Source: an uncultured Clostridia bacterium (lineage in GTDB: Bacteria; Bacillota; Clostridia; Oscillospirales; Ruminococcaceae). From it: 64,000 bases of DNA. Shown here in pieces: positions 1 through 64,000 of the stretch. How positions within the stretch are numbered: position 1 is the first letter of the stretch; every line of letters begins with the position of its first letter. The stretch lies in assembly GCA_947625125.1 (NCBI GenBank), contig CANQNF010000009.1, positions 1 through 64,000 on the forward strand. The letters are read 5' to 3'. The translations under genes were made by a program, and so were the position numbers. The notes under the pieces were generated by a model. It saw only the letters and a list, made by a program, of their open reading frames with translations, was not told the origin of the DNA and made no database searches.

Positions 1-31
1 ATTTTCATCTCTTGCTGAAGCTTTTTTATTC

Positions 32-58
32 ACCCCCGGTAGAACCGGGGGTTTTGTT
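32..58 (+). terminator. Intrinsic terminator of a gene upstream of the window
   Basis: A perfect 9-bp stem (ACCCCCGGT / ACCGGGGGT) with a 3-base loop is followed by TTTGTT on the plus strand. The minus strand has no T-run after the stem, so this most likely ends a plus-strand transcript that enters from the left edge. Confidence 0.75.
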
Positions 59-71
59 ACGCTAAAGCAGG

Positions 72-110
72 CAAAAATGCCGTCGCGAACGATACGAAGT
101 CCGCGACGGC
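72..110 (-). terminator. Terminator of tRNA-Leu
   Basis: Read on the minus strand, just after the tRNA CCA end, GCCGTCGCG pairs with CGCGACGGC around a 14-base loop and is followed by ATTTTTGC. It sits 5 bases downstream of the mature tRNA end. Confidence 0.8.
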
Positions 111-114
111 GTGG

Positions 115-201
115 TGGTGCGGGTAACAGGACTTGAACCTGCATGAAATTGCTTTCACATGGACCTGAACCATGCGCGTCTGCCAATTCCGCCATACCCG
201 C
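115..201 (-). tRNA. tRNA-Leu (anticodon CAG)
   Basis: The minus strand gives an 87-base class II tRNA. The acceptor GCGGGTA pairs with TACCCGC, the D arm reads GGCGGAATTGGCAGACGCG as in other bacterial tRNA-Leu, and the anticodon loop TTCAGGT has CAG at 34-36. A long variable arm (TGAAAGCAATTTCA) precedes the T arm GGTTCAAGTCC, and CCA is encoded. It decodes CUG. It has its own promoter and terminator and is monocistronic. Confidence 0.97.
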
Positions 202-234
202 GTATTCGTCCCCCCGTTCCCGGGTGACTCGACT

Positions 235-263
235 ATTATACCACACCTTATTAAAGATGTCAA
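235..263 (-). promoter_or_regulatory. Promoter of tRNA-Leu
   Basis: On the minus strand TTGACA (258-263) and TATAAT (235-240) are separated by exactly 17 bases, both perfect matches to the housekeeping sigma consensus. The start point would lie about 30 bases before the tRNA. Confidence 0.9.
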
Positions 264-317
264 GGACCGCCGAAAATTTTTTGCACGGGCCGCCCCTGTC
301 AAATTGCCTCAAGACTA

Positions 318-346
318 TTGCATTTTTTCTCGGGATGTGCTATACT
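318..346 (+). promoter_or_regulatory. Promoter of the proBA-containing operon
   Basis: TTGCAT (318-323), a 17-base spacer and TATACT (341-346) precede the first gene by about 40 bases. No other promoter-like sequence is obvious before the six genes that follow with overlaps or short gaps. Confidence 0.8.
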
Positions 347-385
347 AACATATATATGTGCTTTCACTTTAAAGGAGGACATTTT

Positions 386-838
386 ATGCCGATTTTCGAT
401 ACATCGCTTATTTCGGCCGCAGCCGTTTTAAGAAGCCGCTTCGCGCCCATGCCGTTAGGGCTTCATATCGCGTTCTGCGTCTTTGCAACGGTCGTCTTCG
501 GGCTTATCTTCATCCGCAAAAAAACCGTTTCGTCGCTCATTTGGATGCTCATTTGCGACACCACCGCGGTGCTCCAGTTCTTTAACGACCCCATGACCGC
601 GACCGCCGTGGCCGTCTGTGAAATATTCCTGTTCGCTCTTTTGGCAGTTGTTTCCATACGGGAGAAAAAAGCCGAAAAGGCCAAAAAGCTTGCCGAGGAA
701 AATGCCGACGAAGAACCCGAGCAGCAATTTCCCGACGATCTCAACGACCTCGACAGGCTGATAAAATCCGAAACGTCTAAACTTTCGGACAACTCAAACG
801 ACGTTATACACAACGCATTTGAGGACGATCAAAGATGA
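386..838 (+). CDS. Small membrane protein of unknown function
   Basis: This 150-residue protein has three hydrophobic segments (about residues 24-43, 49-65 and 70-89) followed by a charged, lysine/glutamate-rich cytoplasmic tail. The tail starts as a likely coiled coil (REKKAEKAKKLAEENADEE) and becomes acidic. The reading frame stays open upstream, but ATG 386 follows AAAGGAGG at a good spacing and lies downstream of the promoter, so it is the start. Its stop overlaps the next gene (ATGA). I do not recognise a family. Being first in an operon with proline synthesis genes suggests co-expression but does not show a role. Confidence 0.8.
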   Translation: MPIFDTSLISAAAVLRSRFAPMPLGLHIAFCVFATVVFGLIFIRKKTVSSLIWMLICDTTAVLQFFNDPMTATAVAVCEIFLFALLAVVSIREKKAEKAKKLAEENADEEPEQQFPDDLNDLDRLIKSETSKLSDNSNDVIHNAFEDDQR

Positions 839-1791
839 AAAAAGCGGTCATTTTAGACGCCCAGACCGTCACCGACGGCGACGTTTCTTTGGAGCCGCTG
901 ACGTCGCTGTGCGAAACGAGGGTATACGACTACTCGAAGCCCGAAGAGGTCGCCGAGAGGATTTCCGACGCCGAGATTGTCCTGACGAATAAGTGCAGGA
1001 TCTCCGCCGAGGTCTTTGAGCGCTGCCCAAACCTTAAATTTGTGGGAGTTTTTGCCACGGGCTACAACAACGTCGACATCGAAGCCGCAAAAAAACACGG
1101 CGCCGTCGTCTCGAACGTCCCGGGCTATTCGACGCGTTCCGTCGCTCAGCATACTTTCGCCCTTATTCTTCACTGCTACTCGAGCGTTTCAAAATACGCC
1201 GAATACACCGGCAAGGGCGAATGGTGCTTCTCTAAATTATTCACACATTTCGGCCCGCCTCTTTACGAGCTTTCCGGCAAGACTATCGGCATTATCGGCT
1301 TCGGCGCTATAGGCAAAGAGGTCTGCAAGATAGCTCTTGCATTCGGCATGAAAGTCCTGACATACACAAGGACCCCTCCCCCGCCGTCCGACGACTACGA
1401 AAACGTGCCTTTGGAGAGGCTTTTGATGGAGTCTGATATCGTCAGTCTGCACTGCCCCCTGACCCCCGAAACGGAGCGGATAATAAACCGTGAAACGCTT
1501 TCTTTGATGAAGCCGTCGGCGATCCTTATAAACACCTCAAGAGGCGGCGCCATCGACGAGCCGGCTCTCAGAGAAGCCCTTGACGGCGATAAAATTTCGG
1601 CCTTTGCGACGGATGTTTTAACGGTGGAGCCGATGGCGAAAGACTGTCCCCTTTTGGGCGCAAAAAACTGCACGATAACCCCGCACATAGCCTGGGCGCC
1701 GCTTGAGACGAGAATAAGGCTCGTGGAGCTTGTAAGGAAAAATCTTTCGGGATATCTGACCGGTAATATTATAAACAACGTGGTAAAATGA
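835..1791 (+). CDS. D-2-hydroxyacid dehydrogenase, glycerate dehydrogenase-like
   Basis: This 318-residue NAD-dependent D-isomer 2-hydroxyacid dehydrogenase is close to the usual family length. The Rossmann motif GIIGFGAIGKEV lies in the middle, followed by the family signature INTSRGGAIDE and the catalytic histidine in TPHIAWAPLETR. Tryptophan after that histidine is typical of hydroxypyruvate reductase/glycerate dehydrogenases, which interconvert hydroxypyruvate and D-glycerate, so that subfamily is favoured over lactate or phosphoglycerate dehydrogenase. It overlaps the preceding gene and proB by ATGA junctions, which implies translational coupling. Substrate is inferred from family signatures only. 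Confidence 0.85.
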   Translation: MKKAVILDAQTVTDGDVSLEPLTSLCETRVYDYSKPEEVAERISDAEIVLTNKCRISAEVFERCPNLKFVGVFATGYNNVDIEAAKKHGAVVSNVPGYSTRSVAQHTFALILHCYSSVSKYAEYTGKGEWCFSKLFTHFGPPLYELSGKTIGIIGFGAIGKEVCKIALAFGMKVLTYTRTPPPPSDDYENVPLERLLMESDIVSLHCPLTPETERIINRETLSLMKPSAILINTSRGGAIDEPALREALDGDKISAFATDVLTVEPMAKDCPLLGAKNCTITPHIAWAPLETRIRLVELVRKNLSGYLTGNIINNVVK

Positions 1792-2582
1792 TCATGAACA
1801 ACAAAAGAATCGTCGTAAAGGTCGGCACGTCGACCCTTACACACCCCTCGGGAAGCTTCAATTTAAGACACATCGAGAGCCTCGTAAAGGTCCTGTCCGA
1901 TATTAAGAATTCCGGCGTTGAGATCGTTTTGGTGACGTCGGGCGCTATCGGCCTCGGCATGGCGAAATTAGGGCTTCGCGAGCGTCCAAAGGACACCCCC
2001 ACCAAACAGGCATGCGCCGCCGTCGGACAGTGCGAACTGATGAACATGTACGACCGACTGTTCGGGGACTATAACGTCACCGTGGCCCAGGTGTTGCTGA
2101 CAAAATATGTAATATCGGACGAGCGAAAGGACAACGTCTTAAACGCCCTCGACAGAATTATTTCCTCGGGCGCCGTCCCCATCGTCAATGAAAACGACGT
2201 GGTCGCGATAGACGAGCTGGAGCTTGAAGTCGGCGAAAACGACAGCCTCGCCGCCATAGTATCGGTGCTTGTCGGAGCAGACCTTTTGATAATCATGTCG
2301 GATATAGAGGGGCTTTACGACAAAAACCCCAGGGATCATCGCGACGCCAAGCTCATCTCGAGAGTCGAGAGCATAACGGATGAAATAGAAAATTACGCCG
2401 AGGGCGCGGGCACCGACCTCGGGACAGGCGGGATGGCGACGAAGATAAGAGCCGCCAAGATAGCCAACTCCCACGGCGTTGATATGCTTATAATAAACGG
2501 TTCGAGGGCCGAAAATCTCTACGACGTCATGGACGGAAAGATAATCGGCACCCTATTTACGTCTAAAATCAGGGAGGAATAA
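1788..2582 (+). CDS. proB: Glutamate 5-kinase, short form
   Basis: ProB phosphorylates glutamate to gamma-glutamyl phosphate, the first step of proline synthesis. The N-terminus (KRIVVKVGTSTLTH) is the amino-acid kinase P-loop, followed by VTSGAIGLGM, the substrate loop around VNENDVVAIDE, and the kinase signature GTGGMATKIRAAKIA near the end. At 264 residues it has only the kinase domain and lacks the C-terminal PUA domain of the roughly 367-residue E. coli enzyme, a known variation. The start ATG overlaps the previous stop (ATGA); a second in-frame ATG lies two codons later. proA follows after 2 bases. Confidence 0.97.
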   Translation: MIMNNKRIVVKVGTSTLTHPSGSFNLRHIESLVKVLSDIKNSGVEIVLVTSGAIGLGMAKLGLRERPKDTPTKQACAAVGQCELMNMYDRLFGDYNVTVAQVLLTKYVISDERKDNVLNALDRIISSGAVPIVNENDVVAIDELELEVGENDSLAAIVSVLVGADLLIIMSDIEGLYDKNPRDHRDAKLISRVESITDEIENYAEGAGTDLGTGGMATKIRAAKIANSHGVDMLIINGSRAENLYDVMDGKIIGTLFTSKIREE

Positions 2583-2584
2583 CC

Positions 2585-3832
2585 ATGTTCGACTTCACTC
2601 CTACCGGCCTTAACGCCAAAAAAGCGGCTTCAGAGCTTGCTTTGGCGGGAAGCGAAAGAAAAAATCTCGCGCTCAAATACATCGCCGAGGGACTCGTTTC
2701 AAGGAAACGGGATATAATCGAGAAAAACCGCGCCGACGTCAAAGCCGCCGAGGCCAAGGGCGTAAAAAGCTCGCTGGTGGACAGGCTGTACTTAAACGAA
2801 AAGCGCATCGAGGGAGTCGCCGACGGCATTTTAAAGGTCGCGGCCCTGCCCGACCCGGTCGGCCTTGTTGACAGCGGCGAGACCCGTCCCAACGGGCTTA
2901 AAATCGAAAAAGTAAGGGTCCCTTTAGGGGTCATCGGCATCATCTATGAGTCCCGGCCCAACGTCACCGCAGACGCCGCAGCACTCTGCCTAAAATCGGG
3001 AAATGCGGCGGTCTTAAGAGGCGGAAGCGACGCCCTTAACTCAAACATGATAATAACCGAGATAATGCGGGAACAGATAGAAAAGGCAGGCCTTCCCGGA
3101 GATTCTGTACAGCTTTTGGCCGACACCTCAAGAGAGGCCGCGAACGCCATGATGAAAGCCCACGGCTTAATTGACGTTTTGATTCCGAGAGGCGGCGCGG
3201 GACTTATTAAAGCCTGCGTCGAGAATGCCTCGGTCCCGGTGATAGAGACAGGCGTGGGAAACTGCCACATCTACGTCGACGAGTCGGCCTCGATTCCGAT
3301 GGCGATAGATATTATCGACAACGCTAAAACCTCCCGGCCGGGGGTCTGCAACGCCTGCGAGACGGTTTTGGTGCACAGAGAGGTCGCCGAGGATATTCTG
3401 CCGAAGCTCAAAAAGCGCCTCGACGAGCACAAGGTCGAGATAAGGGGCTGCGAGATAACGAAGATGATTTTGGGGGACTGCGTTGTTCCGGCGACCGAGG
3501 ACGACTGGGCGACGGAGTATCTTGATTATATTTTGGCGGTCAGGGTCGTGGACAACATCTACGACGCTATCGAGCACATAAGAAAATATTCGACGGGTCA
3601 TTCCGAGGCGATAATCACCGACAGCGTGGCCGCGGCCGAGGAATTCAAGAGCAAAATAGACGCTGCCGCAGTGTATGTGAACGCGTCGACAAGGTTCACC
3701 GACGGCTATGAGATGGGTCTCGGTGCAGAGATAGGGATTTCCACGGCAAAGCTCCATGCACGCGGGCCGATGGGCCTTAAGGAGCTCACCACCGTGAAAT
3801 ACCTGATAACCGGAAACGGACAGATAAGATAA
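2585..3832 (+). CDS. proA: Glutamate-5-semialdehyde dehydrogenase (gamma-glutamyl phosphate reductase)
   Basis: ProA reduces gamma-glutamyl phosphate with NADPH to glutamate semialdehyde, which cyclises to pyrroline-5-carboxylate for ProC. The 415-residue length is standard. Recognisable segments are IIYESRPNVTADAAALCLK, the conserved GGSDALNSN, DVLIPRGGAGLI, and the catalytic cysteine region TSRPGVCNACETVL. The C-terminus contains MGLGAEIGISTAKLHARGPM, a family hallmark. GGGAGGAAT precedes the ATG. It forms a near-overlapping pair with proB, so the two subunits or enzymes are co-translated; the proC-like gene is at the other end of the window. Confidence 0.98.
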   Translation: MFDFTPTGLNAKKAASELALAGSERKNLALKYIAEGLVSRKRDIIEKNRADVKAAEAKGVKSSLVDRLYLNEKRIEGVADGILKVAALPDPVGLVDSGETRPNGLKIEKVRVPLGVIGIIYESRPNVTADAAALCLKSGNAAVLRGGSDALNSNMIITEIMREQIEKAGLPGDSVQLLADTSREAANAMMKAHGLIDVLIPRGGAGLIKACVENASVPVIETGVGNCHIYVDESASIPMAIDIIDNAKTSRPGVCNACETVLVHREVAEDILPKLKKRLDEHKVEIRGCEITKMILGDCVVPATEDDWATEYLDYILAVRVVDNIYDAIEHIRKYSTGHSEAIITDSVAAAEEFKSKIDAAAVYVNASTRFTDGYEMGLGAEIGISTAKLHARGPMGLKELTTVKYLITGNGQIR

Positions 3833-3847
3833 GCGCAGGGAGATAAA

Positions 3848-4867
3848 ATGAGCGAAAATATAAACGAAAACAAAAATCCCGAGGATATTTCCTTGGAGGA
3901 AAACGCGGCCGCCGATACCGAAAAAAAGGGCGTTTCGGAGGAAAGCTCTGCCGAAGAAAATGCCCAAAAAAATAATTCCGGGCAGGAAAACAAGGGCGGC
4001 AGGAAAAAGAAGAAAAAGAAATCCAAGCCCGTAGACGAGAAAGCGCCGGAGGATGTGCCGGAAAAAAGCGAACCCGAAAGCGATGGCGACAAAAAGCGCT
4101 TTAGGTTCGACTGGGAATTAGAGGAAAACCTCAAGGAAGCCCTCGACGAGGACGCGATGGATCTGACCGAGGCCGCCGAGGACGAGTCCGAGCCTATCGA
4201 AATTGAGGGCAAATCCGCCGTGACTCCCGCGCAGGCCGCGCAGACGGTCTTCGGTCTGTTTCTCATAATTTTTTCCATCATAGGAGTCGTTGCCACCGGC
4301 TTAAAGCTCTATCAGCTGCACGAGGCTCAAAAGGACAATTCCGAGCAGGTGGCGTATTTTGAGCAGTTTCTGCTGCCTTTGGCGGCCTGCGACGCCCCTA
4401 CTTTCGACGGCGCTCCGTCCCTCAATGAGGACGTTATGATTTCGGCGGCATGCTGGGACATTATCTTCAACCCGTCGGCGTTCTATGAGCGCTCGGGGGA
4501 GTCCTATAAAGTGTCCTACGTCGACGTCGACAGAAGAATTGCAAAGCTGTTCGGACCGGGTCTTAACTATTCGCACAAGACGGTCGGCGACACCGAGCTT
4601 AGATTCACCTATAACGAGGACGAGGGGATGTATCTTATTCCGGCATTCCCGCGCTCTAACGCATACTATCCCGAGGTCACGGAGATAACCGAAAAGGACA
4701 ACGGGGCTCTCGAGCTTACCGTATGCTATCACATACCGATAACCAACTGGATAGACTCGGTGGATTCCGTCGAGAAGACGATGATATACACTCTCATGCC
4801 GAACGACCGCGACTACATCGTGACCGCCATAAGCATCGGCGCTATAGACGAATCGGACGCCGTTTAA
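3848..4867 (+). CDS. Single-pass membrane protein with charged cytoplasmic N-terminus, unknown function
   Basis: This 339-residue protein starts with about 130 highly charged residues, glutamate-rich with a lysine run (GGRKKKKKKSKP), probably disordered and cytoplasmic. One membrane helix follows (about 134-155, FGLFLIIFSIIGVVATGL). The remaining 180 residues would be extracytoplasmic and contain alternating beta-like stretches. There is no signal peptide or lipobox. It follows proA by 15 bases and precedes a GNAT gene by 27, so it belongs to the same operon. No family is recognised; topology and low-complexity region are read directly from the sequence. Confidence 0.8.
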   Translation: MSENINENKNPEDISLEENAAADTEKKGVSEESSAEENAQKNNSGQENKGGRKKKKKKSKPVDEKAPEDVPEKSEPESDGDKKRFRFDWELEENLKEALDEDAMDLTEAAEDESEPIEIEGKSAVTPAQAAQTVFGLFLIIFSIIGVVATGLKLYQLHEAQKDNSEQVAYFEQFLLPLAACDAPTFDGAPSLNEDVMISAACWDIIFNPSAFYERSGESYKVSYVDVDRRIAKLFGPGLNYSHKTVGDTELRFTYNEDEGMYLIPAFPRSNAYYPEVTEITEKDNGALELTVCYHIPITNWIDSVDSVEKTMIYTLMPNDRDYIVTAISIGAIDESDAV

Positions 4868-4894
4868 CGGGCATGAAAAAGGAGAGAGCTTAAA

Positions 4895-5419
4895 ATGATA
4901 GAGCTTGTCAGGCTGTCGCCGAAATTTGAGCGGCACCTTACGGAGATGATGGACGAATGGTGGCCTGCCGAGGGCAACGATATAGTTCCCTATGCCATAA
5001 GAAAAAACGACTATCGGGACTTCGGCAGCTATCTTGAAAATCTCGATATTGACGATGAGGCCGCACGGGAAAAGGGATTAGTGCCGGATATAACGTATTT
5101 TGCGCTCGACCCGGGCCGCGATATCTTCATCGGTGCGGTGAACATAAGAAAATACCTGAACGAAAAGCTTTTGCGGTACGGCGGGCACATCGGCGACGGC
5201 GTAAGGCCGTCCGAGCGCAACAAGGGCTACGGCACCGAGATCGTCAGGCTTGCCCTCGAGAAGTGCCGGGAGCTGAACATCGAGCGGGTGCTCATGACCT
5301 GCGACAGGGACAATCTTGCGAGCGCCAAGGTGATTCAGAAAAACGGCGGGGTGCTCGAAAGCGAGATCGCCGACCCGGACGGCGGGGAGCTCGTGCAGAG
5401 GTATTGGATAGATTTGTAA
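4895..5419 (+). CDS. GNAT family N-acetyltransferase
   Basis: This 174-residue protein is a GCN5-related acetyltransferase. The central acetyl-CoA loop is visible as GVRPSERNKGYGTEIVRLAL, followed by the typical beta-strand and helix ERVLMTCDRDNLASAKVIQKNGG. Motif order and length fit a single GNAT domain, which transfers acetyl from acetyl-CoA to an amine; the acceptor cannot be deduced. GGAGAG precedes the ATG. It is the last gene of the proBA operon, and the long structured inverted repeat that follows ends in six T and may terminate the transcript. Confidence 0.88.
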   Translation: MIELVRLSPKFERHLTEMMDEWWPAEGNDIVPYAIRKNDYRDFGSYLENLDIDDEAAREKGLVPDITYFALDPGRDIFIGAVNIRKYLNEKLLRYGGHIGDGVRPSERNKGYGTEIVRLALEKCRELNIERVLMTCDRDNLASAKVIQKNGGVLESEIADPDGGELVQRYWIDL

Positions 5420-5424
5420 AAGAG

Positions 5425-5637
5425 GCCGGAGCAAAGCCCCTCTGAGATAAGAAAACAAGAGTGCCCGGCGGGCACTGCGAAGCACCGCATAGTCGCTCAA
5501 AGCTGCCAGATTCAAGGCGGCGGCTTGAAAGCACTCCTTTGTGGAATGCAAGAGCCGCCAACGATGAAGATGGCGGCTTTGAGTTAGATTATGCGGGCTT
5601 GTTTTCTTATGGAAGAGGGGCTAAGTCCGGCTTTTTT
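5425..5637. repeat. 213-bp rod-like inverted repeat ending in a T-run
   Basis: The two ends pair over most of their length. GCCGGA (5425-5430) pairs with TCCGGC (5626-5631), 5435-5443 with 5614-5622, a perfect 13-bp block 5447-5459 with 5598-5610, 5487-5491 with 5590-5594, and 5496-5507 with 5572-5583. A side hairpin GTGCCC-GGC-GGGCAC (5461-5475) and an apical stem starting GGCGGC complete it. T6 follows at 5632. It lies after the GNAT stop and could be a terminator-bearing transcript end, a structured RNA or a MITE-like element. An 84-codon frame inside it is judged incidental. Confidence 0.75.
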
Positions 5638-5652
5638 GTTGGGGAAGTGGCA

Positions 5653-5770
5653 TATGCTGTGGATAAATTGCTGAATCAGAGCATTGTCTGTACCGGCCGT
5701 GAGCCGACAGCATAAGCGCCCGGAGCATTTGCCCACAAATGAAAATCACCCGCCGAAGCAAGTGATTTTC
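5653..5770. other. Convergent intergenic DNA with two further inverted repeats
   Basis: Between the rod-like repeat and trxB, TATGCTGT (5653-5660) pairs with ACAGCATA (5707-5714), and GAAAATCAC (from 5741) pairs with GTGATTTTC (to 5770) around a 12-base loop. Both gene ends point into this space. Neither hairpin is followed by a convincing T-run on the trxB strand, so a terminator role is only possible. No gene is seen. Confidence 0.5.
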
Positions 5771-5803
5771 CAATATAGTAAATGAACCGTGAGGTCGGAG
5801 ATG

Positions 5804-6721
5804 TCAGTTTTTTCCCATCCTGTCGCAGTATTCGCAGGCCGCGAGCGCCGCCGCCGCCCCGTCGGAGCATGCAGTAGTCACCTGTCTCACCTTTTTTCTT
5901 CGGCAGTCCCCCGCCGCAAAAATGCCGGGGGTCCTGGTCAGGCAGTCCTCGCCGGAATCTGCGTATCCCTGCCCGTCAAGGGCCATCACGTCCTCAAAAA
6001 CGCCGTTTTGCGGGACAAGTCCTATCGCCACGAACAGCCCGTCCAAGGCGATCTCCCTCTCGCCGTCGGGAGTGCTTAAGACGACCCCGCCGAGCTCGTC
6101 GCCGCCGGTAAAGCCCTTTACGGTGCTGCCCAAAATGATCTCGATGTTCGGCCTGGATTTTATCTCGTTTTCAAGGGACTTTTCACCGGTGAGAAAGTCG
6201 AGATTTTGTATCATTATTACTTTTTTTGAAGTTTCAGCCAAAAGAAGCGCCTCTTGCATTGCAGAATTTCCGCCGCCGACTACGCCTACGGTCCTGTCTT
6301 TGTAAAACGCTCCGTCGCATACCGCGCAGAAAGATATCCCCCTGCCGATATACTTTTCCTCGCCATCGACGCCGAGGGTCCTGTGCTTGGCGCCCGAAGC
6401 GATGACAACGGCCTTGGCACTGTATTCGCCGTCCTCGCAGACAACCGTCTTTGTGCCGTCCGGGCAAAGCTTTACGCCTGTGACCTCGGCGGGTTCGAGC
6501 TCGGCTCCGAGCGCTATGACCTGGTCGACGAGCGCAGCCGCAAAATCGTTTCCGGATATAGTCGCCGTCCCCGGGATGTTCTCCACCTTGGGGGAAAAGG
6601 TTATCTGTCCGCCGAAAGCGGCCTTTTCCAAAACGAGCGCGCTTTTTCCTGCCCGGCAGGCGTATATCGCAGCCGTCAGACCCGCCGGTCCCGCTCCGAC
6701 TATTATTATATCATACGTCAT
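5804..6721 (-). CDS. trxB: Thioredoxin reductase (NADPH)
   Basis: This 305-residue flavoprotein has the N-terminal FAD motif VGAGPAG (residues 8-14), the redox-active pair CAVC at 132-135 in FCAVCDGAF, and the NADPH motif VGVVGGGNSAMQEAL directly after it. The C-terminal FAD segment ends in PGIFAAGDC. It transfers electrons from NADPH to a thioredoxin or glutaredoxin-like partner. It lies 79 bases downstream of nrdD on the same strand, with GGAG before its ATG. That position suggests its redoxin partner includes the thioredoxin-like tail fused to NrdD, which is an inference from context. Confidence 0.96.
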   Translation of the reverse strand: MTYDIIIVGAGPAGLTAAIYACRAGKSALVLEKAAFGGQITFSPKVENIPGTATISGNDFAAALVDQVIALGAELEPAEVTGVKLCPDGTKTVVCEDGEYSAKAVVIASGAKHRTLGVDGEEKYIGRGISFCAVCDGAFYKDRTVGVVGGGNSAMQEALLLAETSKKVIMIQNLDFLTGEKSLENEIKSRPNIEIILGSTVKGFTGGDELGGVVLSTPDGEREIALDGLFVAIGLVPQNGVFEDVMALDGQGYADSGEDCLTRTPGIFAAGDCRRKKVRQVTTACSDGAAAALAACEYCDRMGKN

Positions 6722-6800
6722 ATTCTATGCTCCAAAACAGAGGTTATATAACCCGCTCTGCCCTCCCCGAAAATATCGGAAAGGGCTGCGGGAATTTATT

Positions 6801-9167
6801 TTACGCGCTTACGGTCGCGTGCTTCTTTATTTCGGAGACCCCTGCGAATTTCTCGGCCTCGCCGTTTTTGACCACCACGAGCGTGGGGGCCTGGCGGATG
6901 TCGAACGCCTCGCAGAGCTCGCGGTTCTCGTTCGCCAAAAGCGTCTCGTAGGCGTACCCCTGCTTGTCTAAAATGCCCTTGATGACTTTGCAGTTCGGGC
7001 AGGTCGCCGTGGTGAAGAGATATGCGCCGTCGCCTATCGAGGCCTCCTTAGCGCCCTCCGCCATCTCGACCTTTGACTCGACTCCGTTTCTGCGGAGCAC
7101 CGAATTCGCTATATCGTAAGTCTTTCTGTCCTTGAATTCCTGAGCCTTGCCGTCGTTCCATGCCTGGACGGGACGGTAGTAGCCGGTGATGCGGCTGTAG
7201 GTCTCGGTCTTTTCTCCGCAGTGCGGGCAGACGTGCTGCTCTCCCGCAAGATAGCCGTGGTTGTTGCAGACCGAATATGTCGGGCTTAAGGTGTAATAGG
7301 GCAGCTTGTAATTCTCGGCAATTTTTCTCACAAGGCTTGCGGCGCTCTTCCAGTCGGGAAGCTTCTCGCCTAAGAATGCATGGAAAACGGTTCCCGAGGT
7401 GTAAAGGGTCTGAAGCTCGTCCTGGATGTCGAGGGCCGAGAAGATGTCCTCGGTGTAGCCGACCGGCAGGTGAGAGGAGTTGGTGTAATAGGGAGTGCCG
7501 TCGGAGGCGGTGATGATGTCGGGATACTTCTCGACGTCATGCTTTGCAAGCCTGTAGGCGGTGGACTCGGCCGGAGTGGCTTCTAAGTTGTAGAGGTCGC
7601 CGTAGAGCTCCTGATAATCCGAGAGGCGCTCGCGCATATGGTTGAGGACTTCCTTGGTGAATTTCTGAGCGTTTTGGTGGGTGAGGTCCTCTCTTATCCA
7701 TCTCGCGTTGAGGCATGCCTCGTTCATTCCCACAAGACCGATGGTCGAGAAGTGGTTGTTGAGGGTGCCGAGGTATCTCTTAGTGTAGGGGTAAAGGCCG
7801 GCGTCCAAAAGCTTGGTGATGACGGTCCTCTTGGTCTTAAGGGAGCGTGCGGAGAGGTCCATGAGCTTGTCAAGGCGCTCATAGAATTCCTTTTCGTCCT
7901 TGGAAAGATAGGCAATTCTCGGCATGTTTATGGTCACGACGCCGATAGAGCCGGTGGATTCGCCCGAGCCGAAGAAGCCGCCGGATTTCTTTCTCAGCTC
8001 TCTTAAGTCAAGCCTTAAGCGGCAGCACATGCTCCTTACATCCGAGGGCTCCATGTCGGAGTTGATGTAGTTTGAGAAATAAGGCGTGCCGTACTTCGCG
8101 GTCATCTCGAACAAAAGCTTGTTGTTCTCGGTCTCCGACCAGTCGAAGTCGGAGGTGATGGAGTATGTCGGAATCGGGTACTGGAAGCCTCTGCCGTTGG
8201 CGTCGCCCTCTATCATTATCTCGATGAACGCTTTATTCACCATGTCCATCTCGGGCTTGCAGTCTTTATAGCAGAAGTCCATCTCCTTGCCGCCGACTAT
8301 GCAGGGCAGTTCGGCCAAATCGTTAGGAACGGTCCAGTCGAGGGTGATGTTTGAAAACGGCGCCTGAGTGCCCCAACGCGATGGTGTGTTCACGCCGTAG
8401 ACAAAGCTCTGGATGCACTGCTTGACCTCTTTGTAAGAAAGATTATCCACCTTTACAAACGGCGCAAGATAGGTGTCGAAGCTTGAGAACGCCTGTGCGC
8501 CCGCCCACTCGTTCTGCATGATGCCGAGGAAATTGACCATCTGATTGCAGAGGGTGGAGAGGTGGCTTGCGGGGCTCGAGGTTATCTTCCCGGGAATGCC
8601 GCCGAGACCCTCTTTGATGAGCTGCTTTAAGCTCCAGCCCGCGCAGTAGCCGGTAAGCATCGACAGGTCGTGAAGATGGATGTCGCAGTCGCGGTGGGCG
8701 TCGGCGATCTCCTGGTCGTAAATTTCGGAGAGCCAGTAGTTGGCGGTGATGGCGCCCGAATTCGAGAGGATAAGTCCGCCGACGGAATAGGTGACGGTGG
8801 AGTTCTCCTTGACGCGCCAGTCGTTTATCTGGAGATAATCGTCGACGATCTTTTTGTAGTTGACCGCCGTCGCGTTAAGATTTCTGACCTTTTCGCGCTG
8901 TTTTCTGTAAAGGATGTAGGCCTTGGCGACCTGGTCGTAGCCGGCCTTGATGAGAACGCTCTCGACCGAGTCCTGGATGTCCTCGACCGCTACTTTTCCG
9001 TCCTTGATCTTCGGCTCGAAATCGGCCGTCACCTTGAGCGCCAGAAAGTCGATGACGTCCTGGTTGTACTGCTTTTCGCATGCCTCAAAGGCGAGGGTGA
9101 TGGCGTGGGATATCTTTGAAATATCGAAGCCGACGATCTTGCCGTCACGTTTGATTACGTTATACAT
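6801..9167 (-). CDS. nrdD: Anaerobic ribonucleoside-triphosphate reductase with fused thioredoxin-like C-terminus
   Basis: This 788-residue class III ribonucleotide reductase makes deoxynucleotides by glycyl-radical chemistry. Residues 1-90 form an ATP-cone (MYNVIKRDGKIVGFD), the middle is the catalytic barrel, a zinc-type CPHC knuckle precedes the radical site, and the glycine lies at about residue 662 in SRITGYYRPV. Unlike standard NrdD, about 75 extra residues follow and form a redoxin domain with CPNC at 723-726 and a cis-proline region QAPTLVV. AGGAGGAG precedes ATG 9167. It has its own promoter with an NrdR-type box. NrdG, upstream, would generate the radical. Confidence 0.96.
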   Translation of the reverse strand: MYNVIKRDGKIVGFDISKISHAITLAFEACEKQYNQDVIDFLALKVTADFEPKIKDGKVAVEDIQDSVESVLIKAGYDQVAKAYILYRKQREKVRNLNATAVNYKKIVDDYLQINDWRVKENSTVTYSVGGLILSNSGAITANYWLSEIYDQEIADAHRDCDIHLHDLSMLTGYCAGWSLKQLIKEGLGGIPGKITSSPASHLSTLCNQMVNFLGIMQNEWAGAQAFSSFDTYLAPFVKVDNLSYKEVKQCIQSFVYGVNTPSRWGTQAPFSNITLDWTVPNDLAELPCIVGGKEMDFCYKDCKPEMDMVNKAFIEIMIEGDANGRGFQYPIPTYSITSDFDWSETENNKLLFEMTAKYGTPYFSNYINSDMEPSDVRSMCCRLRLDLRELRKKSGGFFGSGESTGSIGVVTINMPRIAYLSKDEKEFYERLDKLMDLSARSLKTKRTVITKLLDAGLYPYTKRYLGTLNNHFSTIGLVGMNEACLNARWIREDLTHQNAQKFTKEVLNHMRERLSDYQELYGDLYNLEATPAESTAYRLAKHDVEKYPDIITASDGTPYYTNSSHLPVGYTEDIFSALDIQDELQTLYTSGTVFHAFLGEKLPDWKSAASLVRKIAENYKLPYYTLSPTYSVCNNHGYLAGEQHVCPHCGEKTETYSRITGYYRPVQAWNDGKAQEFKDRKTYDIANSVLRRNGVESKVEMAEGAKEASIGDGAYLFTTATCPNCKVIKGILDKQGYAYETLLANENRELCEAFDIRQAPTLVVVKNGEAEKFAGVSEIKKHATVSA

Positions 9168-9275
9168 TTTTACTCCTCCTGCTCCATCAGATGATTAGAA
9201 TTTAGACGATTAAAAATCAGATATTTTAATCAAAAATATGTTTGATCCATGTGGGGGAAAAGCCCCGTAAGTTAT

Positions 9276-9304
9276 AATATACAGCATATTTTGTCATTTG
9301 TCAA
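9276..9304 (-). promoter_or_regulatory. Promoter of nrdD
   Basis: On the minus strand TTGACA (9299-9304) and TATATT (9276-9281) are 17 bases apart. The resulting leader is about 100 bases and contains short stems (GGGG-CTTT-TCCCC and GATTAAAA/TTTTAATC), too small for a known riboswitch class. Confidence 0.8.
9281..9296. promoter_or_regulatory. Weak second NrdR-type box overlapping the nrdD -10
   Basis: ACAGCATATTTTGTCA matches about 11 of 16 positions of the NrdR palindrome and starts 32 bp, about three helical turns, from the strong box at 9313. NrdR usually binds paired boxes on the same DNA face, which is why this degenerate site is listed. Confidence 0.35.
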
Positions 9305-9312
9305 GGGGTTGA

Positions 9313-9328
9313 CCACAATATATTGTGT
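9313..9328. promoter_or_regulatory. NrdR box upstream of nrdD
   Basis: CCACAATATATTGTGT is a palindrome with one mismatch from ACACAATATATTGTGT, the recognised NrdR operator form. It lies 8 bases upstream of the nrdD -35 hexamer and just after the nrdG stop codon. NrdR is the ATP/dATP-sensing repressor of ribonucleotide reductase genes; no nrdR gene is in the window. Confidence 0.85.
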
Positions 9329-9332
9329 CTTT

Positions 9333-10028
9333 TTAGCCGATTCCTCTGATTTCTACCTTTTCAATATATTTCAGGGCAATTTTTTGTAGATTTTTCATAA
9401 ATTCCTCGGACGGGCTTGTGAACCCGCCGCCGATAAGCTCGCCGGAGTCCTTGAACGCCTGCAAAAAATACCTGTCGGAGCCCTTGAGCCACTGTCCGAT
9501 TTTTTCTATGTCATCCTCGGTGTGAAGCTCGGGGGCAACGGTCGTTCGGAACTCGTGGTCGACTGCGCCCGACTTTAAAAATTCGACGCTTTCCCTGATT
9601 GGCCCGAGGTCGAGCCCGGGAACGCCGACCGTCTCGGCATATCTCTCGGGAGAATTTTTTATGTCCATCGCCACCGTGTCGCAGAGCCCGCCGAAAACGG
9701 CCCGACGAAGTCTCTCGGGGAACGTGCCGTTGGTGTCGAGCTTGACCGGGTAGCCGAGGTCTTTGATTTTTTTCAGCAGCTCGAAAACGCCCTCGGACAG
9801 GAGCGGCTCTCCGCCCGTCACGCACACGCCGTCAAGTATTCCCCGGCGCTTTTTGAGATATTCCATGACGTACTCGGGGTCGAGCTCGTCCGCGAGGTTG
9901 ATTTTCGTGACGAGCGCCGCGTTGTGGCAAAACGGGCACCGCAGGTTGCATCCGGCGGTAAAGACCGTCGCGGCGACCCTTCCCGGGTAGTCTAATAAAG
10001 TCATTTTTTGGAAACCGTGTATCTGCAT
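9333..10028 (-). CDS. nrdG: Anaerobic ribonucleotide reductase activating protein (radical SAM)
   Basis: This 231-residue radical SAM enzyme installs the glycyl radical on NrdD. The cluster motif is GCNLRCPFCHN (CxxxCxxC) near residue 25, after the typical start MQIHGFQKMTLLDYPGRV. VTGGEPLL follows as the SAM-contact segment. The reading frame extends 31 codons further upstream, but GGAGG lies 7 bases before ATG 10028 and the promoter lies inside the extension, so the shorter form is chosen. The N-terminal pattern fits the NrdG2-type subfamily. It is followed by the nrdD promoter region on the same strand. Confidence 0.95.
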   Translation of the reverse strand: MQIHGFQKMTLLDYPGRVAATVFTAGCNLRCPFCHNAALVTKINLADELDPEYVMEYLKKRRGILDGVCVTGGEPLLSEGVFELLKKIKDLGYPVKLDTNGTFPERLRRAVFGGLCDTVAMDIKNSPERYAETVGVPGLDLGPIRESVEFLKSGAVDHEFRTTVAPELHTEDDIEKIGQWLKGSDRYFLQAFKDSGELIGGGFTSPSEEFMKNLQKIALKYIEKVEIRGIG

Positions 10029-10059
10029 AAATTTACCTCCGCAAAAGTCGGTAAGATTT

Positions 10060-10088
10060 ATTATACGACATTTTCGGAGGAATGTCAA
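10060..10088 (-). promoter_or_regulatory. Promoter of nrdG
   Basis: TTGACA (10083-10088) and TATAAT (10060-10065) on the minus strand are separated by 17 bases, a perfect consensus promoter about 30 bases before the start codon. Confidence 0.9.
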
Positions 10089-10095
10089 GGGGGAG

Positions 10096-10111
10096 ATACA
10101 ATATTTTGTGG
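10096..10111. promoter_or_regulatory. NrdR box upstream of nrdG
   Basis: ATACAATATTTTGTGG matches 13 of 16 positions of the NrdR palindrome and lies 7 bases upstream of the nrdG -35, the same relative placement as the box at nrdD. This makes coordinated control of the two nrd promoters likely. Confidence 0.75.
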
Positions 10112-10198
10112 TTAATTGCAAGCGAGATAACTATGTTTGGTGGTTCAGGGGGGAGCGCGAGGATAAAGTGAGCGAGGGGCTGCTGCGCTCCCCTCCCG

Positions 10199-10306
10199 CT
10201 TCTGCTTATGGGCGAAGCCCGCTCGGCCGCCATGCGGCCGAGCGACCCGGCGGCGGAGCCGCCGGGGCCCGGCTTTGCCGGGCCGGGCTTCGCCCCCGGC
10301 AGAAGC
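10199..10306. repeat. GC-rich nested palindrome, element A
   Basis: CTTCTGC (10199-10205) pairs with GCAGAAG (10300-10306), and GGGCGAAGCCCG (10210-10221) with CGGGCTTCGCCC (10284-10295). Inside are three hairpins: GCTCGGCCGC-CAT-GCGGCCGAGC, CCGGCGGC-GGA-GCCGCCGG and CCCGGC-TTT-GCCGGG. The composition is far more GC-rich than neighbouring genes. Together with the nrdG promoter and a terminator this accounts for 10029-10399. Confidence 0.8.
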
Positions 10307-10355
10307 AGGAGGGTCCGGAGGGGCGGAATGTTGCGGCTTCAAAGCCCGCGGCATG

Positions 10356-10380
10356 AAAAAGGCACGAACCAAGCCGTGCC
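10356..10380 (-). terminator. Terminator of the EamA transporter gene
   Basis: Read on the minus strand, GGCACGG and CGTGCC form a stem around CTTGGTT and are followed by TTTTTC. It lies 20 bases after the transporter stop codon. Confidence 0.85.
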
Positions 10381-10399
10381 CCTTTATGTTTTGTCTTTC

Positions 10400-11332
10400 T
10401 CAGGCTTCCGCCAAGCCCTCGGCTATCCCGAGCATGATTATGCCCGCAATGACCGCGCCGATGGCGGCGTACTGCATCGGCCGGAGCTTTTCCTTGAGGA
10501 ATATCGCCGCGAGCGCCGCCGAAACAACGCAGTATGCGGAAATCGTGGGCGCTGCGATAACCGCGTTCCCGCTCATCGCAAAGACGTAAAAATACTGTCC
10601 CGCGGTCTCGAAAATCGCCGCCCAAAGCTTGTCGCCCTGCTTCGGGACGTCGATTTTCTCCTTTTTTATGACCAGAATGTATATGAGCATGACGACTGCC
10701 GCTATCAAAAACGTCAGCTCGTAAGACACGTTCGCCACGTTTTCAAACGTCTCCTCGGTCACGTCGACAAGCGGCGTGGCGCTTATATCGTCGAGATAAT
10801 AGGCGTCGAAGAAAGTGCCGAGAGCGTCGAGCACGCAGTATAAAAGCGGGAATATCAGCGCAAAAACACTGTGGGAGTATTTGCGGTCCTCGGGGGGGAT
10901 GTCCTCGGCACGGGTCCTTTCGAGCCACCCGAGCAGGACGATGCCGAGCGTGATGATTATGACAGCGCCTGCCGACAGTAAATCAAGACTCTCGCCGAGG
11001 AAAATTAGGCAGAGTATGCAGACGACTGCTCCGGAAGAATTTTCTATAGGAGAATTTATCGACAGCTCAAGATATTTCAGGCCGAGATAGCCGACCACCA
11101 TCGAAATTATGTAGAAAAGCGAAACGGGCAGGTATATGAGAATGTTTATGGGGTTGTAGCCGATATGCCCGAAAATAAGGGTAAACACAGCCTGCGCGCC
11201 CATCACGAGGCCGACGGTTATTCCCGTCAGCAGGTGAGAATATTTTTCAGCGCCGCCTCTCGCGCCTTTTTTATAGAACAGGTCGGCAAAGCCCCACAAG
11301 AGGGTCGACAAAATCGTAAATACGAGCCACAT
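10400..11332 (-). CDS. EamA/DMT-family transporter
   Basis: This 310-residue integral membrane protein has about ten hydrophobic segments arranged as two EamA halves, each ending in a conserved stretch such as IFLGESLDLLSAGAVIIITLGIVLLG and the matching C-terminal IFLKEKLRPMQYAAIGAVIAG. The drug/metabolite transporter superfamily exports metabolites or amino acids; the substrate is unknown. The open frame extends 30 codons further, but the -35 and -10 hexamers lie within or at that extension, and AAAGGA precedes ATG 11332, so the shorter start (MWLVFTILSTLLWG) is chosen. It is monocistronic between its promoter and terminator. Confidence 0.88.
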   Translation of the reverse strand: MWLVFTILSTLLWGFADLFYKKGARGGAEKYSHLLTGITVGLVMGAQAVFTLIFGHIGYNPINILIYLPVSLFYIISMVVGYLGLKYLELSINSPIENSSGAVVCILCLIFLGESLDLLSAGAVIIITLGIVLLGWLERTRAEDIPPEDRKYSHSVFALIFPLLYCVLDALGTFFDAYYLDDISATPLVDVTEETFENVANVSYELTFLIAAVVMLIYILVIKKEKIDVPKQGDKLWAAIFETAGQYFYVFAMSGNAVIAAPTISAYCVVSAALAAIFLKEKLRPMQYAAIGAVIAGIIMLGIAEGLAEA

Positions 11333-11393
11333 ATAAAAATAGTCCTTTCGTTTTTGGTCAGGCAGCCGCTCCTTAAGCACGGCACTGCGAACA

Positions 11394-11422
11394 AGTATAG
11401 CAAATTTTAAGAAAAATGTCAA
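11394..11422 (-). promoter_or_regulatory. Promoter of the EamA transporter gene
   Basis: TTGACA (11417-11422), a 17-base spacer and TATACT (11394-11399) are read on the minus strand, about 60 bases before the chosen start codon. Confidence 0.85.
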
Positions 11423-11473
11423 TATAGAAAACAGTCAAGATGTGTACGAAGCTGCGCATTAAGACAACAGTGG

Positions 11474-11532
11474 GGAAAGAAGTCAGGAGATAGAGATAGA
11501 GATAAGATGATTAGGGGATAGAGGATAGAATG
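11474..11532 (+). repeat. Purine-rich degenerate repeat
   Basis: Short purine-rich units such as GATAGA and GTCAGGA are repeated irregularly (GATAGAGATAGAGATAAGAT and onward). Related GTCAGA-type tracts occur at 14581, 24868, 27958 and 28201 (opposite strand). No gene is seen here. Confidence 0.5.
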
Positions 11533-11556
11533 AAACAAAGTATTATCCCCCGCCTC

Positions 11557-11585
11557 TTGATAATTCCGCGGGGATGTGGTATAAT
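11557..11585 (+). promoter_or_regulatory. Promoter of tandem small RNA 1
   Basis: TTGATA (11557-11562), a 17-base spacer and TATAAT (11580-11585) direct transcription to begin near 11592, at the GCAGAGAGCC sequence that opens the first repeat unit. Confidence 0.8.
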
Positions 11586-11592
11586 ATCTTTT

Positions 11593-11660
11593 GCAGAGAG
11601 CCTTGTGGCGGCATGATAAGCTAAAAAGCTTACTCATCGCCGTTGACAGGCTCTTTAAAT
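11593..11660 (+). ncRNA. Candidate small RNA 1 (tandem unit 1)
   Basis: The unit begins GCAGAGAGCC after a consensus promoter. AGAGCC pairs with GGCTCT (11649-11654), closing a long hairpin: GGCG, ATGA and AAGCT on the left pair with CGCC, TCAT and AGCTT on the right around AAAA. A T-rich tract follows. The -35 of the second unit lies in its 3' part. No coding frame with a ribosome site is seen, so an RNA product is inferred; the structure is drawn by eye. Confidence 0.6.
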
Positions 11661-11671
11661 TATGGTATAAT
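11643..11671 (+). promoter_or_regulatory. Promoter of tandem small RNA 2 and the peptide gene
   Basis: TTGACA (11643-11648) and TATAAT (11666-11671) are 17 bases apart, a perfect promoter. The start would be near 11678, where the GCAGAGAGCC motif recurs 86 bp after the first copy. Confidence 0.85.
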
Positions 11672-11678
11672 ATCCATA

Positions 11679-11772
11679 GCAGAGAGCCGTGGCGGCATGA
11701 TAAGCTAAAAAGCTTCCTCATCGCCGTTCGCGGTCAAAAACGACCGACCGCTCCGGCTCTGAGAGCTTTTTT
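11679..11772 (+). ncRNA. Candidate small RNA 2 / peptide leader (tandem unit 2)
   Basis: The first 52 bases repeat unit 1 with a few changes and the same hairpin (GGCG, ATGA, AAGCT against AGCTT, TCAT, CGCC). A second hairpin CGGTC-GACCG follows, and AGAGCCG pairs with CGGCTCT just before GAGAGC and T6 (11767-11772). The RNA would thus be a three-way junction with a terminator-like end. Readthrough would enter the small ORF that starts 34 bases later, so it may act as a separate RNA, an attenuated leader, or both. Confidence 0.6.
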
Positions 11773-11783
11773 CGCGTATCATA

Positions 11784-11798
11784 GCCCCGAAAGGGGGC
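11784..11798 (+). promoter_or_regulatory. Hairpin masking the ribosome binding site of the peptide
   Basis: GCCCC pairs with GGGGC around GAAAG, so the Shine-Dalgarno purines AAAGGGGG lie inside a stable stem. Masked ribosome sites are a common property of type I toxin mRNAs. Confidence 0.55.
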
Positions 11799-11805
11799 AT
11801 GCGTG

Positions 11806-11880
11806 ATGACAGAGAATTTATACATCTTCTTGATTATACTTCTCATCGTTTTAGAAATCATCCGTGAAATAAAAAAGTAA
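11806..11880 (+). CDS. 24-residue hydrophobic peptide, candidate type I toxin
   Basis: The peptide MTENLYIFLIILLIVLEIIR plus EIKK has an uncharged core of about 12 residues and a basic C-terminus, as expected for a membrane-inserting type I toxin. AAAGGGGG lies 8 bases before the ATG; a GTG codon directly upstream is an alternative start. A bidirectional terminator follows at once, and a strong convergent promoter 90 bases downstream would make an antisense RNA over its 3' end. I do not recognise a named family. Coding status rests on the ribosome site, composition and context. Confidence 0.6.
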   Translation: MTENLYIFLIILLIVLEIIREIKK

Positions 11881-11906
11881 CCGCCGAGCTCTTCCAAAGC
11901 GGCGGT
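11864..11906. terminator. Bidirectional terminator between peptide and antisense RNA
   Basis: ACCGCCG (11880-11886) pairs with CGGCGGT (11900-11906). The plus strand continues CACTTTCTTT; the minus strand continues TACTTTTTTATTTC, the better T-run. Both convergent transcripts would end here. Confidence 0.75.
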
Positions 11907-11957
11907 CACTTTCTTTATAGAAATACTTAAACTTTGCTGAGCCGTTCGGCTCTCTGT
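11868..11957 (-). ncRNA. Candidate antisense RNA (antitoxin) overlapping the peptide mRNA 3' end
   Basis: A perfect minus-strand promoter starts this RNA near 11957, and the terminator above ends it near 11868, giving about 90 bases. It begins CACAGAGAGCC, echoing the start of the two sense small RNAs, and folds GAGCC-GAAC-GGCTC at its 5' end. It is complementary to the 3' end of the peptide ORF and its terminator. Arrangement matches 3'-overlapping type I antitoxins such as RatA for txpA. Ends are inferred, not measured. Confidence 0.65.
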
Positions 11958-11963
11958 GCTTTT

Positions 11964-11992
11964 ATTATAACACATACTTTCCCCGTTGTCAA
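11964..11992 (-). promoter_or_regulatory. Promoter of the antisense RNA
   Basis: TTGACA (11987-11992), 17 bases and TATAAT (11964-11969) on the minus strand. No ORF with a ribosome site follows, only the antisense region and terminator. Confidence 0.85.
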
Positions 11993-12009
11993 CCGCTTCG
12001 GGGAATTAT

Positions 12010-12038
12010 TTGACTTTGGCGGCGGGGTATGCTATAAT
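12010..12038 (+). promoter_or_regulatory. Promoter of the alpha/beta hydrolase gene
   Basis: TTGACT (12010-12015), 17 bases and TATAAT (12033-12038), about 58 bases before the start codon. Confidence 0.85.
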
Positions 12039-12102
12039 ACTCGCAAACCATCATTATATTTTTTATATTCCCATCACTTTTCTATTAAAAGGAGAGATTT
12101 TT

Positions 12103-13113
12103 ATGCAGGAGCTTACGCTTACCGAAAAATGGGACAAGACGTTCCCGAAAAGCAAAAAGGTTTCCCACTCTAAAGTCACATTTCAGAACCGTTTCGGCAT
12201 AACCCTTGCGGCGGACCTTTATAAGCCGAAGAATATGCCTAAGCTTTCGGACAAAAAGGCCGCTTTGCCGGCGATAGCGGTCTGCGGACCGTTCGGCGCA
12301 GTCAAGGAACAGGCCTCGGGACTGTATGCGCAGACCCTTGCGGAACGCGGGTTTATCGCCATGGCTTTCGACCCGTCGTTTACCGGCGAAAGCGGCGGCA
12401 CGCCGAGATATATGGCTTCACCCGATATAAATACCGAGGACTTTCTTGCAGCCGTCGACTACCTCTCGACAAGAGATTTCGTCGACTCCGAGAGAATCGG
12501 CATAGTCGGGATATGCGGCTGGGGAGGACTTGCGCTCAGCGCTGCCGCGCTCGATACGAGGATAAAGGCGACCGTGACCTCGACGATGTACGATATGTCG
12601 AGAGTGAACGCAAACGGCTACTTCGATGCCGAAAACAGCGAAGCGGCAAGATATGAAAAGAAAAAAGCGCTTGCCGCCCAAAGGACCGAGGACTTCTTAA
12701 ACGGTTCATATGTTTTGGGCGGAGGAGTCGCCGACCCCGTACCCGAGGGCGCGCCTTTCTTTGTCAAGGATTATTACGACTACTACAAGACCAAAAGAGG
12801 CTACCATGAGAGAAGCCTTAATTCCAACGGCGGCTGGAACGTAATCGGTTGCATGTCATATATGAATTTCCCGATTTTAAAATATATCGGCGAGATAAGA
12901 AGCGCCGTGCTCATGATACACGGAGATATGGCTCATTCCTGCTACTTCACACGCGACGCGTACGGCGATATAATGCGAAGCGGTAAATTTACCGAAAATA
13001 AGGAGCTTATGATAATCCCCGGAGTCGTGCACACCGACCTCTACGACGGCGGCGGCAAAAACGCCATACCCTTTGACAGGATAGTCGGATTCTTTGAGAA
13101 GAGTCTGCGCTGA
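12103..13113 (+). CDS. Alpha/beta hydrolase with cysteine nucleophile motif
   Basis: This 336-residue hydrolase belongs to the dienelactone hydrolase/xylan-esterase-like group often annotated as alpha/beta hydrolase. The nucleophile elbow reads GICGWGG with cysteine at residue 138 where most family members have serine (GxSxG). Candidate acid and histidine are in HGDMAHS (about 274) and PGVVHTDLYD (about 315). AAAAGGAGAG precedes ATG 12103; an in-frame upstream extension is rejected because it runs through the promoter. No signal peptide is visible. The reaction is probably ester or lactone hydrolysis, with substrate unknown. Confidence 0.85.
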   Translation: MQELTLTEKWDKTFPKSKKVSHSKVTFQNRFGITLAADLYKPKNMPKLSDKKAALPAIAVCGPFGAVKEQASGLYAQTLAERGFIAMAFDPSFTGESGGTPRYMASPDINTEDFLAAVDYLSTRDFVDSERIGIVGICGWGGLALSAAALDTRIKATVTSTMYDMSRVNANGYFDAENSEAARYEKKKALAAQRTEDFLNGSYVLGGGVADPVPEGAPFFVKDYYDYYKTKRGYHERSLNSNGGWNVIGCMSYMNFPILKYIGEIRSAVLMIHGDMAHSCYFTRDAYGDIMRSGKFTENKELMIIPGVVHTDLYDGGGKNAIPFDRIVGFFEKSLR

Positions 13114-13130
13114 CATATAAAATAAAAAAC

Positions 13131-13153
13131 GGCGGCCGGAAACCCCGGTCGCC
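13131..13153 (+). terminator. Weak hairpin between hydrolase and MATE genes
   Basis: GGCGGCCGG pairs with CCGGTCGCC (one G-T pair) around a short loop. Only TTATAAGG follows, so termination would be partial at best. Confidence 0.4.
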
Positions 13154-13171
13154 TTATAAGGAGTCAGGATA

Positions 13172-14524
13172 ATGAATAGGGACCTAACGGTGGGGAAGCC
13201 CTCAAGCGTGGTTTGGAGGTTTTGCGTGCCGCTTTTCGGCAGCGTTATCTTCCAACAGCTCTATAACATCGCCGACAGCTTCGTCGCGGGCAAATTCGTC
13301 GGAGAAAACGCCCTTGCGGCCGTCGGCAACAGCTATGAAATAACCCTCATCTTTCTTGCTTTCGGATTCGGCATAAATATAGGATGCTCGGTCGTGGTCT
13401 CCCGCTTTTTCGGCGAGAGGAGATACCGCGACCTTAAAACTGCCGTCTACACTACGCTTATTTCCTGCGGAGTTCTCTGCGGCGTTTTAATGCTTTTCGG
13501 AGCATTGTTCGGCGGGCGTCTCCTCGGGATGATAAACACGCCCGACGAGGTCTACGACGCCTCGAAGCTATACCTCGATATATACATACTCGGACTGCCG
13601 TTTTTATTCTTCTACAATGTCGCGACGGGGATATTCTCCGCCCTCGGGAATTCAAAAACGCCGTTCATTTTTCTCATGTGCTCATCGCTGTCGAATATCG
13701 CCGTGGATATTATATTCACAAAATATCTGTCCTTTATTTTCTCTCACGGCGTCGACGGGGTCGCGTGGGCGACGTTTTTATGCCAGGGGGTAAGCTGCGT
13801 GCTGTCCCTTATCTTCGTTTTCAGATCCCTTAAAGATATAAAGACCGACGAAAAGCCGAGGGCGTTTTCCTTTGAAATCCTCGGCAGGATATCCGCAATA
13901 GCCGTCCCGAGCATTTTACAGCAGAGCTTTATTTCTGTCGGAAATATCATGATTCAAGGGGTCATAAATTCGTTTCAGACCGGGGTCATGGCGGGATATT
14001 CGGCCTCGGTCAAGCTCAACAACCTCGTGATAACCTCGCTCACGACCGTCGGCAACGGCATATCAAACTTCACGGCTCAAAATCTCGGCTCAAATAAGCC
14101 GGAGAGGGTCGCCGAGGGCTTCAAGGCCGGGCTCAGGCTGGTCTGGGCGATATGCCTGCCGTTTGCTGCGCTGTATTTCTTAGCGGGAAGATTTTTCATA
14201 TACATCTTCCTCGATTCGCCGAGTGAGGCGGCACTCAGCTCCGGCGTCGAGTTTTTGCGGATAGTCGCCCCGTTTTACCTTGTCGTGTCAGCGAAGCTCG
14301 TCGCGGACGGGGTCTTAAGGGGCGCCGGGATGATGAAAAAATTCATGGTCTCAACGTTCACCGACCTTATTCTGAGGGTGGTGCTGGCGACGGCGCTGTC
14401 AAAAACGCCTATCGGGTCCACGGGCATCTGGCTCTCCTGGCCGATAGGCTGGGCCATCGCCACGGCCATGTCGCTGATGTTTTACAAAGGCGCTTTCGGG
14501 GGACGGAAAAGGGAGAGAGAGTAG
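13172..14524 (+). CDS. MATE family efflux transporter
   Basis: This 450-residue protein has about twelve hydrophobic segments and the MATE pattern: the N-terminus WRFCVPLFGSVIFQQLYNIAD places the protein in the loop and helix 1, followed by the conserved segment FVAGKFVGENALAAVGNS. The second half repeats the fold (AIAVPSILQQSFISVGN). MATE pumps exchange sodium or protons for drugs or metabolites. AAGGAG precedes the ATG. It lies 58 bases after the hydrolase gene with only a weak hairpin between them, so partial co-transcription is likely. Substrate is unknown. Confidence 0.93.
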   Translation: MNRDLTVGKPSSVVWRFCVPLFGSVIFQQLYNIADSFVAGKFVGENALAAVGNSYEITLIFLAFGFGINIGCSVVVSRFFGERRYRDLKTAVYTTLISCGVLCGVLMLFGALFGGRLLGMINTPDEVYDASKLYLDIYILGLPFLFFYNVATGIFSALGNSKTPFIFLMCSSLSNIAVDIIFTKYLSFIFSHGVDGVAWATFLCQGVSCVLSLIFVFRSLKDIKTDEKPRAFSFEILGRISAIAVPSILQQSFISVGNIMIQGVINSFQTGVMAGYSASVKLNNLVITSLTTVGNGISNFTAQNLGSNKPERVAEGFKAGLRLVWAICLPFAALYFLAGRFFIYIFLDSPSEAALSSGVEFLRIVAPFYLVVSAKLVADGVLRGAGMMKKFMVSTFTDLILRVVLATALSKTPIGSTGIWLSWPIGWAIATAMSLMFYKGAFGGRKRERE

Positions 14525-14580
14525 GGGCGTGTGGGCTGACGGGACTTCGGGCAGATGCGTCCTAATCGGCCGCATCAGAA

Positions 14581-14640
14581 GACAGAGGTCAGAAATCAGA
14601 TGTCAGATTTTCAAGGTGTCGCCAAGGCGACGATTTTAAA
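14581..14640 (+). repeat. GTCAGA-type repeat tract next to a cloverleaf element
   Basis: GACAGAGGTCAGAAATCAGA and the following TGTCAGATTTTCAAGGTGTCG closely match the reverse complement of 28035-28080, which lies next to another cloverleaf. The two tracts appear to be copies of one composite unit. Confidence 0.55.
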
Positions 14641-14709
14641 ATAAGAAAACGCGGGCGAATCAGACGCTCCTGAGAAACAGAAGCACTGACAGGGCTTCGC
14701 GCATGCAAC

Positions 14710-14835
14710 GCGGCCGGACTGTAGCTACTGCTCCGGCGGAGCCCCGCCCGGCCAAAGGCCGGGGCCGACGGCTTCGCCGTCGGGCTCGCGCACGCGAGCC
14801 GGGGCTCCGCCCCGCACTCCCCCCGTTCCGGCCGC
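14710..14835. repeat. GC-rich cloverleaf palindrome, element B
   Basis: The 77-bp core (14735-14811) is closed by a perfect 12-bp stem GGCGGAGCCCCG / CGGGGCTCCGCC. Inside are three hairpins: CCGGCC-AAA-GGCCGG, CCGACGGC-TTC-GCCGTCGG and GCTCGCG-CA-CGCGAGC. A further 9-bp outer stem joins 14710-14718 to 14827-14835. The core has the same length and layout as the element at 28101. With the repeat tract before it this fills most of 14525-14980, where no gene is seen. Confidence 0.85.
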
Positions 14836-14983
14836 GATGTCGGGAACAACAACCCTTTTCCCGGCAGCATGCAGCACCCGCGGCCGCAGTCCGATTGTTC
14901 AATATCTACAAAATTGTCTCCTTTTTCCCGTGGAATTTTTACCCCGTTGTCGACGAGACGCCGGGTTTTGTCGTGTATTTCCC

Positions 14984-15013
14984 TTGACAAAACACCGTAA
15001 AATGGTTTATAAT
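14984..15013 (+). promoter_or_regulatory. Promoter of the 15048 gene
   Basis: TTGACA (14984-14989), an 18-base spacer and TATAAT (15008-15013) lie 35 bases before the start codon. Confidence 0.8.
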
Positions 15014-15047
15014 TGTTATGTATTCTTAACGAAATTGAGGTGACGGC

Positions 15048-15701
15048 ATGGTTGTTCAGATCACTCAGACGCTTGGCGGCAAGCCCAGAGCATTTGACAT
15101 TTTCTATAACAGAATACCGAAATACCTTGCCAAACTCGGCAACCTCAGCCCGCTTGAGACGTTCTGGATGAAAGGAAATTCCAAAGGAATAAGCTTCAGC
15201 GGCGAATACTCCATCCCTCCCATACTTAACGTTGCGCCCCTGCGCTGGTTCCTTAAAAGGCCGCGCTGCTACCGCAACTGTTTTATAAAAAAGAATTCCC
15301 ACAACCACGCGACTTTCTGCGCAATGGAGGAATCCGGCGGCAGGCGCAGCTACCTCATCGACGACCTGAAAGGCCAAAAATACAGGGCCTACCACTTCAA
15401 CACCGACGGCAACGAGAGCATATCGCTCTTTTCCGAGCAGGATAACAGGCAGATAGGCTGCGTGCTCACAAGCTTTAACGTCAAATTTACCGGCTGTGTT
15501 TACAGCATTTACCTGCTCGACGAGCTGCCGAGAGAGCTTGTGGACCTGCTCACGATGTTTGTGATATATTTTAACAACTGGAACAACTTCGACAGCGTAA
15601 AAGAGGCCAAGGAGGGCACTCCGATAAAAAAAGAGACCAACTCCTGCCCCGAAAAATACGATCCCGACTGGCTGCCGGCTAACTTCCCCGACGGGGTTTA
15701 A
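15048..15701 (+). CDS. Conserved-looking hypothetical protein
   Basis: This 217-residue protein is not recognised. It is soluble in appearance, without signal peptide or long hydrophobic helix. The central part alternates short beta-like strands (SYLIDDLKGQKYRAYHF, then SISLFSEQDNRQIGCVL), and the end before residue 190 is more hydrophobic (LLTMFVIYFNNWNNF). It has several cysteines but no clear metal motif. TTGAGGTGA precedes ATG 15048, it has its own promoter and a downstream terminator, and the long open frame on the opposite strand lacks such signals, so this strand is the coding one. Confidence 0.75.
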   Translation: MVVQITQTLGGKPRAFDIFYNRIPKYLAKLGNLSPLETFWMKGNSKGISFSGEYSIPPILNVAPLRWFLKRPRCYRNCFIKKNSHNHATFCAMEESGGRRSYLIDDLKGQKYRAYHFNTDGNESISLFSEQDNRQIGCVLTSFNVKFTGCVYSIYLLDELPRELVDLLTMFVIYFNNWNNFDSVKEAKEGTPIKKETNSCPEKYDPDWLPANFPDGV

Positions 15702-15746
15702 CCGCCCTATACATATCCCGAAAAATGAAAATCTGCAAAAAAATAA

Positions 15747-15786
15747 CCGCTCCCGATATTCTCGGGGACGGCTTTTGTAATTTTTT
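15747..15786 (+). terminator. Terminator of the 15048 gene
   Basis: CCG-C-TCCCGA pairs with TCGGGGA-CGG around TATTC, followed by CTTTTGTAATTTTTT. It lies 45 bases after the stop and just before the convergent gene end at 15793. Confidence 0.75.
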
Positions 15787-15792
15787 GGCATA

Positions 15793-16479
15793 TCACTGCG
15801 CTTCGATATATTCGTCCGCGTCGTCGGGCGCGCTTATCTCGGGCGCTTCGCCGAGGTTTATAAAATCGTAGTCGGCGGTCATTTTCGCGCTCATCGAGAC
15901 GCCCGAAAAACTCATCTCAACGTCCGCCGAGAGGTCCATTCCGGTTATACAATCATCCTTGTCATAGTTCATGGTCAGCACGGCGTTGTCGAAATCAAGG
16001 GCCGGAGAAGCGCCGTTTATCTCGCCGAGCATGTCGGCAAAAATCTCCGAATCGATGTCGACCGTGACGGAGCTGCCCTCGGCGGTCTCTGCTATTTCCA
16101 CGCCGTCAAAAAGCTCCTCGGCAAGCTTCGGGACTGCCGAAGAAACGTTTTCGGAAAGGGGCTCCGCAGGCGATTTGACCTTTTCTCCCCCGGACGAAAC
16201 ATAGCTCACGCCGTCGAAAACGACCGTCCTTGAGACCTCCTCGCCGCCCATATACATGACGGTCTCGGAGTTTTCGCCGTTCTGCTTGAGGTGGACGGTG
16301 AACTCGGTCGAGATGACGCCGAGGTCGATTTTTATGTCGCATTCGGCCTCCATGCCGTCGGCCTTGGCGATGTCCGAGACCGACTTCGAGTAAAGCCCGA
16401 AAGCGGTGAGCTGTTTTTTCAGGCCGCAGCCGCAGAACGCCACCGCCGCCGCCAAAATAATTGCAATGATTCTTTTCAT
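15793..16479 (-). CDS. Predicted lipoprotein of unknown function
   Basis: The 228-residue product starts with a short signal peptide (MKRIIAIILAAAVAFCGCG) whose cysteine-glycine pair is compatible with lipoprotein processing, although the residue before it is phenylalanine or glycine rather than the textbook lipobox. The mature part alternates strands in a pattern like LppX/DUF6612-type beta folds (ECDIKIDLGVISTEFTVHL, SETVMYMGGEEVSRTVVF), which is only a resemblance. TTGGAG precedes the ATG. It is the last gene of a cohesin-SPFH-lipoprotein set, separated from SPFH by a strong hairpin. Confidence 0.75.
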   Translation of the reverse strand: MKRIIAIILAAAVAFCGCGLKKQLTAFGLYSKSVSDIAKADGMEAECDIKIDLGVISTEFTVHLKQNGENSETVMYMGGEEVSRTVVFDGVSYVSSGGEKVKSPAEPLSENVSSAVPKLAEELFDGVEIAETAEGSSVTVDIDSEIFADMLGEINGASPALDFDNAVLTMNYDKDDCITGMDLSADVEMSFSGVSMSAKMTADYDFINLGEAPEISAPDDADEYIEAQ

Positions 16480-16502
16480 AGGGACTCCAAAGTAATAAAG
16501 AT

Positions 16503-16538
16503 CCCTCTCAAATTACATTGAAAATTTGAGAGGGTTTT
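16503..16538. terminator. Strong 12-bp hairpin between SPFH and lipoprotein genes
   Basis: CCCTCTCAAATT (16503-16514) pairs perfectly with AATTTGAGAGGG (16523-16534). On the coding (minus) strand it is followed by ATCTTTATTAC, a poor T-run, so it may be a partial terminator or an mRNA-stabilising stem; TTTT follows on the plus strand. Confidence 0.6.
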
Positions 16539-16564
16539 CCTCATAAACGAAAGGTTTGGGAGGC

Positions 16565-17461
16565 TCACTCCCCTGCCGCCGGAATAACCTCCTGCTGCAC
16601 GGGGGCTTCTGCGCTCTCGGGTTCGGCGTCGGTCATGATGTCCGAAACATCCATAAACGTGCCGGAGCCGCCGGTGACTTTCGGCAACTCGCCGTTCCAC
16701 CTGTCGACCTTTTGATACCTTATAAGCTCCTCGGTCAGCGACTCGGCTATCGTGGCGTTCGCCTCGGCTTCGGCGCTCGCGGTTATCTTTAGAGCCTCCG
16801 CCTCGCCCTCGGCCTTGACTTTCATCGCCTCGGCCTCGGCTTCGGCGTTGGTTATCTTGGTCTGCTTCTCGGTCTCGGCCTTTAAAAGCTCCTGCTGGGC
16901 GACCTGCTTCTCCTCGATGGCGGTGATATACGCCTCGGAAAATTCAAAGTTTATGATATTGACGTCGGTGACGTAAAGCCCGATATCGTTGAGCTTTTCG
17001 TTCAGGCCCTCGACGAGGCCGGTGGAGATAAGCGTGCGGTTCGTAACGCTTTCTTCGGCAGAGTACTGCGCAACTATGGCCTTTAAGACCTCGTTCACGG
17101 CGGGCTCTACCAAAACCGCCTCATATCCCGCGCCAATGTTTTTATATATGCTGTAGGATTTGGAGGTGTCGACCCGGTAGTTTATCGCAAGGCGGGTGTC
17201 GACGGTCTGCAAATCGCTTGAAAATGCCTCGGTGTCGACCTCAAGCTTGGTGATTCGGTTGTCTATCATCACGACGTTCTGCACAAAGGGTATCTTAAAG
17301 TGCAGGCCCTCCTGAAGCACCGTCTCGTTGACCTTTCCCAGGGTCACGACTACGCCGGTGTGGCCCGGCTGGACTATTGTCACGCAGTTTGCTATGACGA
17401 CAATTGCAAGAAGTATCACTATGACCGTGACTATTATTTTTTTATTGAAAATTTTGCTCAT
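16565..17461 (-). CDS. SPFH/Band 7 (prohibitin-like) membrane protein
   Basis: This 298-residue protein starts with one membrane helix (about 8-28, IIVTVIVILLAIVVIANCVT) followed by the SPFH start VQPGHTGVVVTLGKV. The SPFH domain fills roughly 30-185. A heptad-rich alanine/glutamate helix (about 190-255, NAEAEAEAMKVKAEGEAEA) would form the oligomerisation coiled coil. The tail is acidic. Such proteins form membrane microdomain scaffolds; a specific partner is not evident. It lies 21 bases after the cohesin gene on the same strand, suggesting a shared surface-related transcript. Confidence 0.92.
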   Translation of the reverse strand: MSKIFNKKIIVTVIVILLAIVVIANCVTIVQPGHTGVVVTLGKVNETVLQEGLHFKIPFVQNVVMIDNRITKLEVDTEAFSSDLQTVDTRLAINYRVDTSKSYSIYKNIGAGYEAVLVEPAVNEVLKAIVAQYSAEESVTNRTLISTGLVEGLNEKLNDIGLYVTDVNIINFEFSEAYITAIEEKQVAQQELLKAETEKQTKITNAEAEAEAMKVKAEGEAEALKITASAEAEANATIAESLTEELIRYQKVDRWNGELPKVTGGSGTFMDVSDIMTDAEPESAEAPVQQEVIPAAGE

Positions 17462-17482
17462 TTTTACTCCAAAGATCTCTCT

Positions 17483-18472
17483 TTATCCGCGCCTGCGGTA
17501 CATTTCTATAGCGACGACCAGAACGCCGGTCAGGGCTATCGCTATAAGCGCAAGCAGCATGGTCCCGCGGTTTGCGGTCTTGTTATCTGCGTCCTCGGTA
17601 TATGCGTCGGCGAATTCCTCGCCCTCGTCGGGCTGCGACGTGACTCCGAGCATAAGCATGTCCGAGGTGGTTATCTCAGTCGTTGTCGGAGGAGTCGTAT
17701 CCGTCGGGGGAGCGCTCGTCGTCGGCTCGGTAGTGGTCGTCGGGGGCTCGGTCGTGGGCTCGGGAGTGGTGGTCGGAGGCTCGGTCTGTCTCTCGGTGGT
17801 AGTGGTAGTGGAACGCCTCCTTGTGGTGGTGGCGGAGGTAGTGGTGGGAGCGGGAGTCGTCGGCTCGGTAGTCGTGGTGGGAGCCTCGGTGACTATCGGA
17901 GCGGTGGTCTCGTCGATGTATTCCTCGACCTCCTCGGACTCGGTGGTTATCTCCTCGGGCTCGGGGGCCGCCGTCGTTACTTCCGGCTCGGGCTCGGGCG
18001 GGAGCGGAGCGCCGAAGTTCATGACCGCGGTGTTGCCGTTGACCATCATCGCGATGCCCTTTGAGTTGCTCGCCGAAACGCTCGAATAGACGATAGAGCC
18101 GTCGGAGGGCTCGTCTAAGGCAGTGAACGTTATGGTGGCGAGGGTGCCGGTGGCGTCGACGTCTTTGCCGTTGCCGGTCCAGGTGAGCTGTGCGATGTTA
18201 GAGTTGACGGTGTAATAAAAGCCGCTCATGAGGCCTGCGTCGCTCACGGATTTGAGCTTTAAGACCCGGTAATCGAATCTTATGTTGCAGGCCATGCTCT
18301 CGACGCCGGGGTTCATCTCAAACCTGACTTCAACAGTGAAATCCCCGTCCTTTGCGGCAGTGCTCGTCTGCACTATAGTGACGGAGCCCGGGTCCTCGGC
18401 AAACGCTGTGAAACTCATCGCCGTGAGGGCCACAACTATCGCGGCTAAAACCGCCGCTAACTTTTTGAACAT
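17483..18472 (-). CDS. Secreted, membrane-anchored cohesin-domain protein
   Basis: The 329-residue product begins with a signal peptide (MFKKLAAVLAAIVVALTAMS, cleavage near AFA-ED). Residues about 30-155 look like a cohesin: DGDFTVEVRFEMNPGVESM, NIRFDYRVLKLKSV, LATITFTALDEPSDGSIVY and the closing beta strands. A Pro/Thr/Glu-rich linker of about 130 residues with TTT runs follows, then a C-terminal helix (LLALIAIALTGVLVVAIEM) and MYRRRG. Cohesins bind dockerins on cell-surface enzymes. GGAAGGAAAG precedes ATG 18472; the 19-codon upstream extension is rejected. No sortase motif is seen. Cohesin assignment is by pattern. Confidence 0.8.
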   Translation of the reverse strand: MFKKLAAVLAAIVVALTAMSFTAFAEDPGSVTIVQTSTAAKDGDFTVEVRFEMNPGVESMACNIRFDYRVLKLKSVSDAGLMSGFYYTVNSNIAQLTWTGNGKDVDATGTLATITFTALDEPSDGSIVYSSVSASNSKGIAMMVNGNTAVMNFGAPLPPEPEPEVTTAAPEPEEITTESEEVEEYIDETTAPIVTEAPTTTTEPTTPAPTTTSATTTRRRSTTTTTERQTEPPTTTPEPTTEPPTTTTEPTTSAPPTDTTPPTTTEITTSDMLMLGVTSQPDEGEEFADAYTEDADNKTANRGTMLLALIAIALTGVLVVAIEMYRRRG

Positions 18473-18541
18473 ATCAAACTTTCCTTCCGAATTTCTATTA
18501 TAAAGGGTAACAATGCGCCGTTTGCGCAAAAATACATTTTA

Positions 18542-18570
18542 ATTATAACACTAATATCCCCAAAAAGCAA
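18542..18570 (-). promoter_or_regulatory. Promoter of the cohesin-SPFH-lipoprotein genes
   Basis: TTGCTT (18565-18570), 17 bases and TATAAT (18542-18547) on the minus strand, about 70 bases before the cohesin start. The rest of the 276-bp divergent space to the AraC gene is AT-rich; TTGACA at 18653-18658 has no well-spaced -10 (best TATAAA, 20 bases), in keeping with an activator-dependent promoter. Confidence 0.7.
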
Positions 18571-18748
18571 TAGGAAATTTGCAAAATTTGCGGTATTAAA
18601 ATATGGTTATTTAAGCAAAATTGATGAAAAATCATATTTGATTGTAAAAGTACTTGACAAAATAAAAAAAATAGTTCATTATAAATATAGTATTATTCAA
18701 TGTTTCCGGACATTTTAACGTAAATTTTAGGACAGGGAGGAAAATGAA

Positions 18749-19543
18749 ATGGTTGACATAAACTTCGTATGGCTCAACTCAGTGCACGAAACCGATTTCG
18801 TCTATTACGACGACGCCCACGATTGGTGGCTTCTTGTTCAGACCAAATCGCCCGCGCTCGTTCACGTCACGAACCCCGACGGGACCCGCGAGGACATCGA
18901 GGTCCCGACGAACACGCTGCTGCTCTACCCGCCAAAGGCCGCCGCAAGCTATCAGGCCACGGGAGGAGTTCCCTACGCCAACTACTACGTCAGATTCTAC
19001 ACCGACGAGGACTTCATCGCTAAAAGAGACATTCCCCTCGGCAGACCCATCGCGCTTGCCGACCCCGACAGCATGGACTGCCTCTTTAAGGTCCTTGAAA
19101 AGTCCTTCTTCTACAAATACTCCTACAGTCAGCAGTCTATGACCCTTGTCATGAGGCTGATGTTTATGAAGATAGCCGAATCGGTCGGCGACTCCTCGCT
19201 CTCCGACCAGGAGCGCGAGCTCATTAACCTAAGATACGACATCCAGACCCGCCCCGACTACCAGTGGACCGTAAAGGAGATGGCGGAGAGGGTTCACGTC
19301 TCGGTCGGATATTTGCAGAGCATCTACAAAAAGCAGTTCGGCGTGAGCTGCATGCAGGACGTCCTCAATTTCAGGGTTGACCTTGCAAAGGAATATTTAA
19401 ACAGCTCCGCATATTCGTCTCAGAAAATATCTCAGCTCTGCGGATACCAGTCCATCGAGCACTTCTGCCGGCAGTTCAAGATAATCACCGGCATGAGCCC
19501 GCTTCAGTACCGCAAAAAGAGCCAGCTCAAGGATAATCACTGA
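18749..19543 (+). CDS. AraC family transcriptional regulator
   Basis: The 264-residue protein has an N-terminal sugar-binding, cupin-like half (about 1-150) and a C-terminal pair of helix-turn-helix motifs: WTVKEMAERVHVSVGYLQSI and SSQKISQLCGYQSIEHFCRQ, ending in the AraC signature FKIITGMSPLQYRK. It starts at ATG 18749 after GGGAGG. It lies 13 bases before the GH10 xylanase on the same strand, so it probably controls that gene and perhaps the divergent cohesin set in response to a plant oligosaccharide, which is inferred from position. Confidence 0.93.
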   Translation: MVDINFVWLNSVHETDFVYYDDAHDWWLLVQTKSPALVHVTNPDGTREDIEVPTNTLLLYPPKAAASYQATGGVPYANYYVRFYTDEDFIAKRDIPLGRPIALADPDSMDCLFKVLEKSFFYKYSYSQQSMTLVMRLMFMKIAESVGDSSLSDQERELINLRYDIQTRPDYQWTVKEMAERVHVSVGYLQSIYKKQFGVSCMQDVLNFRVDLAKEYLNSSAYSSQKISQLCGYQSIEHFCRQFKIITGMSPLQYRKKSQLKDNH

Positions 19544-19556
19544 CGGAGGCAATGTT

Positions 19557-20681
19557 ATGAAAAAGATTTATTTGAGAATTATTTCGGCGGCATTGGCGGC
19601 CGCGGTGCTTCTGACGGGGTGCTCCTCAAGGGATTTGCAGTATGCCTACGACGATGACGCGCCGTCGATTGCCGAGACGTTCAAGGACTATTTCAGGGTA
19701 GGCGCCGCCGTCAATTCCTGGGACATCGCAGACCCGAATTCCAACCAGTGCAAAACCATCCTCAAGCAGTACAACACTCTCGTCATGGAGAACGAATCGA
19801 AGCCCGAGAATCTCCATCCCGAGGAGGACAGGTACTACTTCGATACCTTTGATAAATTTGTGGATTTCTGCAACGAAAACGATATAGTCGCCCGCGGGCA
19901 CACGCTTATCTGGCACTCGCAGGTGCCGGGGTGGTTCTTTAAGGACGGAAACGAGGACGCCTCCGCCGAACTTCTGCTGCAAAGAATAAGAGACCATGTC
20001 ACGACGATAGTCAGCCGCTATAAGGGAAAAGTCTCGACGTGGGACGTCGTGAACGAGGTCATCGGCGACGACAGCCAGCTCAGGTTCTCCGACTGGTCGA
20101 GGATAGTCGGCGACTATGACGGCGACGGCGACAAGTACGACTTCATCGAAGAAGCGTTCCGGGCAGCGCATGAGGCCGATCCCGACGCGAGACTGATAAT
20201 AAACGACTACAGCCTCGAAAGCTCGTCGAGCAAGGCGATAAGAATGTATAACGCCGTAAAGCAGATGCTCTCCGAGGGCGTGCCGATAGACGGCGTGGGC
20301 TTCCAGATGCACATAGGAAACGGCATCGACTATGAAGCTATGAAAGAAAACTTCAAGATAATCTCCCGCCTGCGCGAAATCGACCCCGACTTTATAATCG
20401 AGGTCACGGAGCTCGACGTGAACTGCTACGGTTGGGGCGAGGAGAAAAAGGACGTTGAACTCACAAAGGACTTTTTGGAGCAGTTTTCCAAGACCTACAC
20501 CGACGTGTTCAAGCTTATGATGGAGCTTTCGGACGAGGGGATTCTGGACAGCGTGGTCATGTGGGGACTCCACGACGGGGTCAGCTGGTTAAACGACGGG
20601 CACCAGAATTATCCGATGCTTATCGATAAAGACCTTAAGCTCAAGGAAGCGTATTACGACGTCTTGGAGCTTGTGGAGTAA
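19557..20681 (+). CDS. GH10 endo-1,4-beta-xylanase, lipoprotein
   Basis: This 374-residue enzyme cleaves internal xylan bonds. The signal peptide ends in the lipobox LLTGC (cysteine 22), so it is anchored outside the membrane. The GH10 barrel is evident from ENESKPENLHPE, ARGHTLIWHSQVPGWFF, the acid/base glutamate in WDVVNEVIGD (about residue 166) and the nucleophile in IEVTELDVN (about 285), then the late tryptophans MWGLHDGVSW. There is no carbohydrate-binding or dockerin module. It follows an AraC regulator by 13 bases and is followed by a strong terminator. Confidence 0.96.
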   Translation: MKKIYLRIISAALAAAVLLTGCSSRDLQYAYDDDAPSIAETFKDYFRVGAAVNSWDIADPNSNQCKTILKQYNTLVMENESKPENLHPEEDRYYFDTFDKFVDFCNENDIVARGHTLIWHSQVPGWFFKDGNEDASAELLLQRIRDHVTTIVSRYKGKVSTWDVVNEVIGDDSQLRFSDWSRIVGDYDGDGDKYDFIEEAFRAAHEADPDARLIINDYSLESSSSKAIRMYNAVKQMLSEGVPIDGVGFQMHIGNGIDYEAMKENFKIISRLREIDPDFIIEVTELDVNCYGWGEEKKDVELTKDFLEQFSKTYTDVFKLMMELSDEGILDSVVMWGLHDGVSWLNDGHQNYPMLIDKDLKLKEAYYDVLELVE

Positions 20682-20695
20682 AATGAAATAAAAGG

Positions 20696-20725
20696 ACCCC
20701 TGTCAGAGTATGGCAGGGGTTTTTC
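20696..20725 (+). terminator. Terminator of the GH10 xylanase gene
   Basis: ACCCCTG (20696-20702) pairs with CAGGGGT (20714-20720), followed by TTTTTCTTC. Confidence 0.85.
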
Positions 20726-20732
20726 TTCATCA

Positions 20733-20762
20733 TAAACAAAAGCCCGTGGAAATCCGCGGGCT
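20733..20762 (-). terminator. Terminator of the DUF4234/DUF2752 pair
   Basis: Read on the minus strand, AGCCCGCGG pairs with CCACGGGCT (one G-T pair) and is followed by TTTTGTTTATG. It faces the xylanase terminator. Confidence 0.8.
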
Positions 20763-20769
20763 TTCATTA

Positions 20770-21159
20770 TCAGATAAGATTTCTCGCTATCCCGAAGAGC
20801 AGGAGCACCGCCGTCATGAATATCAGCGCGGCGTTTGAGAAGCGGTCGGGCTGTCGGCTGCCGGTTTTGACATACCTCACCGCCATGTCCGCAAAAACAA
20901 CTCCCCCAAGCGGCAAAAGCGCCATTACGGCGGGGTTGCTGCTCCATGCCGCCCCGAAATCAAGTCTTAAGAGGCTCAGGCACATCCTCGACACTCCGCA
21001 TCCCGGACACTCGAGCCCGGTGATAAGGCGGAAAACGCACGGGACGCCTACCCCTGTCGCGGACACAAAAGCCGCGTACATAAGTCCGCAGACGCCGAGC
21101 CCGCCGACAAGGGCTATAAGCTTTAAAAGCCTCTTTCTTATTTCAGCGGTTTCGCTCAT
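20770..21159 (-). CDS. DUF2752 membrane protein
   Basis: The 129-residue protein has three likely membrane helices and the DUF2752 core PCVFRLITGLECPGCGVSRM with the CPGCG motif. The family's function is unknown to me. Its start codon shares one base with the stop of the upstream zinc-ribbon gene (TGATG), indicating translational coupling; DUF2752 and zinc-ribbon/DUF4234 proteins would then act together at the membrane, an inference from context. Confidence 0.88.
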   Translation of the reverse strand: MSETAEIRKRLLKLIALVGGLGVCGLMYAAFVSATGVGVPCVFRLITGLECPGCGVSRMCLSLLRLDFGAAWSSNPAVMALLPLGGVVFADMAVRYVKTGSRQPDRFSNAALIFMTAVLLLFGIARNLI

Positions 21160-21818
21160 CAGAGCTGAGTGCCGGCGACCTGGTTGATTTCGTTCTGGAT
21201 GAGGCAGTAGTTTATGAGCCCGAGGCCGAAGAGCTGCAATACAAGATAGAGAATGCCGTCGTTGCCGCTGACCGGCACGCCTCTGCGCTGCTTGATAAGA
21301 GCGACCTTATCGCCGGCCTTATACGCCCAGAACAGGCCGTAGATACCGCAGGTCACGATGTTCAGAAGCAAAACCACAACGCCGTTCGTATCGTTCGGGG
21401 TGCCGGCGGCGGTGTTGAGGTCGTTTACGAGGCAGACGAACCAATAAAGCCCGAAAATTCCGCAGGTCACGATCGTCAGGATGATGTAAAGAGCGATGCT
21501 CCTCGAGGGGACGGTGCCGGGCTGAGACTGGGGGAAATACTGGTTGATGTTGCCGTTGGAAACAGCCTGGCCGAATTCCTGAGCCTGATTAACAAAGCTC
21601 TGGCCGGCGTTTTTGGCGGCGTCGGTGAAATTCTGCACGCTAAGTGAAGCTCCGCAGTTGGGGCAGAACGGCGGGTTGCCCTCGTGGGGTTGGCCGCATT
21701 TCGGGCAGTAGCTGACCGGCTTTTTCTGCTGTTCGGCAGAGGGCGCAAGAGCCTCTCCGCAGACCGGGCAGAACTTTGCACCGTCTTCGCAGACAGCGCC
21801 GCATTTTGGACAATTCAT
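21159..21818 (-). CDS. Double zinc-ribbon DUF4234 membrane protein
   Basis: This 219-residue protein starts with two zinc ribbons: CPKCGAVCEDGAKFCPVCG and CPKCGQPHEGNPPFCPNCG, each with four cysteines. After a spacer (about 60-105) the C-terminal half has four hydrophobic segments of the DUF4234 type (LTIVTCGIFGLYWFVCLVND and VTCGIYGLFWAYKAGDKV are its internal repeats). Role unknown; the ribbons would be cytoplasmic. AAGGGC lies before the ATG, weaker than neighbours. It is transcribed from a consensus promoter with the DUF2752 gene. Confidence 0.88.
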   Translation of the reverse strand: MNCPKCGAVCEDGAKFCPVCGEALAPSAEQQKKPVSYCPKCGQPHEGNPPFCPNCGASLSVQNFTDAAKNAGQSFVNQAQEFGQAVSNGNINQYFPQSQPGTVPSRSIALYIILTIVTCGIFGLYWFVCLVNDLNTAAGTPNDTNGVVVLLLNIVTCGIYGLFWAYKAGDKVALIKQRRGVPVSGNDGILYLVLQLFGLGLINYCLIQNEINQVAGTQL

Positions 21819-21850
21819 AATAAGCCCTTCTTTCAGGAAGTATTTGTTAC

Positions 21851-21879
21851 ATTATAATATATTTTTCGCAAAATGTCAA
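21851..21879 (-). promoter_or_regulatory. Promoter of the DUF4234/DUF2752 pair
   Basis: TTGACA (21874-21879), 17 bases and TATAAT (21851-21856) on the minus strand, about 33 bases before the start codon. Confidence 0.9.
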
Positions 21880-21937
21880 TACGCATAAAAGGATAGGGAG
21901 TGGCCATTTCGGTCACATAATATAAAAGTTTAGGATC

Positions 21938-22132
21938 AAGCCCTTTTCAAAGGGCTTGCAGGGTCAAGGGGCAGAGCCCCTTGTCGCAGCCCGCAGGCTG
22001 CGAAATTTTTTACACGAAGGCGCTCCGCAAGGGGTGAATTGAAAAAATAGCCCGGTGGGCTATTTTTTCAAGAGGGGACGCCCTGCAAGTGAGGGCGTCC
22101 CCTTGTGATACGCAGCTCCGACAGGAGCTGCG
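21938..22132. repeat. Array of six perfect hairpins
   Basis: Six palindromes follow one another: 21938-21957 (8 bp), 21965-21983 (CAAGGGGC-AGA-GCCCCTTG), 21985-22002 (7 bp, then AAATTTTTT), 22039-22071 (15 bp, loop GGT), 22073-22103 (12 bp, loop GCAAGTG) and 22111-22132 (CGCAGCTCC-GACA-GGAGCTGCG). Stems are uninterrupted and loops short. There is no gene in 21819-22221; the array lies between the minus-strand promoter at 21851 and the stop of the next minus-strand gene. Confidence 0.85.
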
Positions 22133-22221
22133 AACCTTTAATCATCAAACCATGAATTATTATAATGCGGGCAGTTTGGACACTCCCAAAAGGATATCCC
22201 TCATCCCCCTCAAATCCCCCG

Positions 22222-23700
22222 TCACGGTCTCAGGCTGCTGTAATAATATATCATCCTCAAATCGTCGTTTGAGACGAGGCCGCTATTGTACGCTTCTGTA
22301 AGCTCAGTGAAGCTGCCGTCGTCGGTGCGGATTTCAATAACAAGATCGCCGGTCTGCTCGAACATATAGTCTCCAACATAGAAGCTTCTTACAATTTCTA
22401 TCAGCTCCCGGCCGTCGTACATGACCACCGCATAGCCGTTTTTGACCTTTCCGTAATAGCTTCGTACCTCGACTTTGTCGGCACTAATCCCCTTATATTT
22501 CGCGTAGTCCCCGCATATCGTCGCCTCCATCGCGTGGTCGAGAGGGTCTAACTGCGGGTAGCTGATTTTTTTGCAGTCAAGCTGTTCAAAATCGCTGTCG
22601 AGCACAAAGCCGTTGAAATATGCGTCGTTGATTTTCATGAGCGCTCCGCCGTATGAATAGAAGTACAAATCAAAGCTGCCGCTTGCAAGCTCGAATTCGT
22701 AATCCCCCACTGCGACCGTTTTTACATCGTCGGTATATGTGTCCGAGCCGCAGACAGCCACCGCCACGCCGCTGTCGCAGCTGCCGTAATATCCGTAAAT
22801 ATGGGCAGTGCCGGGGCCGTTATAACTGTCCGAAATTTTATTTGCCAAATCCTGCGACAGACCGTCCGGAAGTTCGGTCTGTTCGTCGGTGATTTTTTTG
22901 CAGTCAAGCTGTCCAAAATCGCTGTCGGTGAGAATGCCCTGCGAATAAGCGTCGTTGATTTCCATGAGCATTCCGCCGTTTGAATAGAAGTACAAATCAA
23001 AGCTGCCGCTTGCAAGCTCGAATTCGTAATCCCCCACGACGACCGTCTTTACATCTTCGGTATATGTGTCCGAGCCGCAGATCGCTACCGCCACGCCGCT
23101 GTCGCAGCTGCCGTAATATCCGTAAATATGAGCAGTGCCGGGGCCGTTATAACTGTCCGAAATTTTCTTTGCCAGATCCTGCGACAGGCCGTCCGGAAGT
23201 TCGGCCTGTTCGGTATCGACCCTTTCGGCCATGTACTTGCCGCTTACCCATCCGTTGCCGCCGCCGTATTTAATAAGGTACCATCCCGAATCGTAGTTGT
23301 AGCCGACTATCTCAGCGCCCTCGCCGACGTCGAGGTGCCCAATCGATTCGTAATCGGTCGACGGGCCGCTGCGGACGTTGAGCGAAATAGTGGCATATAG
23401 CGTTTCAACGTCGACGGGCTCAATTTCGATGTCGCCTATTTCGGCGGGTTCATCATCATCCGGCTCCTCGGCCTCGCTGAAAGTCTCGGAGGGCTCCGAC
23501 GCCTCGGTCTCGGGCGCAGACGTCTCAACAACAGTCGTGACCAAGCCCAAAGCAGTCTCGGCGGTGGTTTCTTCGGTGGGAAGAGTCGCGGGCAGGGTCG
23601 CCTCGGGCGAAGCAAGGGTCTCGCGGGGCTCCTCTTTCGGGCCGACGGCGCAGCCGGTCAGAACAAGCGCCAAAGCGACAGCCAACAAAGTTTTTTTCAT
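22222..23700 (-). CDS. SH3-domain lipoprotein with duplicated 109-residue repeat
   Basis: The 492-residue protein begins with a signal peptide and lipobox (LVLTGC, cysteine 17), then a Thr/Glu-rich linker to about 95. A bacterial SH3 domain follows (about 97-160, TISLNVRSGPSTDYESIGHL). Two tandem 109-residue repeats come next, each opening ELPDGLSQDLA and containing GPGTAHIYGYYGSCDSGVAV and GDYEFELASGSFDLYFYS; a third, diverged copy ends the protein. The SH3 domain may hold cell wall; the repeats are of unknown function. GAAAGGAT precedes the ATG. It stands alone between the hairpin array and the glycosylase gene. Confidence 0.88.
   Translation of the reverse strand: MKKTLLAVALALVLTGCAVGPKEEPRETLASPEATLPATLPTEETTAETALGLVTTVVETSAPETEASEPSETFSEAEEPDDDEPAEIGDIEIEPVDVETLYATISLNVRSGPSTDYESIGHLDVGEGAEIVGYNYDSGWYLIKYGGGNGWVSGKYMAERVDTEQAELPDGLSQDLAKKISDSYNGPGTAHIYGYYGSCDSGVAVAICGSDTYTEDVKTVVVGDYEFELASGSFDLYFYSNGGMLMEINDAYSQGILTDSDFGQLDCKKITDEQTELPDGLSQDLANKISDSYNGPGTAHIYGYYGSCDSGVAVAVCGSDTYTDDVKTVAVGDYEFELASGSFDLYFYSYGGALMKINDAYFNGFVLDSDFEQLDCKKISYPQLDPLDHAMEATICGDYAKYKGISADKVEVRSYYGKVKNGYAVVMYDGRELIEIVRSFYVGDYMFEQTGDLVIEIRTDDGSFTELTEAYNSGLVSNDDLRMIYYYSSLRP
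22564..23217 (-). repeat. Two tandem 327-bp direct repeats inside the lipoprotein gene
   Basis: The period is exactly 327 bp (109 codons); for example GATTTTTTTGCAGTCAAGCT recurs at 22564 and 22891. The protein copies differ at roughly 16 of 109 positions, so the duplication is fairly recent. Confidence 0.9.
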
Positions 23701-23788
23701 AAAATCATCCTTTCTAACGGTTTTACCTTTAATACGCTTTTCGAGGGCAAAATATTGCGCTCCCGGCGGAAAATTTTTTTATTTATTG

Positions 23789-24280
23789 TCATATGATTTT
23801 CTCCGACCATTCCGCAATCAGCCGCTCAAGACTGTACCGAGCGTTGGCGGGACTCGTGGACGGAAGCGCGTAAACGGGAACGTCTATGCCGCTCTGAAAT
23901 TTATTAAAACATCTCTCGGCAGTCCTGCCGTTTAATATGATTTTTTCTATTTCACATTCAAAAAGCAAAACTCTTATGTCCGTAGGTACGGCGTTTTTTA
24001 TGCTTGAATCGCTTGAGCCTACGATGTCGCAGCTTTCTATGACGTCCCAGAGGGCTATGCGACGCCGTTTTAAAAAGTCCGTTTTTTCGGACAGTTCCAA
24101 AGGCGTTGGCTCGTGATATATCCCCGCGAGCACTTTCCAGAATCTGTTTTGAGGATGTGCATAATAAAACGCCTCGGCACGGCTTTTGACAGACGGAAAA
24201 GAGCCTAAAATAAGGGTTTTGCTGTCATCGTTGAAGTATGCCGGAAAGCCGTGCTCGCAATGAATAAGTTCACTTTTCAT
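23789..24280 (-). CDS. DNA-deoxyinosine glycosylase (UDG superfamily)
   Basis: This 163-residue protein resembles the family 6 uracil-DNA glycosylase superfamily, which removes hypoxanthine from deaminated DNA. The active-site region LILGSFPSVKSR near the N-terminus, the HPQNRFWKVL segment and the C-terminal PSTSPANARYS match this group. It starts 11 bases inside the end of msrA, an unusually deep overlap suggesting coupled expression. Both would repair chemical damage: deamination here, methionine oxidation in MsrA. Substrate preference is from family pattern. Confidence 0.88.
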   Translation of the reverse strand: MKSELIHCEHGFPAYFNDDSKTLILGSFPSVKSRAEAFYYAHPQNRFWKVLAGIYHEPTPLELSEKTDFLKRRRIALWDVIESCDIVGSSDSSIKNAVPTDIRVLLFECEIEKIILNGRTAERCFNKFQSGIDVPVYALPSTSPANARYSLERLIAEWSEKII

Positions 24281-24797
24281 TTTTCGTCACCGGCTTGTAG
24301 TTCTTGGCAAACTCTATCATCTTCGGGCTGATGTGGCAGTATCCCCCGGGATTTTTCTCGAGGTATTTCTGATGATATTCCTCCGCCGTATAGAAGTTTT
24401 CAAGAGGTAAAAGTTCCGTCGCCATTTTCGCGGAGAGACTCTGCTGAACGGTTAAAAATACAGAAGTGATTGTCGGAACGTCGCCCGGGTCGGAGTAGTA
24501 GACGCCGGTTCGGTACTGCTCGCCGACGTCCTCGCCCTGTTTGTTCAGGGATGTCGGGTCGATGATCATGAAGTAGAGGCGGAGGATTTCCTCAAGGGAA
24601 ATTATTGATTTATCGTAAGATATTTTTACGGTCTCGGCGTAGCCGGTTTTCCCGGACTTTACGTCGTGGTAGGTCGGGTCGGGGGTGCGGCCGTTTGCGT
24701 AGCCGACGGCGGTTTTTTGAACGCCCGGGAGGCTGTCGAAGAAGCGCTGCGCGCCCCAGAAGCAGCCTGCCGCAAGGTAAATTTCGGAAGTTTTCAT
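24270..24797 (-). CDS. msrA: Peptide-methionine (S)-S-oxide reductase
   Basis: MsrA reduces methionine S-sulfoxide in proteins. The catalytic cysteine is residue 12 in LAAGCFWGAQRFF, followed by GYANG and the conserved TGYAETVKISYD and DPTSLNKQGEDVGEQYRTGV. The 175-residue length is standard and no MsrB domain is fused. GAAAGGAAAA precedes ATG 24797. A consensus promoter lies 30 bases upstream and the gene overlaps the deoxyinosine glycosylase downstream. Confidence 0.97.
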   Translation of the reverse strand: MKTSEIYLAAGCFWGAQRFFDSLPGVQKTAVGYANGRTPDPTYHDVKSGKTGYAETVKISYDKSIISLEEILRLYFMIIDPTSLNKQGEDVGEQYRTGVYYSDPGDVPTITSVFLTVQQSLSAKMATELLPLENFYTAEEYHQKYLEKNPGGYCHISPKMIEFAKNYKPVTKNEK

Positions 24798-24826
24798 AGC
24801 GTTTTCCTTTCAACGTGGTCACTTAT

Positions 24827-24855
24827 ATTATAGCCCAAATCGCGGGAAAAAGCAA
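24827..24855 (-). promoter_or_regulatory. Promoter of msrA
   Basis: TTGCTT (24850-24855), 17 bases and TATAAT (24827-24832) on the minus strand. Confidence 0.8.
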
Positions 24856-24867
24856 GAGGCGCGAAGA

Positions 24868-24910
24868 GATGACAGAGGACAGAAGTCAGAGGGCAGACAG
24901 AGGCAGAAAA
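24868..24910 (+). repeat. GTCAGA-type repeat tract
   Basis: GATGACAGAGGACAGAAGTC and following units repeat the purine-rich pattern seen at 14581 and 27958. Confidence 0.5.
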
Positions 24911-24929
24911 ATAAAAGTCAGCACCAACG

Positions 24930-25170
24930 CCCCTCCCTTGGGGGAGGGGTTGGGGGAGGGGGATTTAAAATAGCATGAGCGAAGCGAATACCTTGTCCCC
25001 ATGGGTCGGGCGCGGAGGGTAAATTAAAATCCGTATCACTTTTCGCAAGAAAATGATACGGATTTTTTGATAAGGTGCGTGCGACAGTTCCCCCTTCCTC
25101 GAGGAGGGGGTCAGGGGATGTGACTCAAAATAGCATTCGCGCAGCGAATACCTCTTACCCGAGTCCCGGA
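24930..25170. repeat. Pair of diverged ~80-bp direct repeats flanking a strong hairpin
   Basis: Copies at about 24930-25010 and 25089-25170 share the order: a palindromic C-run/G-run (CCCTCCC-TTGG-GGGAGGGG; CCCCCTTCCTCGAGGAGGGGG), then AAAATAGCAT, GCGAATACC and a short CCC/GGG stem. Only motif order is well conserved. With the hairpin at 25027 and msrA promoter this accounts for 24798-25243; no gene is seen. Confidence 0.7.
25027..25067. terminator. 18-bp hairpin with T-run, bidirectional terminator
   Basis: AAAATCCGTATCA pairs perfectly with TGATACGGATTTT, and TTTTC-GCAA-GAAAA extends the stem inside. T-runs exist on both strands. It lies 176 bases after the metallopeptidase-like gene begins upstream on the opposite side, so its parent transcript is unclear. 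Confidence 0.65.
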
Positions 25171-25243
25171 CAACGTGCCCTTTATCGCTCCCCCAAAAAA
25201 GCAGCCCCCCCTGCCTTTGCACAAATTCCGGTTTTTTCCTCGC

Positions 25244-26092
25244 TCACCCCGCGAAGCGTTCAAACTGCTCCCGCACCTTGTCGATGTCAAATGAGATTAT
25301 TTCGTCAAAATCATGGCGCTTCAAAATCTCTCTCACGAACCGACAGCCGAGATAATACCCCACGTCTCCGCGGCCGCCGTAGCTGACCCGGTCGCCGAAG
25401 TAGCGCTGATTTTTCGGGGTCATCGTCCTTAAATCCCTCGCAAAATCCGCCTTTATCTGCTCAAAACGGCCGTCGCACCACGCTTTCCAGCCGTTCACGT
25501 CCTGATGGTAAAAATCGGGATTCCCGACGACGATCTGCTCAAAACACATCGCCACGCCCTCGGTGAAGAGCTGCCAGAGAAGCTTATCCTCGTTTTTGTC
25601 AAAATTTCGGTTCAGAACGCCGTACTGCTTCTGATAGACGTGGCCGAGCTCGTGGCAGATGAGCCCGCGCATGTCCCGTACGCTGCACCAGTTAAGCTCG
25701 GTAATTTTTTCCATGCCCAAAAGTATCGCCGTTTTCCCGCGGTACTCCGTCACCCAACCGGCGCCGTTGCAAAGCCCGAGATAAAAAACAACGACGGCGT
25801 CAAGCCCCTTTCCGAAGCGCTCGCGTATCGTGCCGTCGAGATTTTTTGCAACATATGAAAAAGAATCGTGGGCGGCGTTAAGCTGTTCACGATTTTTTAT
25901 CATGCCGTTCAGCACCCTAAGCAGCTCCTCCTCGGAAGCGCCGTCGGCGTTAAGCGCGCTCTTTGCGTCCTCTGAAAGTATCGGGAAAAGCCCCGGGAGC
26001 GATGAATCGATATATTCTTTCCACCGCTCATAGCTGTACCCCGACTCGTCATAGCAGCCGAGCGCCTCAGTAAATGTATCAATAATTTCCAT
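25244..26092 (-). CDS. Putative zinc metallopeptidase-like protein
   Basis: This 282-residue protein contains HELGH at 147-151 and a downstream glutamate in TEGVA (178), the HExxH...E spacing of gluzincins, so zinc binding and peptidase activity are plausible. The surrounding sequence (DMRGLICHELGHVYQKQYG) supports a real zincin helix rather than chance. There is no signal peptide or membrane helix, so it would be cytoplasmic. No named family is recognised. It starts 12 bases after the hom stop and probably shares the ACT-hom transcript. Confidence 0.75.
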   Translation of the reverse strand: MEIIDTFTEALGCYDESGYSYERWKEYIDSSLPGLFPILSEDAKSALNADGASEEELLRVLNGMIKNREQLNAAHDSFSYVAKNLDGTIRERFGKGLDAVVVFYLGLCNGAGWVTEYRGKTAILLGMEKITELNWCSVRDMRGLICHELGHVYQKQYGVLNRNFDKNEDKLLWQLFTEGVAMCFEQIVVGNPDFYHQDVNGWKAWCDGRFEQIKADFARDLRTMTPKNQRYFGDRVSYGGRGDVGYYLGCRFVREILKRHDFDEIISFDIDKVREQFERFAG

Positions 26093-26104
26093 ATCGGTTA
26101 AATT

Positions 26105-27349
26105 TTATAGCAGTCTTATCTTTCTCATCACGTCGGCATGCTCCGAAAGAAGCGCAAGCTTTTTGTCAATCTGGTACTCCTCGATCTCGGGAGTGATAAA
26201 AGCAAGCTCGCCCTCGGTCCTGTGCTTTCTCGGGATGAAGTCGACGTAGCCGAACAGCGTTGTAATAAGCCCTTTGAGGCTGTCCGCTTCGGGAGATCTC
26301 AGGCGCACATAGACCCTTACGTTCGCCGTCTTGTAGGGCAGGATGAAGTCGCGGTTTTGGCTGTCCTCCCAGGTCAGGGAGGCGATGTCGGCGTTTTCAT
26401 GCTTCACGGCGTCGATGATGTCGGCAACTACCGCGGAGGCTGTCGCCTGCTTGCCCGCGCCCTTGCCGTAAAACAGGGTGTCGCCCACGCTGTCCCCTCT
26501 TATCATGATGGCGTTATATACGTCGTTCACGCCGGAAAGAGGATTTGAAACGCTCACAAGCCTCGGGCAGACCGTCGCCACAAGACCCTTTTCGGTCTTT
26601 TCAATGAGTCCGATGAGTTTTACCGCATAGCCCGCGTTCGCGACGTATTCTACGTCGTCGAGGGTGATGTTTCTTATGCCTGAGCAGTGGACGTATTCGG
26701 GGTATATCTGCTTGCCGAAAGCAAGTGAGCCGAGTATGCAAAGCTTGCGGCAGGCGTCCGCCCCGTCGATGTCAGCTGTGGGATCCTGTTCGGCATAGCC
26801 GAGTCTCTGGGCGTCGGCAAGAGCCTGCTCAAACGACACCTGATCGAAAATCATCTTCGTGAGGATATAGTTGGTCGTGCCGTTTAAAATGCCCGCAATG
26901 CGCTCTATTCTGTTAGCGGCAAGGCATTGGTGCAGCGGTCTTATTATCGGAATGCCGCCGCCTACGGACGCTTCAAAGAAATAGTTGCAGTGGTTTTCCT
27001 TGGCAAGCTTTATAAGCTCTGCACCGTGATATGCAACAAGCTCTTTATTCGACGTGACCACGCTCACGCCCTTTGACAAAAGCTTTTTGGTGTAGTCGTA
27101 CGCCAACGTCTTTCCGCCTATCATCTCGGCGACGACCGAAATTTCGGGGTCGTTTAAAATGTCCTCAAAATTCTTCGTGAATTTGTCCTTAAAGGGAGAA
27201 TTCGGAAAATCCCTCAAGTCGCAAATCCACTTGATGTCCATAAGACGGCCGCTTCTCTTTTCGATAAGCTCTTTATTTTTATAGAACAGCTCCACCGTGC
27301 CGCTGCCGACGACTCCGAAGCCTATTACAGCAATTTTAGAAACTTTCAT
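26105..27349 (-). CDS. hom: Homoserine dehydrogenase
   Basis: The 414-residue enzyme reduces aspartate semialdehyde to homoserine for threonine and methionine. Residues 1-130 form the Rossmann domain (IGFGVVGSGTVELF), then the catalytic signature AQRLGYAEQDPTADIDGADA, with KQATASAVVADI in the NAD-linker. The C-terminal 80 residues are ACT-like (VRVYVRLRSPEADSLKGLIT), the usual site of threonine feedback. It follows the ACT-domain gene by 18 bases, so the two form one transcript; thrB and thrC are not in the window. Confidence 0.96.
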   Translation of the reverse strand: MKVSKIAVIGFGVVGSGTVELFYKNKELIEKRSGRLMDIKWICDLRDFPNSPFKDKFTKNFEDILNDPEISVVAEMIGGKTLAYDYTKKLLSKGVSVVTSNKELVAYHGAELIKLAKENHCNYFFEASVGGGIPIIRPLHQCLAANRIERIAGILNGTTNYILTKMIFDQVSFEQALADAQRLGYAEQDPTADIDGADACRKLCILGSLAFGKQIYPEYVHCSGIRNITLDDVEYVANAGYAVKLIGLIEKTEKGLVATVCPRLVSVSNPLSGVNDVYNAIMIRGDSVGDTLFYGKGAGKQATASAVVADIIDAVKHENADIASLTWEDSQNRDFILPYKTANVRVYVRLRSPEADSLKGLITTLFGYVDFIPRKHRTEGELAFITPEIEEYQIDKKLALLSEHADVMRKIRLL

Positions 27350-27367
27350 AGCTACCTCTCAAAAAAA

Positions 27368-27808
27368 TTATTTTCCGGAAATTATCCTCACGCTTGCCAC
27401 TCCCTTTACTTTCATAAGGGACTTTGCGACAGCGCCCGGCTGAAGACTCTGGTCGTTCAAGCGAAGCGTCACCATCACCGTCGCCGCAGAATCGATGGGG
27501 ATGCTCTGGTTTATGGTGAGAATGTTCGCGTCGAGGCGGTAGATCTCGTTGAGGACCTCCGCCAAAATCCCCTCGCGGTCCGAAAGCACGATGCAAAGTG
27601 TGATTATTCTCTCGCCGAGCTTTTCGGAGTAGATGAACGCCGAGTCTTTATACTTGTAGTAAGCGCTCCGGGATACCCCGGTCATCCTACAGGCCTCGGT
27701 AGAGGTTTTGCAGGTCCCCTGAGCGATGAGCCTTTTCGCCTCTATGACCTTTAAAACGACCTCAGGGAGGACGTCTGAGCTTACAACCACAAACTCTTTT
27801 TCGGGCAT
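27368..27808 (-). CDS. ACT domain protein, PheB/UPF0735 type
   Basis: This 146-residue protein has an N-terminal helix-turn-helix-like half (AKRLIAQGTCKTSTEACRMT, then SRSAYYKYKDSAF) and a C-terminal ACT domain (IITLCIVLSDREGILAEVLN through ASVRIISG). The pattern matches the PheB/UPF0735 group often found directly before homoserine dehydrogenase in Clostridia, where it may sense an amino acid and regulate the pathway. GGAGGTC precedes the ATG, and a consensus promoter lies upstream. Confidence 0.92.
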   Translation of the reverse strand: MPEKEFVVVSSDVLPEVVLKVIEAKRLIAQGTCKTSTEACRMTGVSRSAYYKYKDSAFIYSEKLGERIITLCIVLSDREGILAEVLNEIYRLDANILTINQSIPIDSAATVMVTLRLNDQSLQPGAVAKSLMKVKGVASVRIISGK

Positions 27809-27861
27809 TTAAAGACCTCCAAGTTCATGACCAAGATACATTTGTATTTGCTACACAAACA

Positions 27862-27889
27862 ATTATACACGTTTATCGCCGTTTGTCAA
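27862..27889 (-). promoter_or_regulatory. Promoter of the ACT-hom operon
   Basis: TTGACA (27884-27889), 16 bases and TATAAT (27862-27867) on the minus strand, with a leader of about 45 bases. Confidence 0.85.
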
Positions 27890-27957
27890 TACCCGGCGGA
27901 CAATTGCCGGGGATAAAATAAGTCGCAATATTTGTATTTTTTCGGCGAAGTGCACCA

Positions 27958-28080
27958 AATCAGAGGTCGGAATACAAAAAGTCAGAATTCGGAACGGGTT
28001 TTCGGGACTTGTGCGTAACAAAATCCGCCGCCGCAGGCGACGCCTTGAAATTCTGACATCCGATCTCTGAATTCTGTCTT
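27958..28080 (-). repeat. GTCAGA-type repeat tract beside element C
   Basis: On the minus strand this reads GACAGAATTCAGAGATCGGA, then TGTCAGAATTTCAAGGCGTCG, matching 14581-14622 closely. A further tract of the same kind continues at 28201-28241 (GACAGAAGATAGAGGGTCAG on the minus strand). Confidence 0.55.
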
Positions 28081-28100
28081 CTGATATGGCCCCCTGCTCC

Positions 28101-28177
28101 GGCGGAGCCCCGACCGGCCCGCAGGGCCGGTCCGACGGCGCAGCCGTCGGGCTCGCTTCGCGAGCCGGGGCTCCGCC
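28101..28177. repeat. GC-rich cloverleaf palindrome, element C
   Basis: The 77-bp core has the same perfect 12-bp closing stem as element B (GGCGGAGCCCCG / CGGGGCTCCGCC) and three hairpins: ACCGGCCC-GCA-GGGCCGGT, CCGACGGC-GCA-GCCGTCGG and GCTCGC-TTC-GCGAGC. Where stems differ from element B, both strands of the stem differ together. No gene is seen in 27890-28240. Confidence 0.85.
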
Positions 28178-28241
28178 CCGCACCAAGCCCGGGTACGTCC
28201 GAGGGTCTATCCTCTATTCATCTGACCCTCTATCTTCTGTC

Positions 28242-28270
28242 TTGACATCCCCGGCGATTTGTGCTATACT
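28242..28270 (+). promoter_or_regulatory. Promoter of the pyr operon
   Basis: TTGACA (28242-28247), 17 bases and TATACT (28265-28270). It drives the seven genes from pyrC to pyrI and leaves a leader of about 105 bases. Confidence 0.85.
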
Positions 28271-28276
28271 GTCAGG

Positions 28277-28380
28277 GACGAGTTTAATGCGGCACCGAGA
28301 GGCCGAAAGTCGGCACAAAATTTTTCGGGATCTGCCTGTCGACGCGCTCGGCGGGTTTTATTTTTGAAAGGACGTTGAAG
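28277..28380 (+). promoter_or_regulatory. pyr leader with PyrR-like loop and terminator-like stem
   Basis: The leader contains AGTTTAATGCGGCACCGAGA followed by GGCCGAAAG, which resembles the PyrR-binding consensus around TCCAGAGAGGCTxxGAAAG. A later stem CTGCC/GGCGG (28332-28354) is followed by GTTTTATTTTT. PyrR with UMP would favour this terminator. No pyrR gene lies in the window, and the match is imperfect. Confidence 0.5.
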
Positions 28381-29577
28381 ATGAGAGCTTACGACCCTAT
28401 CAGCTTAAAAGAAAGGTTCCTTGACGGACTTGGCGAGCCGTACCGTTCGGCGTTTTCAGACGGCGTATACACCTTTTTACCCGGTTTTTGCGATGTGCAT
28501 GTTCATTTTCGCAAGCCGGGATTTTCATATAAAGAGACAATTATGACAGGTTCTTCTTCAGCAGCCCGCGGCGGGTTTACCGACGTATGCTGCATGCCGA
28601 ACCTCGAACCGGTCCCCGACTGCCCCGAAAATCTTAAGGTTCAGACCGATATTATCGCACGGGAAGCCGTTATCGGCGTTCATCCCTATGGCGCAATAAC
28701 GGTCGGCGAAAAGGGCGGACAGCTCTCCGACATGGCGGGAATTTCAAGCGGCGTCATAGCTTTTTCCGACGACGGCAGGGGCGTTCAGTCGGACGAGATG
28801 ATGGAAAGCGCGATGGCCGAGGCAAAAAGACTCGGCAAGATAATAGCCGCGCACTGCGAGGTAAATTCGCTTCTTAACGGCGGATACATCCACGACGGAA
28901 AGTACGCCAAGGCCCACGGCCATGCGGGAATCTGCTCGGAGAGCGAATGGCGGCAGATAGAGCGCGATATTTCCCTTGCCAAAAAAACAGGCTGCGCATA
29001 CCATGTCTGCCACATATCGACAAAAGAGAGCGTTGAATTGATACGCAATGCCAAGCGCGACGGCGTTGATATAACCTGCGAGACGGGGCCGCACTATCTT
29101 ATATTCGACGACAGCGATTTAGAGGAGCAGGGCCGCTGGAAGATGAACCCGCCGCTTAGGGACAAAACCGACCGCGAGGCCCTTGTCGGGGGGATTTTGG
29201 ACGGCACGATAGATATGATTGCCACCGACCATGCTCCCCACTCGGCTGAGGAAAAGTCAAAGGGCTTAAAGGGTTCGGCATTCGGGATAGTCGGCCTCGA
29301 AACGTCGTTCCCGGCGATGTATACGCACTTCGTAAAAACCGGGATAATCACCCTTGAGCGGCTCATTCGGCTCATGTGCGTAAACCCCCGCGAGCGGTTT
29401 AATCTCCCCGTCGGGGACGGCTTCTCGGTCTGGGAGCTTGAGAAAGAATTCACCGTGGATACAAATGAGTTTTTGTCAAAAGGGAGAGCCACCCCGTTTG
29501 AGGGGATGAAGCTTTTCGGAGTCAATTTGATGACGGTATACAACGGGAAAACCGTTTACAGAAAGGATATAAAATGA
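28381..29577 (+). CDS. pyrC: Dihydroorotase
   Basis: This 398-residue class I amidohydrolase closes carbamoyl aspartate to dihydroorotate. The metal motif DVHVHFRKPG lies near residue 38, FSDDGRGV in the middle, and DMIATDHAPHSAEEK carries the late histidines and aspartate. AAAGGA is 8 bases before ATG 28381; an in-frame TTG two codons earlier is too close to the ribosome site. It is the first gene of the pyr operon and overlaps pyrK by ATGA. Confidence 0.97.
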   Translation: MRAYDPISLKERFLDGLGEPYRSAFSDGVYTFLPGFCDVHVHFRKPGFSYKETIMTGSSSAARGGFTDVCCMPNLEPVPDCPENLKVQTDIIAREAVIGVHPYGAITVGEKGGQLSDMAGISSGVIAFSDDGRGVQSDEMMESAMAEAKRLGKIIAAHCEVNSLLNGGYIHDGKYAKAHGHAGICSESEWRQIERDISLAKKTGCAYHVCHISTKESVELIRNAKRDGVDITCETGPHYLIFDDSDLEEQGRWKMNPPLRDKTDREALVGGILDGTIDMIATDHAPHSAEEKSKGLKGSAFGIVGLETSFPAMYTHFVKTGIITLERLIRLMCVNPRERFNLPVGDGFSVWELEKEFTVDTNEFLSKGRATPFEGMKLFGVNLMTVYNGKTVYRKDIK

Positions 29578-30302
29578 CGAAACAGGGATTTTTTGAGATC
29601 GTCTCGAACGCTCCGCTGACCGAAAACGTCTTTAAGATGGAGCTTTGCGGCGACGTCTCGGCGATAACCTCGCCCGGGCAGTTTGTGAACATTAAGCTCG
29701 ACGGACTTTATCTCAGGCGGCCGATTTCGGTCTGCGACATTGACGGCGGCCGGCTGACCCTTATATATAAGGTCGTCGGCAAGGGCACCGAAGCGATGTC
29801 AAGGATGAAAAACGGCAGGCTCGACATTCTTTCCGGCCTCGGAAACGGCTACGACATGAGCCTTTCGGGAGACTCTCCGCTTCTTATAGGCGGAGGGGTC
29901 GGAGTGCCGCCGCTCTATTATCTTGCGAAAAAGCTTCGCGAAAGCGGCAAAAACGTAAGCGCGATCTTAGGCTTCAACACCCGTTCCGAGATTTTTTATG
30001 AGCAGGAATTTCTCGCCCTCGGCTGCAGCGTTACGGTGACTACCGTCGACGGCTCGTACGGCGTCAAGGGCTTTGTCACGAGCGCCCTGCCGAAAAATTA
30101 TTCCTACGTCTACACATGCGGGCCGGAGCCTATGCTCAAAGCCGTATTCAAGGGCATTTCCACCTCGGGCCAGTTCAGTTTTGAGGAGAGAATGGGCTGC
30201 GGATTCGGGGCATGCATGGGCTGCACCTGCGAAACGGTGACGGGCTATAAAAGAATATGCCGGGACGGCCCCGTTCTTAAAAAGGAGGAGATAAAATGGT
30301 GA
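29574..30302 (+). CDS. pyrK: Dihydroorotate dehydrogenase B electron transfer subunit
   Basis: PyrK passes electrons from dihydroorotate oxidation to NAD. The 242-residue protein has an FAD-binding first half (LRRPISVCDIDGGRLTLIYK), an NAD-binding segment (PLLIGGGVGVPPLYYLAKKL) and the C-terminal [2Fe-2S] cysteines in MGCGFGACMGCTCETVTGYK and RICRDGPV. It overlaps pyrC by ATGA and pyrD by 7 bases, as expected for subunits made in a fixed ratio. Confidence 0.97.
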   Translation: MTKQGFFEIVSNAPLTENVFKMELCGDVSAITSPGQFVNIKLDGLYLRRPISVCDIDGGRLTLIYKVVGKGTEAMSRMKNGRLDILSGLGNGYDMSLSGDSPLLIGGGVGVPPLYYLAKKLRESGKNVSAILGFNTRSEIFYEQEFLALGCSVTVTTVDGSYGVKGFVTSALPKNYSYVYTCGPEPMLKAVFKGISTSGQFSFEERMGCGFGACMGCTCETVTGYKRICRDGPVLKKEEIKW

Positions 30303-31207
30303 ACACCTCGGTTTCACTCTGCGGAATAGCGCTCGACAACCCGATCATCCCCGCAAGCGGCACGTTCGGCTACGGGTATGAGTTCGCAGAGCTGTATGAC
30401 ATAAATATTTTGGGAACATTTTCCTTTAAGGGCACCACGCGCGAGCCGAGGCTCGGAAATCCCACGCCGAGAATAGCCGAGACCGCTTCGGGAATGCTCA
30501 ACGCCGTGGGACTGCAAAATCCCGGGGTCGACAAGGTGATCTCGGAAGAGCTTGTGAAGATGAAAAAGGTATTTCACAAAAAGGTCATGGCGAATGTCTC
30601 GGGCTTCTCTTTGGAGGATTATGTATATACATGCAAGAGGCTTGACGCGTGCGGCGAGGTCGGCTGGCTCGAGGTAAATATCTCCTGCCCGAACGTTCAC
30701 GGCGGAGGCATGAGCTTCGGCACGTCCTGCGAATCCGCGGCCAAGGTCACGGCAGCCGTAAAAAAAGCAGTGAAAAAGCCGGTCATCATAAAGCTCTCCC
30801 CCAATGTCACCGACATCGTCTCCATTGCAAAGGCCTGCGAGGACGCGGGAGCCGACGGGATAAGCCTTATAAACACGCTTTTGGGCATGAGGATAGATTT
30901 AAAATCCCGGCGGCCGCTTCTTAAAAATACGACCGGGGGACTTTCGGGGCCTGCGGTGTTCCCGGTGGCGCTTCGGATGGTGTATCAGGTCGCGGGGGCC
31001 GTGAAGATACCCGTCGTCGGCATGGGCGGCATAGCGACGGCAGAGGACGTTTTGGAGATGATGCTTGCGGGCGCTGCGGCCGTAGAAGTCGGCGCGCAGA
31101 ACCTTGTCGACCCGATGGCATGCAAAAAAATAATCGAGGACCTGCCCAAAGTCATGGAAAAATACGGTATTAAAAATCTTAACGATATAATAGGAGGAGC
31201 GCTTTAA
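30296..31207 (+). CDS. pyrD: Dihydroorotate dehydrogenase B catalytic subunit
   Basis: The 303-residue FMN protein oxidises dihydroorotate to orotate. Typical features are IPASGTFGYGYEF near the N-terminus, LEVNISCPNVHGGG with the catalytic-loop cysteine, KLSPNVTDIVSIAKACEDAG, and the FMN phosphate segment PVVGMGGIATAEDVLEM. Pairing with PyrK marks it as the NAD-dependent class 1B enzyme of anaerobes and Gram-positives. It directly abuts pyrF. Confidence 0.97.
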   Translation: MVNTSVSLCGIALDNPIIPASGTFGYGYEFAELYDINILGTFSFKGTTREPRLGNPTPRIAETASGMLNAVGLQNPGVDKVISEELVKMKKVFHKKVMANVSGFSLEDYVYTCKRLDACGEVGWLEVNISCPNVHGGGMSFGTSCESAAKVTAAVKKAVKKPVIIKLSPNVTDIVSIAKACEDAGADGISLINTLLGMRIDLKSRRPLLKNTTGGLSGPAVFPVALRMVYQVAGAVKIPVVGMGGIATAEDVLEMMLAGAAAVEVGAQNLVDPMACKKIIEDLPKVMEKYGIKNLNDIIGGAL

Positions 31208-31906
31208 ATGGGTAAAGACGTTATTGTGGCCTGCGATTTTGCGGGCGAAAAGGAGACGCTTGAGTTTCTTTCGATGTTTACGGGCCGGAAGCCGTTTGTC
31301 AAGATAGGCATGGAGCTTTACTACTCCGTCGGGCCGTCCATCGTAGAAAAAATCAAAAATCGCGGGCATAAGATCTTTTTGGACCTTAAGCTGCACGACA
31401 TCCCGAACACCGTGAAAAAGTCGATGGCGGTTCTTTCAAAGCTCGACGTTGACATGACAAATCTTCACGCCGCCGGCGGCTCGGCAATGATGAAAGCGGC
31501 GCTTGAGGGGCTGACCAAGCCCGACGGCTCGCGGCCTATACTCATAGCCGTGACGCAGCTGACGTCCACCGACGCGGACGCATTAAAGAACGAGCTTCTG
31601 ATAAATACTCCGATGGCCGAGACGGTCATGAGATATGCCGAAAACGCCAAAAATTCAGGGCTCGACGGGGTCGTATGCTCGCCGCTTGAGGCGGGAGCGG
31701 TTCACGGAAGATGCGGTGAAAAATTTCTCACGGTAACTCCGGGAGTGAGGTTTGCGGACGGCGATATAGGAGACCAGAAGAGGGTCATGACCCCGGCTCA
31801 GGCAAAAATCGAGGGCTCTGACTTCATCGTCGTGGGCAGGCCCATCACTGCCGCAAACGACCCCGTTGAAGCGTACGAAAGATGCGTAAAAGAGTTTGTG
31901 GGATGA
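31208..31906 (+). CDS. pyrF: Orotidine 5'-phosphate decarboxylase
   Basis: PyrF makes UMP from OMP. The 232-residue barrel has the catalytic Lys/Asp array FLDLKLHDIPNTVKKSM (DxKxxDIxxT) near residue 60, VTPGVRFADGDIGDQKRVMT, and the phosphate site DFIVVGRPITAANDP. This is the ordinary type 1 group of about 230 residues. GGAGGAGC at the end of pyrD serves as ribosome site. The order pyrF before pyrE places the last two steps together. Confidence 0.97.
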   Translation: MGKDVIVACDFAGEKETLEFLSMFTGRKPFVKIGMELYYSVGPSIVEKIKNRGHKIFLDLKLHDIPNTVKKSMAVLSKLDVDMTNLHAAGGSAMMKAALEGLTKPDGSRPILIAVTQLTSTDADALKNELLINTPMAETVMRYAENAKNSGLDGVVCSPLEAGAVHGRCGEKFLTVTPGVRFADGDIGDQKRVMTPAQAKIEGSDFIVVGRPITAANDPVEAYERCVKEFVG

Positions 31907-31926
31907 TTTATTAAGGAGGTTTATAT

Positions 31927-32583
31927 ATGGAAAGCTACAAGAGAGAATTCATCAATTTTTTGGAGCAGGCGGGAGTCCTCAAGTTCGGCGATTTCACCGC
32001 GAAATCCGGCCGGAAGATCCCCTACTTCATCAACGCCGGGGATATTAAGACCGGCGCGCAGATAATGAGGCTCGGAGAGTTCTATGCAAAAGCATATAAA
32101 GAACATCTCGGGGACAAAAAAACCGTGCTGTTCGGGCCTGCATACAAGGGCATACCGATAGCGGTCTCAGCTGCCGCGGCGCTCGCCAAAGAGGGCACAG
32201 ACCTGCCGTTTTGCTTCAACCGAAAAGAGGCAAAGGACCACGGCGAGGGCGGAATTTTGGTCGGATACAAGCCACAGCCCGGGGAGGAGATCGTGATAGT
32301 CGAGGACGTAATCACCGCCGGCACCGCCATAAGAGAGAGCATGGAAATCCTCTCAAAGCTTGACGGCGCAAAGGTCGCGGCCTGCTTTATAATGGTCGAC
32401 AGGGGTGAAAAGGGCAGGACCGATAAGAGCGCCATGCAGGAAATCTACGACGAATTCGGCTTCCCGGTATACTCGGTCGTAAACGTCTACGATATAATCG
32501 AATACCTTGAAGAAAAGCCGGAAAACGCCGAGAATGTCATGAGGATAAAAAAATACCTCGAAGTGAACGGAGCAAAGCTATGA
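31927..32583 (+). CDS. pyrE: Orotate phosphoribosyltransferase
   Basis: PyrE joins orotate to PRPP. The 218-residue protein has [12 protein letters not shown] at the start and the PRPP motif [17 protein letters not shown] near residue 125, preceded by [11 protein letters not shown]. The flexible loop [13 protein letters not shown] is present. AAGGAGG lies 8 bases before ATG. It overlaps pyrB (ATGA). Confidence 0.96.
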
Positions 32584-33509
32584 TAAAGCACGTTATTGAT
32601 ATTTTGGATCTTTCGGTGGATGAGATCGACGGGCTTATAAAATGCGCCGACGATATTATCGCCAACCCCGAAAAATATGCGCATAAATGCAGCGGCAAAA
32701 AGCTCGCCACGCTCTTTTTCGAGCCCTCCACAAGGACAAGGCTGAGCTTTGAGGCGGCGATGTATGAATTGGGCGGGAACGTCCTCGGTTTTTCCGAGGC
32801 ACAGTCGTCGTCGGCCGCCAAGGGCGAGAGCGTGGCCGATACCGCCAAGACGGTGAGCTGCTATGCCGATATAATCGCGATGAGACATCCCAAGGAGGGC
32901 GCTCCCATGGTTGCGGCGCAGAACGCCTCCATCCCGGTCATCAACGCAGGCGACGGCGGACACTTCCACCCGACCCAGACCCTTGCGGACCTTTTGACCA
33001 TACACCGTGAAAAGGGTAGACTTGATAATCTGACCGTAGGATTCTGCGGAGACCTTAAGTTCGGCAGGACGGTGCATTCTCTCATCGGCGCTCTGGCAAG
33101 ATACAGCGGCTTAAAGGTGGTGCTAATCTCTCCCGAGGAATTGAAGCTTCCGAGCTATGTCAAAAACGACGTCCTCAAAAAGGGCGGGATAGAATACGTC
33201 CAGACGGCAAGCCTCGAGGAGCATATGCCGGAGCTCGACATCCTCTACATGACGAGAGTCCAGCGCGAGAGGTTCTTCAACGAGGAAGATTATCTCAGAT
33301 TAAAGGACAGCTATATCCTGACCCCGGAGAAGCTGGCGGGCGCTAAGAGCGATCTTTCCATCATGCATCCGCTGCCGAGAGTAAACGAGATTTCGGTGGA
33401 AATAGACAAAGACCCGAGGGCATGCTACTTCAAGCAGGTGCTCAACGGCAAATATATAAGAATGGCCCTTATCCTGAAGCTTCTTAAGGAAGCCGGGACT
33501 ATAGATTAA
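32580..33509 (+). CDS. pyrB: Aspartate carbamoyltransferase catalytic chain
   Basis: PyrB condenses carbamoyl phosphate with aspartate, the committed step. The 309-residue chain has the carbamoyl phosphate motif [16 protein letters not shown] near residue 46, [22 protein letters not shown] and the aspartate-site HPLPRVNEI near the C-terminus. It is followed after 14 bases by pyrI, so the enzyme is probably the allosteric catalytic-regulatory dodecamer rather than the unregulated Bacillus-type trimer. Confidence 0.97.
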
Positions 33510-33523
33510 AAGGGGGAGCAGCC

Positions 33524-33949
33524 ATGAATATAGACTCGATAAAAAACGGCATTGTAATAGACCACATCCCGGCCGGGAGAGGCATGAAGCTCTATGAGCT
33601 TTTGGGGCTCGGCAGGCTCGACTGTCCGGTGGCGATAATCAAAAACGCCGCAAGCTCGCAGATGGGCAGAAAGGACATTATCAAAATAGACGCCGATATA
33701 GAGGTAAATCTTGACATAATAGGCTACGTCGCGCCTAACGTGACAATAAATATCATCAGGGGCGGAGAGCTCGTCGAGAAAAAATCGATAGGCCTGCCCG
33801 AAACCCTCGTCGACGTTATCAAGTGCAAGAACCCGAGGTGCATAACCTCCACCGAACAGGAGATAAAGCACGTCTTCAGGCTCGACGACCCCGAAAAGAG
33901 AGTGTATCGCTGCGCCTACTGCGACACGAAGGCCTCGGCGGACAGCTGA
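33524..33949 (+). CDS. pyrI: Aspartate carbamoyltransferase regulatory chain
   Basis: PyrI binds nucleotides and gives PyrB feedback control. Residues 1-95 form the allosteric domain (GIVIDHIPAGRGMKLYELLG), and the C-terminal zinc domain carries CKNPRC and CAYC (four cysteines) that contacts PyrB. The 141-residue length is slightly under the E. coli chain (153). GGGGGAGC precedes the ATG. It ends the pyr operon; 138 bases with no gene follow before the purine genes. Confidence 0.96.
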   Translation: MNIDSIKNGIVIDHIPAGRGMKLYELLGLGRLDCPVAIIKNAASSQMGRKDIIKIDADIEVNLDIIGYVAPNVTINIIRGGELVEKKSIGLPETLVDVIKCKNPRCITSTEQEIKHVFRLDDPEKRVYRCAYCDTKASADS

Positions 33950-34029
33950 GCGGCGGTTTTTGTTGTAAAACACCAATTTAACACTCTTTATGAGCAGTTT
34001 TTTTGGGGCTGCGGCGGGGGTGTTTTGGG

Positions 34030-34058
34030 TTGACTTTATCGCCGGTTGATGTTATATT
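34030..34058 (+). promoter_or_regulatory. Promoter of the pur operon
   Basis: TTGACT (34030-34035), 17 bases and TATATT (34053-34058), 30 bases before purE. The resulting leader is only about 23 bases, too short for a purine riboswitch. Confidence 0.75.
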
Positions 34059-34087
34059 TATAATGTATTTATGCAGGAGGAAAGAGC

Positions 34088-34582
34088 ATGAAAAAAGTTG
34101 CGATAATCATGGGAAGCGACAGCGATCTGCCGATCTTAAAAAAGACCGCGGCGACCCTTAAATCATTTGAAATACCCTACGAGACCCACGTCTACTCGGC
34201 CCACAGGACTCCCGAAGAGGCCAAGGCGTTCGCCCAAAGCGCAAAGAAAAACGGCTTCGGGGTAATTATATGCGCTGCCGGGATGGCGGCACATTTGGCG
34301 GGAGCGTTCGCAGCAAACACGACGCTTCCGGTCATAGGAATACCCTGCCGATCTTCAAATCTCGACGGGCTCGACGCGCTTTTGTCCACAGTGATGATGC
34401 CGTCGGGGATACCCGTGGCGACTGTGGCCATAGACGGCGGAGCAAACGCGGCACTTTTAGCGGCAGAGATCCTTGCTTTGGGGGACGACGAGCTGTCCCG
34501 CAAGCTTGATGAAAAGCGCGTTAAAGATGCCGCCGCTGTATTAAAAAAGGATTCCGAGATAGCGCTCAGGATCGAAGAATAA
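34088..34582 (+). CDS. purE: N5-carboxyaminoimidazole ribonucleotide mutase
   Basis: This 164-residue class I PurE moves the carboxylate of N5-CAIR to give CAIR. The signature [17 protein letters not shown] is at the N-terminus, followed by YSAHRTPEE and [15 protein letters not shown], then TTLPVIGIP. No purK gene, which normally makes its substrate, is next to it, so purK is elsewhere or the enzyme accepts a different route. AGGAGG lies before the ATG. It is the first purine gene. Confidence 0.96.
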
Positions 34583-34612
34583 CACGGATAATTTTTAAGG
34601 AGGACTATAATC

Positions 34613-35323
34613 ATGGAAAAAACCGCACAGCTCTACGAGGGCAAGGCAAAAAAGGTATTCGCGACCGAGGACCCGAGCCTCGTCATCGTCTCCTACAAGG
34701 ACGACGCGACGGCGCTCGACGGCCTTAAAAAGGGCACCATCGTCGGAAAGGGCGCCATCAACAACAGGATGTCGAACTATCTGATGAAGCTTTTGGAGAA
34801 AAGCGGCGTGCCGACGCATCTCGTCGAAGAACTGAACGACCGCGAGACCGTCGTAAAAAAGGTCTCCATCGTTCCGCTCGAGGTCATCATCAGAAATATC
34901 TCCGCAGGCTCCTTTGCAAAGCGCTACGGCGTCGAGGAGGGCATAGTGTTCGCAGAGCCGACCATCGAATTCTCCTATAAAAACGACGACCTCCACGACC
35001 CGCTTATAAACAGCTACCACGCCCTCGCCCTCGGGCTTGCCACCAAGGACGAGATAGAGACCATCAAAAAATACGCGTTCAAAGTCAACGAGGTCTTAAA
35101 GGAATACTTCAAGGGCCTCGGGGTCACTTTGGTCGACTTCAAACTCGAATTCGGAAAGACCCCCGACGGGACTATAGTTTTAGCGGATGAGATCTCCCCC
35201 GACACCTGCCGCTTCTGGGATTCAAAGACCAACGAAAAGCTCGACAAGGACCGCTTCCGCAGGGATATGGGCGGGGTCGAGGACGCCTACAACGAAATGA
35301 TGAGAAGAGTTTTCGGCGAATAA
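34613..35323 (+). CDS. purC: SAICAR synthase
   Basis: PurC ligates aspartate to CAIR using ATP. The 236-residue protein begins [16 protein letters not shown], has [20 protein letters not shown] in the centre and [14 protein letters not shown] and [14 protein letters not shown] near the C-terminus, all hallmarks of the bacterial enzyme. AAGGAGG lies 8 bases before ATG 34613. Length and placement after purE are typical of Clostridia. Confidence 0.97.
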
Positions 35324-35343
35324 AATTTTGAAAAGAGGATTTT

Positions 35344-36792
35344 ATGGACAACCATATTCATGAGGAGTGCGGCGTCTTCGGCGTGTTCGCTCCCTCGACC
35401 TGCGACGTGGCTTCGCTCTGCTATTACGGGCTGTTCGCTTTGCAGCACCGCGGCCAGGAATCCGCAGGTATAGTAGTCAACGACGACGGCGTTTTTACAT
35501 ACCGCAAGGACACCGGCATCGTCAGCGAGATCTTCACAAGCGAAAACCTCAAAAAGCTCGGACAGGGAAACATGGCCCTCGGGCATGTCAGATACGGAAC
35601 AACCGGCGTAGGCGACCGCAGAAACGCTCAGCCGGTCGTCGTCAACCACTTAAAGGGCAACATGGCCCTTGCTCACAACGGAAATCTTGTGAATTCCTAT
35701 GAGCTTCGGACCGAGCTTGAGGAGCAGGGCTCCATCTTCCATTCTACCTCCGACACCGAGGTCATAGCGTACACCATCACCAAGGAGCGCTTGAGTGCCA
35801 AAAATATCGAGGACGCGACCGCGGCAGCCATCTCAAGGCTCGACGGCGCATATTCGCTGGTCATCATGTCCCCCTCTAAGCTTATTGCGGCAAGAGACCC
35901 CCACGGCTTCCGGCCGCTGTGCTACGGCGTGAGGGACGACGGGACCTATATAGTGGCCTCCGAGACCTGCGCCTTGGACGCCGTGAACGCCGAATTTGTA
36001 AGGGATATAGAGCCCGGCGAGGTCGTTGTCTTTACAAAGGACGGGATAAGATCTATAAAAGACCACTGCAAGACTGCCGAAAAGTCGTTTTGCGTGTTTG
36101 AGTATCTTTACATCGCCCGCCCCGACTCGGTCTGCGAGGGCTGCTCGGTACATTCGGCAAGGCTCAGGGCCGGCGAATTCTTAGCGGAGGCATACCCCAT
36201 CGACGCCGATCTCGTCGTCGGAGTGCCGGACAGCGGAACCGACGCGGCTATCGGATATTCGAGAAGATCCGGCATTCCCTATGACATAGGACTGATAAAA
36301 AATAAATATATCGGCAGGACGTTCATCGTCCCCGGACAGGGCGTAAGAGAAGAAATGGTGTCGATTAAGCTAAACGTCGTTTCTTCGGTCGTCAAGGGCA
36401 AGAGAGTTGTCCTTGTGGACGACTCCATCGTCAGGGGCACCACGAGCGCAAAGCTCGTCAAGAGACTTCGCGACGGAGGAGCCAAAGAGGTGCACATGCT
36501 GTCGTCGGCTCCGCCGTTTAAGAACCCCTGCTATTACGGGGTGGATATCGATTCCCGCGATGACCTTATAGCCTGCAAGCACACTCCCGAGGAAATTGCG
36601 AAGATAATCGGCGCGGATTCGGTCAATTTCTTAAGCGTCGAGGACGTTAAAAGAATAACCGGCGGCGACGGAAGCGGCTGCTGCTACGCATGCTTCACCG
36701 GCGAATACCCGACCAAGGAGCCCGTCAAGGCCAACAAATCGCGGTTCGAGGGTAAGATATCCGCCAATCCCAAATTTGCCAAAAAGGACTGA
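35344..36792 (+). CDS. purF: Amidophosphoribosyltransferase
   Basis: PurF is the first committed purine step, using glutamine and PRPP. The 482-residue chain has an eight-residue propeptide MDNHIHEE before the catalytic cysteine 9 (CGVFGVF), to be removed by self-processing. The glutaminase half ends near 240; the PRPP site is VVLVDDSIVRGTTSAKL. Cysteines in the second half (CSV, CCYACF) fit the oxygen-sensitive [4Fe-4S] type of Bacillus, suited to an anaerobe. AAGAGGAT precedes the ATG. Confidence 0.97.
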   Translation: MDNHIHEECGVFGVFAPSTCDVASLCYYGLFALQHRGQESAGIVVNDDGVFTYRKDTGIVSEIFTSENLKKLGQGNMALGHVRYGTTGVGDRRNAQPVVVNHLKGNMALAHNGNLVNSYELRTELEEQGSIFHSTSDTEVIAYTITKERLSAKNIEDATAAAISRLDGAYSLVIMSPSKLIAARDPHGFRPLCYGVRDDGTYIVASETCALDAVNAEFVRDIEPGEVVVFTKDGIRSIKDHCKTAEKSFCVFEYLYIARPDSVCEGCSVHSARLRAGEFLAEAYPIDADLVVGVPDSGTDAAIGYSRRSGIPYDIGLIKNKYIGRTFIVPGQGVREEMVSIKLNVVSSVVKGKRVVLVDDSIVRGTTSAKLVKRLRDGGAKEVHMLSSAPPFKNPCYYGVDIDSRDDLIACKHTPEEIAKIIGADSVNFLSVEDVKRITGGDGSGCCYACFTGEYPTKEPVKANKSRFEGKISANPKFAKKD

Positions 36793-36801
36793 TAAAGCCA
36801 A

Positions 36802-37851
36802 ATGGAAAAGAGTTTTTCTGAAAGCTACAAGAGCGCCGGCGTTGACATCACGGCCGGATACAAATCGGTCGAATTGATGAAAAATGACATCAAGCGCACC
36901 GCGACCGGCGGGGAGGTCTCCGGGATAGGCGGCTTCGGCGGCCTGTTCATGCCCGATCTTTCGGGCTATAAGCAGCCCGTGCTGGTATCGGGCACCGACG
37001 GAGTCGGCACAAAGCTCAAGCTCGCGTTTTTGATGGATAAGCATGACACCATCGGAATAGACTGCGTGGCGATGTGCGTGAACGACATAATCTGCTGCGG
37101 CGCCAAGCCCCTTGTTTTTCTTGATTATATCGCCTGCGGCAGGAATATCCCCGAAAAAATCGCGGCGATAGTCAAGGGCGTATGCGACGGCTGCGTCATG
37201 GCGGGAGCGTCCCTTATCGGCGGCGAGACTGCCGAGCATCCGGGAATGATGCCGGAGGACGAATACGACCTTGCGGGCTACTGCACCGGGGTCGTCGACA
37301 GGGACAAGATAATCGACAATACGACCATGCGCGAGGGAGACATAGTCATCGCCCTGCCGTCGTCGGGAGTTCATTCAAACGGCTTCTCGCTCGTAAGAAA
37401 GGTATTCGGCATTGATAATATCTCATATGACGAGCTGAGCGCGAAAAGGAACGACCTTGGCGGGAAATCGTTGGGAGAGGCGCTTTTAGAGCCCACGAAA
37501 ATCTATGTAAAGCCCGTGTTGGCGCTGCTTGACGAGGTAAATGTCAAGGGCATTTCCCATATCACCGGCGGTGGTTTTTATGAGAACATTCCTCGCTCGG
37601 TCCCGGACGGGCTGTGCGCTGAGATTGACAGATCCTCTCTTAAGATACCGGCGATATTCGGTCTGATACAAAAGGCCGGGGACATTCCCGAGAGGGATAT
37701 GTTCAACACCTACAACATGGGCGTGGGGATGAGCATTACAGTCGCGCCGGAGGATGAGAAAAAGGCGCTTGAAATACTCAGAAACCACGGCGAGAACGCA
37801 TACGTCATCGGAAAAATCGTCAGGGGCGAGGACAAGATAGTTATAAAATAA
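36802..37851 (+). CDS. purM: Phosphoribosylformylglycinamidine cyclo-ligase (AIR synthase)
   Basis: PurM closes FGAM to AIR with ATP. The 349-residue protein has IGGFGGLFMPDLSGYKQPVL, the glycine-rich SGTDGVGTKLKLA, DCVAMCVNDIICCGAKPLVF, and GGGFYENIPRSVP. The stop overlaps the start of purN by one base, so translation is coupled. No clear purine-rich ribosome site precedes it, in line with coupling to purF 9 bases upstream. Confidence 0.97.
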   Translation: MEKSFSESYKSAGVDITAGYKSVELMKNDIKRTATGGEVSGIGGFGGLFMPDLSGYKQPVLVSGTDGVGTKLKLAFLMDKHDTIGIDCVAMCVNDIICCGAKPLVFLDYIACGRNIPEKIAAIVKGVCDGCVMAGASLIGGETAEHPGMMPEDEYDLAGYCTGVVDRDKIIDNTTMREGDIVIALPSSGVHSNGFSLVRKVFGIDNISYDELSAKRNDLGGKSLGEALLEPTKIYVKPVLALLDEVNVKGISHITGGGFYENIPRSVPDGLCAEIDRSSLKIPAIFGLIQKAGDIPERDMFNTYNMGVGMSITVAPEDEKKALEILRNHGENAYVIGKIVRGEDKIVIK

Positions 37852-38981
37852 TGGAAAGAAAAGTAAATATCGCGGTGCTCGTTTCCGGCGGCGGCACCAA
37901 TTTACAGGCGCTAATAGACGCCGAAAAGTCCGGAATTATAGTCTCGGGCGAGATAAAAGCCGTCATATCCTCAAAGGCCGGGGCATATGCCTTGGAGCGC
38001 GCAAAGGCCGCGGGCATTCCGGCGTTCGCGGTCCCGAGAAAGGAATGCGCAGACATTACGGAATTCGAGGAAAAAATGCTGAAAATCCTTGAGGACAACG
38101 AGATAGAGGTCATAGTGCTGGCGGGATTTCTCTCGATACTTTCGGATGATTTTACCAAAAAGTATGCAAACCGCATTATAAACGTCCATCCCGCGCTCAT
38201 CCCGAGCTTTTGCGGGAAAGGCTTTTACGGGCTTAAGGTGCATGAGGAAGCGCTGAAAAAAGGCGTTAAGGTGTCCGGAGCGACGGTTCATCTTGTGAAC
38301 GAGGTATGCGACGGCGGCGAGATTTTGGCGCAGAAAGCCGTAGAAGTCAAGGACGGAGACACGCCGGAAACTTTGCAGCGCAGGATCATGGAGCAGGCCG
38401 AGTGGAAGCTGCTTCCTGAGGCTACGGAGAAGCTGTGCCGAAGAATTTTAGATTTAAAGAAGCCGGAAACCCCGGGGATAGCCCTTAAAAAATGGGAGAT
38501 TTCGGATAAGGAGCAGCTGGCGGAGCTCTGCGATAAGGTTGACAGAAAATATATATCGGGCAGCAGAATGCCGTCGCCCTATACCGTAGATGACGCTGTA
38601 AATTGGCTTGAAAATCAGGTTTTCCCGAATGAAGGCAAAACGGGAATCTTCAGAGCCGTCGTCGCGGACGGCAAGATCGTCGGGAGCGTCTCAGTTGGAA
38701 AGTGCGAGGGACTTAAGAAAAACACCGGGGTTATCGGATATTACATGAATCCCGACTATTACGGCAGGGGCATAATGACCGAAGCCGCGAAGATGATCTG
38801 CAAAGAAGCGTTTAAGGAGCTTAAGCTCATACGAATCGAGGGCAGCGCGTTCGAGCCGAACATCGCCTCCCGCAGGGTCTTGGAAAAGGCGGGGTTCGAG
38901 CTTGAGGGCATTTTAAAGGACTCGTTCTTTAAAAACGGCAAGTATTATAACGAATATATCTACGGACTGACAGAAAAGTAA
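37851..38981 (+). CDS. purN: Phosphoribosylglycinamide formyltransferase fused to a GNAT domain
   Basis: Residues 1-200 are PurN, which formylates GAR with formyl-tetrahydrofolate: VLVSGGGTNLQALIDAE, INVHPALIPSF and HLVNEVCDGGEILAQKAV are visible. A linker with LKKPETPGIALKKWE leads to about 170 residues of GNAT: GYYMNPDYYGRGIMTEAAKM, then EPNIASRRVLEKAGFELEGI, of the RimJ/RimL type. Ordinary PurN has about 190-205 residues. The fusion reads through one frame without any ribosome site between the parts, so it is one protein of 376 residues. Function of the second part is unknown. Confidence 0.93.
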   Translation: MERKVNIAVLVSGGGTNLQALIDAEKSGIIVSGEIKAVISSKAGAYALERAKAAGIPAFAVPRKECADITEFEEKMLKILEDNEIEVIVLAGFLSILSDDFTKKYANRIINVHPALIPSFCGKGFYGLKVHEEALKKGVKVSGATVHLVNEVCDGGEILAQKAVEVKDGDTPETLQRRIMEQAEWKLLPEATEKLCRRILDLKKPETPGIALKKWEISDKEQLAELCDKVDRKYISGSRMPSPYTVDDAVNWLENQVFPNEGKTGIFRAVVADGKIVGSVSVGKCEGLKKNTGVIGYYMNPDYYGRGIMTEAAKMICKEAFKELKLIRIEGSAFEPNIASRRVLEKAGFELEGILKDSFFKNGKYYNEYIYGLTEK

Positions 38982-38994
38982 ACGGAGGTATTTT

Positions 38995-39708
38995 ATGGAC
39001 ATCTACAGGATAAGCAGTATCGGCGAGCTGACCCGCGACCCGTACGTCGGCAGAGGCATTATCGCGGGGCTTTCCGAGGACGGAAAATCGGCGGTTGCGG
39101 CGTATTTTATCATGGGCAGATCCGCAAACAGCCGAAACAGGATTTTTGCAGAGCATGACGGCGCAGTCTTTACCGAGCCGTTCGACCCGTCAAAGGTCGA
39201 GGACCCGAGCCTCATAATCTATGCGGCGCTTCGGACTGTTGGCAAAAAACTCATCGTCACAAACGGCGACCAGACCGACACCATCGTTGACGGAATAAGG
39301 CTCGGTTCCGATTTTTCGGGAGCGCTTCGCACCCGTGAATTTGAGCCGGACGCTCCGAATCTTACGCCGAGAATTTCGGCAGAGCTCGATTTTTCGGACG
39401 GCTTCGGCTACAAGATGTCCATTTTAAAGAGCGAGGACGAAAAGGGCTCGGCATGCGCGAGGTACACCTTTGAGTATGCTCCCATCGCGGGTCTTGGGCA
39501 TTTTATCCACACCTATGTCGGCGACGGCAATCCCCTGCCGACGTTTCAGGGCGAGCCCGAGAGGGTAAAGATACCGAACAATATCGACGGCTTCGCTAAA
39601 GAAATTTGGGAGTCTTTAAACGATGACAACAAAATTTCCCTGCTTGTAAGATACACCGATATTGAAAGCGGGAAAGTATGTCAGAAAATAATAAATAAAT
39701 ATAATTAA
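38995..39708 (+). CDS. purO: IMP cyclohydrolase, PurO-like
   Basis: PurO closes FAICAR to IMP, replacing the N-terminal domain of bifunctional PurH. The 237-residue protein has DPYVGRGIIAGLSEDGKSAV, AYFIMGRSANSRNRIFAEHD and NGDQTDTIVDG, close to archaeal and clostridial PurO-type proteins. GGAGG lies 9 bases before ATG. It is followed after 12 bases by a separate AICAR formyltransferase, which is the expected partner of a split PurH. Confidence 0.88.
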   Translation: MDIYRISSIGELTRDPYVGRGIIAGLSEDGKSAVAAYFIMGRSANSRNRIFAEHDGAVFTEPFDPSKVEDPSLIIYAALRTVGKKLIVTNGDQTDTIVDGIRLGSDFSGALRTREFEPDAPNLTPRISAELDFSDGFGYKMSILKSEDEKGSACARYTFEYAPIAGLGHFIHTYVGDGNPLPTFQGEPERVKIPNNIDGFAKEIWESLNDDNKISLLVRYTDIESGKVCQKIINKYN

Positions 39709-39720
39709 CGGAGGTAAATC

Positions 39721-40908
39721 ATGGCAAAAGAAGTTCTTTTAAAATACGGCTGCAACCCGAACCAGAAGCCCTCTCGCGTGTATATGCGCGACGGCTCGGA
39801 CCTGCCCTTTGAGATCTTAAACGGCCGGCCGGGCTACATAAACCTTTTGGACGCCTTTAACTCCTGGCAGCTCGTCAAGGAGCTGAAAGAAGCCCTCGGC
39901 CTCCCCGCCGTAACGTCTTTCAAGCATGTCTCCCCTACCTCCGCCGCCGTCGGTATAAAGCTGCCCGAGAAGCTTAAAAAGGCATGCTTCGTCGACGATA
40001 TCGAGGGCCTTGACGACTCCGCGCTGGCATGCGCTTACGCAAGGGCAAGGGGCACCGACAGGATGTGCTCGTTCGGCGACTGGGTAGCGCTTTCGGACGT
40101 CTGCGACGTTACTACCGCAAAGATGATAAAGCGGGAAGTGTCGGACGGAATAATCGCGCCGGGGTATGAGCCCGAAGCGCTCGAAATCTTAAAATCAAAG
40201 AAAAAGGGCGCTTACCCCGTCCTGCAAATCGACCCGAATTATATCCCCGAACCCATAGAGACAAAGCAGGTCTACGGCGTTACTTTTGAGCAGGGCAGAA
40301 ACAACTTCAAAATCGACCGCGAGCTTTTAAACAACATCGTCACCGAGAACAAAAACCTCCCCGACGAGGCCGCAAGAGACCTTATAATCTCACTCATCAC
40401 CTTAAAATACACACAGTCCAACTCGGTATGCTACGCCTACGGCGGCCAGGCTATCGGCGTGGGCGCAGGCCAGCAGTCGAGGATACACTGCACGCGCCTT
40501 GCCGGGACCAAGGCCGACACATGGTTCTTAAGGCAGCACGACAAGGTCCTGAATCTGCCGTTCAAGCCGGAGATAAAGAGGCCCGACCGCGACAACATCA
40601 TCGACGGATACATCAACAAAAACGAGGAGGACGTGACCGCCGACGGCATTTGGCAGAAATACTTCACCGAAAAGCCGGAGCCGCTGACCGACAAGGAAGC
40701 GAGAGAGTATCTTGACTCGATAACCGGCGTGGCGCTCGGCTCAGACGCGTTCTTCCCGTTTGACGACAACATCGAGAGGGCGAAGCGCTCGGGCGTGAGC
40801 TACGTTGCCGAGCCGGGCGGCTCCATAAGAGACGACGTAGTCATCGAGCGCGCAAACAAGTACAACATGGTCATGTCGTTCACCGGCATGAGGCTCTTCC
40901 ACCACTGA
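39721..40908 (+). CDS. AICAR formyltransferase, stand-alone
   Basis: This 395-residue protein is the AICAR transformylase half of PurH. It begins [17 protein letters not shown], has [13 protein letters not shown] with the catalytic lysine-histidine pair, [34 protein letters not shown] and [17 protein letters not shown]. The IMP cyclohydrolase half is absent and supplied by the preceding PurO-like gene. GGAGGTAAATC precedes ATG 39721. It uses formyl-tetrahydrofolate, and glyA, which makes one-carbon units, follows 16 bases later. Confidence 0.95.
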
Positions 40909-40924
40909 TTTCAGGAGGCATATT

Positions 40925-42169
40925 ATGGATTTCAAGGAATTAAAGCAGTACGACGAGGAAATTTACGCCTCGACAGAGCGCGAGCTAAGGCGCCAGCAGC
41001 AGAACATCGAGCTTATCGCTTCGGAAAATATCGTCTCTAAGGGCGTTCTTTTGGCGGCGGGCACGGTGCTCACGAATAAGTATGCCGAGGGATACCCGGC
41101 GCACCGTTATTACGGCGGCTGCCGGTATGTCGACGAGGTCGAGGAGATAGCGAGAAAGCGCGCCTGCGAGCTTTTCGGAGCCGACCATGCCAACGTCCAG
41201 CCCCACTGCGGAGCCTCGGCCAATTTAGCCGTGTTCTTTGCACTCCTCCAGCCCGGCGACACCGTACTTTCGATGTCTTTGGCGCACGGCGGACACCTCT
41301 CCCACGGCTCGCCGGTCAACATCTCGGGAAAATACTTTAAGATAGTCCCCTACGGCGTGTCCCCCGAGACCGGAAGAATAGATTATGACGAGGTCGAAAG
41401 ACTCGCCGTAGAAAATAAGCCCAAGCTTATTTTGGCGGGCGCTTCGGCATACCCGAGAGAAATCGATTTTGAGAGATTCTCCCAAATCGCCAAAAAGGTC
41501 GGGGCATATCTTATGGTCGATATGGCGCACATCGCCGGACTTGTCGCGGCGGGACTCCACCAGAACCCGGTGCCCTATGCCGACGTGGTGACCACCACCA
41601 CCCATAAGACCTTAAGAGGCCCGAGAGGCGGCATGATTTTATGCAAAGAAGAATATGCAAAAGCAATAGACAAGGCCATCTTCCCCGGTATCCAGGGCGG
41701 GCCGCTGATGCACATAATCGCCGCAAAAGCCGTGGCGTTCAAAGAAGCGCTTCAACCGGAATTCAAGGAATATCAGGCGCAGATAAAGAAAAATGCCGCA
41801 AAGCTTGCCGACGAGCTTTTAAAGCGGGGCTTCAACCTCGTTTCCGGCGGCACAGACAACCATCTCATGCTCATAGACCTGCAAAACTTCGGAATCACCG
41901 GCAAGCAGCTTGAGCATAATCTTGACGAGGTCCACATCACCGCGAACAAAAACGCCGTTCCGAACGACCCGCAGAGCCCGTTCATCACAAGCGGCATAAG
42001 AATAGGCACTCCCGCCGTCACCTCCCGCGGATTCAAAGAGCCAGAGATGGAAAAGATCGCTCAGTGGCTCTATGAGATCGTCACCGATTTCGACGGAAAT
42101 AAGGACAGAGTCTGCAAGGAAGTTTTGGAGCTCTGCGAAAAATTCCCGATTTATAACGACTGCTATTAA
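40925..42169 (+). CDS. glyA: Serine hydroxymethyltransferase
   Basis: GlyA converts serine and tetrahydrofolate to glycine and methylene-tetrahydrofolate, providing both glycine for PurD and one-carbon units for PurN and AICARFT. The 414-residue PLP enzyme has [27 protein letters not shown], the PLP lysine in [17 protein letters not shown], and [21 protein letters not shown] precedes the ATG. Its placement inside the purine operon is functional clustering. Confidence 0.97.
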
Positions 42170-42175
42170 AATCTG

Positions 42176-42223
42176 AACCCGGAAAACAGACTTTGGACTT
42201 GCCATAAGTCTGCTTTTCGGTTT
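42176..42223 (+). promoter_or_regulatory. 18-bp hairpin between glyA and purD
   Basis: AACCCGGAAAACAGACTT pairs with AAGTCTGCTTTTCGGTTT with two mismatches and one G-T pair, around TGGACTTGCCAT. No T-run follows (TAAAAGCA), so processing, partial attenuation or mRNA stability is more likely than full termination. Confidence 0.55.
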
Positions 42224-42246
42224 AAAAGCAAAAAGGAAATGATAAT

Positions 42247-43518
42247 ATGAAAATAATGGTAATCGGCGGAGGCGGCCGAGAGCACGCCATCATAAAAAAG
42301 CTCCGCGAGAATAAGACTGTCGAGAAGATCTTCTGCCTGCCCGGAAACGGCGGCATAGCCCTGGACGCCGAGTGCGTGCCGATAGGCTCCACCGATATTC
42401 CGGCGATAGTGGATTTTGCCGCAAAAACGGGCATAGACTACGCCGTCGTGGCTCAGGACGACCCGCTCATTTTGGGCTGCGTGGACGAGCTGAATAAAAT
42501 CGGCGTGCCCTGCTTCGGGCCTGACAAAAAGGCCGCTATAATCGAGGGCTCAAAGGTTTTTTCCAAGAATTTCATGAAAAAATATAACATCCCGACCGCC
42601 GAATACGAGGTCTTTGAGGACGCAAAAAGCGCGCTTGAGTATGTAAAAGCATGCAAAATTCCGACCGTAGTCAAGGCCGACGGCCCGGCACTCGGCAAAG
42701 GCGCTTTGGTATGCATGACCCGGGACGAGGCGATAGAAGCCGTCAGGGAGATAATGGAGGATAAAAAATTCGGCGCAAGCGGCGATAAAATCGTGGTCGA
42801 GGAGTTCATGACCGGGCCCGAGGTCTCGGTTTTGGCATTCACCGACGGCGAGACGGTGATTCCGATGGTGCCGTCTACAGACCACAAGCGCGCGCACGAT
42901 GGAGACGAGGGCCTCAACACCGGCGGCATGGGCACTATAGCGCCGTCGCCCTATTACACAAAAGATGCCGAAAAAGCGGCGCTTGAAAAAATCATTTACC
43001 CGACGGTCAGGGCGATGAAAGCCGAGGGCAGGCCGTTCAAGGGATGCCTGTATTTCGGGCTGATGATAACCCCCGAGGGCCCGAAAGTAGTCGAGTACAA
43101 CTGCCGGTTCGGCGACCCCGAGACCCAGGTAGTCCTGCCGCTGTTAAAATCCGATTTGCTTGACATCATGCTCGCCACGACAAACGGTAATTTAAAGGAC
43201 GTGCCCGTCGAGTTTTCGGACGGCGCTGCATGCTGCGTGATTCTGGCCTCAAGCGGCTATCCCGAAAAATATGAAAAAGGATTTGAAATAACTATTCCCG
43301 ACGAGCTTTCGGACAAGGTCTATGTCGCCGGTGCAAAAAAAGAAAACGGCAGGCTCGTGACAAGCGGCGGCCGGGTCCTTGGAGTCGTGGGCACGGGGCA
43401 TGATCTTCCCGAAGCGGTAAAAACGGCGTATTCCTATGCCGAAAGGGTAAGCTTTGAAAACGCCTACTACCGTAAAGATATAGGTAAAAAAGCGCTCGAA
43501 GCGCTTAAGGAGGGCTGA
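42247..43518 (+). CDS. purD: Phosphoribosylamine-glycine ligase (GAR synthetase)
   Basis: PurD joins phosphoribosylamine and glycine. The 423-residue ATP-grasp enzyme starts with MKIMVIGGGGREHAI, has GPALGKGALVCMTRDEAIEA, NTGGMGTIAPSPYYT and the metal-binding YNCRFGDPETQVVLPLL. AAAAAGGAAAT precedes the ATG. It sits between glyA, its glycine source, and purL, one base after which the next gene starts. Confidence 0.97.
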   Translation: MKIMVIGGGGREHAIIKKLRENKTVEKIFCLPGNGGIALDAECVPIGSTDIPAIVDFAAKTGIDYAVVAQDDPLILGCVDELNKIGVPCFGPDKKAAIIEGSKVFSKNFMKKYNIPTAEYEVFEDAKSALEYVKACKIPTVVKADGPALGKGALVCMTRDEAIEAVREIMEDKKFGASGDKIVVEEFMTGPEVSVLAFTDGETVIPMVPSTDHKRAHDGDEGLNTGGMGTIAPSPYYTKDAEKAALEKIIYPTVRAMKAEGRPFKGCLYFGLMITPEGPKVVEYNCRFGDPETQVVLPLLKSDLLDIMLATTNGNLKDVPVEFSDGAACCVILASSGYPEKYEKGFEITIPDELSDKVYVAGAKKENGRLVTSGGRVLGVVGTGHDLPEAVKTAYSYAERVSFENAYYRKDIGKKALEALKEG

Positions 43519-43519
43519 A

Positions 43520-46500
43520 ATGGTATACAGGATATATGTTGAAAAAAAGCCGGAGCTTGCGCATGAAGCGAGGGCGCTGCTCAGCGATCTTAAGAATCTT
43601 TTGGGCATTAAAAACATCGAAAACGTAAGAATTTTAAACCGCTACGACTGCGAAAATATCTCGCGGGAGCTCTTTGACTACTCGGTCAAAAACGTCTTTT
43701 CGGAGCCCCAGCTCGACATCGTCTCCGAGGAATTTTCTTCGGGAGGAGCGGTGGTTTTCGCGGTGGAGTATCTGCCGGGGCAGTTTGACCAGCGGGCAGA
43801 TTCCGCGGCGCAGTGCATCCAGATAATCTCACAGGGCGAGCGCCCGACCATTCGCTCGGCCAAGGTCTACTGCCTCCAGGGGAGCCTGACCGAGGACGAG
43901 ATATCCGAAATCAAAAAATACGTCATTAACCCCGTCGAAGCAAGAGAGGCGTCCCTTTCAAAGCCGGAGACTTTAAAGGCCGAGTACGATATTCCGACCG
44001 AGGTAAAGACCCTCGACGGGTTCACAAGGCTCGACCGCCCCGGCCTTGAAAAATTCGTCGCGGACTATAACCTTGCCATGGACGCTGACGATATAGAATT
44101 CTGCCGGGAATACTTCCGTTCCGAACAGCGCGACCCGACCGTCACCGAGATAAGAATGATAGACACATACTGGTCGGACCACTGCCGCCACACGACGTTT
44201 CTTACCGTCATCGACAGCGCAAAGTTCGAGGACGAGCTGCTCCAAAAGGCCTACGACGAATATCTCGAGGTCAGGCACAGAATCGGCGACAAAAAGCCCA
44301 TCTGCCTTATGGACCTTGCGACGGTCGCGGCAAAGTATCTCAAAAAGATAGGCAAGCTTCCGAAGCTCGACGAGTCGGAGGAGATAAACGCCTGCACCGT
44401 AAAAATCGAAATAGACGCCGACGGCAAAAAAGAGCCATGGCTTTTGCTGTTTAAAAACGAAACGCACAACCATCCCACCGAAATAGAGCCGTTCGGCGGA
44501 GCGGCGACCTGCATAGGCGGCGCCATCAGAGACCCGCTTTCGGGGCGCGCTTACGTCTATGGTGCAATGAGAGTTACCGGCGCAGCCGACCCGACCGTTC
44601 CCGTTTCCGAGACCATCCCCGGGAAGCTCCCACAGAGAAAAATCGTAACGACGGCTGCCGCAGGCTATTCCTCCTACGGCAACCAGATAGGTCTTGCCAC
44701 CGGCATCGTAGACGAGATCTATCACCCCGGATATGCTGCCAAGAGGATGGAGATAGGCGCGGTCATTGCGGCCGCCCCGCAGGAGAACGTCCGACGCGAA
44801 GTCCCCGAGCCGGGGGATATAGTCATTCTTCTCGGCGGCTCCACCGGCAGAGACGGCATAGGCGGAGCTACCGGCTCCTCAAAAGCGCATAACGCACACT
44901 CGGTAGAGACCTGCGGAGCCGAGGTTCAAAAGGGCAACGCTCCCGAGGAAAGAAAGCTTCAGAGGCTGTTCAGAAATCCCGAGGCGTCAAGGCTCATCAA
45001 GCGCTGCAACGACTTCGGAGCGGGCGGCGTTTCGGTAGCTATAGGAGAACTCGCCGACGGGCTGAGGATAAATCTAAACGCAGTGCCGAAAAAATATGAC
45101 GGCCTCGACGGGACCGAGCTTGCAATTTCCGAATCCCAGGAGAGGATGGCGGTAGTCGTCGCTCCCGAGGACGTAGAGCGCTTCTTGGAGCTTGCAAAGG
45201 AAGAGAATTTGCAGGCCTGCGCCGTCGCCGAGGTGAGAAAAGAACCCCGGCTTGAAATGCTGTGGAACGGCAAAAAAATCGTCGACCTGTCAAGAGAATT
45301 CCTCAATTCAAACGGCGCCGAGAAACATATCGATATAGCTCCCGCCGCTCCCGACGTGAAGCCGAGAGAGGTCAGCGGAGGATTTGCAAAAAACATGACC
45401 GCGATGGCGGGAGATTTAAATATATGTTCGAAGCGCGGGCTGTCCGAAAGATTTGACTCGACTATCGGCGCAGGCACGGTCTTAATGCCGTTCGGCGGCA
45501 AAAACCAGCTCACCCCTATTCAGGCGATGGTCCAGAAAATTTCCGTCGAAAAAGAGCACACCGACGACTGCTCGTTCATGTCGTGGGGCTACAACCCCTA
45601 TCTTTCGGAGCAAAGCCCCTATCACGGCGCGTACTGCGCGGTCGTCGAATCCATCTCGAAGCTTATCGCCACCGGCGCCTCCTTTGAGGACGTATATCTT
45701 ACATTCCAGGAGTATTTTGAGCATCCGAACCGCGACCCGAAGCGTTGGGGCAAGCCCTTGGCAGCGCTCTTAGGCGCTTTCAAGGCTCAGCTTGAACTCG
45801 GCGTGGGCTCGATAGGCGGCAAGGACTCGATGAGCGGAAGCTTCGAGGACTTGGACGTTCCTCCGACTCTTGTGAGCTTCGCCGTGACCACCGGCAAGAC
45901 CTCCGACGTTATCTCGCCGGAATTCAAGGAGCCATACCACAAGGTCATGTTCATCGAACCCGAATACGACGAGAACGGCCTGCCCGTGACGGAATCGCTT
46001 ATCTCGATTTATCATCGCATTACCCGCCTCATCCGCGAGGGCAAGATAATTTCTGCATATACACCGTGTATCGGCGGGATTGCCGAAGCGGTGCTCAAGA
46101 TGTCGCTCGGAAATTCCATCGGGTTTAAATTCAACGAAACGCTGAGCATAGGCGAGCTGTTTGAGCTTAAGTGCGGGGCGTTTGTGGTAGAACTGTCCTG
46201 CGGAGCATGCGGCAACTGCTTCGACAAGGAGGGCCTTATAGAAATCGGCGAGACCGTCCCCGAGCATGAAATATCGTTCGGCGGCGAGACTGTCGAGCTT
46301 TCAAAAATACTCAAAGTCTACGAGGACAAGCTCGAGGGCGTTTACAGCTGCAACATAAAACAGGGCGGCACCGTCCTTAAAGATATTGCATATGATTCAA
46401 GAAACACCGCCTCGCCCGCTATAAAGACCGCTTCTCCAAAGGTCCTTATTCCGGCATTCCCGGGCACTAACTGCGAATATGACAGCGCCAAGGCCATGCG

Positions 46501-47230
46501 CGACGCCGGCGCCGACCCGGAAATTTTAGTCATCAACAACCTCACCTCAAAGGGCATTTCGGACAGCGTTGAGCGCTTTGCCGAAAAGCTTAAGACCGCC
46601 CAGATGGTATTCATTCCCGGCGGGTTCTCGGGAGGCGACGAACCCGACGGTTCAGCGAAGTTTATCTGCGCGTTCTTCAGAAACGCTAAAATTCGCGACG
46701 GCGTTATGGAACTGCTCAAAAACCGCGACGGGTTGATGTGCGGGATCTGCAACGGATTCCAGGCGCTTATAAAGCTCGGCCTCGTGCCGTTCGGGGAGAT
46801 TCTTGAATCCGACCCCGATTTCCCGACGCTGACCTATAACACCATCTCCCGCCACCAGTCGAGGATAGTGCGCACAAAAATCGTCTCGAACAAATCCCCG
46901 TGGCTCAAAAACGTCGAGCTCGGAGATATAATAAACGTGCCGATTTCTCACGGCGAGGGCCGCTTCCTCTGCTCGGACGAACTGCTCGAAACGCTCATCA
47001 AAAACGGACAGATCGCCACCCAGTACGTCGACCTCGACGGAAACCCGACCTCGGATATCCGCTTTAACCCCAACGACTCGGTCTGCGCGGTCGAGGGCAT
47101 AACCTCCCCCGACGGCAGGGTCTTCGGAAAGATGGGACATTCCGAAAGATACGCTCCCGACCTTTACAAGAACGTCCCCGGGAACTACGATATAGGCATG
47201 TTTAAGTCTGCTGTGGAATACTTTAAGTGA
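43520..47230 (+). CDS. purL: Phosphoribosylformylglycinamidine synthase, single chain
   Basis: The 1236-residue PurL makes FGAM from FGAR, ATP and glutamine. The N-terminal PurS-like and synthetase domains carry YWSDHCRHTTFLTVID, LFKNETHNHPTEIEPFGGAAT and GGKDSMSGSFEDLDVP. The last 260 residues are a class I glutaminase with PGTNCEYDSAKAMRDAG, the cysteine in GLMCGICNGFQALIKLG and the histidine in SHGEGRF. Clostridial PurL of this length carries all parts in one chain, so no purS or purQ is needed. It ends the purine operon. Confidence 0.98.
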   Translation: MVYRIYVEKKPELAHEARALLSDLKNLLGIKNIENVRILNRYDCENISRELFDYSVKNVFSEPQLDIVSEEFSSGGAVVFAVEYLPGQFDQRADSAAQCIQIISQGERPTIRSAKVYCLQGSLTEDEISEIKKYVINPVEAREASLSKPETLKAEYDIPTEVKTLDGFTRLDRPGLEKFVADYNLAMDADDIEFCREYFRSEQRDPTVTEIRMIDTYWSDHCRHTTFLTVIDSAKFEDELLQKAYDEYLEVRHRIGDKKPICLMDLATVAAKYLKKIGKLPKLDESEEINACTVKIEIDADGKKEPWLLLFKNETHNHPTEIEPFGGAATCIGGAIRDPLSGRAYVYGAMRVTGAADPTVPVSETIPGKLPQRKIVTTAAAGYSSYGNQIGLATGIVDEIYHPGYAAKRMEIGAVIAAAPQENVRREVPEPGDIVILLGGSTGRDGIGGATGSSKAHNAHSVETCGAEVQKGNAPEERKLQRLFRNPEASRLIKRCNDFGAGGVSVAIGELADGLRINLNAVPKKYDGLDGTELAISESQERMAVVVAPEDVERFLELAKEENLQACAVAEVRKEPRLEMLWNGKKIVDLSREFLNSNGAEKHIDIAPAAPDVKPREVSGGFAKNMTAMAGDLNICSKRGLSERFDSTIGAGTVLMPFGGKNQLTPIQAMVQKISVEKEHTDDCSFMSWGYNPYLSEQSPYHGAYCAVVESISKLIATGASFEDVYLTFQEYFEHPNRDPKRWGKPLAALLGAFKAQLELGVGSIGGKDSMSGSFEDLDVPPTLVSFAVTTGKTSDVISPEFKEPYHKVMFIEPEYDENGLPVTESLISIYHRITRLIREGKIISAYTPCIGGIAEAVLKMSLGNSIGFKFNETLSIGELFELKCGAFVVELSCGACGNCFDKEGLIEIGETVPEHEISFGGETVELSKILKVYEDKLEGVYSCNIKQGGTVLKDIAYDSRNTASPAIKTASPKVLIPAFPGTNCEYDSAKAMRDAGADPEILVINNLTSKGISDSVERFAEKLKTAQMVFIPGGFSGGDEPDGSAKFICAFFRNAKIRDGVMELLKNRDGLMCGICNGFQALIKLGLVPFGEILESDPDFPTLTYNTISRHQSRIVRTKIVSNKSPWLKNVELGDIINVPISHGEGRFLCSDELLETLIKNGQIATQYVDLDGNPTSDIRFNPNDSVCAVEGITSPDGRVFGKMGHSERYAPDLYKNVPGNYDIGMFKSAVEYFK

Positions 47231-47234
47231 CAGC

Positions 47235-47364
47235 GCACTGCGGTCGCCTTGGGCGCCCCCTCCCCCGGCCTGCATAAAGCAGGCCGGGGCCCCGCCGGCG
47301 AAGCCGGCGGGGAGGCCGTGCGAAGCACGGCCGAGGGGGCGGCCAAACCGGCGGCCCGCAGTGC
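47235..47364. repeat. GC-rich cloverleaf palindrome, element D
   Basis: An outer stem GCACTGCGG / CCGCAGTGC (47235-47243, 47356-47364) encloses GCCCCCTC / GAGGGGGC (47255-47262, 47333-47340). Inside are three hairpins: CCCCGGCCTGC / GCAGGCCGGGG, CCCCGCCGGC-GAA-GCCGGCGGGG and GGCCGTGC-GAA-GCACGGCC. The layout matches elements B and C, with different sequence. It begins 5 bases after the purL stop; no gene lies in 47231-47619. Confidence 0.85.
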
Positions 47365-47494
47365 TCCCCGAGAAAGCGCGCGCCATAAAAGCGCAGTTTT
47401 CGGGACCATGCATATTAAAATCCGTCAATAATGCCTTAGCGCCGCTTTTTGCTCGGCATGGGATTGTGTATATCTACAAAATTTTTCTATATGC

Positions 47495-47523
47495 TTGACT
47501 TTAGCGGATTATCATGATAAAAT
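47495..47523 (+). promoter_or_regulatory. Promoter of the his operon
   Basis: TTGACT (47495-47500), 17 bases and TAAAAT (47518-47523), about 97 bases before hisZ. Confidence 0.75.
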
Positions 47524-47528
47524 ATCTC

Positions 47529-47582
47529 GCGTAAGAAGCCTTCGGACGCCCGATAATAGGGCTTTTACGCTTTAAATTTTTA
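47529..47582 (+). promoter_or_regulatory. his leader hairpin with terminator character
   Basis: GCGTAAGAAGCC pairs with GGCTTTTACGC (one bulged G) around about 19 bases and is followed by TTTAAATTTTT. It begins at the predicted start of transcription, so it may cap or attenuate the his mRNA. No histidine-rich leader peptide or T-box sequence is visible. Confidence 0.5.
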
Positions 47583-47619
47583 AATTGCGAAACAAGGATC
47601 TGAAAGCAGGTTAATCAAT

Positions 47620-48708
47620 TTGGAACTCAACGCAGCAGGCGGATACAACCAAAGACTGCGCTCTTTGTTCGAGCGCTGCGGATACCGCCGTTACAAAATG
47701 TCAAAATTCGAGGAGTACGACCTCTACGCATCAAACCGAAGCTTCCTGCCGTCGACAAAGGTGCTCACCTTTACCGACACCGACGGCAAGCTTTTGGCGC
47801 TCAAGCCGGACGTCACCCTCTCAATAATCAGGAGCTTCCGCGGGGACGGGCTTGAGAAGCTCTACTATCACGAAAACGTCTACCGTGAATCGGAGGTCGG
47901 TTTTCGGGAGATTGAGCAGGCCGGGCTTGAGTGCATAGGCGCCGTCGACGAATACTGCGTATGCGAAGTCCTGAGCCTTGCGGCTAAAAGCCTCGGCGAG
48001 CTAAACCGCCCTGCCGAGCTCGACGTTTCGCACCTCGGCATTCTTCGCGAGCTTTTAAAAAACAGCGGTATCGACGAGCCGTCGATAAAAACTGCGGTCC
48101 TGCTTTTCGGGGAGAAAAATTCCGACGGCTTACAGGAATTTCTGAAAAGATCCGGCGCTTCCGAAGACTGCGCAGAAGCTGCCGTGAAGCTTTCAAAGCT
48201 CGACTGCACGGCCTCCGACGCACCTAAAGCCCTCGGCGAGATTTTAAGCGGCCTTGTTTCATGGGAACGGCTCCAGCTCTTCTGCGACACCTGCGAATTT
48301 TTGGGCAGAGAGTTCCCGAACACCGTAAGAGTCGACTTTTCCACCGTCGGCGACCTCGACTACTACTCGGGAATTATTTTCCGGGGATACGTCGAGGGCG
48401 TTCCGCAGAGCGTGTTGAGCGGCGGACAGTATGACGAGCTTGCGGCAAGACTGAGAAAAAATGCCAGAGCCATAGGCTTCGCAGTATACCTCGACCTCTT
48501 AAAGCCCCTGTTCATCGAGGCTCAGGAGTACGACAGCGACGCTCTGCTCATATATTCAGACGACCTTGACCCGGACGAGATACACCGATGCGCCGAAGAA
48601 TTAAGGTCATCGGGAAAGAGCGTGCTGGTGATGAAAAACGAACCCGAAAACCTTAAATTCAAAGAGGTCTACCTCGCCAAAAAGGGAGGTGCGAAGCGTG
48701 TCGGATAA
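47620..48708 (+). CDS. hisZ: ATP phosphoribosyltransferase regulatory subunit
   Basis: HisZ is a histidyl-tRNA synthetase paralogue that activates short-form HisG and carries histidine feedback. The 362-residue protein keeps the synthetase-like core: EYDLYASNRSFLPSTKVLTF, LALKPDVTLSIIRSF, KLYYHENVYRESEV, and YYSGIIFRGYVEGVPQSVLS and GGQYDELAARLR. The start is TTG 47620, 9 bases after GCAGG; no ATG lies nearby and the frame is closed 39 bases upstream. Its end overlaps hisG. Confidence 0.92.
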   Translation: MELNAAGGYNQRLRSLFERCGYRRYKMSKFEEYDLYASNRSFLPSTKVLTFTDTDGKLLALKPDVTLSIIRSFRGDGLEKLYYHENVYRESEVGFREIEQAGLECIGAVDEYCVCEVLSLAAKSLGELNRPAELDVSHLGILRELLKNSGIDEPSIKTAVLLFGEKNSDGLQEFLKRSGASEDCAEAAVKLSKLDCTASDAPKALGEILSGLVSWERLQLFCDTCEFLGREFPNTVRVDFSTVGDLDYYSGIIFRGYVEGVPQSVLSGGQYDELAARLRKNARAIGFAVYLDLLKPLFIEAQEYDSDALLIYSDDLDPDEIHRCAEELRSSGKSVLVMKNEPENLKFKEVYLAKKGGAKRVG

Positions 48709-49342
48709 AACCGTAAACGTGGCATTGCCGAAAGGCAGGCTCGGTGACAAGGTCTACGAGATGTTCAAGGCTGCCGGATACCCCTGCGAGGCGCTTGAAA
48801 ACCCCGGCAGAAAGCTGACCTTTGAAAATCCCGACGTGGGAATAAAATACTTCTGGGTCAAGCCCTCCGACGTGGCAATATATGTCGAAAAGGGCGCGGC
48901 CGATATAGGAGTCGCGGGCAAGGATATCCTTAAGGAATACTCGCCCGACGTGTACGAGCTTTTGGACGTGGGCCTCGGAAAATGCAGGATGTGCGTGGCC
49001 GCCCCCTCGGATTTCAGGGACGACTACCGAAAAACTCTTCGCGTGGCGACTAAATTTCCGCATGTCGCAAAGGAGCATTACTCCCGAATCGGCCGCGATA
49101 TCGAGATAATAAAGCTCAACGGTTCGATAGAGCTCGCGCCCATTTTGGGGCTCTCCGACGTGATAGTCGATATAGTTGAGACGGGCGCGACGCTCAGGCA
49201 AAACGGCCTTATCGTCTTTGACGCGCTTTTTGACATCAGCGCCCGCCTTATCGCAAATAAATCCGGCTACCGATTCAAGAGCCGCAGGATAGATATGATA
49301 AAAGAAAATCTTCAGAAAGTCAAGGAGAATTGCGATGATTAA
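48698..49342 (+). CDS. hisG: ATP phosphoribosyltransferase, short form
   Basis: HisG starts histidine synthesis from ATP and PRPP. At 214 residues it is the short form that needs HisZ, present directly upstream. VALPKGRLGDKVYEMF opens the protein, with IGVAGKDIL and the PRPP-binding DVIVDIVETGATLRQNG. GTG 48698 is preferred because AGGGAGG lies 8 bases before it, whereas an in-frame GTG at 48689 overlaps that ribosome site. It overlaps hisZ by 11 bases and hisD by 8. Confidence 0.96.
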   Translation: MSDKTVNVALPKGRLGDKVYEMFKAAGYPCEALENPGRKLTFENPDVGIKYFWVKPSDVAIYVEKGAADIGVAGKDILKEYSPDVYELLDVGLGKCRMCVAAPSDFRDDYRKTLRVATKFPHVAKEHYSRIGRDIEIIKLNGSIELAPILGLSDVIVDIVETGATLRQNGLIVFDALFDISARLIANKSGYRFKSRRIDMIKENLQKVKENCDD

Positions 49343-50609
49343 AATACTTAAAACCGGCGAGGTCGCGCCGTCCGAATTATTCGACAGAACGACCAGCACT
49401 TCCGACGTAAGCTCCGTCGTCAGCCGAATCATCGACACCGTCAGAGAACGCGGTGATTCGGCGCTTTTGGAGCTCACCGAAAAGCTCGACGGCGTGGTCA
49501 TTCACGACGTGCGGGTCAGCGAGGACGAAATTAACGACGCGCTGATGGAGGTCGACCCGGAATTCCTGTCGGTCCTTTACGAGGCCGCCGACAACATCAG
49601 GGCGTTCCACAAAAACCAGCTCCGTCCGGGCTTCATCATGTCCGAAAAGCCGGGCGTTATCATGGGTCAGCGCGTTCTGCCGATCGAAAAGGTCGGGCTC
49701 TACATTCCCGGCGGCACGGCTCCCCTGCCGTCCACGGTCCTGATGAGCGCCATCCCTGCAAAGCTTGCGGGATGCTCCGAGATAGTCATGACCACCCCGG
49801 TCCAGAAAAACGGAAAAATTCTTCCCGAGATGCTCGCTGCCGCCAAAATCGCGGGCGTTACCAAGATTTTTAAGGCAGGCGGAGCACAGGCCATCGCGGC
49901 CCTCGCCTACGGCACCGAGAGCGTTCCCAAGGTCGATAAAATCGTCGGCCCGGGCAACCAGTACGTCGCGGAAGCCAAGCGCCAGGTCTTTGGGACCGTC
50001 GCCATCGACATGATAGCCGGGCCGAGCGAGATACTGATAATTGCCGACAAGACCGCGAATCCGGTCTATCTTGCGGCGGACCTGCTGTCCCAGGCCGAGC
50101 ATGACAAGCTCGCGACGGCAGTCCTGATAACCGACAGCCGCGAGATCGCCGAGAAAACTGCCAAAGAGCTTGATTCGCAGCTTGAAAAGCTCTCAAGAAA
50201 GGAAATCGCGGCCGCGTCCATCGAGAGAAACGGCAAAATCATCATCGCCGACGACCTGTCCGAAGCTGTAAAAATCTCGAACGAAATCGCGCCCGAGCAC
50301 CTTGAACTTTGCGTTGAGAAGCCGTTTGACATGATGACCGAAATCAAAAACGCCGGGTCGATTTTCCTCGGCAGCTATGCGCCCGAGCCACTTGGCGACT
50401 ACTTCTCCGGGGCCAACCACACGCTCCCGACCAGCGGCACCGCAAGATTTTCAAGCCCCCTTTCGGTGGATGATTTTGTCAAGAAATCCCAGTTCACCTA
50501 CATGACCGAGGACGCGTTCTCAGAGGTCGCGGGCAAGGTCGCGGCGTTTGCCGAAAAGGAAAGCCTCACGGCGCATGCCCAAAGCGCGCTTAAGAGAATT
50601 GATAAATAA
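49335..50609 (+). CDS. hisD: Histidinol dehydrogenase
   Basis: HisD oxidises histidinol to histidine in two NAD-linked steps. The 424-residue zinc enzyme shows GLYIPGGTAPLPSTVLMSAI, AGGAQAIAALAYGTESVPKV, GPGNQYVAEAKRQVFG, IAGPSEILI and, near the C-terminus, GANHTLPTSGTARF. Catalytic histidine and glutamate lie in IAPEHLEL. AAGGAG precedes ATG 49335 within the end of hisG, so translation is coupled. Confidence 0.98.
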   Translation: MIKILKTGEVAPSELFDRTTSTSDVSSVVSRIIDTVRERGDSALLELTEKLDGVVIHDVRVSEDEINDALMEVDPEFLSVLYEAADNIRAFHKNQLRPGFIMSEKPGVIMGQRVLPIEKVGLYIPGGTAPLPSTVLMSAIPAKLAGCSEIVMTTPVQKNGKILPEMLAAAKIAGVTKIFKAGGAQAIAALAYGTESVPKVDKIVGPGNQYVAEAKRQVFGTVAIDMIAGPSEILIIADKTANPVYLAADLLSQAEHDKLATAVLITDSREIAEKTAKELDSQLEKLSRKEIAAASIERNGKIIIADDLSEAVKISNEIAPEHLELCVEKPFDMMTEIKNAGSIFLGSYAPEPLGDYFSGANHTLPTSGTARFSSPLSVDDFVKKSQFTYMTEDAFSEVAGKVAAFAEKESLTAHAQSALKRIDK

Positions 50610-50671
50610 GTCAAATAACATTGCGGCAAAGCGCCTCAAATAGGCGTTTTCCGAGCACACAGGTGATAAAA

Positions 50672-51733
50672 TTGTCGAAATTTATTTGCCCCGCCGTTAA
50701 GGAGCTCGCGCCCTACACGCCCGGCGAGCAGCCGACCGGCCGGAAATTTATCAAGCTAAACACCAACGAAAACCCGTTTCCGCCGTCGCCGAAAGCCGTC
50801 AGGCTCGCCTGCGAGGAGATCGCGCGCGCGAATCTCTACCCGGCGCTCGACGGGGGCGAGCTGAGGGGGAAAATCGCCGATTTATACGGGTTTGAGCGCC
50901 CTTGGGTCGCCGTCACGAATAGCTCCGACGAGGCCCTGAACTTCATTTTTAAGGCGTTTTGCCGGGGCCGGGAGGCCGTTTTTGCGGACATTACCTACGG
51001 CTTCTACAGCGTTTTTGCGGGCCTGAACGGCGTGAAATTTACAGAAATTCCCTTAAAATCCGACTTCACACTCGACCCGAACGACTACATTGGAATCGGC
51101 AAAAACATCTTCATCGCGAACCCGAACGCTCCGACAGGACTTGAGATTTCGCTTGATGATATTGGTAACATTGCACAGTCTAACCCCGAAAATATTGTTG
51201 TAATTGACGAAGCATATGTTGATTTCGGCGGAGAGTCTGCGCTGAAAATTCTGAGAAAACATCAAAATTTAATTGTCGTCAGGACATTCTCAAAATCTCG
51301 CTCCTTGGCAGGCGCAAGGCTCGGCTACGTCTTTGCTGACCCCGAAATTATTGATGATTTATACAGGGTCATCTACTCGACGAATCCCTATAATATTTCA
51401 CGGGCGAGCATGGCTGCCGGAATAGGCGCCATCGAGGACGAGGAGTACACTCAAAAGAACTGCGAGGCCATAAAAGCAGTGCGGGAGAAAACTTATGAAA
51501 AGCTTGTAAACCTCGGATTTAAGGCGCTTAAGAGCTCCGCAAACTTCATTTTTGCTAAGCCTCCCAAAATGGGCGGCAGGGAGTTTTACGAGGCTCTGAG
51601 GGAAAGAGACATCCTCATCCGGCACTTTGATTCACCGAGAATTTCCGACTATGTGAGGATAACCATAGGGCGCGAGGATGAGATGGATGAATTGATAAAT
51701 ACTACTGAGAAAATTTTATCTGAAAGACGGTGA
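50672..51733 (+). CDS. hisC: Histidinol-phosphate aminotransferase
   Basis: HisC transfers an amino group from glutamate to imidazole acetol phosphate. The 353-residue fold type I PLP enzyme shows LNTNENPFPPSPKAVR, NSSDEALNFIFKAFC, IANPNAPTGLEISLDDI, DEAYVDFGGES and the PLP lysine in RTFSKSRSLAGARLGY. The frame opens at a TTG (50621) but TTG 50672 follows AGGTGA at a proper distance and gives the standard N-terminus (SKFICPAVKELAPY), so the latter is chosen. Non-ATG start fits the his operon. Confidence 0.94.
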   Translation: MSKFICPAVKELAPYTPGEQPTGRKFIKLNTNENPFPPSPKAVRLACEEIARANLYPALDGGELRGKIADLYGFERPWVAVTNSSDEALNFIFKAFCRGREAVFADITYGFYSVFAGLNGVKFTEIPLKSDFTLDPNDYIGIGKNIFIANPNAPTGLEISLDDIGNIAQSNPENIVVIDEAYVDFGGESALKILRKHQNLIVVRTFSKSRSLAGARLGYVFADPEIIDDLYRVIYSTNPYNISRASMAAGIGAIEDEEYTQKNCEAIKAVREKTYEKLVNLGFKALKSSANFIFAKPPKMGGREFYEALRERDILIRHFDSPRISDYVRITIGREDEMDELINTTEKILSERR

Positions 51734-51737
51734 AAAT

Positions 51738-52325
51738 ATGAGAGAAGCAGTCGTGAAAAGAAAAACCGCCGAGACAGATATCTCATTATATATCAATCTT
51801 GACGGAAACGGCGACAGCGAGACAGACACCGGCGTGGGGTTTCTGAACCACATGCTCACGCTTTTAGCGAGGCACTCGGGCTTCGACCTTAAGGTCAGCT
51901 GCCACGGCGACACCGACGTCGACGACCACCACTCCGTCGAGGACATCGGAATCGCCCTTGGCAAGGCGTTTTGCGAGGCTTTGGGCGAAAAAAAGGGCGT
52001 CAGGCGCTACGGCAGTGCGCTCATCCCGATGGACGAGGCGCTCATCGAGACGGCGGTCGACCTCTCAGGGCGCTCGCACTTAAACCTCGCCCTCGACATC
52101 CCGAGCCAAAAAATCGGGAATTTTGACGCCGAGCTTGTGAAAGAATTTTTCTTAGCGTTTGTTAAAAACGCAGAAATTTCTCTGCATATTATTCAAAGAT
52201 TTGGTGAAAATTCACATCATATCGTCGAGGGAGCATTTAAATCCGTCGCAAGGGCGCTTCGCGTGGCCGTCGAAACCGACCCGCGATTCGCCGACAAAAT
52301 TCCGTCCACAAAGGGGATGCTCTGA
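51738..52325 (+). CDS. hisB: Imidazoleglycerol-phosphate dehydratase
   Basis: The 195-residue monofunctional HisB has the metal-binding pairs GVGFLNHMLTLLARHSG and DTDVDDHHSVEDIGIALG, and ENSHHIVEGAFKSVARALR in the C-terminal half. The fused histidinol phosphatase of E. coli HisB is absent; a PHP-family phosphatase at the operon end takes over. GGTGAAAAT precedes the ATG and the stop shares a base with hisH. Confidence 0.97.
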   Translation: MREAVVKRKTAETDISLYINLDGNGDSETDTGVGFLNHMLTLLARHSGFDLKVSCHGDTDVDDHHSVEDIGIALGKAFCEALGEKKGVRRYGSALIPMDEALIETAVDLSGRSHLNLALDIPSQKIGNFDAELVKEFFLAFVKNAEISLHIIQRFGENSHHIVEGAFKSVARALRVAVETDPRFADKIPSTKGML

Positions 52326-52930
52326 TGATCGCAATCGTCGACTACGGGGTCGGGAACCTTTTTTCTCTGCACAGCTCGCTGCGGGCGCTCGGCTTTGATG
52401 CAGAAAATGTCACCTCTGCCCAAAAATTGAGGGACGCTTCGCACATAATTCTGCCCGGTGTAGGAGCATTCGGCGACGCCGCCAAAAAGCTTTGTGAAGC
52501 GGGTTTGCGGGATCCGCTTATCGAAGAAGCAAAGCGCGGCAAGCCGATTTTGGGCATCTGCCTCGGCATGCAGCTTTTGCTATCTAAGAGTTTTGAATTC
52601 GGGGAGCATGACGGCCTCGGGCTCATCCCGGGGAGCGTTCGCTCCATCGCCGAGACGATACCCGCCGGGCTGAAAATTCCGCACATAGGCTGGAACGAGC
52701 TCAGGTTTACCGAGCACCCCATATTTAGTGATATTCGACAGGGCGATAGCGTATATTTTGTGCATAGTTACCATGCCACCGACTGCCCGAACGTCATCGC
52801 GACGACCGACTACGGCGCAACTCTGACCGCTGCGGTCGGGAAAGACAACGTGGTCGGCTGCCAGTTCCATCCCGAAAAATCCGGCCCTGTCGGGCTTAAA
52901 ATCCTGAAATCGTTTTGCAATATGAGGTAA
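52325..52930 (+). CDS. hisH: Imidazole glycerol phosphate synthase, glutaminase subunit
   Basis: HisH releases ammonia from glutamine for HisF. The 201-residue class I glutaminase has GVGNLFSLHSSLRALGF, ILPGVGAFGDAAK, the nucleophilic cysteine 79 in GICLGMQLL, and the histidine-glutamate pair in GCQFHPEKSGPVGLKIL. It overlaps hisB by one base (TGATG) and is 3 bases before hisA. Confidence 0.97.
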   Translation: MIAIVDYGVGNLFSLHSSLRALGFDAENVTSAQKLRDASHIILPGVGAFGDAAKKLCEAGLRDPLIEEAKRGKPILGICLGMQLLLSKSFEFGEHDGLGLIPGSVRSIAETIPAGLKIPHIGWNELRFTEHPIFSDIRQGDSVYFVHSYHATDCPNVIATTDYGATLTAAVGKDNVVGCQFHPEKSGPVGLKILKSFCNMR

Positions 52931-52933
52931 TTT

Positions 52934-53644
52934 ATGAATATTTTTCCTGCAATTGACATAGTTGGCGGCCGGGCTGTGAGGCTTCGGCAGGGCGACTACT
53001 CGAAAGTTACAGTTTATGGAAATGAGCCCGAAAAAATCGCCGAGGATTTCATCGCAAAGGGCGCCAAGTGCATCCACATCGTCGACCTTGAGGGCGCGAA
53101 AACCGGCGAGATGACGAACTTTGCGGCCATTTCGCGGGTACTCTCCAAGGGCCTTTTTTCCGAGGTCGGCGGCGGGATTCGCAGCCCGGAGGCTGTCGAG
53201 CGCTACCTTGATGCGGGAGCATCGAGGGTGATTCTCGGGACTGCCGCTATACAAAATCAACAATTTTTAAAGGACTGCATTGGTAAATATGGCAAAAAAA
53301 TTGCCGTCGGTGCCGACGTTAAGGACGGCAAAATCGCCGTCAACGGGTGGCTCGAAAGCACCGATATCGGGCTTATGGAATTTGGGAAAAATATGCAGGA
53401 TATCGGCGTGCGCACGCTCATCTGCACCGACATTTCGCGCGACGGCGAGATGAGGGGCTCGAATATCGAGCTTTATCGTCGCTTGACGGCCGAGCTGAGG
53501 CTCGAAATAGTCGCCTCGGGAGGCGTGTCGAGCCTCGATGAAATTCGTGAGCTTAAGGCCTGCGGATGCTCGGGAGCGATTTTGGGCAAGGCTTATTACG
53601 AGGGCCTTGTGTCGCTCGAAAGCGCTATACAGGCCGCTTTGTGA
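52934..53644 (+). CDS. hisA: Phosphoribosylformimino-5-aminoimidazole carboxamide ribotide isomerase
   Basis: HisA isomerises ProFAR. The 236-residue barrel shows FPAIDIVGGRAVRLRQGDY with the first catalytic aspartate, HIVDLEGAKTGE, SEVGGGIRSPEAVERYLDAG and the second half TDISRDGEMRGSNIELYRR. The two-fold half-barrel repeat seen in HisF is recognisable. AGGTAATTT precedes the ATG. Confidence 0.97.
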   Translation: MNIFPAIDIVGGRAVRLRQGDYSKVTVYGNEPEKIAEDFIAKGAKCIHIVDLEGAKTGEMTNFAAISRVLSKGLFSEVGGGIRSPEAVERYLDAGASRVILGTAAIQNQQFLKDCIGKYGKKIAVGADVKDGKIAVNGWLESTDIGLMEFGKNMQDIGVRTLICTDISRDGEMRGSNIELYRRLTAELRLEIVASGGVSSLDEIRELKACGCSGAILGKAYYEGLVSLESAIQAAL

Positions 53645-53659
53645 GGTGTAACCGTTAAT

Positions 53660-54418
53660 ATGCTTAAAAAAAGGATCATCCCCTGTCTCGACGTTCGGGA
53701 CGGCAAAGTCACTAAGGGCGTTAAGTTTTTGGGCAACCGCGACATCGCCGACCCGGTCGAGCTCGCCAAGTTTTACAGCGACAGCGGGGCCGACGAGCTG
53801 GTGTTTTATGACATCACGGCGAGCGCCGAGGGCAGGGGTATTTTTACAGATATTCTAAAAAAAGCCGCTTCGACGGTCTTTATTCCGCTGACAGTCGGGG
53901 GCGGAATCCGCACCCTCGACGACTTCGACAGGGTCCTGAAATGCGGGGCCGACAAGGTCTCGGTCAACTCGGGAGCGGTGGCCGATAAAACGCTTATTTC
54001 TCGGGCAGCAAAGCGCTACGGCAGCCAGTGCGTGGTCATCTCTGCCGATGTAAAGCGTGATAACGGGCGCTTCGTCGTGACCGCAAGGGGCGGCAGGGAC
54101 AACACCGGCCTCGAAGCGAGGGATTGGATCCGATACTGCGTTTCGGAGGGCGCCGGCGAGGTCGTGCTTAATTCGATGGACGCGGACGGCGTAAAAGGCG
54201 GGTTTGACATTGAAATGTTAAAATATGTATGCGAGGGCCTGCCCGTTCCGGTCATCGCTTCCGGCGGCGCCGGCAAGCCCGAGGATTTCGTGCGGCTTTT
54301 CAAGGAACTGCCATGGGTCGACGCGGGTCTTGCGGCATCTGTTTTCCATTATAAGGAAATTGAGATAAGCTCGCTCAAGGAAATGCTGAATAAAAATGAC
54401 ATAGCTGTCAGATTATAA
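53660..54418 (+). CDS. hisF: Imidazole glycerol phosphate synthase, cyclase subunit
   Basis: HisF uses HisH ammonia to make imidazole glycerol phosphate and AICAR, the latter feeding back to purines. The 252-residue barrel has [49 protein letters not shown] and [27 protein letters not shown] lies before ATG 53660. Its AICAR product is the substrate of the AICAR formyltransferase encoded 13 kb upstream. Confidence 0.98.
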
Positions 54419-54435
54419 CTTTTTGGAGGATATTT

Positions 54436-55077
54436 ATGGACATATCTGAGCTAAAATTTGACGAAAACGGGCTGATTCCTGCGATAGTGACCGACGATTC
54501 GACGGGGGATGTGCTCACGCTTGCCTACATGAACCGCGAGAGCCTTAAAATTTCGCTTGAAAAGAAGCTGACATGCTTCTGGAGCCGCTCGCGCAAGGAG
54601 CTTTGGCTCAAGGGGGAGACCAGCGGCAACTATCAGCACATCGTTTCCATCGAGGCCGACTGCGACGGCGACGCGCTTTTGGTGAGAGTGAAAAAGGACG
54701 GGCCGGCATGCCACACGGGCGCAGAGAGCTGCTTCTTCAACGAAATTCTGCCCAAAAACGGCGAAAAATTCAGCGTCGACGGGCTCTATCGGCTCCTTTT
54801 GGACCGCAAGGCGACCCTCCCGGAGGGCTCATACACGAGCTACCTCTTTGAAAAGGGGCTGGATAAGATACTCAAAAAAGTCGGCGAGGAGTGCACCGAG
54901 GTCATCATCGCCGGAAAGGCCGAGGACAAGCGCGAGACCGTCTACGAGATTGCGGACCTGATGTACCACGTCATGGTGCTGATGGTCGAGGCCGGGATAA
55001 CCCCCGAGGAAATCAGGAGCGAGCTCGCCTCCCGCCACGTCATCGACCACAAGGTCAAGCAGGAGAAGATGGTATGA
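54436..55077 (+). CDS. hisIE: Phosphoribosyl-AMP cyclohydrolase / phosphoribosyl-ATP pyrophosphatase
   Basis: The 213-residue protein joins two steps. Residues 1-115 are the cyclohydrolase: [38 protein letters not shown] and the zinc cysteines in [20 protein letters not shown]. Residues 120-213 are the pyrophosphatase: [51 protein letters not shown] precedes ATG 54436. The stop overlaps the next start (ATGA). Confidence 0.97.
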
Positions 55078-55814
55078 CGCCGCTCTGCGACTTTCACGTC
55101 CACACAAGTTTCTGCGACGGCCGCGACGAGCCCGAAAAAATGGTGCTTGCCGCCGTCGAAAAGGGCGTTGAAAGGCTCGGGCTGGTGGTCCATTCCTATG
55201 TTGAATTTGACCCGCTGAGCTGCGTTAAGCCCGAGCGGGTCGGGGATTTTATCGGCGAGGTCGCAAGGCTTAAGAAAAAATACGCCGGGAAAATTGATAT
55301 TTTCTGCGGTATAGAAAAGGACCTTTTTTCCGAGCAGGACGTATCGGGTTTTGATTATGTCATCGGCTCGGCTCACTACCTTAAGTTCGGCGACAGGTTT
55401 AAGTCGGTCGACGAGACCCCCGAGATTTTAAGGACGATGATTGATGTAAACTACGGCGGGGATTTTTATGCATGCGCTGAAGATTACTTTGAGAATCTGA
55501 AGCGGCTTATAGGCATGAAGCCCGATATCATAGGGCATTTCGATCTTATAAAAAAGTTTTCGTCTTACGTTCCCTTTGATAAAAATAACGGTCGCTATGT
55601 CGGGGCTTGGCAATCCGCAGCCGACGCTTTGATGGGACTTGACGTGCCGTTTGAGATAAATTTCGGAGGGATGCTCAGGGGCCGGACCGACGAGCCATAC
55701 CCGTCGCCGGAGATAATCAAGTATCTTAAAGACCGCGGAGCACGGCTTATTAAATCAAGCGACGCGCACAGGTGCGAGGATATTGCCGGGATGTTTGACA
55801 AAATTGACATATAA
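55074..55814 (+). CDS. Histidinol-phosphatase, PHP family
   Basis: This 246-residue PHP-domain hydrolase removes phosphate from histidinol phosphate, replacing the HAD-type domain missing from HisB. It begins [20 protein letters not shown] with the first metal histidines, then [28 protein letters not shown] and, near the end, [16 protein letters not shown]. These are the four PHP motifs. ATG 55074 overlaps the hisIE stop; the frame runs further upstream but inside hisIE. It is last before a strong terminator. Confidence 0.93.
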
Positions 55815-55820
55815 TGCGCT

Positions 55821-55852
55821 GCCCTCTCCGGATTTTCGGGGAGGGCTTTTTT
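55821..55852 (+). terminator. Terminator of the his operon
   Basis: GCCCTCTCCG pairs with CGGGGAGGGC around ATTTT and is followed by TTTTTTATTC. Confidence 0.9.
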
Positions 55853-55861
55853 ATTCATGCT

Positions 55862-55897
55862 CAAAAAACAGGCGGGAGGATTTCACCTCTCGCCCGC
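55862..55897 (-). terminator. Terminator of the glycan operon
   Basis: On the minus strand, GCGGGCGAGAGG pairs with CCTCCCGC around TGAAAT and is followed by CTGTTTTTTGAGC, directly after the GH95 stop codon. Confidence 0.75.
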
Positions 55898-55902
55898 TTG
55901 AT

Positions 55903-58122
55903 TTAGAGTTCTGCGGTCTCCCCAGCTCGGAGAGTGAGTTTAACGTTTTCTCTCCCCGGCACCGACACCGTGAAGTCCCCTGCCCGGTCGGCCTTGAGGC
56001 ATGCCCGGGTGATTTTTCCGTCTTCCCACTTCATGTCCACGCTCAGGCCCCCTCGTGCCTTGGCTCCCCTCAGCTCGCCGTTCTTCCATGACTCAGGGAG
56101 CGCCGGCAGAAGCGTTATCACGCCGTCGTGGGATTGCAGAAGCGCCTCCGCAATTCCTGCCGTGCCGCCGAAGTTTCCGTCGATTTGGAACGGCGGATGC
56201 ATGTCCAAAAAGTTTGGATAGGTCGAGCGCGACAGCAGCGCCGCGACGTTCTCGCCGACCTTTTCACCGTCGCGGATCCTCGCCCACATGTTGATTATCC
56301 ACGCCCGCGACCAGCCCGTATGGCCGCCGCCGTTTGATAGCCTGCGCTCGAGCGTGACTCTGGCGGCGCTCATCAGTTCGGGGGTCTTTGAATAGGTCAG
56401 CTGGCTGCCCGGGTGGAGTCCCCAGAGGTGGGAGATGTGGCGGTGCCCCGGTTCGACCTCGTCGTAGTCCTCGGCCCACTCCATTATCTGCCCGTATTTT
56501 CCGACGGACGGCTGCGGCAGCTTCGGCAGCATCTCCGAAATTTTGTCGCAGAGCCCGTCCCAGACGTTTAACTGCCTTGAATATTCGAGGCAGCTTTCAA
56601 AGATGTCCCGAATTATCATCGAATCCATCGTCGGGCCTACGCAAAGGCTTCCCGACTCGCCCGACGGGTGCAGATAGGTGTTTTCGGGAGATGTCGACGG
56701 CCCGGTGATGAGCTTGCCGTCATGCTCGAAAAGATACTCCGTGAAAAAGCGGCAGCTTTCTTTCAGGATGTCGATGTACTCCGCCAAAAATCCGACGTCG
56801 CCGGTGTATTCGTAGTGGGTTCTTATGTGGGTGCAGAGCCACGCCGCCCCCATCGGCCAGACCGTCGCCGGCATCCACCTGTCCTGGGGCGCGCAGTCCC
56901 CGAAGAGGTCGGTGTTATGATGGGCGCAGAACCCGCCGAGACCGTACATGTCCTCCGCGACCTTTTTTCCGTATGGGAGCATGGTTTTAAGATGCTCAAA
57001 AAGCGGCATTTCAAGCTCGCTCAGCCCGCAGACCCCTGCCGGCCAGTAGTTCATCTCGGCGTTTATGTTTATCGTGTACTTCGAGCCCCACGGCGGGGTG
57101 TGGTCCTTGTTCCAGATACCCTGGAGATTGGCAGGCTTCGTCCCCGGCCTTGAGCATGAAATCAGCAGGTACCTGCCGTAGTCGAAGTAGAGCTTTGCAA
57201 GGCCCGGGTCGTTTTCGGCGTTTTTAAAGCGCTCGTTTGTGGGGATATTGCCAAGGTCCTCTCCCCCCAAATCAAGAAATACCCGATCGAACCAGCCCTT
57301 ATAATCCTCGATGTGGCGGGCCTTTACGGCGTCATAACCGAGCTCCTGCGCAGAGGCGAGTTTTTCGGAGCACCATGCCAAAAAATCGTCGCCGTAAAAA
57401 TCGCTTCTTATAGTTATCCATACGGTCAGCTCGGTGCAGTCGTACGCCTCCGCTCCCTTTTCGGACGAGATGACGCAGCCGTCGCCGTCGGCCGAGAGCA
57501 TAAGCGCGTACTCGCAGCCGCCCTCGGGCTGTCTTACCGTGACATAGCTTCCGACCTCGTTGATGTCGAGATTATAGTCTTGGTTGTCGCGCTCGGAGAT
57601 ATCTATTGAGCAGTTAAATCTCTCGCCCGAAAGCGATTTTTCTTTCATGCATATGACCTGCTCGGGATAGCTGACGAAATATTCTCTGAGATATTCGCTG
57701 CCGCCGTCGCGGAAGCTGACCCGTAAAACGGCATTCTCGAGGTCAAGCTCGCGGCGGTAGTCGGCGTACTCACCGTGCGAAAATTTTAATCTGACATGCC
57801 CACAGGCGTCGTAGTAGCGCTGTTGGTCGGGGACGGCGTAGAGGTCCGATTCGCAAAGCGCCTCGGCTTCCTTTATCCTGCCCTCCAAAAGCAGCTCCCT
57901 GACCCGTTTCCAGCTTCCCTTGGCTTTCGGGTTGACGCGGTTCCTGCCTCCGTTTCCGACCCAGACCGTCTCCTCGTTGAGCTGTAAAATATCGTTTTTC
58001 GGGTCTCCGTAGACCATCGCCCCCAACGAGCCGTTGCCGATGGGCAGGGCTTCGTTCCATCCCTCCTTAAACGCTTCGGGGCCGGTGGGCGCGGGTGTTT
58101 TAAGCCAAATCGCCGATCTCAT
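55903..58122 (-). CDS. GH95 family alpha-L-fucosidase-like glycoside hydrolase
   Basis: The 739-residue protein opens with the GH95 pattern WNEALPIGNGSLGAMVYGDP and LNEETVWVGNGGRNRVNPKA. The middle is an alpha/alpha barrel with GIWNKDHTPPWGSKYTININ, AEMNYWPAGVCGLSELEMPL and ATVWPMGAAWLC, which carries the catalytic asparagine/aspartate and acid residues. It ends in FQIDGNFGGTAGIAEALLQS. GH95 enzymes cleave terminal fucose or galactose from mucin or plant glycans. No signal peptide is seen, so it is cytoplasmic and would act on imported oligosaccharides. It overlaps the reductase gene (ATGA). Confidence 0.93.
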   Translation of the reverse strand: MRSAIWLKTPAPTGPEAFKEGWNEALPIGNGSLGAMVYGDPKNDILQLNEETVWVGNGGRNRVNPKAKGSWKRVRELLLEGRIKEAEALCESDLYAVPDQQRYYDACGHVRLKFSHGEYADYRRELDLENAVLRVSFRDGGSEYLREYFVSYPEQVICMKEKSLSGERFNCSIDISERDNQDYNLDINEVGSYVTVRQPEGGCEYALMLSADGDGCVISSEKGAEAYDCTELTVWITIRSDFYGDDFLAWCSEKLASAQELGYDAVKARHIEDYKGWFDRVFLDLGGEDLGNIPTNERFKNAENDPGLAKLYFDYGRYLLISCSRPGTKPANLQGIWNKDHTPPWGSKYTININAEMNYWPAGVCGLSELEMPLFEHLKTMLPYGKKVAEDMYGLGGFCAHHNTDLFGDCAPQDRWMPATVWPMGAAWLCTHIRTHYEYTGDVGFLAEYIDILKESCRFFTEYLFEHDGKLITGPSTSPENTYLHPSGESGSLCVGPTMDSMIIRDIFESCLEYSRQLNVWDGLCDKISEMLPKLPQPSVGKYGQIMEWAEDYDEVEPGHRHISHLWGLHPGSQLTYSKTPELMSAARVTLERRLSNGGGHTGWSRAWIINMWARIRDGEKVGENVAALLSRSTYPNFLDMHPPFQIDGNFGGTAGIAEALLQSHDGVITLLPALPESWKNGELRGAKARGGLSVDMKWEDGKITRACLKADRAGDFTVSVPGRENVKLTLRAGETAEL

Positions 58123-59219
58123 GCAAGATCCGCCTCACATTCCTTAAGAAGCTTCGGTATTTCGAGATGCTGAGGGCAGGCGTTCACGCACTGCTCGCAG
58201 CCGATACAGTCGGACGGCGTGCCGGAGGTTTTGATGATTTCTGCGTACTTTTCTCTTGCCTCCCACTTCTTGTGGATGTCCCGCTTCATGTGGTTATATG
58301 CGGCGAAGATCTCCGGAATGTCAATATTCATCGGGCATCCGTCGGTGCAGTAGCGGCAGGCCGTGCAGGGTATGGCAAACTTAAGTTCCTTTGCAGCCTC
58401 TGCCAAAATTGATTTTTCCTCATCCGTCATCGGCTTGAGATCGTCCATGAAGCTGACGTTGTCCTCGACCTGCCAAAGCTCGCTCATGCCGCTTAAAACG
58501 ACCATGACGTTCGGAAGCGAAGCCGCAAATCTTAAAGCCCAGGACGAGCATGAAGCCGTTGGGTTATAGTCTTTGAGCAGCTTTTCGGCCTTTTTCGGCG
58601 GGTTTGCAAGACTTCCGCCCTTGATGGGCTCCATGACGATGACGGGCTTACCGTGCTTTTCGGCGACCTCGTAGCAGAGCCTCGACTGTACGCCCGGGTC
58701 CTCCCAATCGAGATAATTTATCTGGAGCTGCACAAATTCCATATCCGGCTGTTCGGTCAGGATTTTGTCGAGGGTCTCGGCGTTGTCATGGAACGAAAAT
58801 CCCATATGGCGAATTTTTCCGGTCGCCTTGAGCTCTCTCAGATAGTCGAAAGCGCCCGACGTTTTGGCGAATTCGTAGCTGCCGCGGTTCAGGGCGTGGA
58901 GCCAGTAATAGTCGATGTACTCGACCCCGAGCCTTTGCATCGACTCCGCGAACATTTTCTCCATGCCGGCCCGGTCGGGGTTCGAGAAGAGCGGGAGCTT
59001 GGTCGTGACGGTGTAGGAGTCCCTCGGGTGGCGCTTTACGACGCATTCCCGGAAAGCCACCTCGCTGAAGCCGCCGTGGTAGACGTAGGCGGTGTCGAAG
59101 TAAGTGAAGCCCTTTGACAGGAACAGGTCGACCATTTCCTTGACCTTTTCGAGGTCGATGTTCTTGCCGTCGCCGCCTATGCAGGGCAGCCTCATCAGTC
59201 CGAATCCTAATTTTTTCAT
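58119..59219 (-). CDS. Aldo/keto reductase with C-terminal 4Fe-4S domain
   Basis: This 366-residue protein has an aldo/keto reductase barrel (FTYFDTAYVYHGG with aspartate and tyrosine, then WLHALNRGSYEFAK and GFSFHDNAETLDKI) in the first 280 residues. The C-terminal end carries two ferredoxin-like cysteine clusters (CTACRYCTDGCPMNIDIP and CIGCEQCVNACPQHLEIPKL). This combination is common in anaerobes and couples sugar or carbonyl reduction to an electron carrier. GGAGGAAACG precedes ATG 59219. It overlaps GH95 by ATGA, suggesting that it acts on the released sugar. Confidence 0.93.
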   Translation of the reverse strand: MKKLGFGLMRLPCIGGDGKNIDLEKVKEMVDLFLSKGFTYFDTAYVYHGGFSEVAFRECVVKRHPRDSYTVTTKLPLFSNPDRAGMEKMFAESMQRLGVEYIDYYWLHALNRGSYEFAKTSGAFDYLRELKATGKIRHMGFSFHDNAETLDKILTEQPDMEFVQLQINYLDWEDPGVQSRLCYEVAEKHGKPVIVMEPIKGGSLANPPKKAEKLLKDYNPTASCSSWALRFAASLPNVMVVLSGMSELWQVEDNVSFMDDLKPMTDEEKSILAEAAKELKFAIPCTACRYCTDGCPMNIDIPEIFAAYNHMKRDIHKKWEAREKYAEIIKTSGTPSDCIGCEQCVNACPQHLEIPKLLKECEADLA

Positions 59220-59232
59220 TTCGTTTCCTCCT

Positions 59233-59907
59233 TCAGATTTTTAATGTGTTTAAGTAGTTTTTATGCTCTAAAGGAACGCGAAAGCTCTCGCGGGCCTTTT
59301 GAATTGACTTATTGTGCACCCAGGGGTCGAGCTCCCGGGCCTTAAGTATCTTTAACGTTTCGTCATATTGCTTTGCCAGCGCCGTCGCCATGAACCATGC
59401 CTGCATCATCTTGACGTAATACTCGTCCGAGCGAATTTTGGCGACTTCGAGCAGATACTCGGGCGAAAAGCGCTCGTCCAAAAAATAGCGCATGAGCATG
59501 CCTATCCCAAAGCGCACGGTGTACGGCATACCCGACCCCATCCATTCTCTGATTTTCGGCAGCAGAGGTTCCGGGGATTTTTTGAATGCGGCCGGCGAAA
59601 GCGCGTCGCAGACCGCCCAGTTGTCGATATACGAAAGGAACCGCTCAGTCTCGCAAAGCGCCTTGTCAAAGGACTTTATGCGGCAGATCAGTGCGGCATG
59701 AAGAATGTTTTCGTCATAGTATCGGTGCGGCAGCCGGCTGAGAAATTCCGAGGCTTCGTGCTCCGAAAGTTCCTTGGCGAGCTGACGAATCGCGGGTATC
59801 CGCACGCCGATTATGCTGTCTTTTTCGATGTTGGGAACGATGGAGCGCTGCATTTCGGCATATGTTTCATCCCGCAAAGCAAAAAGTTTTTCTTGTATAT
59901 TATTCAT
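59233..59907 (-). CDS. AlkD-like DNA alkylation repair protein
   Basis: The 224-residue protein is an all-helical HEAT-like DNA glycosylase family member that excises alkylated bases. The pattern IIGVRIPAIRQLAKELSEHE, SYIDNWAVCDALSP, VRFGIGMLMRYF and WFMATALAKQYDETL is typical of this family. The frame is open far upstream, but ATG 59907 (MNNIQEKLFALRDE) overlaps the GH43 stop by 8 bases and gives a family-like length; ATG 59916 is an alternative. No ribosome site is visible, so translation probably depends on GH43 reading. Its place in a glycan operon is unusual. Confidence 0.88.
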   Translation of the reverse strand: MNNIQEKLFALRDETYAEMQRSIVPNIEKDSIIGVRIPAIRQLAKELSEHEASEFLSRLPHRYYDENILHAALICRIKSFDKALCETERFLSYIDNWAVCDALSPAAFKKSPEPLLPKIREWMGSGMPYTVRFGIGMLMRYFLDERFSPEYLLEVAKIRSDEYYVKMMQAWFMATALAKQYDETLKILKARELDPWVHNKSIQKARESFRVPLEHKNYLNTLKI

Positions 59908-61366
59908 AATCGTCATAAATGAAATTTGTGAATTTTGCCGAACCTTTGGCGGCAATTTTGTTGTAGCTGAACAGCCCGAACCGACAGCCTGTGAAGTGTC
60001 GTAAATCAAAAGTCATGCGGTGCCTACCGCCCAGCTGTTTGAAATCGTCTCCGACTTTGACGAAAAATTCGGCGTAATCCTTGCCCGGACCGAACTCATA
60101 TGAGACGCGCAAAATTAACTTATCCTCAGATTTGAATTCCTCGGCGACAAACTCGTCTCCGTCCTCTCTCAGGCGTAAAACTGCGTAATATCCGTCCTCA
60201 CGTCGCTCAATGCCGAGCGCGCCGTAGCGGTATTGCAGGGCGCAGATGCCCGCGAACCCGCCGACTTCAAGGCATGAGCCGTCGACCGTGACCTCGGCCG
60301 CGCACCTCGGGAACAGGGCGCGTTGAGTGACGGTATTTTTGGCGTACTCCAAGTTGTCAGCCCTGCCTGAGAGGATGACGAGCCCATTATCAAAGCGGAT
60401 TTTTGAGAGATCGGGGTTGTGGTTGAACTCCCATGCCCCGTCTAAACCTTGCGTAAAGTCATCGCTGTGTACTAACTTTTGGTATTGATAATTCCTGCGG
60501 TTAGTCTCGCATACAATTTCGACCGTCGGCTTATCAAAAACAGGAAATCCGTCCTCCCGAAAGTGCATCGGGACGAGATTCGGGATGCGGCCGACCGCTC
60601 CCCTGTCCGCAAAAATCACGCCGTAGTAATTTCCAATCGGAGTGTCGACGATTCCGCCCTGAGCGACCCCGTTCGTGCCGTCGAACTCGTCGACGATGAC
60701 GTCGCCGCCTTTCCAGACGCCGTCGATCCTATCGGACATGAACGCCGCCTCGACGCGCACCCATTTTTCGGGGAGCGAGTGGATGAAAAAGGCGTAATAT
60801 CGGCCTTTTATCTTATAGAGGTGGCAGCCCTCGAGGCCGAGACCGTTCCCCGGAGGGTCGATGAGCACGGTTTTGTCGACGCCTCCCGGCTTCGGGCCGG
60901 AGAGGTCGGGCTCGAGCTCGGTGACGCGGATCTCGCGGTTGCCGTACATTATATAGACCCGGCCGTCGTCGTCGAAAAGGACGGAGCAATCGTGGTAAAA
61001 GCCCCTGATATAGGACTTTTTCCAGGGTCCCTCGATTTTTTCGGAGGTGAAATGGTAGGTCTTTTTCGTGTCGTTGGCGATGAAAATGACGTGGAAAACC
61101 CCGTCGTGGTATCTTAAGCATGGCGCCCACATCCCGCAGGCGTAGGCGTGGCCTCCGTCGAGATTTTCTCTGTCTGTATTTTCCAAAGTATCATAAACAT
61201 GGCAGCAAAATTCCCAGTTTATCAGGTCATACGAGCGCAGAATCACGCACCCCGGCATGAAGTACATCGTGGTCGAGCACATATAATATGTATCGCCGAC
61301 TCGTATGACGTCAGGGTCGGGATAGTCAAGCCGTGTGAGAGGATTTTTACCTTTTATAATATCCAT
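59900..61366 (-). CDS. GH43 family beta-xylosidase/alpha-L-arabinofuranosidase
   Basis: The 488-residue protein has a five-bladed propeller with catalytic base in LDYPDPDVIRVGDTYYMCST, pKa modulator in HDCSVLFDDDGRVYIMYGN and acid in GLGLEGCHLYKIKGRYYAF. The last 190 residues form a beta-sandwich of the GH43 C-terminal type (FDNGLVILSGRADNLEYA, YRYGALGIERREDGYYAVL). It releases xylose or arabinose from oligosaccharides. No signal peptide is visible. TCGGAGC precedes ATG 61366. It probably works with GH3 upstream. Confidence 0.93.
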   Translation of the reverse strand: MDIIKGKNPLTRLDYPDPDVIRVGDTYYMCSTTMYFMPGCVILRSYDLINWEFCCHVYDTLENTDRENLDGGHAYACGMWAPCLRYHDGVFHVIFIANDTKKTYHFTSEKIEGPWKKSYIRGFYHDCSVLFDDDGRVYIMYGNREIRVTELEPDLSGPKPGGVDKTVLIDPPGNGLGLEGCHLYKIKGRYYAFFIHSLPEKWVRVEAAFMSDRIDGVWKGGDVIVDEFDGTNGVAQGGIVDTPIGNYYGVIFADRGAVGRIPNLVPMHFREDGFPVFDKPTVEIVCETNRRNYQYQKLVHSDDFTQGLDGAWEFNHNPDLSKIRFDNGLVILSGRADNLEYAKNTVTQRALFPRCAAEVTVDGSCLEVGGFAGICALQYRYGALGIERREDGYYAVLRLREDGDEFVAEEFKSEDKLILRVSYEFGPGKDYAEFFVKVGDDFKQLGGRHRMTFDLRHFTGCRFGLFSYNKIAAKGSAKFTNFIYDDYE

Positions 61367-61424
61367 TTTATGCTCCGAAATAAATAAATTCTTAAAAATT
61401 TCTTGCGTTAAGGAAGTTTTTTAT

Positions 61425-61467
61425 GGGCGGCAGCCCCATGCCCAAAAACACAAACTGCCGCCCCATT
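61425..61467. other. Inverted repeat in the GH3-GH43 gap
   Basis: GGGCGGCAG (61425-61433) pairs with CTGCCGCCC (61455-61463). ATTTTT follows on the plus strand but ATAAAAAA on the coding (minus) strand, so it is not a canonical terminator for GH3; an RNA processing or stabilising role in the shared mRNA is possible. Confidence 0.5.
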
Positions 61468-61473
61468 TTTAAA

Positions 61474-63564
61474 CTACAGTTCGACCTTTACGCACTTTTT
61501 GCCGGTAAGCCTTTCGCTCAGCTCGTCCGGCTGGCTGGTGCCGAAGTAGAGCGTGGTCTTTGCATTTTCGTCAAAGTACCGCCTGCCCTCGGCATTCACG
61601 ACCGTAAGCGCGCTCTTTTTTATCTCAATTGAGACGGTTTTCTCCTCGTTTTTGCCAAGTTTTACCTTTTTAAAGGAGCAAAGCGCGTGATTTCGGACCG
61701 CGTCGGGAGAAGTCGAACGGAAGTAGACCTCGAGCACGTCGGCGGTCTCGCGGCCGCTGTTTTTAAGCTTCACGTCGGCCTTTATCACCTCTTCGCAATC
61801 CTTGACGTCGGCGCTTTCCACGCTCACGTCGCCGTAGCTCAGGCCGAACCCGAACGGGAACAGCACGTTGTCGTCCTCGGCGCGCTCGTTGCGGTAGGTG
61901 CGGTATCTCATGGAATAATCAGTAAAATCAGGAAGCTTTTTCACGTCCTTGTAGAACGTCACCGGCAGCTTTCCGCAGGGGGACGTCTTGCCAAACAGAA
62001 TTTCAGCGACGGCCTTGCCGCCCTCGGAGCCCGGGTAAAACGCCTGTAACAGGGCGTTCGGCTCTGTCTCAACGTTGAGCGAGGAGCCGCTGACCAAAAT
62101 TATCACGGTCGGCTTGCCGATCTCCATGACCTTTTTGACCAAAAGCCTCTGCGAGTCGGGGAGATTCAGGGTCAGCTTGTCGCCCGAGGCGTCGGTGTTC
62201 GAGGCGTCGCCCTGCTCGCCCTCAAGAGTCTCGTCGAGGCCGAGGCACAAAACGACCACGTCGGAGTGCTCGGCGACGATTTGGGCCTCGGCTATTCTGT
62301 CGCCCGGAAGCGCGAGCCCCTCGATCCTGTCCCTGAAGAGGTCGCAGCCCTCGGAGAACAGCACCCTGCCCGGGAACGCGTCCTGAATGCCCTCTAAAAT
62401 CGTTATGTAGCGGGATGCCGTGCCGTGGTAGTTGCCCATCAGCGCTTTGCGGCTCTGTGCATTCGGGCCGATAACGCCGATAGTGCCTATCTTTTCGGGG
62501 TCAAGCGGCAGGATACCGTCGTTTTTGAGGAGCACGCAGGCGTTGCGGCCTGCCTCTAAGCTTATGTCAAGGTGCTCTTTGGACTCGACGTCCATGTAGG
62601 AGAGGCTGTCAAATTCCGTCTCATCGAACATCCCGAGCCTCATTCTTGTGCGCATAAGGTGCTCGGCAGCCTCGGTTATCTCCTCCTCGGAAATCAGGCC
62701 GTCCTGGTAGGCCTTATAGACCATCAGGTATGTCGAGCCGCAGTTCACGTCGCAGCCGTTTTTCAGCGCGAGCGCCACCGATTCCTCGGGGGTCGCGGTG
62801 ACATGGTGGTTCTCGTGGAAGTCCTTTATCGCCCAGCAGTCCGAAACGAAATAGCCGTCAAAGCCCCATTCTACGAGTTTTTTGTGCAGATATTCAGAGC
62901 CGCAGCAGGGCTCTCCGTTGGTGCGGTTGTACGCGCCCATCACGCCCTCGACCTTGGCCTCTTTGACGAGCGCCTCGAAAGCGGGGAGATATGTCTCCTC
63001 CATGTCCTTGGGGTCGGCCACGGCGTCAAACTCATGCCGAAGCGCCTCGGGACCGGAATGGACCGCAAAGTGCTTGGCGCAGGCTGCTGCCCTTAAATAC
63101 TCGCCGTCGCCCTGGATTCCTTTAACAAACGCGCAGCCGAGGCGGGATGTGAGATATGGGTCCTCGCCGTATGTCTCGTGTCCCCTGCCCCAACGCGGGT
63201 CGCGGAAGATGTTTATGTTCGGGCTCCAGAGCGTGAGGCCCTTGTAGATGTCGCGGTCGCCCTTTTTCGAGTATTCGTTGTATTTGGCGCGGCACTCTAT
63301 CGAGATGACCTCGGCGACGGTGCGCAGAAGCTCCTCGTCAAAGGAAGCCGCAAGCCCGATGGCCTGGGGGAACATGGTGCCGACTCCGGCCCTCGCAACG
63401 CCGTGCAAGCCCTCGTTCCACCAGTTATAGGCTTCGACAGAGAGCCGCTCGATGGCGGGAGCTCCGAATTTAAGCTGCTCGCAGCGCTCCAAAAGGGTCA
63501 TCTTCGACACTAAATCGTGGGCGCGCTCTTCACAGGTTTTGGTTTTGTCTCTATAAATTTCCAT
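61474..63564 (-). CDS. GH3 family beta-xylosidase/beta-glucosidase
   Basis: The 696-residue enzyme has the GH3 N-terminal barrel: WWNEGLHGVARAGVGTMFPQ, RDPRWGRGHETYGEDPYLTS, KHFAVHSGP (about 164), and the nucleophile aspartate 242 in GYFVSDCWAIKDFHEN. The C-terminal sandwich starts near 330 (DGILPLDPEKIGTIGVIGPN) and a fibronectin type III-like domain ends it (FGFGLSYGDVSVESADVKD). The WWNEGLHGVAR start is typical of xylosidase-like members. It is cytoplasmic by lack of a signal. GGAGGTAC precedes ATG 63564. It is first in the glycan operon. Confidence 0.95.
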   Translation of the reverse strand: MEIYRDKTKTCEERAHDLVSKMTLLERCEQLKFGAPAIERLSVEAYNWWNEGLHGVARAGVGTMFPQAIGLAASFDEELLRTVAEVISIECRAKYNEYSKKGDRDIYKGLTLWSPNINIFRDPRWGRGHETYGEDPYLTSRLGCAFVKGIQGDGEYLRAAACAKHFAVHSGPEALRHEFDAVADPKDMEETYLPAFEALVKEAKVEGVMGAYNRTNGEPCCGSEYLHKKLVEWGFDGYFVSDCWAIKDFHENHHVTATPEESVALALKNGCDVNCGSTYLMVYKAYQDGLISEEEITEAAEHLMRTRMRLGMFDETEFDSLSYMDVESKEHLDISLEAGRNACVLLKNDGILPLDPEKIGTIGVIGPNAQSRKALMGNYHGTASRYITILEGIQDAFPGRVLFSEGCDLFRDRIEGLALPGDRIAEAQIVAEHSDVVVLCLGLDETLEGEQGDASNTDASGDKLTLNLPDSQRLLVKKVMEIGKPTVIILVSGSSLNVETEPNALLQAFYPGSEGGKAVAEILFGKTSPCGKLPVTFYKDVKKLPDFTDYSMRYRTYRNERAEDDNVLFPFGFGLSYGDVSVESADVKDCEEVIKADVKLKNSGRETADVLEVYFRSTSPDAVRNHALCSFKKVKLGKNEEKTVSIEIKKSALTVVNAEGRRYFDENAKTTLYFGTSQPDELSERLTGKKCVKVEL

Positions 63565-63593
63565 ATGTACCTCCCGAATATTTAGTCATCTCT

Positions 63594-63622
63594 ATTGTAC
63601 TAAAAATTGCAGAAAAAATCAA
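63594..63622 (-). promoter_or_regulatory. Promoter of the glycan operon
   Basis: TTGATT (63617-63622), 17 bases and TACAAT (63594-63599) on the minus strand, 30 bases before GH3. No regulator gene lies beside it. Confidence 0.7.
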
Positions 63623-63651
63623 TCGGTTTTTAAAAGTTTTTTTATTTTTTA

Positions 63652-63680
63652 TTGAATTTTCGCGCTCCCTGTGGTATAAT
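63652..63680 (+). promoter_or_regulatory. Promoter of proC
   Basis: TTGAAT (63652-63657), 17 bases and TATAAT (63675-63680). The 80-base leader has two short stems, CGGAAA-TCGG-TTTCCG and GCGGA-GCAT-TCCGC, upstream of the ribosome site. Confidence 0.8.
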
Positions 63681-63767
63681 CGTAGAGGTTCGGAAATCGG
63701 TTTTCCGGCAATATGATAATTTGTTAATTTTTTGCGGAGCATTCCGCGATGACAGGGAGGTTAAATT

Positions 63768-64000
63768 ATGAATTTTACCGTATTCGGATTCGGACACATG
63801 GGCTCGGCAATCGTGGCGGGAGGTCTTAGGTCGGGAGTCCTTAAGGCAGGCGACGTGACGGTCGTCGATAAAGACGAAAAGGGTCTCATTCGCGCAAATA
63901 AAATGGGTATCGACTGCACGACCCGCGACCCGGATATCATACTCGAAAAAAAGCCCGACGTAATCATGACAGCCGTGAGACCGGCAGACCTTGAGGGGCT
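63768..64000 (+). CDS. proC: Pyrroline-5-carboxylate reductase, partial at the window edge
   Basis: The 77 visible residues give the Rossmann start FTVFGFGHMGSAIVAGGL and the helix-strand pattern LKAGDVTVVDKDEKG, followed by DIILEKKPDVIMTAVRPADL, which matches ProC (usually AVKPQ). ProC reduces pyrroline-5-carboxylate to proline and completes the pathway begun by proB and proA about 60 kb upstream. CAGGGAGG precedes ATG 63768. The 3' end is cut by the window. Confidence 0.9.
   Translation, partial: MNFTVFGFGHMGSAIVAGGLRSGVLKAGDVTVVDKDEKGLIRANKMGIDCTTRDPDIILEKKPDVIMTAVRPADLEG

Follow-up and report, generated by a model that had tools for sequence, protein, structure and literature searches.

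Does a 24-codon open reading frame (ORF) that runs into a terminator, and that is faced from the other side by a perfect promoter, encode a toxin held in check by an antisense RNA? Here, we address this question for a locus in a 64,000-nt stretch of DNA from an uncultured bacterium of the class Clostridia (hereafter, the window). The initial annotation interpreted this locus as a type I toxin-antitoxin module, and our analysis supports that interpretation: the locus is probably (with a rough probability of 0.83) a type I toxin-antitoxin cassette, located on the chromosome, whose peptide represents a new family.

The 24-residue ORF, the masked ribosome-binding site, the perfect minus-strand promoter and the bidirectional terminator at the end of the ORF, as initially annotated, were all recovered, with the predicted transcripts of both strands meeting at one hairpin. 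Although the named features do lie within 11784–11992, the segment to which the module had been assigned, the unit is larger, extending from about 11640 to 12000, with an additional duplication of the promoter and half of the leader at 11557–11644. Its neighbours are genes for an EamA transporter and a dienelactone-hydrolase-like protein. The features are listed below; the start sites of both RNAs are predictions from the sequence.

11557–11644, plus strand: tandem copy of the unit's own promoter-leader start, with the upstream promoter TTGATA-17-TATAAT at 11557–11585
11643–11671, plus strand: toxin (sense) promoter TTGACA-17-TATAAT, TG preceding the −10 element, 12 of 12 matches
11679–11696, plus strand: predicted 5′ head of the toxin mRNA, GCAGAGAGCCGTGGCGGC; the same motif opens the antitoxin
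11696–11783, plus strand: long-leader insertion, an imperfect palindromic element (boundaries by eye)
11784–11798, plus strand: hairpin GCCCC-GAAAG-GGGGC, containing part of the Shine-Dalgarno run
11806–11880, plus strand: ORF of the toxin-like 24-aa peptide MTENLYIFLIILLIVLEIIREIKK, ATG at 11806, stop at 11878–11880
11877–11916, both strands: bidirectional terminator, predicted end of both RNAs
about 11870–11957, minus strand: predicted antitoxin RNA of about 88 nt, consisting of the 5′ hairpin GAGCCGAACGGCTC, a linker and the terminator hairpin; 82.2 bits with the antitoxin model
11992–11964, minus strand: antitoxin promoter TTGACA-17-TATAAT with extended −10 element, 12 of 12 matches
12010–12038, plus strand: outward promoter TTGACTTTGGCGGCGGGGTATGCTATAAT, facing the hydrolase gene, which starts at 12103

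The Shine-Dalgarno run AAAGGGGG (11790–11797) overlaps the 3′ arm of the hairpin at 11784–11798. An in-frame GTG at 11803 would yield a 25-aa product; most homologues start at the ATG. The predicted overlap of the two RNAs, about 47 nt (11870–11916), covers the bidirectional terminator and the last codons, and the plus-strand AAA AAG TAA at the left edge of the terminator is at once the Lys-Lys-stop of the peptide and the outer stem and U-tract of the antitoxin terminator. The antitoxin would pair at the 3′ end and does not reach the ribosome site. Both predicted RNAs are unusually stable, with none of 200 shuffles equally so in either case: the antitoxin (11957–11871, minus strand) folds at −32.9 kcal/mol (z −4.85), and the toxin mRNA (11678–11912) has a z of −4.10. 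Within the 2.4 kb scanned, there are 8 promoter-like sites versus 2.2 (sd 1.5) in shuffles. The initial statement that no ORF lies behind the minus-strand promoter needs qualification: an 85-codon minus-strand ORF exists, but its start, at 11975, is upstream of the predicted transcription start.

Several further elements surround this core. Positions 11577–11644 match the window unit at 91% (BLASTN), and other units of the window genome, on contigs C23 and C20, are likewise preceded by similar promoter/half-leader duplications. The outward promoter at 12010–12038 resembles, by eye, the promoter that opens the next unit in tandem arrays, and the cassette may have donated a promoter to the neighbouring hydrolase gene. 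Inside the toxin leader, a terminator-like hairpin is followed by six T (11755–11772); in the predicted minimum-energy fold, this T-run pairs upstream instead, so that attenuation is possible in the window copy, and the run is shorter in many other long leaders. At gathering score, Rfam detects in the window a single tRNA and no antitoxin family; ohsC/STnc matches in 11540–12050 (E up to 5) were dismissed as chance, the best ohsC match scoring 22.7 bits against a gathering score of 50.

The initial annotation implied a single locus. Our searches revealed instead a multicopy family. With the 361-bp window unit as the query, BLASTN gives 25 matches in the window genome, a count that includes the unit itself and fragments. 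A covariance model of the antitoxin, derived from 31 sequences, finds 12 strong matches there, the window unit among them, with three units in tandem on contig C23 and two on C4. Across the genus (31 genomes), 54 matches to the antitoxin model reach at least 54.8 bits, and they lie in 12 genomes (14 in the raw tally at E up to 0.01); a profile built from the peptide alignment yields 48 matches in the same 12 genomes and none in the other 19. The analyses below use 57 antitoxins of the 77 model rows, that is, these 54 and three more scoring 44.9, 43.4 and 37.9 bits; of the 20 rows dropped (at most 40 bits), 15 fall on the strand opposite to a unit already counted, and the remaining 5 come from other places (G001, G024, G004:C12, G000:C16 and G000:C4:97828). 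In the 390 other genomes of the class, the antitoxin model gives weak matches only (best, 42.6 bits). The neighbouring hydrolase gene has orthologues in 18 other genomes of the genus, and at the 14 of these loci that were searched the antitoxin model has no match (flanks up to 1500 nt, one upstream flank being short), so the site looks species-specific and gives no hint of how the unit arrived. Carriage by phages or plasmids was considered and rejected as far as tested: the exact antitoxin pattern has no match in viral contigs, and the 361-bp unit none in phages or plasmids.

The search for homologous small ORFs with antisense promoters, proposed in the initial annotation, thus produced 48 peptide genes, all of which end at an antitoxin on the opposite strand, with an antitoxin promoter of at least 10 of 12 matches in every unit. 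By contrast, the 57 antitoxins examined include 9 that lack a peptide. Antitoxins without a toxin therefore exist, and no toxin without an antitoxin was found among the 48 peptide genes of the 31 genomes, as expected if the peptide is harmful alone, with the proviso that both search models go back to units that BLASTN with the window unit had initially brought up and are not fully independent, so that divergent toxins without an antitoxin could be missed. The annotation had named, as evidence against a toxin, homologous loci in which the RNA is kept while the ORF has decayed; such decay is marginal, with one of the 48 peptide genes, a copy in the window genome, having lost its normal stop, in addition to the nine antitoxins devoid of any peptide.

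The 48 peptide genes comprise scripted ORFs at 47 of the 57 antitoxins plus the copy without its normal stop. The family peptides are 23–25 aa long and hydrophobic, with a basic end; in the 18 aligned, the hydrophobic core contains neither proline nor glycine, and the PXXXG(C) motif of the Fst/par family is absent. The initial reader could name no family for the peptide, and database searches bear this out: four family peptides have no match in Pfam, including the TxpA/Hol_Tox profile (PF16935), and sub-threshold matches only in NCBIfam and PHROGs. These and other family matches below the cut-off were taken as chance, with one exception discussed below (Hol_Tox of locus L113). In codons outside the antitoxin overlap, calculated from 38 distinct ORFs among the 42 that end in IKK, dN/dS is 0.083, 0.086 and 0.082 in the peptide classes NLY, EEL and QL, respectively, and shifted frames show no comparable synonymous excess. 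These values, about 0.08, indicate that strong purifying selection acts on the peptide. A fourth class, in genome G016, starts with GTG (VEEYLFFCLLLILVIELLDRFYPKK and a variant) and is outside this calculation; in two G016 units, for which the script chose a wrong frame, the GTG-started frame is open to the Lys-Lys-stop. Judging from the architecture, the composition and the lack of toxins without an antitoxin, we infer that the peptide is toxic.

The signals for making the peptide are conserved along with it. The sense promoter has 12 of 12 matches in 31 of the 47 units scored and 8 or 9 in three further units; one more is cut by a contig end. Of 36 distinct leaders, 33 hold the Shine-Dalgarno run in a hairpin (a count without a shuffled control), one of the remaining three being cut by a contig end, and the hairpin arms compensate, CCCC/GGGG being exchanged for CCTCC/GGAGG. 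Leaders differ in length. That of the window unit, about 130 nt, carries the palindromic element, which the short leaders listed lack and which also occurs alone across the genus (loci L016, L040, L042 and L049–L055); BLASTN detects the element 11 times in each of the genomes G006 and G014, which have neither a peptide nor a strong antitoxin match. The long-leader element therefore looks like a dispersed small palindromic repeat that was captured by the toxin leader.

The antitoxin promoter is also conserved: of the 57 antitoxins, 55 have TTGACA, 54 a 17-nt spacer and 52 a score of 11 or 12 out of 12; among shuffled upstream regions, 1 of 1140 reaches 11 matches. Across 51 distinct sequences, identity is 0.94 or higher in 10 of the 12 hexamer columns (0.69 and 0.82 in the other two) and in the TG preceding the −10 element, whereas 12 of the 17 spacer columns are at only 0.33–0.76 identity. 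The RNA fold is likewise maintained: 96.4% of 619 cells pair, compared with 94.6% (sd 0.3) in shuffles, and the covariation score of 0.193 exceeds all 500 shuffles; two of the five covariation measures, two-sided change (104 of 500 shuffles as high) and further pair types (459 of 500), are not above shuffles. The clearest covariation involves the third base of the last Lys codon, with GC in 16, AU in 14 and GU in one of 31 sequences. G-U pairs occupy 43 cells on the antitoxin strand versus 9 on the sense strand, which indicates that the fold of the antitoxin is the one kept. In these counts, the sequences are related and the structure is drawn on the antitoxin strand, so that the events are not independent. 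Among the 12 units of the window genome, the cognate antitoxin is the best partner of each toxin mRNA (12 of 12; mean, −49.6 kcal/mol, versus −11.4 kcal/mol for non-cognate pairs, range −0.3 to −41.3), an advantage that follows from the overlap itself, within which the two RNAs are necessarily complementary. What is informative is the weakness of most non-cognate pairs; some close copies cross-pair more strongly.

The two RNAs may also be able to pair outside the overlap. Both the toxin mRNA and the antitoxin open with the same near-palindromic motif, GCAGAGAGCC..., so that each RNA can either fold its head or pair with the other RNA. In the nine units of the window genome for which it was computed, predicted pairing of these heads amounts to −14.3 to −23.3 kcal/mol; the heads are inverted copies, and the pairing does not lie over the start codon. 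For 35 distinct units, the mean head score within units is 8.42 versus 7.48 when permuted, with none of 5000 permutations as high; when permutation was restricted to within genome or within peptide class, 43 and 3 of 5000, respectively, were as high. Matched heads could have arisen through selection for contact, through gene conversion or because both serve as the same kind of binding site.

Modules built on the same plan also occur outside the genus. A terminator pattern is matched in 40 of 391 genomes of the class, and 59 loci, some overlapping, were examined (29 from the antitoxin model and 30 from the terminator pattern). A script identified 18 distinct modules in which a short ORF runs up to the terminator, one in the window genome and 17 outside the genus, and all 18 have a convergent promoter with 10 to 12 matches. 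Their peptides vary widely, from 20 to 36 aa (for example, MDLNIIFILLVLIAILEIIKNIKK, MEYVIITLVLILLLIISIKK and MNYVTYSDLIQIGILIVSFLVLLQGKKK), and include longer ones ending in KKK. One of these peptides, MNYVTYSDLIQIGILIVSFLVLLQGKKK (L113), hits the Pfam Hol_Tox profile with E 0.01 and 16.1 bits, against a cut-off of 23.3, a weak lead; another module, L091, looks like a disrupted relative of L092. The heads match in these modules as well: in 9, the match is better than in any of 300 shuffles; in 14, no more than 5 shuffles equal it; and in 4, between 13 and 24 do, in a comparison in which 3 of the 18 modules are without a sense promoter, so that their last 130 nt were compared, and the shuffles kept base composition only. 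In plan, though not in sequence, the class modules point to a common ancestry with the window family. Some candidates were discarded: the Agathobaculum match L127 is due to chance, with no unit discernible by eye in its surroundings, and the weak antitoxin-model matches L070, L071 and L082 look, by eye, like ordinary terminators. Separately, in G008, a congener without the family, another small hydrophobic ORF ending in KKK abuts a terminator-like hairpin (L043, 1300–1450); it has no family match and is perhaps another type I module.

The nine antitoxins without a toxin are located as follows (genome, contig and position).

G009: C9:47014
G016: C5:26596, C11:19256 and C29:6227
G017: C5:4262
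G018: C19:947, C3:16000 and C3:16119
G028: C41:8735

Each of the nine is followed, 39–44 nt downstream by coordinate difference, by another antitoxin of the same orientation, which for G018 C3:16119 is itself without a toxin. The promoter matches at 10 or more of 12 positions in eight of them; the ninth, G028 C41:8735, has none and may be decayed or spurious. The 5′ hairpin appears altered, by eye, in G018 C3:16119 and G016 C5:26596. Pairing with the neighbouring toxin is weak, −2.0 to −22.0 kcal/mol, compared with −40.1 to −56.5 kcal/mol for that toxin's own antitoxin, the energies for two G016 neighbours being approximate because the ORF end was wrongly framed. In four of the nine, by contrast, the last 47 nt are 94–96% identical to the antitoxin of a toxin elsewhere, once in the same genome (G017 C5:4262 and C14:15656, −45.3 kcal/mol) and three times in other species. 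The plain reading is that these antitoxins are remnants of deleted toxins in former tandem arrays; a bold reading is that they represent retained immunity. In Clostridioides difficile, an antitoxin is reported to have acted on a toxin other than its own although three or more positions were mismatched (PMC7699646), and, by analogy, the toxin-less antitoxins could act in trans.

How does the cassette compare with known type I systems? As the initial annotation proposed, the layout is of the 3′-overlapping type I kind; the closest counterpart is, however, not txpA/RatA, the example given there, but par of pAD1 (toxin Fst, of the Fst/Ldr superfamily; RNA I/RNA II). In the published description of par, convergent promoters, a shared bidirectional terminator and a Shine-Dalgarno sequence hidden in a 5′ stem-loop are combined with repeats that provide a second complementary region (PMC7472228). 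In the Fst/par family, these are the direct repeats DRa and DRb, which are transcribed in opposite directions and whose complementary region covers the site of initiation. The cassette shares the convergent promoters, the terminator and the sequestered Shine-Dalgarno sequence so described, and differs from Fst in the 23–25-aa peptide without the PXXXG(C) motif, and from par in that the repeats are inverted near-palindrome copies at the 5′ ends of both RNAs, the same motif starting both, and in the presence of up to 12 copies per genome. As in txpA/RatA and Hol_Tox-like systems, the antitoxin overlaps the 3′ end of the toxin mRNA, the terminator loops could kiss and the C-terminus is basic. In txpA/RatA of Bacillus subtilis, the overlap is about 120 nt and RNase III degrades the duplex, a dependence that was demonstrated (PMC3531473). 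The predicted overlap here, about 47 nt, is much shorter and there is no sequence match; on the strength of the overlap, par/Fst is the nearer analogue in layout. In C. difficile, the pairs CD2517.1-RCd8, CD2907.1-RCd9, CD0956.2-RCd10, CD0977.1-RCd11 and relatives are convergent type I systems whose toxins, reported as 30–56 aa long and in several cases on prophages, have a hydrophobic N-terminus and a lysine-rich C-terminus, and whose antitoxins are cognate-specific (PMC6563280, PMC7699646). The present modules resemble these pairs, so described, in being convergent, in occurring in Clostridia and in both peptide termini, and differ from them in the length of the peptide (23–25 aa) and the lack of matches in viral contigs (exact pattern), phages and plasmids. 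In the open-access literature, we found no description of the family, of matching 5′ heads or of such toxin-less type I antitoxins. The layout is thus familiar, and the novelty lies in the family of peptides, in the twin heads and in the antitoxins that lack a toxin.

Taken together, these features suggest how the cassette would work; we infer its transcripts, the degradation of the duplex, the 5′ contact and the action at the membrane. The strong sense promoter would drive a toxin mRNA with its Shine-Dalgarno sequence held in a hairpin, and the strong promoter on the opposite strand an antitoxin RNA of 80–90 nt running into the same bidirectional terminator, such that the two RNAs would be complementary over about 47 nt at their 3′ ends, last codons included. 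Most likely, the antitoxin would capture the mRNA at the terminator loops and stem, exposing the duplex to RNase III, and a second contact could form between the near-palindromic 5′ ends of both RNAs. Should the supply of antitoxin stop, the hydrophobic, basic-ended peptide of 23–25 aa would be made and would presumably insert in the membrane.

Much of this scheme would hold equally if the peptide were a small membrane protein under antisense control with a regulatory or structural role, rather than a toxin, because the evidence for translation and antisense control applies equally to both. We nevertheless consider such a role quite unlikely: every peptide gene found is accompanied by an antitoxin, while antitoxins without a peptide occur, and up to 12 antitoxins in a genome, tandem arrays and the lack of a peptide match in 19 of the 31 congeners look like marks of a selfish or addiction element rather than of a core regulator. 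Known type I toxins are small, with a hydrophobic core and a basic end, and the peptide resembles them in all these respects. It is far less probable still that the unit is an RNA-only or mobile palindromic repeat element with an incidental ORF. The palindromic element of the long leader is indeed a dispersed repeat, and units are found at many sites in the genome, some in tandem, but the purifying selection on the peptide largely refutes this explanation, and we rejected it; the conserved Shine-Dalgarno hairpin, the short leaders without the palindromic element, and genomes G006 and G014, with the repeat and without the cassette's strong antitoxin or peptide match, also speak against it.

A separate question, one of ancestry and compatible with a type I cassette, is whether the family is a member of txpA/Hol_Tox or Fst that diverged beyond recognition. 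The same layout and the class relatives, with their longer KKK-ending peptides and the weak reach of L113 to Hol_Tox, would fit such a descent; the profile searches with the four peptides, the missing PXXXG motif and an overlap shorter than that of txpA/RatA argue against it, and on balance we regard it as unlikely.

A type I toxin-antitoxin cassette thus remains the preferred explanation of the window locus, and it can be extended, tentatively, to a more far-reaching proposal that we consider possible, albeit doubtful. Under this proposal, the modules would form a Clostridia-wide class of ultra-short, "twin-headed" type I systems, the heads of which are kept matched by selection, with the two RNAs docking both by their heads and at the terminator that they share. 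In this genus, the antitoxin half would now have become a free-standing immunity gene, with a promoter, without a toxin and beside a different unit. Its match would be a toxin at another site of the same genome or in another species, making it a form of anti-addiction at the level of RNA.

Type I systems easily escape detection, since gene callers miss peptides this short and profiles cannot cope with their variety. Here, the family was found through DNA similarity and a covariance model of the antitoxin, and the model, together with the terminator pattern, led to modules in other Clostridia. The combination of a Lys-Lys-stop fused to the terminator, a convergent promoter with an extended −10 element and matching 5′ heads provides a handle for further searches. 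Furthermore, cross-talk and anti-addiction among RNA-regulated toxins become directly testable in a system where many paralogues, most of them pairing only weakly with one another, share a genome and where some antitoxins have no toxin.
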